A stretch of 35,204 nt of DNA, from assembly GCA_025351345.1 (NCBI GenBank), contig JANXWB010000035.1:1-35204 (forward strand), read 5' to 3'. Source of the stretch: Synechococcales cyanobacterium GL140_1_metabat_312. GTDB lineage: Bacteria > Cyanobacteriota > Cyanobacteriia > Leptolyngbyales > Leptolyngbyaceae. Within the stretch, counting starts at the first letter, position 1; each line of letters begins with the position of its first letter. A program made the translations under genes and the position numbers. This document shows, one piece after another, positions 1 to 35,204 of this stretch. The notes beneath the pieces were generated by a model, which was not told the DNA's origin, searched no databases, and worked only from the letters and a program-made list of their open reading frames with translations.

Positions 1-448
1 TAGCGTCAGGCATAAGATCCGTTAGAGCGATCGCAATGGCTCCGCTTCCAGTTCCTAAATCTACCCAATTACCCGTAGCTAATTCAGGTGATTTTGCAAT
101 TATTTCAGCGACTAGATCAATGATGCATTCTGTCTCTGGTCGGGGAATTAAGACCGCATCTGACACTATCAGATCAAACTGTCGCCATGGAGTACGACCG
201 ACTAAATATTGAACTGGAACATTGTTGTAAATGCGTTGGTGCCATTTCGCTTGTAGCGTTGCGATCGGCCATTCACATTGAATACACGATCGGGTTTTAT
301 AAGTCTCAAATTTCAAACTTAAACGGTCTAAATCAGTCACCCCTAAAAGCAACCAATCTAGTTCCGCTAAAGCAATTGAATGCACGATCGCAGCCTGTTT
401 TGCTTGGGCTAACCAGAGAACAAATTCAGGCACTGCGATCGGACTCAT
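1..448 (-). CDS. prmC: Release-factor glutamine methyltransferase PrmC (HemK), 5' part only
   Basis: PrmC N5-methylates the glutamine of the GGQ motif in peptide-chain release factors, using S-adenosylmethionine. Only the first 149 codons lie in the window; the C-terminal part, including the expected NPPY catalytic motif, is beyond the left edge. Visible are the N-terminal helical domain, the linker with VQYLVGRTPW, the family hallmark LIPRPETE, and the SAM-binding glycine motif DLGTGSGAIAIAL. The ATG at 448-446 is the only sensible start. It lies 19 bp downstream of the ilvC stop on the same strand, so the two are probably co-transcribed. The family call is firm; full length cannot be checked. 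Confidence 0.9.
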   Translation of the reverse strand, partial: MSPIAVPEFVLWLAQAKQAAIVHSIALAELDWLLLGVTDLDRLSLKFETYKTRSCIQCEWPIATLQAKWHQRIYNNVPVQYLVGRTPWRQFDLIVSDAVLIPRPETECIIDLVAEIIAKSPELATGNWVDLGTGSGAIAIALTDLMPDA

Positions 449-467
449 GGGTGAATAAGCTAGACGA

Positions 468-2914
<2,447 letters not shown>

Positions 2915-2980
2915 GGAAAGCTCTCCTAGGTCAGGATAAAGCGAGTTGAGATTAAATTCAGCGTTCCCTAGTTTCTCAGC

Positions 2981-3021
2981 ACAGGTTTCCCAGAACAGGT
3001 TTCCCGGTACAAGTTTCCAGA
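2981..3021. repeat. Tandem repeat, about 14 bp x 3
   Basis: Three adjoining units are seen: ACAGGTTTCCCAGA, ACAGGTTTCCCGGT and the degenerate ACAAGTTTCCAGA. They lie between the likely kinase start (2914) and nadC (3101). A 14-bp period is not a multiple of three, which argues against the stretch being coding in the leftward kinase frame. It may be part of the divergent promoter region. Confidence 0.7.
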
Positions 3022-3100
3022 ACAGAGTGTCCAAGACATTCACAGAACGGCAAATCACCACAATAATAGCTGGTATACAAGTCTACAGGCATAGTCTCCG

Positions 3101-3973
3101 ATGACATCGACATTTTTTCATGGCTTTTCCCTTCCCTCCAACTTGGTTTTAGATGTGTTGATTCAGCCCTGGCTTTTGGAGGATATTGGCCGGGGCGATC
3201 GAGTGACTCAAGCCTTGATGGTGAAGGGTTCGCAGAGAAATAGCGCCACTTGGATTGCGAAAGAAACTGGGATTGTTGCCGGATTGCCGATCGCAGCTCG
3301 GGTTTTCCAGCTTTTAGACTCAGACGTTGAATTTGAAGTCTGCGTAAAGGATGGCGATCGGGTTATGGCGGGCGAGATGGTTGCGAAGATTTCCGGGCCA
3401 TTTGAGGCGTTGCTGACGGGCGAGCGAGTGGCCTTGAATTTGGCGATGCGGTTGAGTGGAATTGCGACGGCGACGGAACGATTTGTGGCTCAACTTGAAG
3501 GCTTGAATACCCGATTTGCAGACACTCGAAAAACTACGCCAGGACACCGGATTCTGGAAAAATATGCGTCTCAGGTGGGCGGTGCAGTCAATCACCGGAT
3601 GGGTCTCGACGACTCCGCCATGATCAAAGACAATCATATTGCGGCGGCGGGCGGGATTGCCGAGGCGATCGCATTAGTCCGTGCCCAAATTCCCTATCCG
3701 TTGACGATTGAAGTGGAGACCGAAACGCTGAGCCAAGTTCAAGAAGCACTAGATCATGGGGCCGATATTATTATGTTGGACAATATGCCAATTTCAACCA
3801 TGCGTGAAGCGGTGACACTAATTCGACACTATGGCGATCGGATTTTAATTGAGGCTTCGGGGAATGTGAGTCTTGATAGTATTCGGGCGATCGCGGAAAC
3901 TGGGGTCAATATTATTTCTAGCAGTGTGCCCATGACTCGGAGTTCCTGGATGGACTTGAGTATGCGATTCTAG
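3101..3973 (+). CDS. nadC: Nicotinate-nucleotide pyrophosphorylase (quinolinate phosphoribosyltransferase)
   Basis: NadC joins quinolinate to PRPP and decarboxylates it to nicotinate mononucleotide, the entry point of de novo NAD synthesis. At 290 residues it has the normal length. The N-terminal open-faced sandwich domain carries GDRVTQAL and the glycine-rich GDRVMAGE region. The barrel domain carries the substrate-binding DTRKTTPG (141-148), NHR (164-166), KDNH (176-179), IMLDNM and EASGN motifs, ending SSSVPMTRSSWMDLSMRF as in bacterial homologues. No clear Shine-Dalgarno precedes the ATG. fumC follows 34 bp downstream on the same strand and may be co-transcribed. Confidence 0.96.
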   Translation: MTSTFFHGFSLPSNLVLDVLIQPWLLEDIGRGDRVTQALMVKGSQRNSATWIAKETGIVAGLPIAARVFQLLDSDVEFEVCVKDGDRVMAGEMVAKISGPFEALLTGERVALNLAMRLSGIATATERFVAQLEGLNTRFADTRKTTPGHRILEKYASQVGGAVNHRMGLDDSAMIKDNHIAAAGGIAEAIALVRAQIPYPLTIEVETETLSQVQEALDHGADIIMLDNMPISTMREAVTLIRHYGDRILIEASGNVSLDSIRAIAETGVNIISSSVPMTRSSWMDLSMRF

Positions 3974-4007
3974 TACAGCTTTGATCAAAATCTAACCCTA
4001 AAATTCT

Positions 4008-5420
4008 ATGAGTTATTCATCTGAAACCCCGATTGAAACACGCACTGAAACCGATAGTATGGGTGCGATCGAAGTCCGAAACGATCGGTATTGGGGCGCG
4101 CAGACTGAACGATCGTTGCGGTATTTTGCGATCGGGACGGATGTGATGCCGCCGGAGATGATCCGGGCCTTTGGGATATTGAAAAAGGCTGCGGCTATGG
4201 TGAATCGGGATCTGGGTAAATTGGATTGTGAAAAAGCGACGGTGTTAATTCAAGCGGCTGATGAGGTAGTTGCTGGAACACTAGATGATCATTTCCCGCT
4301 GAGCATTTGGCAAACGGGAAGCGGGACTCAGACGAATATGAATGCAAATGAGGTGATTTCAAACCGTGCGATCGCTCTTGTAAAGGGTAATCTCGGCAGC
4401 AAATCGCCTATTCATCCAAACGATCATGTCAATCTCTCTCAATCCTCGAATGATACATTCCCAACGGCGATGCACATTGCTGCTGTACAAGTAATTAACC
4501 AAAATCTGATTCCTGCATTACAAAAATTACGTAATTCGTTAGTGGTAAAAGAACAAGAATTCAATTCAATTATCAAGATTGGCCGGACCCATTTGATGGA
4601 TGCTGTGCCGTTAACCCTAGGCCAGGAATTTTCGGGATATGTCGCACAAATCGATCGGGCGTTAGTTCAAATTCAATCTACATTACCAGGACTTTATGAA
4701 CTTGCGATCGGGGGAACAGCCGTCGGGACTGGATTAAATACCCATCCTGAATTTGCCGATCGCGCTGCAAAGACTATTGCTGAATTAACGGGTTTACCAT
4801 TCATTACCGCACCGAATAAGTTTGCAGCACTGGCCGCCCATGATGCGATCGTGATGACGAGTGGTGCATTGAAAGCGACTGCTTGCGCGTTGATGAAGAT
4901 TGCCAATGATTTGCGCTGGATGGGTTCGGGTCCGCGTTGTGGATTGGGTGAACTGACACTTCCGGCGAATGAACCGGGTTCTTCAATTATGCCGGGGAAG
5001 GTGAATCCGACGCAGTGTGAGGCGATGACGATGGTTTGTGTGCAGGTGATGGGGAATGATGGTGCGATCGGATTTGCGGGGAGTCAGGGTAATTTTGAAC
5101 TGAATGTGTTCAAGCCTGTGATGATTCACAATTTGCTCCATTCGATTCGGCTGTTAAGTGATGCATCCAATTCATTTACGGATCATATGGTGGTGGGAAT
5201 TCAAGCGAATCCTGATAAAATTCAACATTTTTTGAATGATTCATTGATGTTGGTGACGGCATTAAATCCACATATTGGCTATGATAATGCGGCGAAGGTT
5301 GCGAAGCTGGCATTTGAGAATAATTCAACACTTAAGCAAGCTTGTGTAAGTCTGGGCTTATTGAGTTCTGAATCATTTGATGAGTTTGTTAAGCCAGAGA
5401 GAATGGTGGGTCCAGCTTAA
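4008..5420 (+). CDS. fumC: Fumarate hydratase class II
   Basis: This iron-independent fumarase interconverts fumarate and L-malate in the cyanobacterial TCA branch. The 470-residue protein has the fumarase/aspartase fold. It shows [18 protein letters not shown] near residue 105, the N..SSND segment, [10 protein letters not shown], and the superfamily signature [11 protein letters not shown] at 324-334. The [10 protein letters not shown] segment favours fumarase over aspartase, argininosuccinate lyase or adenylosuccinate lyase. It sits 34 bp after nadC with no obvious terminator between them. The start at 4008 lacks a strong ribosome site, but the N terminus matches homologues. Confidence 0.96.
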
Positions 5421-5724
5421 GATAGTTTCAGTCATATTTGTTTGGATAGATGTTTTGGGGGCAATTATCTAAGTAGTGATCGAGCACCCAACGTTCCTCA
5501 ATGTTTGACCCGATCGCCCGCTGCTATCATCAACTCCGGACGTTGCAGGGTCACCGCTAAAATCATCGTTCCTTGCAAAATTCCGATCGAATGAATGGCC
5601 AAGGGTTCTGCATCTGTGCGATCGCACAGATGGATGAATTAGATCAATTGTGTCTGTGTCTCTAAGTAATGACGCTTAGCCTTTCAGCAAAAGTGGCAAT
5701 TTCTAAATTGTCTCAAAATTTCAG
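5421..5724. other. Gene-free spacer between fumC and the barrel protein
   Basis: This 304-bp spacer has no intact gene. It holds a short leftward coding-like remnant (5498-5638, listed separately). No convincing terminator hairpin with a T-run was seen after fumC. Confidence 0.6.
5498..5638 (-). pseudogene. Possible remnant of a TetR-family regulator C terminus
   Basis: A 46-codon leftward frame, with a stop just before it and no start codon at its head, reads TDAEPLAIHSIGILQGTMIL and then AVTLQRPELMIAAGDRVKH before a stop. The pattern of a helix with LQGTMILA followed by a P-E-L turn resembles the end of the C-terminal ligand-binding domain of TetR-type repressors. No DNA-binding domain is present upstream: the next 90 bp contain stops and then the neighbouring gene. 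This is resemblance by eye only, and a chance open frame is possible. Confidence 0.3.
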
Positions 5725-6006
5725 TTATAAAGTACCAGACTCCAGTTCTTCGAGATAAATAAATTCAGGAGATTTCACCCCTGCCTTAGCTCGAATTTCG
5801 ACTAATTCTGGAGATTCAAAAAATAATCTTGCTGCTGCGATCGAAGTCCAGGCAGAAAAATGTACGATTTGGTTCGGACGATTTTCGTATTGGAGAAGTT
5901 GATAGGAGAGTTCCCCCGCTGTGCGTCTGAGTCCGAGGGCTTGGTCAAATATTACTTTCCAGGCCGCATAATTTTCGACTTCGTGGATAATTAGAACGTA
6001 AGGCAT
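5725..6006 (-). CDS. Small dimeric alpha/beta-barrel (antibiotic biosynthesis monooxygenase-like) protein
   Basis: The 93-residue protein begins MPYVLIIHEVENYAAWK, followed by a repeat-like W..F motif (HFSAWTSIAAARLFFESPE) and ends PEFIYLEELESGTL. This beta-alpha-beta-beta arrangement with conserved aromatic residues is typical of ABM/cyclase-like ferredoxin-fold proteins, which act as homodimers. Similar short proteins occur in many cyanobacteria without a defined substrate. It lies 107 bp from the SbcC-like gene and next to a possible TetR remnant, which might once have controlled it. Function is unknown; the fold assignment is moderately confident. Confidence 0.75.
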   Translation of the reverse strand: MPYVLIIHEVENYAAWKVIFDQALGLRRTAGELSYQLLQYENRPNQIVHFSAWTSIAAARLFFESPELVEIRAKAGVKSPEFIYLEELESGTL

Positions 6007-6113
6007 AGTGAGCTGAGACTTAGGAGTGACTGGGTTGAGAAGCGGTTTGATCTTAAATCTAAGAGCGCGATCAACGCAACTCCCAAACAGTACAAAATCA
6101 ATAATTTTAGGGA

Positions 6114-8870
6114 CTATTCGCGAGTCACAACAATCACATTTTCAGTGACTTGTTCAAAGGTATCATCGTGACTAATTACAAAAAGCTGGCGGAAGGTTTT
6201 GATATTTGAAATTGCTTCAGCCAGCTTAATTCTACGGGGACGATCCATGTTGGTAGTCGGCTCATCAAAGAAGGCTACATTCAAATCAGCCAAAACCTTC
6301 AACAATGCCAACCGTACCGCAAGCGCTGCACACATTTGTTCGCCGCCTGAAAGATTCACAAAACGCCGATCGTTCGCCCCTTCCCGTACCCGAATTTCAT
6401 ACTCTCGTGTCCAATCTAAAGCAACATTTGGGCGGTTTAGCAATTCGCGGAAGAGTTTATCGGCTTCATGAGCGATCGTCTGAACATAGCGTTCTGTAAT
6501 ACGGGGTCCAGCTTCTTTGAAGGCTTTGCGGGCAAACTTAATGAAGCGATCGGTTCGTTGGTGTTGTTTCAGTTTAGTTTGAGCAGCTTTGAGTTTAATT
6601 TGAATGGCTTCGAGTTTTTGAATTTGGCCGTCATATTCAATCAAAAACTGCTGCTTCATCGGCAATTGTGTACTGAGTGTTGTTTGTTGAGTTTGAGCTT
6701 CAAGCAATGATGACTGAAGCATTTCAATGGTTTGGGGATCGAGTTCAGTGGAGAACTTATCCTGTTGGACTTGGAGGGCTTCTAGCGTTTCAGTCTGGGT
6801 TTCAAGTTTGGTTTCAAGCTCATCGCGCTGCGGTTTAAGTTCCCGCTGTCGATTTGCTGTATTTCGATGCTTTAAATAGAGTTCATAGTCAGTTTGATTT
6901 AGCTCTTTCAATGTTTGATGAGTTATGATTTTTTCTGGCAAGTCTGAGAAATTTTCTAGATCCCGATCGATTTGTACAAGCGTTCTAGTTGTTATAGAAA
7001 GTGCAGAATGAATCCCTTGTTGTTGTTGGATTAGACGGCTACGATTTTGTAATTCTTGAAGTAACAATCGACTACGACCTCGCGGATCATTTAGTTCACG
7101 GAGTTCTATTGAAACTTCGGAAAGCTGTTGCTGAAGTGCAGGTTCTTCAGACAAATGCTGTTGAATTTCAGTAAGGTGGTTACGAACTTCAACGATTTCG
7201 GCATCAATTGTTTTACCTTCTTGAAGTTTAGCCTCGCGCGTCAGGTATTGCGCTTGTTGTTGTCGAACAGTACGAATTTGGGTTTGAATTTGATTGATTT
7301 GTTGTTGAAGCCGTTGGGCATCTACTTGTTGAGAAAGGTCCGTCAGAATGGCTTCGAGGGATGTGAGTAATTCAGTTTGAAGAGTTTTACCTTGAATAAC
7401 GATCGCTTGGATTTGGACAAGAGCATTTTGCTGAACGGGATATGCAATAGCAAGTTGCGAGAGAAGTTCGGTGGCTATTTGAATTTGTTCGGTTTGAATT
7501 GATTTACGATCGATCGCAGTGGTAAAAATTAATCGTAAATCGGTTTCAAATTGCTTAGCGACAGTAACCCGACTAAGCTGTTGTTGATAGCGCTGCTGCT
7601 GGTCTTCGAGATCGGGAAGTGCCTGAACCGCTGCCGCTAGACTATTGAGCCGATCGAGTTCTTGATGAAGTTGGCTTTGACGGAGTTTGAGTTGTTGCAA
7701 TCGTTTTTCATCGCGTGCGATCGCTTGTCGCCAAGTTTGACAGGTTTGAAGTTGTTCACGAAATTTACGATCGCGCTGTTCAATTTGTTCTTGATGCGCT
7801 ATTTGGGGTTTGAGCTGTTCGAGAGCAATTTCAGATTGATTTAGGCGTTCTATTTGTTCAGTCAAGACCGCAAGTTGAGATTGTTGATGACTTGTATTTT
7901 GAATTAAAGTTTGTTTTTGATGAAAAAGCCGCTGTTGTTGCGATCGTTCTTTTTCCAATTCTTTCAATGATTCCTCGGCGGCCTGAAATGCACCATAAGC
8001 CTCTCGACGACTGACACAAATATCGTAGGATTCTTGGGCGATCGTAAGTTCATGATCAAGTTCAATAAGTCGAGATTTTTGGGCTTGAAGTTGAACTTGA
8101 GTCCGATCGATTTGGGTCTGAAGACTCCGCTGGGCTTGGATTTGCTGTCCAAGACGTTGTTGTTCTGTTTGAAGTGTGACAAGCTGGATTTTCCATTGTT
8201 GCAAACTAGTTTGCAAGGTTGCAATTTCTGCAATTAAATCCGATCGCTTTTGTGATAGTACCTCCCAATCCTTCAAAGTTTCTTCGTGTTGTTCTATTTC
8301 ACGAGTAATACGATCGCTTTCTACTTTAGAGAACTTCTCTAGTGTGGCAAGTTCTTTCCAAGTTTTTTGGTATTCCTCAACTTTTAAAACCTTGTCGAAT
8401 ACTGCTTTACGTTTACTTGCTTCCAACAAAAAGTCTGCCGTAAACATCCCTTGGGGAACGCCTATGGTACTGCTAAATAAATCAGCTAAATCAGTTCCCG
8501 GCGACAGTCCTAGGTGTTGACGTAACCATGGCAGAACTTCGTCTTTAATTCGAGTGTAGGGAAGAGTTTCACCAATTTGAGGATCATAAATACTATAGCC
8601 ACTACGTGTACAACGCTTGATTCGATAGGTTCGCTGGTCTCGGCTGGAAATCATTTGAACTTGAACTTGTGCGGAGGCCGATCCATTACGGATTAGTTCT
8701 TCAACTTTATAATCACCTTTATGATCAAACAAAACCCAGGCGATCGCTTCTAAGATACTAGTCTTCCCAGCCCCGTTTTCACCACAAATCGCATTTGTTC
8801 CGGGCTGAAATGTAAAGCAACGATCGGTATGGGCTTTAAAATTGGTGAGCGTAACCGACAAAATTTCCAT
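6114..8870 (-). CDS. SbcC/Rad50-like SMC-family ATPase
   Basis: This 918-residue protein has the split ABC-ATPase plan of Rad50/SbcC DNA-repair ATPases. The N-terminal lobe has Walker A GENGAGKT (30-37) and a Q-loop region. A very long Gln/Leu-rich coiled coil fills roughly residues 170-770. The C-terminal lobe has signature LSGGEQM, Walker B VAFFDEPTTNMD and the switch SHD. No CxxC zinc hook is visible in the coiled coil, where only isolated cysteines occur, and no sbcD/mre11 nuclease gene adjoins. The ATG at 8870 has GGGAG eight bases upstream. A role in processing DNA ends is inferred from the family; the nuclease partner must be encoded elsewhere if it exists. Confidence 0.88.
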   Translation of the reverse strand: MEILSVTLTNFKAHTDRCFTFQPGTNAICGENGAGKTSILEAIAWVLFDHKGDYKVEELIRNGSASAQVQVQMISSRDQRTYRIKRCTRSGYSIYDPQIGETLPYTRIKDEVLPWLRQHLGLSPGTDLADLFSSTIGVPQGMFTADFLLEASKRKAVFDKVLKVEEYQKTWKELATLEKFSKVESDRITREIEQHEETLKDWEVLSQKRSDLIAEIATLQTSLQQWKIQLVTLQTEQQRLGQQIQAQRSLQTQIDRTQVQLQAQKSRLIELDHELTIAQESYDICVSRREAYGAFQAAEESLKELEKERSQQQRLFHQKQTLIQNTSHQQSQLAVLTEQIERLNQSEIALEQLKPQIAHQEQIEQRDRKFREQLQTCQTWRQAIARDEKRLQQLKLRQSQLHQELDRLNSLAAAVQALPDLEDQQQRYQQQLSRVTVAKQFETDLRLIFTTAIDRKSIQTEQIQIATELLSQLAIAYPVQQNALVQIQAIVIQGKTLQTELLTSLEAILTDLSQQVDAQRLQQQINQIQTQIRTVRQQQAQYLTREAKLQEGKTIDAEIVEVRNHLTEIQQHLSEEPALQQQLSEVSIELRELNDPRGRSRLLLQELQNRSRLIQQQQGIHSALSITTRTLVQIDRDLENFSDLPEKIITHQTLKELNQTDYELYLKHRNTANRQRELKPQRDELETKLETQTETLEALQVQQDKFSTELDPQTIEMLQSSLLEAQTQQTTLSTQLPMKQQFLIEYDGQIQKLEAIQIKLKAAQTKLKQHQRTDRFIKFARKAFKEAGPRITERYVQTIAHEADKLFRELLNRPNVALDWTREYEIRVREGANDRRFVNLSGGEQMCAALAVRLALLKVLADLNVAFFDEPTTNMDRPRRIKLAEAISNIKTFRQLFVISHDDTFEQVTENVIVVTRE

Positions 8871-9041
8871 GCAATCACTCCCAATGCTGATGCTCCCAAG
8901 ACTGGGATTTATTGCTCTACAACCAGAACAATTGTACGCTTATTTATATCAAAACATACCGCACTAATCGCCGAATTTCTAATAGATCTCACTAAAAAAC
9001 TACTCTGAATAACTTAAGCAAGGCCATAAAATTATCATTTT

Positions 9042-9794
9042 CTACAGAATTTGAGAGAGAAAAAGCTTCGATCGCGCCTCCTTGGGTTGGGTAAAAAACT
9101 CGGCAGGGGTTGTGTCTTCAATCACTTGTCCAGCGTCCATAAAGATGACCCGATCGGCAACTTCTCTCGCAAACCCAACTTCATGGGTCACAACCAGCAT
9201 GGTCATACCCGATTTCGCCAGCGATCGCATCACGTCCAGCACTTCGCGAACCATTTCTGGGTCAAGTGATGAGGTCGGTTCGTCGAACAACATAATTTTA
9301 GGTTCCATGGCCAGGGCACGGGCAATCGCGACGCGCTGTTGTTGACCGCCAGACAGTTTGCCCGGATACTTTTGAGCCTGTTCTAAAATACCGACCCGAT
9401 CGAGAAGTCGTAGTGCGATTTCATTGGCTTGAGTTTTAGTGAATTTTCGCACTTGAATAGGAGCGAGCGTTATGTTTTCCAACACTGTCAAATGTGGAAA
9501 AAGATTAAATTGTTGAAAAACCATCCCAACATTCTGACGAATTTGATCAATGTTTTGAATATCTTCAGTCAGTGGAATACCATCAATCGTGATACGTCCT
9601 TCCTGATAAGGCTCCAGCGCATTAAAGGTCCGAATAAATGTGGATTTACCAGAACCAGAGGGTCCCATAATCACGACCACTTCTCCAGCCTTCACCTGCA
9701 AATTTGCGTTGCGTAATACTTGAAATTTTCCAAACCATTTACTGACATCATTAGCAATCAGAATAGGCGTTTCAGTTTTAATAGTATTAATCAT
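9042..9794 (-). CDS. Polar amino-acid ABC transporter ATP-binding protein (GlnQ/AapP/BgtA-like)
   Basis: This 250-residue cytoplasmic ATPase powers amino-acid import with the two permeases upstream. Motifs are Walker [10 protein letters not shown] (44-52), Q-loop QQFNLFPH, signature LSGGQ (147-151), Walker [13 protein letters not shown], and the switch His in THEVGFARE (204). The sequence is of the GlnQ/HisP/AapP polar-amino-acid class, not the branched-chain class. Its ATG overlaps the stop of the permease before it by four bases (ATGA), a sign of translational coupling. In heterocystous cyanobacteria the equivalent ATPase, BgtA, serves several systems; whether that holds here cannot be seen. 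Confidence 0.93.
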
Positions 9795-10777
9795 GACGAT
9801 CGCACCTCTAACCGTTTACTAAATTGAGATAACCCAAAACAAAACATCCAATAAATTAACCCAATAAACAAATACACCTCTCCATTGCGCCCAAGGAACT
9901 GCGGCTGTGAAAGAATAGATCGGGCAATCCCGGTTAATTCAAACAACGCAAACAAGGCGAGAAGTGAGGTGTCTTTGAAAAGTGAAATGAACTGTCCCAC
10001 GATCGCCGGAGTTACTAATCTTAATGCTTGAGGGAGTATGATAAATCTCAGGGTTTGAATTGAGTTTAACCCTAACGATCTCGCCGCTTCTGATTGTCCA
10101 GAAGGCAATGATTGAAGGCCCGATCGAATATTTTCAGCGAGATAGGCGGCATTGAAAAATGTTAACCCTAAGATTGCCCGCAGCAGCCGATCGAGCCGAA
10201 ACGGAACGACCAATGGCAACATCACCTGTGCCATAAATAATATGCCAATTAATGGTAATCCCCGCACTAATTCAATATAGATTGTCGAAATTCCACGAAT
10301 GACAGGTAATTCACTGCGTCGTCCCAATGCTAACAACAATCCCAAGGGGAAGGCTAATGCTGTACTAATGGCGGCAGCAAACAGCGTTAAAAATAATCCA
10401 CCCCACAAACTCGATCGGATTAATGGCAATCCAAATCCACCATTTGCCAACCATGCGATCGTCCCCAATCCTACAGGGATTAATACAAAATTCCAGGCTT
10501 GCGATCGGCGGACGACCAATGTACTTGCGATCAAAATGGGGATAGTTACGATTGCTCCCATACGCCACAATTGAGTTTCAGGGAAACGTCCCACCAAAAA
10601 CAATCGCAAATTTTCACTAATGACCGTCCATTCAGATTGACCCAGCCACGAGAAAAGAGACGATGAAATACTCCAGAGAATCCATACGCATAGAATAGTA
10701 AGAACTGCATTGTAGGGTGTATTGAATAGATTCTTTTGAACCCAACGCACAGGTTTTATAGTTGTTTTTGCATTCAT
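9791..10777 (-). CDS. Amino-acid ABC transporter permease (AapM/BztC/NatH-like)
   Basis: A 328-residue inner-membrane protein with about seven or eight hydrophobic segments. The last 200 residues form the His/Glu/Gln/Arg-type permease domain with the EAA loop [19 protein letters not shown], which docks on the ATPase. The extended N-terminal part, with extra membrane spans and a periplasmic loop, is typical of the AapM/BztC member of acidic/neutral amino-acid importers. It overlaps the genes on both sides by four bases (ATGA), giving a tight three-gene operon. The substrate cannot be read from the sequence; related NatGH-type systems take acidic and neutral amino acids. Confidence 0.9.
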
Positions 10778-11685
10778 CGTGAACTCCGCTGCATTCGACT
10801 ATTGTAGGCATTGAGCAGCCCCGCTATGGTTAGACTCACGGCCAAATAGGTAATACTAATCAAAATCATCATTTCCACGGCTCGGCCTGTTTGGTTAAAT
10901 GTGGTAGATGATATGGCATAGAGATCAGGATAACCAATGGCGATCGCTAGACTTGAGTTTTTCGCGAGATTTAAATATTGATTTGCTAAGGATGGAATCA
11001 TAATTCGTAATGCTTGTGGAAAAATTACTCGACGCAATGTCACCCCAGACGATAAGCCTAATGCCCGCGCTGCTTCCGACTGACCCCGATCGACACCTTT
11101 AATGCTACCTCGAACGATTTCAGCAATGAAGGTTCCAGTATAAAATGTTAGTCCGGCAAACAATGACGAAAATTCTGGTGACAGTGCTAAACCCAATAGA
11201 TTGATACCCGATCGGCTAATTTGAATAAATCCGAAGAAAATTGGATTGTCAGCTTTTGGTAAGGCTAAAAAGACAACAAAATACCAAAATAATAACTGCA
11301 ATAATAACGGTAAATTTCGTAGAGCTTCTACATAGACCTTTGCCATTTGCCGCACTAACCAATTATCTGAAAGCCTCGCGATACCTGCGACTACACCAAT
11401 AATTGTCGCAGCAATCAGACTACTAAAAATCACTTTCAGGGAATTCAGAAATCCGACCAAAAGTACTCGACTGTAAGGCTGACTTGGATCGTAGGAAATA
11501 ACCGACTCCGCCACACTAAATCCAGCTTGAGAATCCAAAAATTTGAATCCTAGTCGAAGGCCCAAACGTTTTAAACTTTGATCCAAATTATGACCAAACA
11601 ACACCAACAGACCTACCACGATCGCCAATACGATCGCCTGTCCTACCCATTCTAAGTTCTTTTTCCGTCGCCAGATTGCAGTCAT
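10774..11685 (-). CDS. Amino-acid ABC transporter permease (AapQ/BztB/NatG-like)
   Basis: A 303-residue membrane permease, first gene of the three-gene import operon. It has an N-terminal membrane span after a basic segment (RRKKNLEW), a periplasmic region, and a C-terminal permease domain with the EAA loop SEAARALGLSSGVTLRRVIF and the downstream AKNSSLAIAIGYPDLY segment. The ATG at 11685 is chosen; a GTG nine bases upstream is also possible and neither has a clear ribosome site. In AapJQMP- and NatFGH-type operons a periplasmic binding-protein gene normally precedes this one. Here the next gene upstream is a divergent glycosyltransferase. Confidence 0.89.
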   Translation of the reverse strand: MTAIWRRKKNLEWVGQAIVLAIVVGLLVLFGHNLDQSLKRLGLRLGFKFLDSQAGFSVAESVISYDPSQPYSRVLLVGFLNSLKVIFSSLIAATIIGVVAGIARLSDNWLVRQMAKVYVEALRNLPLLLQLLFWYFVVFLALPKADNPIFFGFIQISRSGINLLGLALSPEFSSLFAGLTFYTGTFIAEIVRGSIKGVDRGQSEAARALGLSSGVTLRRVIFPQALRIMIPSLANQYLNLAKNSSLAIAIGYPDLYAISSTTFNQTGRAVEMMILISITYLAVSLTIAGLLNAYNSRMQRSSR

Positions 11686-11757
11686 GACTGACACTATTTA
11701 ATATCAACTCGTAACCCATATCAGCTTAGTATGATTTAGGTCCTTTGATTCAGCGCT

Positions 11758-12981
11758 ATGGAAGTTTCCCCCGATCGCCCTTCACTCACTCCTTCACTCA
11801 GTCTCTGCATGATCGTGCGCAATGAAGCTAAAAATCTTGCAGCTTGCCTTGATAGCGTTATTGATTTTGTAGATCAAACTGTAATTTTGGATACTGGATC
11901 AACGGATAATACTTGTAAAATTGCCCATCAATATGGCGCGCAGGTCGAACATTTTATATGGTGTGATGATTTTTCTATGGCTCGAAATGCAGCACTTAAG
12001 TTTGTTACGGGCGATTGGGTGTTGGTGTTAGATGCGGATGAACGACTCGAACCAGAAATTAAGCCGGAAATCTTAGCGGCCATTCAAGATCCCCATCGGC
12101 TAGTGATCAATCTTTTTCGTCAGGAAGTCGGGGCGACGCAATCTCCTTATTCATTAGTTTCTCGATTGTTTCGACGACATCCAAATATCAATTTTCAGCG
12201 GCCTTATCACGCGATGATTGACGATAGTGTAGAAGCATTATTGCAAATAGAACCTCATTGGCAGGTTGTTACTCTAGACCCGATCGCCCTTCTACATTAT
12301 GGCTATCAGCCGGAGCTAATTAATTCACGAGATAAGTTCACCAAAGCCCGCACCACCATGGAAGGCTTTTTACATCAACATCCAAATGATCCCTATGTTT
12401 GTAGCAAATTAGGCGCACTATATTGTGATTTGGGATTGCATCATGAAGGAAGATTATTGCTAGAACGAGGGTTAGAAGCGACGACGATCGACTCGGCAAC
12501 TCGTTATGAACTTCATTATCATTTAGCTTCTATCCATACTCAAGCTAATCAAATTGAAGCGGCAGACGAACATTTTCAACTTGCTATTGAACAATCAATT
12601 CCCGACAAGCTCAAACTCGGTGCTGTTGTCAATTGGGGCGCACTTCGGCAAATGAATGGTGATCTCGAAACGGCAGCTTGGATTTATGGTGAAGCGATCG
12701 CTATTGATTCAACTTGTGCAATCGCCCATTACAATCTTGGTATGACTCAGAAAGCAATGGGGAATTTTGAAGCCGCGATCGAGTCTTATAATCGTGCGAT
12801 TGCCATTAATCCTGAAAATCCTGAACCCTATCAAAATTTGGGTGTCGTATTGATGAAATTAGGTCGAGTCTCCGAAAGTTTAAATTCATTCACAACTGCG
12901 ATCGGATTATATAAAACAATGGATTCACCAGAAGGCGATCGGTTAAGGCAATCGTTATCTGAAATGGGATTTGAATTGTAG
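11758..12981 (+). CDS. Family 2 glycosyltransferase fused to TPR repeats
   Basis: The 407-residue protein begins with a GT-A fold GT2 domain (about 14-230): SLCMIVRNEAKNL, the nucleotide-sugar motif DTGSTDNT (45-52) and the metal-binding DADE (92-95). The C-terminal third contains TPR repeats, for example the pair around AIAHYNLGMTQKAMGNFEAA and PYQNLGVVLMKLGRVSESL. This is the SunS-like/'glycosyltransferase-TPR' architecture common in cyanobacteria, where the TPR part may bind a protein acceptor. Acceptor and sugar are unknown. It is divergent from the ABC operon (about 70 bp) and convergent with the histidine kinase downstream. Confidence 0.88.
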   Translation: MEVSPDRPSLTPSLSLCMIVRNEAKNLAACLDSVIDFVDQTVILDTGSTDNTCKIAHQYGAQVEHFIWCDDFSMARNAALKFVTGDWVLVLDADERLEPEIKPEILAAIQDPHRLVINLFRQEVGATQSPYSLVSRLFRRHPNINFQRPYHAMIDDSVEALLQIEPHWQVVTLDPIALLHYGYQPELINSRDKFTKARTTMEGFLHQHPNDPYVCSKLGALYCDLGLHHEGRLLLERGLEATTIDSATRYELHYHLASIHTQANQIEAADEHFQLAIEQSIPDKLKLGAVVNWGALRQMNGDLETAAWIYGEAIAIDSTCAIAHYNLGMTQKAMGNFEAAIESYNRAIAINPENPEPYQNLGVVLMKLGRVSESLNSFTTAIGLYKTMDSPEGDRLRQSLSEMGFEL

Positions 12982-13032
12982 CTGAATCGCGATCGATGGA
13001 AATATTACAGCAATTTAAGCGGTAGATTCAGC
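12981..13032. repeat. Inverted repeat between convergent genes
   Basis: Perfect 8-bp arms GCTGAATC (12981-12988) and GATTCAGC (13025-13032) flank 36 bp, with GC/GC pairing continuing inward. It begins at the last base of the glycosyltransferase stop codon and lies downstream of the convergent kinase gene. It could fold at the 3' ends of both transcripts, but no T-run follows, so termination is only a possibility. Confidence 0.4.
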
Positions 13033-13093
13033 CAATAGTGTATGCCATCTTTATCGATCTCAAAACTGATTTTACCCTAGTTATTCATCCTAG

Positions 13094-14518
13094 CTATGAA
13101 GCGAAGGCTATGGTAAACACGCTACCACTACCCAGTTCCGATCGAATACTAATACTTCCACCCATGCCATCTACTAAGGTTTTAACAATGGCCAATCCTA
13201 GACCATGCCCGCCTGTATCACGAGTTCGAGATTCATCAACCCGATAAAACCGTTCAAAAATTCGACCTTGATCTTTAAGTGGAATCCCCACTCCACGATC
13301 GCAAACTTGAATGTTAATTTTTTGATTACTTTGATCAATTTTCAATATAATGGGTTGGTCAGCAGCAGAATATTTAACAGCATTATCAATTAGATTAATG
13401 AGGACTTGTTTGAGTCGATCGCGATCGCAGATGGTAAAGAAAGTCTCTGACGCTTCGATTTGAATGATCCGATTACTGAACTGTTCGGCCATTTCTGCGA
13501 CTTCAGTGACTAGTTCATTCAAGTTCACTCGATCGCGTCGATAAATCGTATAACCACTATCAGCACGAGCTAGATCAAGTAAATATTGTAGTAAATGCAC
13601 AGTGCGATCGGCTTCGGATGCGGCAGTTTCGAGAGCTTCTTTTTGATAATCATTCAAGTTTGTACTGCGACGGAGGAGACTTTGGAGGTAGCCCAAAACA
13701 ACGGTCAGCGGGGTGCGTAGTTCATGGGAAACATTACTCACAAATTGTCGCTGTTGCTCCCAAGAATCTGACAAACGTGACAACATCATATTAAAAGTCT
13801 GAGCTAATTCTTTGACCTCGCTAGGTGCATTGTTCAGGCGCAATTTAGCTTGACTCAAATCTTCTGCGGAAATGGCTCCAGCGATTTTATTCATTTCCTG
13901 TAAAGGTTGTAGCGATTGGCGAATCCTAAAGGCGATCGTAATAATCGTGGCGGTTGTGGCTAAAATACACACTACTGCTAAACTTTGAATCGCATTAATT
14001 AATTGGCGCTCCTCATCGGTCACATCTTTCGCCATATAGACTTTTCCCAACAGATTATTTTTTATCCAAATTTCACCTTGATACAACACTAAGAAACGAT
14101 CGTGAAACTGATAGACCATTGGCTGAAGCGGCATTTCCGCCAGTTTCATCAATTCCTCATCAGCCATAAAGGAAGAATTTGCACCATTAGATTGGGCCAA
14201 AAGCTGTTTATTATCCCCACTCTTAACCCAAATCACTAAATTGGGAACTGACACATTATCAATTGTTTTTTGTAAACCCACATTAGGCGGAAGCATATCA
14301 CTGTAAAGTTCAACATCACGGGGGAAACGAGTTGCGATATATTTTACATTTTGAGTATGGGTAGTGATGAGGATATCCTGCATTTTTCCGCTTGTCCAAG
14401 CTGCAACACTGCTCAAACTCAACACCGAAAGCATGGCAATTTCTAGAGTTAATCTAAACTGAAGTGAAAACCGATCGATCGGGTTTAATTTAATTATTTC
14501 TATGCCCCTTCTTATCAT
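13094..14518 (-). CDS. Membrane sensor histidine kinase (HAMP-HisKA-HATPase)
   Basis: This 474-residue kinase has membrane span 1 at about 25-42, a periplasmic sensor region at 43-177, span 2 at about 178-198, HAMP at 199-250, the H-box VSHELRTPL with phospho-acceptor His265, N-box LINLIDNAVKYS, G1 DRGVGIP and G2 GGHGLGLAI. It is the natural partner of the OmpR-type regulator whose stop codon is four bases upstream. The sensor region has four methionines at even spacing (118, 124, 129, 134) and no cysteine. The ATG at 14518 directly abuts the AGGAG, an unusually short spacing, so the start is uncertain; the open frame continues to 14590 inside the regulator gene. It is the last gene of the msrA-msrB-regulator-kinase run. 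Confidence 0.92.
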   Translation of the reverse strand: MIRRGIEIIKLNPIDRFSLQFRLTLEIAMLSVLSLSSVAAWTSGKMQDILITTHTQNVKYIATRFPRDVELYSDMLPPNVGLQKTIDNVSVPNLVIWVKSGDNKQLLAQSNGANSSFMADEELMKLAEMPLQPMVYQFHDRFLVLYQGEIWIKNNLLGKVYMAKDVTDEERQLINAIQSLAVVCILATTATIITIAFRIRQSLQPLQEMNKIAGAISAEDLSQAKLRLNNAPSEVKELAQTFNMMLSRLSDSWEQQRQFVSNVSHELRTPLTVVLGYLQSLLRRSTNLNDYQKEALETAASEADRTVHLLQYLLDLARADSGYTIYRRDRVNLNELVTEVAEMAEQFSNRIIQIEASETFFTICDRDRLKQVLINLIDNAVKYSAADQPIILKIDQSNQKINIQVCDRGVGIPLKDQGRIFERFYRVDESRTRDTGGHGLGLAIVKTLVDGMGGSISIRSELGSGSVFTIAFAS

Positions 14519-14522
14519 CTCC

Positions 14523-15200
14523 TTACTCCCGAACAACATAGCCAACACCTCGAATGGTATGTAATAAACGCTTTTCATTTTGGTCTTCAAGCTTCAGTCT
14601 TAAATAGCGAATATAGACTTCAATGATATTCGAGTCTCCCATAAAGTCATATCCCCAAACCTTCTCTAGAATTTGATCCCGTGTAAAAACTTGGCGTGGA
14701 TTACTCAATAGATATTCAAGTAAATCAAACTCTTTTACGGTCAACTCGATCGATCGTGTCCCCCGAAATACCTGTCTAGTTAGCCGATCGAGTTTAAGAT
14801 CTTGAAATCTCAAAACATTAGAGTCATCTGTTTGTATTTGTCGCAAATGGGCACGAATTCTGGCGAGCAGTTCTTCAATACTAAAGGGTTTAACCACATA
14901 ATCATTGGCACCCGCATCCAGCCCCGCCACCCGATCGCTAATCTCATCACGGGCCGTAAGAAAGATAATTGGCACCTTATTTCCCGTACTACGCAACCGT
15001 CTACATATTTCTACACCACTCATTCCAGGCAACATCCAATCCAACAAAATCATATCAGGACTGGACTCACGCACCAACGTCAAGGCATTTAACCCATCAT
15101 GCACCACCGTAATTTCATACCCTTCACTGCTCAATTCTAACTCGACAAATCGTGCAAGTTTGACTTCATCTTCAACAATTAGAATATGAGCAGCCATCAT
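14523..15200 (-). CDS. OmpR-family response regulator
   Basis: This 225-residue DNA-binding regulator has a receiver domain with acidic pocket EDE (10-12), phospho-acceptor Asp54 in ILLDWMLPGMSG, and Lys in VVKPFS. A winged-helix effector domain follows (about 128-225), with LTVKEFDLLEYLLSNP and ending TIRGVGYVVRE. AGGA lies upstream of two adjacent ATGs (15200 and 15197). It sits 55 bp after msrB and four bases before the kinase. OmpR-family regulators bind direct repeats with 11-bp spacing; such repeats occur in the control region between msrA and the divergent operon (16724-16805). It is inferred to control both units. Confidence 0.94.
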   Translation of the reverse strand: MMAAHILIVEDEVKLARFVELELSSEGYEITVVHDGLNALTLVRESSPDMILLDWMLPGMSGVEICRRLRSTGNKVPIIFLTARDEISDRVAGLDAGANDYVVKPFSIEELLARIRAHLRQIQTDDSNVLRFQDLKLDRLTRQVFRGTRSIELTVKEFDLLEYLLSNPRQVFTRDQILEKVWGYDFMGDSNIIEVYIRYLRLKLEDQNEKRLLHTIRGVGYVVRE

Positions 15201-15255
15201 AAGAATCCTAGTTCAAGTTATAAATGAATCATCAGATAGATTCACAATAGTACTA

Positions 15256-15738
15256 TTATCCAGCGATAAATTTCAAGGCAGCACCATTCATACAATAGCG
15301 CTGTCCGGTGGGTTGTGGACCATCATCAAAAACATGCCCCAAATGTCCACCACACCGACGGCAATGGACTTCTAAGCGGGATCCATCTCGTCGGGTAGCG
15401 ATCGCATTCTCAATAGATGCATAAAAACTCGGCCAACCTGTACCACTCTCATACTTTGTTTTTGAATTAAATAGCGGTAAACTGCACCCTGCACAAGCAA
15501 AATTTCCAGCCCTATGTTCTTCTAAAAGCAGACTACTACCCGGTGCTTCTGTACCTTCTCGTCGCAGAATATCATATTGCTCGCGGGTTAGGATTTTGCG
15601 CCATTCGTCGTCGGTTTTATTAATTTCAAATTTAGCCCCTACCCGTGAATTCGCTTGGCTACGTTCTGGCAAATATTGCGATAACCAAATGCTACCGATC
15701 GCCGCACCACCTGCACTTAGTAAATATCGTCGTCTCAT
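15256..15738 (-). CDS. msrB: Exported peptide-methionine (R)-S-oxide reductase MsrB
   Basis: MsrB reduces the R epimer of protein methionine sulfoxide. The 160-residue protein starts with a twin-arginine-like signal (MRRRYLLSAGGAAIGSIWL), so it probably acts in the periplasm or thylakoid lumen. The catalytic domain has the zinc ligands CAGC (82, 85) and CRRC (126, 129), YESGTGWPSFY, the HLGHVF segment and the catalytic Cys149 in RYCMNGAAL. No further cysteine is present, so it has no resolving cysteine and needs an outside thiol donor. GGAG lies nine bases before the ATG. It lies 35 bp after msrA and is probably co-transcribed with it. Confidence 0.94.
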   Translation of the reverse strand: MRRRYLLSAGGAAIGSIWLSQYLPERSQANSRVGAKFEINKTDDEWRKILTREQYDILRREGTEAPGSSLLLEEHRAGNFACAGCSLPLFNSKTKYESGTGWPSFYASIENAIATRRDGSRLEVHCRRCGGHLGHVFDDGPQPTGQRYCMNGAALKFIAG

Positions 15739-15773
15739 AGTCTTTTCTCCAATTTTGATTTTAGGACTTATTT

Positions 15774-16457
15774 TTAGGACTTGTAAAGTTCAGGAAATTG
15801 TTTGCGAAGTTGTTCTAGTTTTGGCAAATCAAACATCACAACATAGGGATAGTTAGGATTACGCGCTATGAAATTTTGATGTTCTGTTTCTGCTGGATAA
15901 AATGAATTCAACGGTGAGATTATCGTTGCGATCGGTTTAGGAAATGCCTTACTCTGAGTGAGCTTAGCGATATAAGCTTTTGCATCTTTCTGTTGCTCAT
16001 CATTAGTGGTGAAAATAGCCGATCGGTATTGGGATCCAGTGTCTGGCCCTTGACGATTTACCTCCGTCGGGTCATGAGCGATGGTGAAGTAGACCTTGAG
16101 CAATTGATCATACGTAATTTTTTTCGGATCATAAGTGATTTGCACCGATTCAGCATGTCCCGTTTGGCCAGAGCTGACTTGAGCATAACTAGCAGTCGTC
16201 GCACCACCGCCAGAATACCCCGATACCACATCCGTCACACCTTTCACATGTTCAAACACCGCCTCTACTCCCCAAAAACATCCGCCTGCCAATATAGCGG
16301 TTTGTTGGCCGCTGGCAGTGGCTAGCGAAATATCAGCCGCAGGGGTTGGAACGCTACTAGTAGAGCCTACATTTCGATTGAGAGACAAGGTAAGAATGGC
16401 TAGAACTGGAAGGCTCAGTAAGGCATAGCGCAAGAATTTAAAACGATCGTTAAACAT
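15774..16457 (-). CDS. msrA: Membrane-anchored or exported peptide-methionine (S)-S-oxide reductase MsrA
   Basis: MsrA reduces the S epimer of methionine sulfoxide. The 227-residue protein has an N-terminal hydrophobic helix (about 9-26, after basic residues) that should export or anchor it. A low-complexity linker follows, then the catalytic domain with GGCFWG (catalytic Cys60), VSGYSGG, GHAESVQI and GSQYRSAIF. Cys60 is the only cysteine, so the usual C-terminal resolving cysteines are absent. The ATG at 16457 is chosen because AGGAG lies nine bases upstream; an in-frame ATG at 16475 precedes that site. It is the first gene of the leftward run and reads away from the shared control region. 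Confidence 0.94.
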   Translation of the reverse strand: MFNDRFKFLRYALLSLPVLAILTLSLNRNVGSTSSVPTPAADISLATASGQQTAILAGGCFWGVEAVFEHVKGVTDVVSGYSGGGATTASYAQVSSGQTGHAESVQITYDPKKITYDQLLKVYFTIAHDPTEVNRQGPDTGSQYRSAIFTTNDEQQKDAKAYIAKLTQSKAFPKPIATIISPLNSFYPAETEHQNFIARNPNYPYVVMFDLPKLEQLRKQFPELYKS

Positions 16458-16662
16458 TGCCTTTATCTCCTGCATAGATTAATAATAGCTGAATTGTACA
16501 AGATTTCTAATTGCACTTTTGTGTTTAGAATTGTTGGATGTAGGGCTTTTATCCGTGTAACAGAATTTCCAAAGTACTACTGATCCAGTATAACCCTGAA
16601 TAATGAAGATAATTTCATACTAGTAATTTCATTAAATAACTCCTAAAAGAATTGGGTGAACT

Positions 16663-16681
16663 GTATCTAAGTAGTATCTAA
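16663..16681. repeat. Direct repeat GTATCTAA with 11-bp period
   Basis: GTATCTAA occurs at 16663-16670 and again at 16674-16681, exactly 11 bp apart, on one face of the helix. This is the spacing used by dimers of OmpR/PhoB-type regulators. The repeat word differs from the CTGAR sites nearby, so it may be chance or a site for another protein. Confidence 0.35.
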
Positions 16682-16723
16682 ATAAAGTACTGTAACTCAC
16701 TGATATCAGAATCGCAGGATAAT

Positions 16724-16805
16724 CTGAATCTCTTCTGAGATAGTCCCTTAGATTTCCTGAAATTTCCCTGAAGATTTTTTTAGCCGAATCTCAGCAATTT
16801 CTCAG
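16724..16805. promoter_or_regulatory. Three CTGAR-N6-CTGAR direct repeats: candidate operator of the OmpR-type regulator
   Basis: Three direct repeats share one word and one spacing: CTGAA-N6-CTGAG at 16724-16739 (+), CTGAA-N6-CTGAA at 16757-16772 (+), and CTGAG-N6-CTGAG on the minus strand at 16790-16805. Each pair has an 11-bp period, the hallmark of OmpR/PhoB-family sites. The cluster lies 65-147 bp upstream of the lipoprotein ATG and between the two divergent operons, one of which encodes an OmpR-type regulator. Binding is inferred, not shown. Confidence 0.6.
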
Positions 16806-16870
16806 GAATAAAGGATAGGTTGAAATTAGAGAAACGAACTGAACTATTTACCAAATCTTAGAGAAGAATC

Positions 16871-17110
16871 ATGAAATCTAATCGTAAATTCCTTAGCTTA
16901 GCGATCGGTTTTGCCCTCATGACCAACCTTGCCGCTTGCAGTACCCCCGCTTCTAATTCAGGTGATGCAATGAAGAAAGATGGCGATGCAATGAAAGGTG
17001 GTGATGCGATGAAAGATGGCGATGCAATGAAAGGCGGCGATGCGATGAAGAAAGATGGTGATGCAATGAAAAGTGGCGATGCAATGAAGAAAGATGGTGA
17101 GAAAAAGTAA
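16871..17110 (+). CDS. Methionine-rich repeat lipoprotein (MXKDX-repeat / MrpX-like)
   Basis: The 79-residue product has a lipoprotein signal (MKSNRKFLSLAIGFALMTN, lipobox LAAC, Cys23). The mature part is almost wholly built of seven GDAMK units spaced six or seven residues apart, with Lys/Asp/Gly fillers and ending DGEKK. The mature 57 residues hold seven methionines in a hydrophilic, probably unfolded chain. It resembles the small 'pentapeptide MXKDX repeat' proteins, of which MrpX in Azospira is a periplasmic methionine-rich hypochlorite scavenger. It heads the rightward redox operon, 17 bp before the redoxin gene. A role as a renewable oxidant sink is inferred from context and composition; it could instead bind metal or serve a structural role. 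Confidence 0.88.
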   Translation: MKSNRKFLSLAIGFALMTNLAACSTPASNSGDAMKKDGDAMKGGDAMKDGDAMKGGDAMKKDGDAMKSGDAMKKDGEKK

Positions 17111-17127
17111 TTAACCTTTAGAGAGAT

Positions 17128-17730
17128 ATGAAAATGGATAGTAGTTCACTGAATCGACGGAGAATGATGACCTACTTGGGTTTAAGTATGGTGAGCTTGG
17201 GAGGGACGATCGCCTGTACTCCCCAAACGACCCAATCCAATAACTCAACACCAGACAAACCTATGGAATTATCGGGACAGGCACTAGCAGCTCAGCCTAG
17301 ACGATCGCTTCCAGAATTCCAAGGCATTGAACAATGGATTAACTCATCACCGCTGTCCATTCATGATCTCAAAGGCAAAGCCACGCTTATTCACATTTGG
17401 ACCTTTGGTTGTATCAATTGTCAACGAACATTACCCTATGTTATTCGTTGGCATGAACAATATGGAAAACAAGGTCTTAATGTAATCGGCATTCATACTC
17501 CCGAGTTTGGTTATGAGCGCGATATTGGCAATGTCAAACGAGCTATTCAGAAACGCGGCATCACCTATTCCAATGCGATCGACAATAAATTCACAATGTG
17601 GAAAGCATATAACAATGAATACTGGCCCCATCTGTTTCTCGCCGATCGTCAAGGCATCATTCGCTATGACCATGTTGGCGAAGGAGCCTACGACACCACT
17701 GAGAAAGCCATTCAAATGCTGCTGAGTTAA
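17128..17730 (+). CDS. Exported thioredoxin-fold protein resembling the C-terminal domain of DipZ
   Basis: The 200-residue protein has a twin-arginine-type signal (NRRRMMTYLGLSMVSL) ending at IAC, a possible weak lipobox. A thioredoxin/TlpA-like domain follows, with the active site WTFGCINC (Cys95, Cys98) and a cis-Pro region YWPHLFLAD. The segment LPEFQGIEQWINSSPLSIHD and the WT.-.CINCQRTLPYV active site closely follow the redoxin domain of DipZ-type proteins, which are fused to a CcdA domain in actinobacteria. Here the CcdA part is the separate next gene, 14 bp downstream. A likely role is to carry electrons from CcdA to envelope targets, plausibly MsrA and MsrB encoded in the divergent operon. 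The start could also be the ATG two codons later. Confidence 0.88.
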   Translation: MKMDSSSLNRRRMMTYLGLSMVSLGGTIACTPQTTQSNNSTPDKPMELSGQALAAQPRRSLPEFQGIEQWINSSPLSIHDLKGKATLIHIWTFGCINCQRTLPYVIRWHEQYGKQGLNVIGIHTPEFGYERDIGNVKRAIQKRGITYSNAIDNKFTMWKAYNNEYWPHLFLADRQGIIRYDHVGEGAYDTTEKAIQMLLS

Positions 17731-17744
17731 AAGGTTGAGTTAGC

Positions 17745-18434
17745 ATGGCAACCCAAAATTTGAGTATTGGTTTAGCACTATTTGCAGGAATTCTCACGGT
17801 AGTTTCTCCTTGTATTCTTCCCGTATTACCCCTTATTGTGGGGCGATCGCTTTCGACTCACCGAGCTGGACCGCTATTATTGATCTCTGGATTAATCGCA
17901 GGGTTTGCCGTGGCCGGGAGTTTGATTGGGATTACGGCGCAGTGGTTGGGTGGGTTGATGGCGGTGCTGCGGAGTATTTCGATCGTACTGCTCCTCGGGT
18001 TAGGATTACTCATAGTGTTTCCAAGTTGGAGTTATCGACTATTTAGTGCTTTGCCCATTCAACAGTGGATTAAGGAACCGAAAGTCGTGGGACTTGGGGG
18101 TGAATTTCTTTTAGGGACCCAATTAGGATTGCTTTGGACACCTTGTGCAGGTCCGGTGTTGAGTAGCATTTTGTTACTTTCTGTCAACCAGAATGCAGCT
18201 CAATCCTTGGGATTATTGGTTGCCTATGGCATTGGTGCAGCTTTACCCATGTTGGCAATTGCTTATGGAGGACAAGCGATCGCAAAGCGATTTTTAAAAT
18301 TACGCGAGATTAATTCACAATTGAGCCGCATTGGAGGTGGTTTAATTATCTTGACTGCGATCGCAATTTTGCTGGGTTGGGACGTGGAAATTCAATTATT
18401 ACTTGCGCCTTTATTCCCACCACAAACACTCTAG
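17745..18434 (+). CDS. ccdA: CcdA/DsbD-type transmembrane thiol-electron transporter
   Basis: The 229-residue protein has about six membrane spans. Two conserved cysteines sit in the family's paired motifs SPCILP (Cys23) and TPCAGP (Cys134), which shuttle electrons from cytoplasmic thioredoxin across the membrane. Length and motifs fit the short CcdA family rather than full DsbD. It follows the DipZ-like redoxin by 14 bp; together the two rebuild a split DipZ. CcdA homologues in cyanobacteria also serve cytochrome c maturation, so a wider role is possible, but the operon points to reductant supply for envelope repair. A weak AAAGG precedes the ATG. Confidence 0.9.
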   Translation: MATQNLSIGLALFAGILTVVSPCILPVLPLIVGRSLSTHRAGPLLLISGLIAGFAVAGSLIGITAQWLGGLMAVLRSISIVLLLGLGLLIVFPSWSYRLFSALPIQQWIKEPKVVGLGGEFLLGTQLGLLWTPCAGPVLSSILLLSVNQNAAQSLGLLVAYGIGAALPMLAIAYGGQAIAKRFLKLREINSQLSRIGGGLIILTAIAILLGWDVEIQLLLAPLFPPQTL

Positions 18435-18462
18435 TTTTAGTTTTATTTGAGAGGACGCACCC

Positions 18463-19065
18463 ATGAAAGAAGTTAAGGAATCCATCAAAAAACCTAAAGC
18501 CCCTAAACAAGATTTGCTAGCTAAGGCATTTCATTGGATTAACATTGTGAGTCTACTAATCATGACGAGTAGTGGATTACGAATTTATAATGCAAATCCT
18601 GTTTTTGGTGGGCGAGAGGGAATGCATTTATCAGGCACTTTTTTGTTAGGCGATGGGCTGGCGGATGGGCGGGTTTGGCATTTTGCAGCGATGTGGATTT
18701 ACGCCATCAATTTGCTAATCTACGGACTCTATATCTTTATAACAAAACGCTGGAAAAATCGCTTTGCGACGTCTAAGGATTTCAAAGCAGTCCAAGCTAG
18801 TGCTAATGAAAAACGGAAGATTTTCGCTGGACATAAGATTGTGTACACCGTGATCATTCCAATATTACTACTTGCGATCGTCTCTGGTGTAGTCATGTAT
18901 AAACCAGCCCAATTGCATTGGCTCGCAAATCTTTTTGGTAGTTGGCAAGTATTACGAACGGTCCATTTCTTGACGATTCCGATCGTACTAGGATTTACAT
19001 TTGTTCATTCACTTTTAGCCTTAAAATTTGGTGGAATACGATTGGTTAAATCAATGTTTGTATGA
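18463..19065 (+). CDS. Membrane cytochrome b (b561/YedZ-like), putative partner of the molybdoprotein
   Basis: The 200-residue integral membrane protein has four main hydrophobic segments (about 22-40, 72-93, 124-147 and 165-188). Histidines placed to bind b-type haem occur at 24 (AFHWINI), 73 (VWHFAAM), 124 (AGHKIVYT), 168 (TVHFLTI) and 182 (FVHSLLA). The pattern is that of the small cytochrome b561 / thiosulfate-reductase cytochrome b superfamily. It lies 28 bp after ccdA and 48 bp before a molybdopterin oxidoreductase. By analogy with MsrPQ (YedYZ) and YedY1/YedZ1 it probably passes quinol electrons to the molybdoenzyme. Its family is not identical to MsrQ, so the functional match is inferred. 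Confidence 0.85.
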   Translation: MKEVKESIKKPKAPKQDLLAKAFHWINIVSLLIMTSSGLRIYNANPVFGGREGMHLSGTFLLGDGLADGRVWHFAAMWIYAINLLIYGLYIFITKRWKNRFATSKDFKAVQASANEKRKIFAGHKIVYTVIIPILLLAIVSGVVMYKPAQLHWLANLFGSWQVLRTVHFLTIPIVLGFTFVHSLLALKFGGIRLVKSMFV

Positions 19066-19113
19066 ATTCTGTTTGCGTAAATTCTATTTGTACACGATCA
19101 AAGTGAGAATATT

Positions 19114-19830
19114 ATGGGTCTGATATTACCAAAACAAACGCTATCTCGTCGTAAATTACTACAATGGTCTAGTTTTGTCGGCGGAAGCTTTTTGCTGAAT
19201 GGCTGTAGCTCCTCTTGGGGGGGTTCTCAAATCAATCAATGGACTGAGCCATTGAACCAAACTATTCAGCAATTAATGGTTTCACAGCGATCTGTTCCTG
19301 AATTTGCAGCGAATCAAATTGAACCAAATTCATTATTAATAAACAGCTTTAATGGTGTACCAGATATTGATCTTAAAACATATCGACTCAGAATTTCAGG
19401 CGAAGTGAAAAATCCCTTGCAGCTTAATTTAGGCGAAATTCAAGCCTTACCGATGACCTCTATGATCATTCGGCATATTTGTGTAGAAGGATGGGCGGCG
19501 ATCGTTCAATGGGGTGGCATTCGACTCAGTGATCTAATTAAATTAGCCCAACCCAATGAGGATGCAAAATATGTTTATTTCAAATCCGCAGACGGGTATT
19601 ACGAAAGCTGGAATCTTGCGGCCTCACTACATCCGCAAACATTATTAGCCTATCAGAAAAATGGTGAACCACTTCCAATAGAGAATGGGGCACCACTTCG
19701 CCTTGCCTCGCCCATTAAACTTGGCTACAAACAGAGTAAATGGGTCACGGAGGTGATATTGACTAAACAATTAATGACAAAGCAAGGATATTGGGAAGAT
19801 AGGGGCTACGAATGGTTTGCTGGACTCTAA
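19114..19830 (+). CDS. Tat-type molybdopterin oxidoreductase, sulfite-oxidase fold (MsrP/YedY-like)
   Basis: The 238-residue protein has a twin-arginine signal (SRRKLLQWSSFVGGSF) ending in LNGC (Cys31), a possible lipid anchor. A sulfite-oxidase-fold domain follows, with YRLRISGEVKNPLQL, the molybdenum-ligand Cys123 in HICVEGWAAI, WGGIRLSDL, the FKSADGYYESW segment and PLRLASPIKLGYKQSKW. There is no C-terminal dimerisation domain of the sulfite-oxidase type, as in the monomeric MsrP/YedY group. Envelope methionine-sulfoxide reduction is inferred from its cytochrome b partner and the msrA/msrB neighbourhood; other S- or N-oxide substrates remain possible. It is the last gene of the rightward run and overlaps the convergent Sua5-family gene by four bases. 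Confidence 0.9.
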   Translation: MGLILPKQTLSRRKLLQWSSFVGGSFLLNGCSSSWGGSQINQWTEPLNQTIQQLMVSQRSVPEFAANQIEPNSLLINSFNGVPDIDLKTYRLRISGEVKNPLQLNLGEIQALPMTSMIIRHICVEGWAAIVQWGGIRLSDLIKLAQPNEDAKYVYFKSADGYYESWNLAASLHPQTLLAYQKNGEPLPIENGAPLRLASPIKLGYKQSKWVTEVILTKQLMTKQGYWEDRGYEWFAGL

Positions 19831-20474
19831 ATTAAACGTTCCACGGTTTCCCAGTCACTGCCTTGACGAATAATTTCAGGGCTATTTCCGGTCAAATCGA
19901 CCATAGTAGACAAATGCCCTGACGGTTCGGTATCACTATCAATAATTATGTCCACCATTTTTTCATAGCAATCAAACAATTCAAAGCGTGAATCCGCAAA
20001 ATGAGGCGATTCAAATTCTTCTTCCAGGGCCAAGGCATAGGCGCTCGTGGAAATAATTGGATTCCCCAAGGCCGTCATAATCGCTAAACAAATACCATGA
20101 TCGGGAACCCGAATGCCCGTAGTTTTGCGTTTAGGATGCTGCACAAGTTTTGGAACCATTTTTGTGGCAGGCATAACAAACGTATAGGGACCGGGGACTA
20201 ATTTTTTCATCAACCGATAGGCACTATCACTCACATCGGCATATTGAGCAATATCAGATAGTGAGTGACATAGAAAAGTTAGGGGTTTGTCATTCGACAT
20301 TTTTTTGATTTGGCGGACGCGATCGACAGCGGTTTTTGAATTCAGGTCGCAGCCGATCGCATATACCGTATCAGTGGGATATAGCATCACCGAACCCGAT
20401 CGTAGTGCCGACACAATGGTATCAATGGTTCTTTGTTGCGGGGTATCTGGATGGAGCTTGTAGGTTTGGGCCAT
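19827..20474 (-). CDS. Sua5/YciO/YrdC-family threonylcarbamoyl-AMP synthase-like protein
   Basis: The 215-residue protein is a YrdC-fold member. It shows MLYPTDTVYAIGCDL (31-45), RQIKKMSNDKPLTFL with the basic substrate-binding residues, PGPYTFVMPA, the RKTTGIRVPDH segment and IISTSA. True TsaC/Sua5 enzymes make threonylcarbamoyl-AMP for the t6A37 modification of tRNA. The PTDTVYAIGCD and KKMSNDKPL forms and the lack of a Sua5 C-terminal domain suggest the YciO subgroup, whose activity is weaker or less defined. It is a single gene, convergent with the molybdoprotein gene, the two stop regions overlapping by four bases. Confidence 0.88.
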   Translation of the reverse strand: MAQTYKLHPDTPQQRTIDTIVSALRSGSVMLYPTDTVYAIGCDLNSKTAVDRVRQIKKMSNDKPLTFLCHSLSDIAQYADVSDSAYRLMKKLVPGPYTFVMPATKMVPKLVQHPKRKTTGIRVPDHGICLAIMTALGNPIISTSAYALALEEEFESPHFADSRFELFDCYEKMVDIIIDSDTEPSGHLSTMVDLTGNSPEIIRQGSDWETVERLI

Positions 20475-20613
20475 GATAAATTAGAGTAGATGGGCAATAC
20501 CTTCAGACAATAGCGCCAAACTTGTAACGATCGCGAGATTGTTAATTCAAATTTCGGTAATCTCAAATTTTGGTAAACTAAGAACAGATGCAATCAAACC
20601 TAGGACTTTAATA

Positions 20614-20898
20614 ATGGCTGCCGACCCAATTACCCCTGCTATCAGCAATCGCATTTGCGCCCACATGAATGATGACCACGCAGAAGCCGTGCTACTTTAT
20701 GCCAAAGTCTATGGGAACTCCACCCAGGCAACCTCTGCCACGATGGTCGCGATCGATCCCCTTGGGATGGACCTAACGGCTGAAGTCAATGGCACCCCTA
20801 CGCCGTTACGGGTTTTATTTGATCATACCTTAGAGCATTCTGAAGATGCCCACACGACGCTAGTTCGTATGATTAAATCGGCTCGCAAGCCCGCCTAG
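20614..20898 (+). CDS. DUF2470-domain protein
   Basis: The 94-residue protein has the DUF2470 pattern throughout: ISNRICAHMNDDHAEAVLLY, ATMVAIDPLGMDL, the RVLFDHTLEHSEDAH helix and LVRMIKSAR. This domain forms the C-terminal part of HugZ-type haem-binding, flavin-reductase-fold proteins and also occurs alone in cyanobacteria and chloroplasts, where related proteins influence tetrapyrrole synthesis. Here it is a stand-alone domain. The frame is open upstream to a TTG, but the ATG at 20614 after AGGA is the sensible start. Conserved His residues (HMNDDH) could bind haem; this is inferred from the family. Confidence 0.85.
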   Translation: MAADPITPAISNRICAHMNDDHAEAVLLYAKVYGNSTQATSATMVAIDPLGMDLTAEVNGTPTPLRVLFDHTLEHSEDAHTTLVRMIKSARKPA

Positions 20899-21034
20899 TC
20901 GAAGCTTATGGCGATAGGAACACCTTGATTGTGGGCATGATGGCTTGGGTGGAGTTTAAGACCCGATCGGACTCGATAATTTTCCCAATTCCCCACTGCT
21001 CTTTTGCCCAACTTTTGTTAGCCCCAATCTTGCC

Positions 21035-22153
21035 ATGTCCCGCATCGCCTTTGTTTTCCTAGAAATTTTATCCTGTGAAGGGGGGATTCAATCCTACGTT
21101 CGCGATATTTTAGGTGCATTACCTTCAGCACTAGACGAGACGATTGCAGATGTATTTTTATTGCGTGACAGTCAGCTGATCGACAACCCCTATGAGTCAG
21201 AACAGCTCAAGTTTCATTATTTCAAAACCACTTCACCAAACCGTTCTCGTCTTAAACTCATTGCGGCTCTACTGACCTACATAATTCGATCGCGCCCTAC
21301 CCACATTTACTGCGGCCACATCAATCTTGCGCCAATCATCCATGCGATTTGTCAGCCGCTTGGGATTCCGTTTACTGTGTTGACCTACGGAAAAGAAGTC
21401 TGGGAGCCACTCGGGGCATCCTATCAAAAAGCATTACGAGCTAGTCATAAAATTTGGACCATTAGTCGTTATTCCCGAGATCGGCTTTGTGCCTCAAATC
21501 AAATTAAATCAAATAAGGTGGAATTCCTTTATTGTGCGGTAAATGGTCGCGCATTTCAGCCTCAATCAAAAAACGAGCTTTTGATCCATCATTATGGATT
21601 TGAACATAGCAAAGTACTCATGACAGTGGCGCGGTTGTGGTCGGGAGATCCCTACAAGGGCGTAGATGTGACCATTCGAGCATTACCAACGATCGCTCTA
21701 GAATTTCCTGAAATAAAGTATCTCGTTGTTGGGAGGGGCGACGATCAGCCTCGTTTGGCAAAGCTTGCGGAAGACTTAGGCGTCAGCGATCGGGTGGTCT
21801 TTGCTGGATTTGTTTCCGATGCTGATTTAGTCAACCATTACAATCTCGCCGATGCCTACGTTATGCCATCCCAGGAAGGATTTGGGATTGTATACCTGGA
21901 AGCGATGGCCTGTGGGGTTCCGGTGCTGTCTGGCGATGCTGATGGGTCGGCAGATCCACTGCAAGATGGGCGACTGGGCTGGCACGTTCCACACCGAGAT
22001 CCGGATGCGGTGGCAGTGGCGACGATCGAAATGCTGAAGGGAGACGATCGACGATCGGATGGTGAGTATTTGCGATCGGAATGTTTGAGTATTTTTGACA
22101 AGAGTGCGATCGGAGTTCAACTTAAGAAATTGTTGAATTTGAATTCAGTTTAA
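21035..22153 (+). CDS. GT4-family glycosyltransferase
   Basis: The 372-residue protein is a GT-B fold glycosyltransferase of family 4. The N-terminal half has the glycine-rich GGIQSYVRDIL and VLTYGKEVW segments. The C-terminal half has VARLWSGDPYKGVDVTIRAL, LVVGRGDDQPRLAKLAEDLG, RVVFAGFVSD and the nucleotide-sugar EX7E motif in EGFGIVYLEAMACGVPVL. It lacks membrane spans and probably acts at the inner face of the membrane on an exopolysaccharide or glycolipid acceptor, which cannot be read from the sequence. No other polysaccharide genes adjoin. The 136 bp before it shows nothing recognisable. Confidence 0.92.
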   Translation: MSRIAFVFLEILSCEGGIQSYVRDILGALPSALDETIADVFLLRDSQLIDNPYESEQLKFHYFKTTSPNRSRLKLIAALLTYIIRSRPTHIYCGHINLAPIIHAICQPLGIPFTVLTYGKEVWEPLGASYQKALRASHKIWTISRYSRDRLCASNQIKSNKVEFLYCAVNGRAFQPQSKNELLIHHYGFEHSKVLMTVARLWSGDPYKGVDVTIRALPTIALEFPEIKYLVVGRGDDQPRLAKLAEDLGVSDRVVFAGFVSDADLVNHYNLADAYVMPSQEGFGIVYLEAMACGVPVLSGDADGSADPLQDGRLGWHVPHRDPDAVAVATIEMLKGDDRRSDGEYLRSECLSIFDKSAIGVQLKKLLNLNSV

Positions 22154-22537
22154 TTAGGATGATTTCGAGGGCTTATGAATAGTCTTTGACGATCGATCTA
22201 TGAAACCCGATCCCCTAGTCCCTTGAAAAGGGGGAACTGGAAATGAAGCGTTATCGCAGTATCAGATTCATAGGCTTCGGATTCCGGCAAGTTCTATTTT
22301 ATCAATCATAGCAGCAGGTAAAACCGATCGTTTCTCCTCCTAGCTCGACATCCGAAATAAACTGAATTCCGCTAAAAACAAAGCATAACCACTAATCGGC
22401 ATTTGGAAGAAAATAGGCGAGGCTACTGATGAGGATGCAGCCTTATTTCATCACCAATTCAGGGTATACTTCGTAACCGTAAGCTAAACACTGCGCTTAC
22501 ATCTCAACATTAGATTTAGCGCTGGAGTACTCGCACC
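22154..22537. other. Gene-free spacer upstream of the ccmK locus
   Basis: This 384-bp spacer holds the promoter region of the carboxysome satellite operon. A TATACT hexamer at 22465-22470, about 70 bp before ccmK3, could be a -10 element, but no matching -35 stands out. A short hairpin-forming element lies at 22216-22237. No remnant gene was recognised. Confidence 0.5.
22216..22237. repeat. Short hairpin element of the cyanobacterial CCCTT...AAGGG type
   Basis: AGTCCCTT and AAGGGGGAACT form a short stem around GAA. Cyanobacterial spacers often carry similar dispersed C-rich/G-rich hairpins, and this one sits about 60 bp after the GT4 gene. No T-run follows, so it is not a convincing terminator. 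Confidence 0.35.
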
Positions 22538-22849
22538 ATGGCCATGGCCGTTGGAATGATTGAAACCGTCGGCTATCCCGCTGTCTTAGCCGCTGCTGAT
22601 GCCATGCTGAAAGCTGGAAACGTCGCTCTCGTAAATTACGAAAGCTGTGCCAGTGGCCGATACATGGTCTCAATTCGTGGGCCTGTCGCAGAAGTCCGAT
22701 CAGCGATGGAAGCAGGCATTGAAATGGTTGCCAAACTCCCCGGCGACGCGGAAGTCGTGAGCCATGTCATTATCCCCAATCCACCGGATAACCTAGAAGC
22801 CGTGTTACCCATTTGCTATGCCGCAACCGCCGAACCCTTTCGGATCTAA
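22538..22849 (+). CDS. ccmK3: Carboxysome shell protein CcmK3-like
   Basis: The 103-residue single BMC-domain protein belongs to the hexamer-forming carboxysome shell family. It has MIETVGYPAVLAAADAMLKA, VSIRGPVAEVRSAMEAG and a short C terminus, SHVIIPNPPDNLEAVLPICY...EPFRI. SHxIxPNPPxN and the IRGPV form mark the CcmK3 branch, in contrast to IRGDV and ARPHEN in CcmK1/2/4. The pore-loop stretch reads ESCASG, with a cysteine, unlike KIGS or RAGS. Known CcmK3 proteins assemble as heterohexamers with CcmK4, which matches the gene order here. It is first in a three-gene satellite locus away from any ccmLMNO genes. Confidence 0.9.
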   Translation: MAMAVGMIETVGYPAVLAAADAMLKAGNVALVNYESCASGRYMVSIRGPVAEVRSAMEAGIEMVAKLPGDAEVVSHVIIPNPPDNLEAVLPICYAATAEPFRI

Positions 22850-22898
22850 CGATCGCAGATTGAGGTAAATTAAACGAAACCATTTTTTAGGAACGCAC

Positions 22899-23246
22899 AT
22901 GCCACAAGCAGTTGGATCACTCGAAACAAAAGGCTTTCCCCCCGTACTCGCGGCGGCAGATGCCATGGTCAAAGCGGCAAGGGTGACGCTTGTGAGTTAT
23001 GTGAAAGCGGGAAGTGCGCGCTTTACTATCAATATTCGCGGTGACGTGTCCGAAGTGAAGCGGGCCATGGAGGCGGGCATCGAAGCGGCTGAGAATACCG
23101 CTGGCGGCGTAGTAGAGACGTGGGTAATCATTGCGCGTCCCCATGAGAACGTAGAAGCCGTAATGGATATTGAATACACGGAATCGGTAGAAATTTTCCG
23201 TTCAGCCGTGAATGGCTACAGCATGATTAATGGTCAGCGTCTCTAG
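22899..23246 (+). CDS. ccmK4: Carboxysome shell protein CcmK4-like, first copy
   Basis: The 115-residue BMC-domain protein has SLETKGFPPVLAAADAMVKA, the pore loop KAGSAR (36-41), INIRGDVSEVKRAMEAG and WVIIARPHENVEAV, fitting the CcmK4 branch. An AGGAA ribosome site precedes the ATG. It lies 49 bp after ccmK3 and 47 bp before a second CcmK4-like gene. Shell hexamers of this type tile carboxysome facets and their central pores are thought to control metabolite passage. The C-terminal tail (SAVNGYSMINGQRL) differs from that of the second copy, which could alter assembly partners. Confidence 0.9.
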   Translation: MPQAVGSLETKGFPPVLAAADAMVKAARVTLVSYVKAGSARFTINIRGDVSEVKRAMEAGIEAAENTAGGVVETWVIIARPHENVEAVMDIEYTESVEIFRSAVNGYSMINGQRL

Positions 23247-23293
23247 ATAGATTTTAGATAGGTATTTTAAAGGCATAGTTTAGGAGCGGCGGA

Positions 23294-23644
23294 ATGACAA
23301 AGGCAGTTGGATCACTCGAAACTATAGGATTTCCGCCCGTATTGGCAGCATCGGATGCCATGGTTAAAGCGGCAAGGGTGACACTCGTTAGCTATGTACG
23401 AGCAGGGAGTGCGCGCTACACTATTAATATCCGTGGCGATGTTTCGGATGTAAATACGGCCATGCAAGCGGGGGTTGAGGCAGCTCAAAAGACAGCAGGT
23501 GGGCATTTAGTCACTTGGGTCGTTATTCCCCGTCCCCATGAGAATGTCGAGGCAGTGATGAGTATTCAATATAATGAAGCAGTCGAAGGGTTTCGGCGCA
23601 ACATAGAAGGATTTAGCGTATTACCGATCGCCCCAGCCGAGTAA
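23294..23644 (+). CDS. ccmK4: Carboxysome shell protein CcmK4-like, second copy
   Basis: The 116-residue BMC-domain protein is a close paralogue of the preceding gene: SLETIGFPPVLAASDAMVKA, pore loop RAGSAR, INIRGDVSDVNTAMQAG and WVVIPRPHENVEAV. GGAG lies upstream of the ATG. Differences between the copies cluster in the helix after the pore strand and in the C-terminal tail (RNIEGFSVLPIAPAE). The RAGS pore loop and VIPRPHEN are closer to canonical CcmK4 than the first copy. A strong terminator follows, so the three ccmK genes probably form one transcript. The arrangement indicates a tandem duplication followed by divergence. Confidence 0.9.
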   Translation: MTKAVGSLETIGFPPVLAASDAMVKAARVTLVSYVRAGSARYTINIRGDVSDVNTAMQAGVEAAQKTAGGHLVTWVVIPRPHENVEAVMSIQYNEAVEGFRRNIEGFSVLPIAPAE

Positions 23645-23669
23645 TTACAGTTCAATCAAATTTTTCTTT

Positions 23670-23707
23670 ATCCTATTTGGGCCTTATGTCCGAATAGGAT
23701 TCTTTTT
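23670..23707 (+). terminator. Intrinsic terminator after the ccmK locus
   Basis: Perfect 8-bp arms ATCCTATT (23670-23677) and AATAGGAT (23693-23700), with further GG/CC pairing inside, are followed directly by TCTTTTT. It starts 25 bp after the stop of the last ccmK gene. Confidence 0.8.
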
Positions 23708-24396
23708 GGTCCGATCGTATGGGAAATTTGAATATTTGAATGATGTCTAGCGTTACACCAAACATTAGTATCTTTTGATTCAACAATATGATGCAAAAAT
23801 ACGACAACTTAAACGCTTAAACATTTCTAACATCAACATAATTTTTGAGAATGTATTCAAGGTTATTAGAAATAAATACTAGTATTGGCATTCTATAAGA
23901 TTTGAAGTAGGAAAATTATTTTCACTCAAATTCCAAAACTTCAAATCTGAAGACATCCATCATTTAGAAAAATATTCACAAATCGTTATACATATTTCAC
24001 CCGATCGGCCTCTAGGTAAATATACAATACTGATTATAGAGTCGCGGTGTGATGAATAAATACTTTTATTAGTAGCATTTAATACCAAGATCTAACTTTG
24101 TCATAGAGGCAACAGTTTTAACAGTCAAAGTACCTTATTTTGATTGGGGTAGTTAGCGATCGACGATTGTGCCATTCGCGGGTAAATGCACAACGCTATT
24201 CAACAAGTTCGGTTATCAGCAGTATATTATCTTTCTGAAATTTTAAAATAGTCGCGCCATACCTGAATAACTTATGGGAATCAGCCCAATGATTTTCATC
24301 TACACCATTACTTTCCAATTATTTGGAAATGTGAATAATTGATTCAGGCGAAAACCATCTCTCATCCATCTCATTCTTTTTGAAGAGGTCTGAACT
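23708..24396. other. AT-rich gene-free stretch
   Basis: This 689-bp stretch is visibly richer in A and T than its surroundings, nearly free of CGATCG octamers until about 24000, and has stops in all frames. It contains one notable inverted repeat (23898-23948). No tRNA, known RNA or gene remnant was recognised. It separates the terminated ccmK operon from the UspA-like gene. Confidence 0.6.
23898..23948. repeat. Inverted repeat able to form a long stem-loop
   Basis: Perfect 11-bp arms AGATTTGAAGT (23898-23908) and ACTTCAAATCT (23938-23948) flank 29 bp. Inside, GGAA (23910-23913) can pair with TTCC (23931-23934), lengthening the stem. No T-run follows, so a terminator is unlikely. It might be part of a small RNA or an operator. 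Confidence 0.5.
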
Positions 24397-25008
24397 GTGA
24401 ATGTTTTGTCCATGCTGGCTAGGCTTCAAGCGACGCTCGATCGATCGGACTTAGTGAGCCAGATGTTGCTGATTCCCAGTCGCACCTTTGAACTCTCATC
24501 CTTAACTGCCATAAATCTAGTCGTAGGTTATTCGGGTTCCATTAACAGTCAGGCGGCATTAGACTTAACCCTATGGATTGCACATCAAACCAAAATTGCC
24601 ACAAGTCAGCAAGTGACCGTGCAAATGGTTTATGTTTCAGAGGAATTAGCAACCGTGAGTCCCGTCCGAAGCTCGCGATCGTCAACAGGCCGAACATCTG
24701 TGTTAGCAATGCCTCAACAGCCCTCCATTCGTCAAGAAGCTTTAGAGAAGTCCCGCCAGTTTGAGCAGGCCGATCGGATTTTATGGCAGGCACGGTGTCT
24801 AGCTGAAGAATGGCGTGGTGCCTTAAAAACTCATCTACGATTTGGGAAAGTCGGAGAACAATTGATAGAGGTCGCTTGTCAAGAAGAAGCGAGTTTGTTG
24901 ATTCTAGGCTGTGAATCTGCCCAGGTTCCGCTTGTTCGCCAACTGGCTAATCAAGGTAAAGCATTGCCCTTTTCAGTTTTAGGGATTCCTTCAATGGATG
25001 AGGTGTAA
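24397..25008 (+). CDS. UspA-like universal stress protein
   Basis: The 203-residue protein has a Rossmann-like USP core: a first strand AINLVVGYSGSINSQAALDLT, a long variable middle with Arg/Ser- and Gln-rich parts, and the C-terminal LRFGKVGEQLIEVACQEEASLLILGCES. The ATP-binding GX2GX9G(S/T) motif of the MJ0577 class is not seen after LILGC, so it is more like non-nucleotide-binding UspA. The start is a GTG at 24397, supported by AGAGG eight bases upstream; the next in-frame ATG comes five codons later. It is convergent with the TPR gene, about 50 bp apart. A stress role is inferred from the family only. Confidence 0.8.
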   Translation: MNVLSMLARLQATLDRSDLVSQMLLIPSRTFELSSLTAINLVVGYSGSINSQAALDLTLWIAHQTKIATSQQVTVQMVYVSEELATVSPVRSSRSSTGRTSVLAMPQQPSIRQEALEKSRQFEQADRILWQARCLAEEWRGALKTHLRFGKVGEQLIEVACQEEASLLILGCESAQVPLVRQLANQGKALPFSVLGIPSMDEV

Positions 25009-25059
25009 TTGTCTTGTAATCATCCTTAAGTCTGAACTTTCCCTCTATAACGTTCGACA

Positions 25060-27099
25060 TCAAACTTTCGGCATTACAACGGTTAGTAACTGGGGTGGCA
25101 GACTCGATAGGAGTTTGCTTTGAATATCTCGGCCCAACCGATCGTGGGCAATTCGTAAAACTTGGGCTAAACCGTTTATTGCAGGGGTGGCTTGATCCGT
25201 TTGATTCTGCCATCCTTGCCATGCAATGAGGTAATGAGTGAAGGCTTTCTGGAGTGCATTGTGATGGTCAGTGGTAACATACTTGACACTACAATTGAAG
25301 GCAGTTGCGAGGTTGTAATGGGTCGCAAAAGGATCAAAACTGAAGTTGACGGAACCCGATGCAATTAGGGCTTCGACCAAGGTTAACGATGCTTGGTAAC
25401 TCACGATCGTCAATTGAATAATATCGCCGATTTCATCAGAATGGGTCAAGCGATCGGTCGCGAGATTCCAGTAGGCCGTACCTAGGTTATTTTGGGTGGC
25501 GGCATGACCGAGGGGTTGAGCTTCGGGAGTGCGGTAAAGCAATGCGACTTTATAGGCCGTAATGGCATGAATAAGTAAATCGTGGGAGTTTTCAAGACTG
25601 TAATGTCCCAAGGTTTCACATTGAGATAAATTCCAGAATGCGGTGCCCAGATTATTTTGAATCATGGCATGGGGCATGGAGTAGTTCTCAGCGTCATAAA
25701 ACTCAAGCGCATTGCTGTAATGGGCGATCGCTTTTTGAAGGGAAGGAGCCTGATTTTTTTGATATTGGGCTAACGTCCAGTAAGCAGTGCCGAGATTATT
25801 TTCAGTATTGGCACGGCGCTGCCCCTCTTGAGAGGCCGTCTGAATATTCTGAACCTTAAGAGACGACTCATAGGCCGCGATCGAATGGGGTAAATGAGTC
25901 TCAGCGTCAACATTTTGGGCTAATTCTCCCCAAATTGCACCGAGATTACTTTGTAACATGATGTAACGCTGGGGGTTCTGGATTTCGTCCGTGTGAGCGA
26001 CAGCTTTCTGGCAATGGTCAACGGCAGTTTCGAGGTCTTGACGTTGTTGATTTGCATCGGATTGCTGACGCGATCGCATCCAGTAGAGATTACCAAGATC
26101 ATTAAGCAAATCGGCAACGATCGGGTTGTTAGTAGAGTGCGATCGTTGGGATTCTCGTTGGAGGGCTTCTTCGTAAGCACGAATACCAAGACTAAAAGTT
26201 ACTTCGGTGGGGCTAGCTTGATCTCGGTAGTGATTACCCAAAGTCCGGTATACGATCGCGAGCGTCGCATCATCAGCGGATTCTTGATGAAGTAACGTGA
26301 GGTTATGGACCGTTTCCCTCAGGGCCAAATCTGAAGAGACACTGAGCGATTCAGGGAGCCATTCAGCCATAAAGACTTTAGTCAAGTCGTTAAATCGAAC
26401 CGTTGCGGCTTGGGGTGCTAGGGGTACAGCGGGATATGAGGAGAGACAATCATCCTCTGAGCATTGTGGTTCGGAATGAGGCGCTTGGGCAGTGAAATCA
26501 AAGATTCCAGTATAGCAACGCCAAAATTCAGGAGCTGATTGACGAATGCTGTGTAACCAAGGCTTTGTCACCCATAAAACAAGATTCAAATCCCATTGAG
26601 CATAGTGGCGACCGAGGGCACGAAGAGAATTAATAAACTGCGTTTGAACTGTGGCACTTTGGCGAGTTAGGGAATCAATGCCCACAATTTGGAATGCAAT
26701 TTGCGATCGATCGACTCGGCCCCGACGATGGGCTAACCATTCAGCAATTTGCTTTTGTAAATCCGGATGATCGGCATGGAGCGTTAACGTAACCAGCCGA
26801 ATTCCAGGCGCTTGTGTTCGCGATTGAGTTTGATTGAATGCGAGTTCATTGGCGATCGTATCTATTTCAGGCAGTGGATCTCGGGATAAATCACTAACAA
26901 GCCATTGAGTAAGCTGACCTTTTAAAACCGAATCATCACAAACCGCCAAAAAAAACTGCCTACGCAAACCAATACCCAACGCCAGCCGCAGGCGAAGATA
27001 GGTCTGCCGAGTAGAACCTGAAAATGAAGATGGTGCGTTAGTCATCACGAAAGGGCGGGATTTGGCCGTGGATGCAGGTCCGCGTTCAGTCAATAGCAT
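25060..27099 (-). CDS. Large TPR-repeat protein of unknown function
   Basis: The 679-residue protein has an N-terminal globular region (about 25-220) with LALGIGLRRQFFLAVCDD, reminiscent of the N-terminal domains of cyanobacterial STAND-like proteins but without a visible Walker A motif. At least six TPR-type repeats follow, with recurring elements such as QNNLGTAYWNLA and ENNLGTAYWTLAQYQK. The repeats NNLGTAYW / NNLGTAFWN are nearly identical, suggesting internal duplication. It has no signal or membrane span, so it is probably a cytoplasmic scaffold. Start is uncertain: an ATG at 27045 would fit equally well and neither has a good ribosome site. Confidence 0.75.
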   Translation of the reverse strand: MLLTERGPASTAKSRPFVMTNAPSSFSGSTRQTYLRLRLALGIGLRRQFFLAVCDDSVLKGQLTQWLVSDLSRDPLPEIDTIANELAFNQTQSRTQAPGIRLVTLTLHADHPDLQKQIAEWLAHRRGRVDRSQIAFQIVGIDSLTRQSATVQTQFINSLRALGRHYAQWDLNLVLWVTKPWLHSIRQSAPEFWRCYTGIFDFTAQAPHSEPQCSEDDCLSSYPAVPLAPQAATVRFNDLTKVFMAEWLPESLSVSSDLALRETVHNLTLLHQESADDATLAIVYRTLGNHYRDQASPTEVTFSLGIRAYEEALQRESQRSHSTNNPIVADLLNDLGNLYWMRSRQQSDANQQRQDLETAVDHCQKAVAHTDEIQNPQRYIMLQSNLGAIWGELAQNVDAETHLPHSIAAYESSLKVQNIQTASQEGQRRANTENNLGTAYWTLAQYQKNQAPSLQKAIAHYSNALEFYDAENYSMPHAMIQNNLGTAFWNLSQCETLGHYSLENSHDLLIHAITAYKVALLYRTPEAQPLGHAATQNNLGTAYWNLATDRLTHSDEIGDIIQLTIVSYQASLTLVEALIASGSVNFSFDPFATHYNLATAFNCSVKYVTTDHHNALQKAFTHYLIAWQGWQNQTDQATPAINGLAQVLRIAHDRLGRDIQSKLLSSLPPQLLTVVMPKV

Positions 27100-27372
27100 G
27101 AGGATAACCCAAGATTTAGACCGTCGCTTAGGTTAAAGCCATGACACGATCGTGATGTCTTTCTCTACAATCGTGGGGGTCAAGTTTCAGGAAGAACTAT
27201 TTTTCTTATTCGAGACAAACTCAGCCTAAAACCTCATAAATGACGAATCTAAGCTACTAAATAAAAATCGATAATACTTAACTCAGAGAATTCTCTAAGA
27301 TAAACCATTACCGACTTTTCGTCTGACTATAGGGTTTTGAAATAGATCAAACCAAGCAATTACATTTGGATG

Positions 27373-27546
27373 TTAGGAAATAACTGAAGCTAAAGCAATC
27401 AGACCCACCACTAAAAATGCACCGACGCTAGCAATAATTAAATAGTTACGCTTTTGATCTGCATCGATCGGCTCTGCCTGATACATTTTAGGTTCACGAG
27501 CGAAATTATTCAAACGCCCATCATCGTCTTTTGTATATTGCTGCAT
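27373..27546 (-). CDS. psb34: Photosystem II small protein Psb34 (Ssl1498 family)
   Basis: The 57-residue single-span protein begins MQQYTKDDDGRLNNFAREPK and continues MYQAEPIDADQKRNYLI before a C-terminal hydrophobic helix (about 36-56). The LNNFA.EPK.YQAEP motif is the signature of the Ssl1498 'light-harvesting-like' family, identified as Psb34, which binds photosystem II assembly intermediates via CP47 in place of high-light-inducible proteins. The chosen ATG has GGGGAG seven bases upstream; the frame is open further upstream to 27618 without support. It lies downstream of thiG on the same strand, with a repeat-bearing spacer between. Confidence 0.85.
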   Translation of the reverse strand: MQQYTKDDDGRLNNFAREPKMYQAEPIDADQKRNYLIIASVGAFLVVGLIALASVIS

Positions 27547-27656
27547 AAAAACACTCCCCAAACAACGGTAGGCATTGGTGTGAACGCGAGAACAACGGGA
27601 TTTGGCAGCTCGCCTCACAACTTCACGTCACTGTAACAACGCCGATCCACCAATGA

Positions 27657-27712
27657 TGTCAAATTGTTGCAAATCGCAATAAGAGCCTCACAAGTCGCAA
27701 TAATTTGCAACA
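27657..27712 (-). promoter_or_regulatory. Inverted and direct repeats with a TTGACA upstream of psb34
   Basis: Perfect 10-bp arms TGTTGCAAAT (27665-27674) and ATTTGCAACA (27703-27712) enclose two copies of CGCAATAA (27675-27682 and 27696-27703). On the psb34 strand a TTGACA (27662-27657) follows at once and could be a -35 element, though the -10 is weak. The arrangement suggests an operator just upstream of a psb34 promoter, or a 3' structure of thiG. Confidence 0.4.
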
Positions 27713-27731
27713 TTCTAGATTAACCTATTAT

Positions 27732-28547
27732 TCATCCGATCGTCCCTGTGGTTGGCGAGCTAGGAGAGGCGATCGCCCTAATGGGAATACGTCCCGCTTG
27801 ATAGGCCAGTCGTCCGGCTTGGGCGGCGAGATTCATCGCTCTGGCCATCATCGCTGGATTTTGAGCTTGAGCAATAGCCGTATTAATCAACAGCGCATCT
27901 GCTCCGAGTTCCATGGCTTGGGCCGCTTCACTAGGGGTTCCGATTCCCGCATCAACCACAACCGGAACCTTAGAATTTTCAATAATGATTTGAATGTTTG
28001 ATAAATTGCGAATGCCTTGACCAGAGCCAATTGGAGAACCGAGCGGCATAACCGTTGCACAACCCACTTCTTCCAGACGCTTTGCGAGTAATGGATCAGC
28101 ATTGATGTAGGGCAAAACTACAAATCCTTCTTTGACCAGTTTTTCAGCAGCTTCTAGGGTTCCGATCGGATCAGGAAGTAAATATTTGCCCTCGGGAATC
28201 ACTTCGAGTTTGACAAAATTATTATCTTCTTGACCGACAAGCTTTGCTAATTCACGCCCCAGACGCGCCACCCGAATCGCATCATCGGCGGTCTGACATC
28301 CAGCGGTATTGGGCAGCATCCAAACCTTGGTCCAATCGATCGCATCGGCTAACCCTTCATGACCGGGGGCATTGGTCTGGACCCGTCGGACTGCAACCGT
28401 AATGATATCGCACTCACTGGCCGCGATCGCCGATCGCATTTCTTCAAAATTCCGATATTTCCCACTTCCCGTCATCAGCCGCGATCGAAAGCTTCGCCCA
28501 GCAATAATGAGACGATCGTCAGCGAGATCACCTGTAAGGTCGGCCAT
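27732..28547 (-). CDS. thiG: Thiazole synthase ThiG
   Basis: ThiG builds the thiazole phosphate ring of thiamine from deoxyxylulose 5-phosphate, dehydroglycine and ThiS thiocarboxylate. The barrel enzyme shows [24 protein letters not shown], the Schiff-base lysine in FVKLEV (Lys113), [36 protein letters not shown] and [12 protein letters not shown]. The 271-residue form starting at 28547 is chosen because AGGA lies seven bases upstream; an ATG directly before it and an open frame to 28622 are alternatives. In many cyanobacteria ThiG is fused to ThiO; here thiO is a separate divergent gene about 1 kb away. No THI-box riboswitch was recognised. Confidence 0.95.
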
Positions 28548-28607
28548 CATTGTGTCCTGGGATTGCATCTGCATAAGTTCTAAAAGTATCTGGGTCGTTG
28601 AATCAAT

Positions 28608-28644
28608 ACTCAACGCAAGCACTCAACGCAAGCACTCAACGCAA
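28608..28644. repeat. Tandem repeat ACTCAACGCAAGC x about 2.8
   Basis: Two perfect 13-bp copies (28608-28620 and 28621-28633) and an 11-bp partial third (28634-28644) lie between thiG and the upstream DUF4327-like gene, within the leader region of thiG. The copies are identical, indicating a recent slippage event. Confidence 0.85.
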
Positions 28645-28661
28645 TCAATGGGATGAGTCAG

Positions 28662-28880
28662 CTAATCTTCTTCCCAGCTTTCAACCGCCAAGAGATAGCT
28701 AATAGGATCCTGCATCGAAAATTCAAAGGAAATTAATTCCTGTTTCCAGTAGGCCCAGTCGTCACCGTAAAGAAGCGCGATTTTCCAGAGACTATCGCTC
28801 GATTTAATCAATTTCTTTTCCACCAGCGATCGAACTTGTCGCTGTATCTTTTCCATCGGATGAGCAACGTGTTGCAGCAT
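28662..28880 (-). CDS. Small DUF4327-like cyanobacterial protein
   Basis: The 72-residue soluble protein starts MLQHVAHPMEKIQRQVRSLV and ends DPISYLLAVESWEED, with a W-rich centre (SLWKIALLYGDDWAYWKQEL). Spacing of the I..(E/Q)(A/V)R.LV helix, the central W....EL and the terminal D.I..LL..E.W fits the DUF4327 family of short cyanobacterial proteins, whose role is unknown. The frame is open to a TTG at 28913; the ATG at 28880 aligns with the usual family start. It lies upstream of thiG on the same strand. The family match is by pattern only. Confidence 0.6.
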   Translation of the reverse strand: MLQHVAHPMEKIQRQVRSLVEKKLIKSSDSLWKIALLYGDDWAYWKQELISFEFSMQDPISYLLAVESWEED

Positions 28881-29093
28881 ACCTTGAGGGGGATGAAGTG
28901 TAGTTTGAGACAAATTAGAATGGCTTCGTCAAAGCTTTGAATATCAATTTCAACTCGTAATCATAGCCTATTTGTTCAACTTTAGATGCAAAATCCTCAA
29001 ATTTTGTGTCATGAATTGCAAAGATCCTACGTACAATAGATTCAGCAAAGCAAGTTTTTGTGTCTAAAACTCATTAATCTGAAATCAAATTCT

Positions 29094-29483
29094 ATGAATA
29101 TTTTTGGCAGAGTGTTTGGGGGATTCCTCGCATTGATTTCCCTAGGTTGGCTAGCAACGATCGCGGGCATCCGTCCCGGAAACAATAGTAATAACCAACT
29201 CAATAGCAGTCCCACAGCAAGCAATCTAGCTGCTCCAGCAACTAATGCAGCGGCTCCAGTAAAAGTGACCCCAGGAACGACTCCAGCTCCGACCAGCAAA
29301 GCTCAGACGTCTACGTTCAGTACGAATAATACTGGAGTGACAAAAACCACTACTACAAAAACCACTACTACAGTGGAACAAAATCCCAGAGACGCAAATC
29401 CTTCCGATCAATCTGGCACACCACCAGCTCCAGCCCCGGCTCCAGCCCCGGCTGCTGCTCCACCTATTTCAGCGGGTTGGTAA
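29094..29483 (+). CDS. Membrane-anchored Thr/Ala/Pro-rich low-complexity protein
   Basis: The 129-residue protein has one N-terminal hydrophobic segment (MNIFGRVFGGFLALISLGWL...), followed by an unfolded tail: Asn/Ser-rich, Ala/Pro/Thr-rich, a TKTTTTKTTTT block, and a (PA)n run ending ISAGW. The repeats are also visible in the DNA (two near-identical ACCACTACTACAAAA units, and CCGGCTCCAGCC units). No catalytic domain is present. The tail could span the cell wall or be glycosylated, but the function is unknown. The ATG at 29094 lacks a ribosome site. An intrinsic terminator follows. Confidence 0.6.
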   Translation: MNIFGRVFGGFLALISLGWLATIAGIRPGNNSNNQLNSSPTASNLAAPATNAAAPVKVTPGTTPAPTSKAQTSTFSTNNTGVTKTTTTKTTTTVEQNPRDANPSDQSGTPPAPAPAPAPAAAPPISAGW

Positions 29484-29507
29484 GTTTAGGGTGGGTGGTA
29501 CGATCGC

Positions 29508-29538
29508 AAGCAGTTCTTGACTAAAGAGCTGCTTTTTT
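29508..29538 (+). terminator. Intrinsic terminator after the low-complexity membrane protein
   Basis: Ten-bp arms AAGCAGTTCT (29508-29517) and AGAGCTGCTT (29525-29534), with a single G-T wobble, enclose a 7-base loop and run into TTTTTT (29533-29538). It lies 25 bp after the stop codon and just before thiO. Confidence 0.85.
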
Positions 29539-29574
29539 AGGCTTGTTGCTTCAGTTCTGGGGTTCGATGTGGTG

Positions 29575-30645
29575 ATGGTATCGGAAGAGGTATTGATTGT
29601 AGGTGGCGGAGTGATGGGGCTGTCGATCGCCTTAGCACTCAAGCAAAAAGGCATGACAGCACGGGTATTGTGTCGCAATCTTCAGGAGGCCGCAAGCCTT
29701 GCTGCTGCTGGGATGTTAGCGCCCCAAGCCGAGGGATTGAGTGCGGGATCGATGCGGGATTTGTGTATCCAAAGCCGTGATTTATATCCAACTTGGATAA
29801 GAGACTTAGAATCGATCGGACAATGCAGCACTGGATATTGGGCCTCGGGGATTTTGGCTCCGGCGTTGAATGACCCTCACTCAAGCCCCTTTAACCACGA
29901 TCGTAATCAGTGGGCCGATGTTTCAAAAATGCGAACTATTCAACCCACGCTCAGTGACGAAGTACAGGGCGGCTGGTGGTTTCCAGAGGATGCTCAAGTC
30001 GATAATCGTAAACTTTATCGAACCCTTCAAGCCGCCGCAAAGGTTCAGAATATTCCCATTCAAATCGCGACGGTGACGAAATTTATTCGCGCTGACGATC
30101 GGATTACTAGCCTGATGACCACGGACGGCGAACTGCAAGCCCAACACTATGTCTTAGCTACGGGTGCATGGTCCGAAGAATTGTTACCCACCTCAGTTAA
30201 GCCGCGTAAGGGACAAATGTTGGCAGTGACTATGCCGATGGAAGATGGTTTACCTGTGAAAACAGTGCTATTCGGCGAGGAGATTTATTTAGTACCGCGT
30301 CAGGATGGACGATTGGTAATTGGAGCGACGAGTGAAGATGTTGGCTTTTTAGTGGGAAATACACCCTTGGGAATTATGCAGCTTTTGCAAAGTGCGACGC
30401 GACTGGTTCCTGCGATCGCGGACTGGCCGATCGAAGAATTTTGGTATGGCTATCGTCCCGTCACCCCTGATGATTTACCGATTTTAGGCGAGAGTCAATA
30501 TCGAAATCTGACCTATGCGACGGGTCATGGACGGAATGGGATTTTGCTCACTCCTATTACGGGAAAACTAATTGCGGATTGGATTACCACTCAAACGAGC
30601 AATCCGCTTCTGGCCGCGTTCCATTGGTCTCGGTTGATGCCGTAG
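29575..30645 (+). CDS. thiO: Glycine oxidase ThiO (FAD-dependent)
   Basis: ThiO oxidises glycine to the imine that ThiG uses in thiazole formation. The 356-residue flavoprotein starts with the FAD-binding VLIVGGGVMGLSIALAL. It has AASLAAAGMLAPQAEG, characteristic of ThiO, a central substrate-domain region, and the C-terminal FAD contact YGYRPVTPDDLPILGES...TYATGHGRNGILLTPITGKLIADWI (split here for length). Starts at GTG 29569 and 29572 are also possible. It is a separate gene, not a ThiO-ThiG fusion. Its last 55 bp overlap the convergent acetyltransferase gene. Confidence 0.92.
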   Translation: MVSEEVLIVGGGVMGLSIALALKQKGMTARVLCRNLQEAASLAAAGMLAPQAEGLSAGSMRDLCIQSRDLYPTWIRDLESIGQCSTGYWASGILAPALNDPHSSPFNHDRNQWADVSKMRTIQPTLSDEVQGGWWFPEDAQVDNRKLYRTLQAAAKVQNIPIQIATVTKFIRADDRITSLMTTDGELQAQHYVLATGAWSEELLPTSVKPRKGQMLAVTMPMEDGLPVKTVLFGEEIYLVPRQDGRLVIGATSEDVGFLVGNTPLGIMQLLQSATRLVPAIADWPIEEFWYGYRPVTPDDLPILGESQYRNLTYATGHGRNGILLTPITGKLIADWITTQTSNPLLAAFHWSRLMP

Positions 30646-31244
30646 TAGGCGCAGGAGCAGCCATAAAACGTATCTTGGCGATCGTACTGTAAACCCAATT
30701 TGTCTAAAATACGTAGAGATATTGTGTTTTCTGGTTTGACGGCAGCGATGATCCGATCGAGTTCTAACGTATCAAATCCATAGCTTAACCACGCAGTCGT
30801 ACACTCAGTGCCATACCCCTGGTTCCAGCAATCTTGAGCAATGGTGTAGCCTAGTGCCGTTTCTTGGGTCTTGGGCAAATACGCCAAACCACATTGGCCA
30901 ATCAATCTATTGTCAGCAACTCGAACAACACCCCACAGACTAAAGCCATGTTCGGCTTGATGATCCTGTTGACTACAGAGATAACTGGCTGTCATTGCCG
31001 GAGTTTTGGGTCGTCCGGTGGCGGTGTGCTGCATGACCAAGGGATCGCCCAAAATTGCACACAGATCGATTAAATCATCATCCATTAACGGACGCATCAA
31101 AAGACGCGGGGTTTTCAGAGTTGTCTGTAGAAAAATTGGTTCAATAGTTTCGACATTGAGGCAGCCATGGCGCGAACCTTTAACGGAGCTGATCAAGGTT
31201 GGGGCGAACTTTTGCTCGGATCGCGATCGCCGTGATATTGTCAT
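30591..31244 (-). CDS. GNAT-family N-acetyltransferase (RimJ/RimL type)
   Basis: The 217-residue protein has the RimJ/RimL layout: LKTPRLLMRPLMDDDL, FSLWGVVRVADNRLIGQCGL, the acetyl-CoA site ALGYTIAQDCWNQGYGTECT, and KPENTISLRILDKLGLQY. Substrate may be a protein N terminus or a small amine. The start is unsettled. The ATG at 31244 has GAGGTG seven bases upstream but lies 65 bp inside the PP2C gene; a TTG at 31196 is an alternative, and no ATG occurs in frame between there and the domain. The 3' end overlaps thiO by 55 bp. Tight packing suggests co-transcription with the PP2C gene. Confidence 0.85.
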   Translation of the reverse strand: MTISRRSRSEQKFAPTLISSVKGSRHGCLNVETIEPIFLQTTLKTPRLLMRPLMDDDLIDLCAILGDPLVMQHTATGRPKTPAMTASYLCSQQDHQAEHGFSLWGVVRVADNRLIGQCGLAYLPKTQETALGYTIAQDCWNQGYGTECTTAWLSYGFDTLELDRIIAAVKPENTISLRILDKLGLQYDRQDTFYGCSCAYYGINRDQWNAARSGLLV

Positions 31245-32199
31245 GCCCATTCACCTCATTTGCCAAATCTACCAACTGCCGTACTCCTTGGTCCAGGCTC
31301 ATTTGTGAACTCATCATCGGATCTAGATGGGTCTGCCAATGGGTTTCCAGCAAATCATTGTCCGTCAAGCCATCAGAGGCAAGTAATAATATTGTATCTT
31401 CAGCCAACTCCATGAACTGAACGTCAGGTTCCACATAGCTCTCATCCCGTGGCCCGAGCGCCTGGGTAAGCTGATAGGCATCCATGCGTGAATAAGCGAC
31501 TTCTGGATCCACTCCGCGCTGAATTTCCCGTTGCCCCACTTCATGATCGATGGTGATTTGTTCTAAACCCCGTTTTCGGGTGTAACGATAGACTCGGCTA
31601 TCCCCCACATGCGCCACCGCAACGGATATTCCACACAAAATTACGAGAACTAATGTTGTGCCCATCCGACCATTGCCCATGCGTGAATCGTCTTGATTAC
31701 GATCGTAAATCGCTTGGTTTGCGAGTTGAATTCCCTTCCGGATGATGGTGCTGGGAGGCAGTTGGCTTGATAATGTGTTCCAACCTGGGCCGGATTGAGT
31801 AGCTTCCTGGGTAGTCCAATACTCTTGGAAAAAGCTCTGTAACGTATCAACCGCCAGTTGACTTGCCACCTCACCGCCCGCATGTCCGCCCATCCCATCA
31901 CATAAGATATAGACTCCGCGACCTTGAACCACGCGCCCCGATGGCCGTTCTGCCTTAACTATTTGAGTAGAAAGACTAAAAAAATCTTCATTGTGTTCTC
32001 GCTGCTGTCCCACATCCGTCCGAGCAGATTCCTCTAGGCTGGAGAGCTGCATGGGTAGAACGATCGTTGGCATATCGTCATGCTGTGGACTGTCTCCCAA
32101 AACCCGCAGCGGCTGAGTGACTCTCTCATCCAATTCACCCATATCTAAACCACTCAGATCCGGGTCGATATTCTTAAAGTCGTCGGGGGGGAGAGTCAT
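31180..32199 (-). CDS. PP2C-family serine/threonine protein phosphatase
   Basis: The 339-residue protein has an Asp-rich N-terminal extension of about 55 residues, then the metal-dependent PP2C core: QQREHNEDFF, LCDGMGGHAGGEVASQLA (DGMGGH at 101-106), GRMGTTLVL, AHVGDSRVYRY, LTQALGP, LLLASDGLTDNDLL and GHDNITAI. All metal-binding Asp residues appear present. It should remove phosphate from proteins modified by Hanks-type kinases; no kinase gene adjoins. The acidic extension, including MPTIVLP, could bind a partner. A GNAT gene overlaps its 3' end. Confidence 0.92.
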   Translation of the reverse strand: MTLPPDDFKNIDPDLSGLDMGELDERVTQPLRVLGDSPQHDDMPTIVLPMQLSSLEESARTDVGQQREHNEDFFSLSTQIVKAERPSGRVVQGRGVYILCDGMGGHAGGEVASQLAVDTLQSFFQEYWTTQEATQSGPGWNTLSSQLPPSTIIRKGIQLANQAIYDRNQDDSRMGNGRMGTTLVLVILCGISVAVAHVGDSRVYRYTRKRGLEQITIDHEVGQREIQRGVDPEVAYSRMDAYQLTQALGPRDESYVEPDVQFMELAEDTILLLASDGLTDNDLLETHWQTHLDPMMSSQMSLDQGVRQLVDLANEVNGHDNITAIAIRAKVRPNLDQLR

Positions 32200-32597
32200 G
32201 ATTTAGAAGGCTTCTTGAGTAAAAAGGATCAATTACAAAACCAAGATGGCGTTACTGGAACTGTGGCCCAGCTACGACAAACACTTTAAAAATTTCCTTA
32301 CATCGTATTCCAGTATTTTGACTTACAGGTGTCTTAAATATGACAAAGAACGTTGGTTTTTTACGGATTCAGAAATTCTTCAGCTATAGTATCGCAACAT
32401 CCGTGTTGCAACGCTAGTGTAATTATATTTGTAGTGATAACTACTCACACAATACTCACAGAATGAAGTTACGATCGGGAGGCTGCGACCCTGAAGCTAC
32501 GATCGATAATCTACATTATTAGAGTTCTATCGTCTGATGTGCCCCACGCGTTACAATAACGAGCGTCAGACCCTCCAGAATAAAACAGCAAATTACT
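32200..32597. other. Gene-free spacer between PP2C and gatB
   Basis: This 398-bp divergent spacer should carry promoters for both genes. It holds a hairpin GCAACA-TCCG-TGTTGC (32394-32409) just after a TATAGT hexamer (32385-32390), and a direct repeat TGAAGYTACGATCG (32464-32477 and 32492-32505). No gene remnant was recognised. Confidence 0.5.
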
Positions 32598-34100
32598 ATG
32601 ACGGCTGCGACTCCCGCTAGAACTGCCATTGCTAGTCAATATGAAGCCGTGATTGGTCTCGAAACCCACTGCCAGCTCAGCACTAACACCAAAATTTTCT
32701 CCGACAGTTCAACGGTCTTCGGAGCGCAGCCGAATACTCACATCGACCCCATTTGCATGGGTTTGCCTGGAGTGTTGCCAGTTCTTAACGAAAAAGTTCT
32801 TGAATATGCCGTTAAAGCGGGATTGGCCTTGAACTGTGCGATCGCGCCTTACAGTAAGTTCGATCGTAAACAATATTTTTATCCAGACTTACCTAAAAAT
32901 TATCAAATTTCGCAATTTGACTTACCGATCGCTGAACACGGTTGGGTTGAGATTGAAATCTACGATAAAAAATCTGGCACATCTAGCCGCAAAAAGATTG
33001 GGGTTACCCGTCTCCACATGGAAGAAGACGCGGGTAAACTCGTCCATGGTGGTAGTGACCAGCTTGCAGGATCCACCTATTCCCTGGTGGACTATAACCG
33101 CGCTGGAGTTCCATTGATTGAGATTGTCTCTGAACCGGACATTCGTACAGGTCAAGAAGCCGCAGAATATGCTCAAGAAATTCGTCGGATCGTTCGTTAT
33201 TTGGGCGTGTGCGACGGGAATATGCAAGAGGGTTCTTTGCGCTGTGATGTGAATATTTCAGTGCGAAAGGTTGGCACCGATCGATTCGGGACCAAAGTCG
33301 AAATCAAAAATATGAACTCGTTCAATGCGATTCAGCGGGCGATCGAGTACGAAATTGAACGGCAAATCACCGAAATTGAAGCGGGCGGAACAATAATTCA
33401 AGAAACGCGGCTGTGGGACGAGGGGGCGCAGTTGACCCGATCGATGCGGATTAAAGAAGGGGCTAGCGATTATCGTTATTTCCCAGAGCCAGATTTAGGA
33501 CCGATCGAAGTTTCGGAGGCTCGTCGTGAAAGCTGGAAACGTGAATTACCCGAATTGCCTATTCTCAAACGTCATCGATATCAAGATGATTTAGGCTTAT
33601 CGCCTTATGACACTAAAGTATTAACGGACGATCGGGCCATTGCCGAATATTTTGAAGCGACGATCGCCTCTGGTGCGCCCGCAAAACAATCGTCTAACTG
33701 GATTATGGGCGACATTAGTGCCTATTTAAATGCGAATAATGGCATGACGATCGTAGACTTAAAAATTAAACCCATAGAGCTAGCGGAACTCGTTAACCTA
33801 ATTGAAAGCGGGACCATTAGTAATAAAATTGGCAAGGATTTGCTGCCGGAGCTGCTAGAAAATGGCGGATCTCCTAAGGCGATCGTAGCCAAAAAAGGGT
33901 TGCTACAAATTTCAGATCCAGCGGTGATTTCGGCTGCGATCGATGAAGTCATAGTGGCGTTCCCGAATGAACTGGAACAATATAAAAGCGGCAAAACCAA
34001 AATGCTCGGATTCTTTGTGGGACAAGTGCTGAAAAAAACAGGCGGGAAAGCAGATCCTAAATTAACCAATCAATTGGTTGCGGAAAAGCTGAATGCCTAA
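32598..34100 (+). CDS. gatB: Asp-tRNA(Asn)/Glu-tRNA(Gln) amidotransferase subunit B
   Basis: GatB is the kinase/transamidase core of GatCAB, which converts Glu-tRNA(Gln) to Gln-tRNA(Gln), and Asp-tRNA(Asn) where needed. The 500-residue length is typical. It shows EAVIGLETHCQLSTNTKIFS, CMGLPGVLPVLN, KQYFYPDLPKNYQISQ, LHMEEDAGKLVH, VDYNRAGVPLIEIVSEPD, MQEGSLRCDVNIS, KVEIKNMNSF and DYRYFPEPDL. The YqeY-like tail domain that contacts tRNA (about 360-500) is complete. gatA and gatC are not in the window, as is usual for dispersed gat genes in cyanobacteria. chlI follows 91 bp downstream. Confidence 0.97.
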   Translation: MTAATPARTAIASQYEAVIGLETHCQLSTNTKIFSDSSTVFGAQPNTHIDPICMGLPGVLPVLNEKVLEYAVKAGLALNCAIAPYSKFDRKQYFYPDLPKNYQISQFDLPIAEHGWVEIEIYDKKSGTSSRKKIGVTRLHMEEDAGKLVHGGSDQLAGSTYSLVDYNRAGVPLIEIVSEPDIRTGQEAAEYAQEIRRIVRYLGVCDGNMQEGSLRCDVNISVRKVGTDRFGTKVEIKNMNSFNAIQRAIEYEIERQITEIEAGGTIIQETRLWDEGAQLTRSMRIKEGASDYRYFPEPDLGPIEVSEARRESWKRELPELPILKRHRYQDDLGLSPYDTKVLTDDRAIAEYFEATIASGAPAKQSSNWIMGDISAYLNANNGMTIVDLKIKPIELAELVNLIESGTISNKIGKDLLPELLENGGSPKAIVAKKGLLQISDPAVISAAIDEVIVAFPNELEQYKSGKTKMLGFFVGQVLKKTGGKADPKLTNQLVAEKLNA

Positions 34101-34191
34101 CAGATTCACCACAATTGCCCTAGTCCCTCGGGCCGCCTAGTTCAACCGACCAATCCAACCCTAAGTTAAGACAAGAGAAAATCCTGTGGTA

Positions 34192-35204
34192 ATGACTCCT
34201 GATGCTCCAACTCAACTGCGCCGCCGTGCAGTATTTCCCTTCACGGCCATCGTTGGTCAGGAGGAAATGAAACTTGCCCTCATCCTCAATATCATTGATC
34301 CCAAAATCGGTGGTGTGATGATTATGGGCGATCGGGGTACGGGCAAATCGACAACTATTCGTGCATTGGCCGACTTGCTGCCTGAAATTGATGTTGTAGC
34401 GGATGATCCGTTTAATAGCCATCCGACAGATCCTGAAATCATGGGTGATGAGGTACGGGCGTTCATTGAACAGGGAAATACGGTTACGATCGCCAAGAAG
34501 AAAGTTCAAATGGTGGACTTGCCCTTGGGTGCAACTGAAGATCGGGTGTGCGGCACGATCGACATTGAAAAAGCGCTTTCTGAAGGGATCAAAGCCTTTG
34601 AGCCTGGATTGTTGGCAAAAGCAAATCGCGGCATTTTGTATGTGGATGAAGTCAATCTTCTAGATGACCACCTAGTCGATGTGTTACTTGATTCTGCCGC
34701 ATCGGGCTGGAACACCGTGGAGCGGGAAGGCATTTCCATCCGTCACCCGGCGCGGTTTGTCTTGGTTGGCTCGGGGAATCCAGAAGAAGGCGAACTGCGG
34801 CCCCAATTACTCGATCGGTTTGGAATGCACGCTGAAATTCGTACGGTGAAAGATCCAGAATTACGGGTCCAAATCGTTGAACAACGGACCGAATTTGATG
34901 CCAATTCTGCGACATTTCTGGTTGAATTCCAGTCTCAACAAGATGGTTTACAGGAAAAAATCGTTCAAGCTCAAGAGCGTCTGAAGGGGATTAAAATTGA
35001 CCATGATTTGCGAGTCAAAATCTCTCAAGTCTGTTCTGAATTGGATGTAGACGGATTGCGCGGCGATATTGTGACCAACCGTGCAGCAAAGGCACTTGCG
35101 GCCTACGAGAATCGGACGGAGGTAACAGTGAGTGATATTCGTCGCATCGTTACCTTGTGTCTGCGTCATCGTTTGCGTAAAGACCCAATGTCTTCGATCG
35201 ATAC
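34192..35204 (+). CDS. chlI: Magnesium chelatase subunit ChlI, cut by the window edge
   Basis: ChlI is the AAA+ ATPase of magnesium chelatase, which with ChlD and ChlH inserts Mg2+ into protoporphyrin IX, the first committed step to chlorophyll. The visible 337 codons start [20 protein letters not shown]. They have Walker [10 protein letters not shown] (46-54), [17 protein letters not shown], Walker [13 protein letters not shown] (148-159), [19 protein letters not shown] and a sensor/arginine-finger region, ending [11 protein letters not shown]. Judging from the family, about 20 C-terminal residues are missing beyond the right edge. An in-frame GTG two codons upstream is an alternative start. 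Confidence 0.97.

Follow-up and report, generated by a model that had tools for sequence, protein, structure and literature searches.

MrpX is a soluble periplasmic protein that Melnyk et al. reportedly described in 2015 together with YedYZ of Azospira suillum. In the available parts of the literature, it is proposed to be a sacrificial scavenger of HOCl that is recycled by the reductase encoded by yedYZ (PMC8315932, PMC4623255, PMC8550376). Two further proteins have been likened to MrpX by their authors in the accessible text of these papers (PMC8315932, PMC8550376), namely BcrX of Brucella melitensis, a methionine-rich MXKDX protein that is induced by HOCl and co-transcribed with the MsrQP genes (PMC8315932), and C3568 of uropathogenic Escherichia coli, which is encoded beside genes of the MsrQ and MsrP types (PMC8550376); both have been connected with oxidant resistance. 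The CcdA-Etrx-SpMsrAB2 pathways have been described in Streptococcus pneumoniae, and it has been reported for Limnospira that an MsrQ was not readily identified for its MsrP, each as given in the available portion of the source (PMC3914529, PMC8400943). Our search of the open-licence literature, covering titles and the openings of abstracts, returned no paper on such a sink that was lipid-anchored or came from a cyanobacterium.

Here we examine a gene for a short lipoprotein made of GDAMK repeats in a stretch of 35,204 nucleotides of cyanobacterial DNA, which we refer to as the window. The lipoprotein probably acts as a sponge that takes up damaging oxidants and can be recharged, a lipid-anchored cousin of a known bacterial kind. 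This reading is based on the presence of a methionine-repeat protein beside enzymes for the repair of methionine sulfoxide (MetO) in many cyanobacteria. From these comparisons, we conclude that it represents a predicted lipid-anchored variant of the sacrificial methionine sinks of the MrpX and BcrX type. For the whole explanation, in which a disordered methionine sink would be held in the cell envelope by its lipid anchor and recharged by 2 electron routes, we estimate a probability of about 0.7.

Organization of the locus

The lipoprotein gene (16871..17110, forward strand) is an open reading frame of 79 amino acids with an ATG start. The hydrophobic signal ends in the lipobox LAA/CS, which leaves a mature chain of 57 residues. 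Translation and lipobox confirmed what an earlier note had read from this DNA, namely 7 GDAMK units with a methionine every 6 or 7 residues and no cysteine besides the lipidated one. All 7 methionines of the mature chain are located within GDAMK units, at distances of 6 (4 times) or 7 residues (twice). The chain contains no aromatic residues, and MKKDG is present in 3 of the 7 units. The protein could not be assigned to any family in Pfam or NCBIfam. In the genome from which it was taken (3.85 Mb, 100 contigs), the gene itself was the sole strong match, 2 further matches with E-values of 0.34 and 0.93 being at noise level. The DNA pattern of the repeat gave 5 matches in the forward and none in the reverse direction in this genome, and none when the pattern was read backwards. 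The ortholog in a congener is 95% identical across residues 1 to 79.

The lipoprotein gene is followed on the same strand by 4 genes, with gaps of only 17, 14, 28, and 48 nucleotides between the 5. These encode a thioredoxin-fold protein of the TlpA/ResA/DipZ type with an Arg-Arg signal (17128..17730; Pfam AhpC-TSA/Redoxin), a CcdA/DsbD-like membrane thiol transporter with 2 cysteines, C23 and C134 (17745..18434; Pfam DsbD_TM, 38.0 bits, above the cut-off), a cytochrome b561-type membrane protein that is the putative electron donor to the molybdoenzyme (18463..19065; Pfam Ni_hydr_CYTB, 54.8 bits), and an MsrP-like molybdoprotein with a Tat signal, a lipobox (C31), and a putative molybdenum ligand, C123 (19114..19830; Pfam Oxidored_molyb, 123.4 bits).

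A divergent unit on the reverse strand encodes MsrA, with an N-terminal export signal or anchor identified by eye and a single cysteine, C66 (15774..16475; TIGR00401, 180.2 bits, above the cut-off), MsrB, with an arginine-rich export signal also identified by eye (15256..15738; TIGR00357, 159.5 bits, above the cut-off), an OmpR-type response regulator (14523..15200; Pfam Response_reg and Trans_reg_C), and a sensor histidine kinase (13094..14590; Pfam HisKA, HATPase_c, and HAMP), the start codon of which is uncertain because the listed frame overlaps the regulator. The best NCBIfam match of the kinase is to the heavy-metal sensor subfamily (TIGR01386, 246.2 bits, below the cut-off of 292.55). 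The start of the msrA gene is separated from the lipoprotein gene by 395 nucleotides (16476..16870), which presumably contain the promoters of both units. A scan for promoters and terminators around the lipoprotein gene revealed nothing above chance, and a search for inverted repeats identified one 22-nucleotide pair with 77% complementarity; no binding site for a regulator emerged. The earlier note had placed the lipoprotein first in an operon with 2 kinds of putative MetO reductase. It is indeed the first of the 5 co-directional genes; the run contains one putative MetO reductase, the MsrP-like protein, while the genes for MsrA and MsrB are on the opposite strand. The locus is thus better described as a pair of divergent units, with one putative MetO reductase in the unit of the sink and 2 in the other.

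It was also noted that a gene for a small DUF2470/HugZ-like protein (20539-20898) is located after a Sua5-like gene, an order that is kept in the congeners G001 and G002 (L079 and L078). Further downstream, a gene for a BMC-domain shell protein (22538-22849) is followed by 2 genes that look alike by eye (22538-23644 for all 3).

Like MrpX, the lipoprotein is a small, exported, methionine-rich protein encoded beside a molybdenum enzyme of the MsrP/YedY kind, here an MsrP-like protein that scores below the curated cut-off. The differences are that the sink is itself a lipoprotein, that the enzyme is also a predicted lipoprotein with a cytochrome b561 partner, and that a TlpA-CcdA pair is inserted between sink and molybdoenzyme, whereas MrpX is accompanied by yedYZ and sigF/nrsF. 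No ECF sigma/anti-sigma pair was detected among the 10 genes scanned at 13 to 21 kb, where the response regulator and kinase were found instead. With BcrXQP and C3568, the locus shares a gene for a methionine-rich peptide adjoining an msrP homolog, but those systems have an MsrQ-type partner, are controlled by an ECF sigma factor (Brucella) or a two-component system (E. coli), and are described without TlpA and CcdA genes in the available parts of the reports (PMC8315932, PMC8550376). The pneumococcal pathway resembles the locus in combining a thioredoxin-fold protein, there a lipoprotein, with a CcdA-type membrane protein in the service of extracytoplasmic Msr enzymes. It differs in its MsrAB2, as opposed to separate MsrA and MsrB proteins, and its description, as far as available, includes neither a molybdoenzyme nor a dedicated methionine-rich substrate (PMC3914529).

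Residues retained in the repeats

To describe the composition of the repeats, we collected lipoprotein chains selected as methionine-rich (at least 7% Met), so that the methionine counts below measure regularity and not an unbiased rate. The final set contained 41 chains, from which L155 had been removed as a spurious frame and to which L034 and L158, missed by the lipobox filter, had been added. The methionine-rich proteins L044, L047, and L129, which look like signal peptidase I substrates, and the second lipoprotein L105 were kept outside this set. Since the initial filter excluded chains with at least 3 W, F, H, or R residues, the search was repeated with this filter dropped and the lipobox widened. 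Apart from a misread L156, this yielded only L034 (with its duplicate L130), L105, and L158, and no further chain of a different make-up.

The 41 mature chains comprise 3318 residues beyond the lipidated cysteine, of which 376 (11.3%) are methionine. Phenylalanine, tryptophan, tyrosine, and arginine are absent, and there is one cysteine and one histidine, which means that methionine is practically the sole oxidizable residue. The number of methionines per chain ranges from 3, as in the ortholog in G013, to 19.

Repeat units of the form GAY-GCN-ATN-AAR contained ATG as the third codon in 297 of 297 cases, that is, the third codon never specified isoleucine, while the other codons varied: Asp was encoded by GAC (104) and GAT (193), Ala by GCA (43), GCC (110), GCG (87), and GCT (57), and Lys by AAA (136) and AAG (161). 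At the amino acid level, counted over 40 chains that still include the spurious L155, methionine occupied the third position of D-[A/S]-x in 298 of 319 cases, lysine followed methionine directly in 275 of 352, and aspartate was largely kept 2 positions before it (309 of 352). Lysine was not the main residue after methionine in 10 of the 41 chains, which used Gly, Ser, Glu, Gln, or Asn instead, and the net charge ranged from -20 to +3 across 39 chains. A loss of methionine with retention of the Lys/Asp pattern, which would have spoken against the sink, is contradicted by this pattern: methionine is regular and aspartate is kept too, while lysine and net charge vary. The family represents a natural sequence experiment in which methionine stays while the remaining repeat drifts.

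Linkage to redox genes in related genomes

We searched for the lipoprotein in 58 genomes, consisting of the genome of the window and 57 relatives. Matches with E-values up to 0.01 were obtained in 19 genomes, and this number was reduced to 18 by the removal of G026 as false. One sink, in G022 (L080), was added by its operon position, resulting in 19 of 58 genomes with a methionine-rich exported protein of this kind. In all 19, the sink gene was located beside genes for TlpA, DsbD, cytochrome b, or MsrP on the same strand, with the neighborhood partly visible in G001, G003, G011, and G014, where a contig ends, and with a distance of about 0.9 to 1.3 kb to the TlpA gene in G050 and G056. In G050, the arrangement is kept with a distance of 1.3 kb to the TlpA gene downstream, and the exported protein (L047, 337-819) has DSMSKPG repeats and a longer C-terminal domain. 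The MsrA gene was part of the sink operon in 4 relatives (L033, L036, L045, and L080), and in the congener G001 (L029) the MsrA-MsrB unit was not adjacent to the sink ortholog. A second locus in G056 (L105) encodes its own methionine-rich lipoprotein upstream of the cytochrome b and msrP genes. The matches in G026 (L017), G031 (L028), and G047 (L026) were rejected as methionine-poor repeat lipoproteins.

For a sample that is independent of the sink, we collected all MsrP-like matches down to an E-value of 4.8e-55. This gave 54 rows, 49 of which had at least 2.5 kb of upstream sequence; the other 5 (L030, L079, L081, L104, and L113) were left out. The sink was present in 14 of 14 MsrP-like loci with both TlpA and DsbD genes and in 2 of 35 loci without them (L044 and L105), which corresponds to a Fisher p-value of 1.8e-10 that is uncorrected for kinship and overstates the association because the MsrP-like loci are related. 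In the uncounted L030, with 1.3 kb upstream, the sink was present without TlpA and DsbD. Conversely, the congener G002 (69% complete) has kept the cytochrome b and MsrP genes in L078 without the lipoprotein, TlpA, and DsbD. The order cytochrome b-msrP-Sua5 is preserved in L078, and a frame of 507 codons of the SLH/porin type, judged by eye, replaces the 3 missing genes upstream of the cytochrome b gene (2705-3325).

A phylogeny of the MsrP-like proteins (53 rows) showed that the presence of the sink was clustered, with 8 changes as compared with 14.7 in shuffled data, none of 500 shuffles being as low. The sink-associated proteins did not form a single clade in this tree, in which several forks were weak and 2 long branches met. 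Of 386 genomes sampled across the phylum, 8 were recognized as containing the gene by a fixed DNA pattern of 3 DAMK units, a number that under-counts the gene and is no measure of prevalence, since the repeats vary and many of the sampled genomes are small.

Public genomes were also scanned with an alignment of TlpA, irrespective of the sink, and the best 80 loci were retained. Among these, 49 were cyanobacterial, including the top-ranked ones and L127, which is titled Tatlockia and was counted as cyanobacterial by its sequence. The other 31 were proteobacterial or Chloroflexi by title, except for one from Terriglobia. Together with the BMC shell protein gene of the window, the cyanobacterial loci identify the host as a cyanobacterium. 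A methionine-rich lipoprotein was encoded upstream of TlpA in 28 of the 49 cyanobacterial loci among the best 80 (L149 and L150 being alike and on one contig). No sink was identified in 19 of the 49, of which L135, L146, and L159 start less than 220 bases from the TlpA gene, nor did any of these 19 contain a methionine-poor counterpart upstream of TlpA; L134 has an unrelated thioredoxin-like lipoprotein at this position. In L137, a methionine-rich acidic lipoprotein is encoded downstream of TlpA, and L129, from the Chroococcidiopsidaceae, contains a different methionine-rich exported protein with SMM and AMM repeats between DsbD and MsrA. The C-terminal region of the latter has a match below the cut-off to spore-cortex/peptidoglycan hydrolase families, and the protein is perhaps a wall-tethered sink.

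Alternative explanations for the repeats

Methionine thioethers can also chelate metals, and the lipoprotein could be a Cu(I)- or Ag(I)-binding protein under the control of the kinase, which most resembles the heavy-metal sensor subfamily. There is a parallel in E. coli, where msrPQ and the cus copper pump are placed under one regulator and CusF is repaired by MsrP, according to the available part of the report (PMC9302797). However, the shortest distance between methionines in the 41 chains is 5 residues (130 of 335 gaps), a spacing that disfavors copper binding. The methionine arrangements known for copper sites are MxM and MxxM, and neither occurs here. Moreover, the 41 chains are nearly devoid of histidine and cysteine and lack tryptophan, no copper gene was recognized in the 10 genes scanned at 13 to 21 kb, and the sink is linked to genes of the MetO reductase type. 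We consider metal binding improbable as the main role. A redox reporter, the MetO state of which is sensed by the neighboring kinase or another partner that sets the expression of the reductases, would fit the two-component system in the divergent unit and the related kinases or regulators that several relatives (L030, L031, L032, L039, and others) have close to the operon. Yet the kinase is absent from the stretches examined around L033, L035, L038, L043, and L045, all of which contain the lipoprotein, and a methionine number that varies from 3 to 19 is more suited to a capacity than to a signal; we consider signaling improbable as well.

The composition of the lipoprotein is that of a disordered chain, and it could serve as a hydrophilic spacer or LEA-like shield in which the charge pattern matters and methionine is incidental. 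Relatives do contain methionine-poor lipoproteins with Ala/Gly/Lys repeats (L017 and L028), but their surroundings (L042 and L046) include no gene for TlpA, DsbD, cytochrome b, or MsrP, and no such protein takes the place of the sink in the 19 sink-less TlpA loci. The regularity of methionine, set against the variable net charge and the inconstant lysine, disfavors a pure spacer, which we hold to be unlikely. A recyclable, MrpX-like methionine sink is the reading that the comparisons support well, through the gene neighborhood, the regular methionines, and the MXKDX proteins of homologous betaproteobacterial operons.

MXKDX proteins in cyanobacteria and betaproteobacteria

The curated family model TIGR02953 (penta_MxKDx, pentapeptide MXKDX repeats, cut-off 41 bits) represents exported proteins that are short and built of Met-Lys-Asp units in tandem, a trait that is seen in the lipoprotein with its signal, lipobox, and 7 GDAMK units. 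The model itself did not match the lipoprotein at E-values up to 1, or any protein of the same genome at E-values up to 0.1, and the GDAMK units are spaced by 6 to 7 residues, unlike penta_MxKDx. Cyanobacterial orthologs at the same operon place are nevertheless recognized by the model: the cut-off was passed by operon sinks in 5 of the 58 genomes (G003, G006, G022, G033, and G047), and in a rescan of 4 methionine-rich proteins, L034, L044, and L045, already among those that pass, were matched again and L129 was not.

We also scanned 21 non-cyanobacterial genomes, representing 21 of the 31 non-cyanobacterial TlpA loci, and found MXKDX proteins above the cut-off in 7. In each of these betaproteobacterial loci (L227-L233, one per genome), the MXKDX gene follows genes for cytochrome b561 and an MsrP-like protein (7 of 7), and within flanks of 1.5 kb MsrA is encoded alongside in 3 (L227, L228, and L229) and MsrB in L229. 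The membrane partner was verified as PF01292 cytochrome b561 by Pfam in L228 and L229, and the genome of L229 contains additional MXKDX matches (L234-L236). The conserved order suggests a b561-type family of MetO reductases that would be distinct from MsrPQ. In contrast to the predicted lipidation of the window protein, the betaproteobacterial MXKDX proteins look by eye like signal peptidase I substrates.

Ten matches to the model below the cut-off, in 8 relatives, were not near genes for TlpA, DsbD, cytochrome b, or MsrP in any case (0 of 10, in stretches of 7.5 to 10 kb). Most consisted of other repeats, such as SDSLS and DVVQK, while methionine repeats were seen in 3, from G011, G057, and G022 (the last exported by eye), so methionine-rich repeats also occur without reductases. 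These methionine repeats include GSMQN/GSMQD and DSMNP repeats in L242 (G022 contig 14, 2727-2915), which looks exported, and in L241 (G057), both away from MsrP-like genes.

Putative reductases and electron routes

The best solved relative of the MsrP-like protein is 1xdq, which we take to be YedY, with the molybdenum-binding cysteine aligned. Its score of 95.7 bits to the MsrP equivalog NF003767 is well below the cut-off of 207, so that MetO as its substrate is not certain but a guess from linkage. Residues R12, R13, C31, and C123 showed no variation across all 18 cyanobacterial sequences that were aligned. Since the twin arginines are followed by a lipobox cysteine, the enzyme and the sink would share a membrane face. 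A lipobox was present in 42 of the 45 methionine-rich exported proteins of these cyanobacterial loci, including L105, the exceptions being L044, L047, and L129. A Tat signal with lipobox was also found in 5 of the 7 betaproteobacterial MsrP-like proteins, the other 2 being unreadable in the frame taken. The suggestion that lipid anchoring holds the sink near membrane reductases therefore gains support, as the MsrP-like enzyme has a conserved lipobox too.

The membrane partner in the window has no Ferric_reduct match in Pfam, and His24, His73, His168, and His182 were invariant in 12 of 12 aligned sequences. PF01794, which presumably represents MsrQ, a ferric-reductase-like heme protein, was not found as the partner; PF01292 cytochrome b561 was found instead. 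Cytochrome b561, and not MsrQ, is the likely electron donor to the molybdoenzyme, which names a candidate donor for a putative MetO-reducing molybdoenzyme without MsrQ beside it. All parts of an extracytoplasmic thiol pathway are likewise present, with a CXXC motif of the TlpA type, a CcdA-type cysteine pair, and MsrA and MsrB, both exported by eye. The active site C95-I-N-C98 of the TlpA-like protein, which among solved structures comes closest to DipZ (5cyy/2hyx) in a profile comparison, was invariant in 15 of 15 aligned sequences.

In the mechanism that we propose, the exposed methionines of the sink would take up strong oxidants, such as HOCl, peroxides, or singlet oxygen, and be converted to methionine sulfoxide, which would spare other envelope proteins. 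The sink could then be recharged from quinol via cytochrome b561 and the lipid-anchored MsrP-like molybdoenzyme, or from cytoplasmic thiols, the electrons of which would pass through the CcdA/DsbD-like and TlpA-like proteins to the exported MsrA and MsrB. We infer the oxidation and recharging of the sink, the 2 electron routes, and the oxidant, while the sequence, the lipobox, the conserved linkage, and the regularity of methionine are what the analysis shows. The joint coding of sink, reductases, and 2 possible electron routes makes every step accessible to single gene removals. Sacrificial methionine, an idea developed in proteobacteria, would thereby extend to cyanobacteria of various groups.

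Much more tentatively, the locus might encode an undescribed oxidant-reducing machine at the membrane face, with a lipid-anchored substrate in which only methionine reacts, a short lipid-anchored MsrP-like enzyme that receives quinol electrons via b561 and not MsrQ, and a thiol branch. Its site may be the lumen side of the cyanobacterial thylakoid, where peroxide or singlet oxygen from photosynthesis, rather than HOCl, would be the oxidant. If such a machine exists, it would explain the report that an MsrQ to go with the Limnospira MsrP was not readily identified, as stated in the available part of that study (PMC8400943).

The thiol route finds support outside the cyanobacteria. Six Pseudomonas loci and one from Gallionella among the best 80 TlpA loci (L166-L171 and L186) contain an open reading frame with a TlpA-like domain between the genes for MsrB and MsrA, an arrangement that supports a flow of electrons from thiols to both enzymes.
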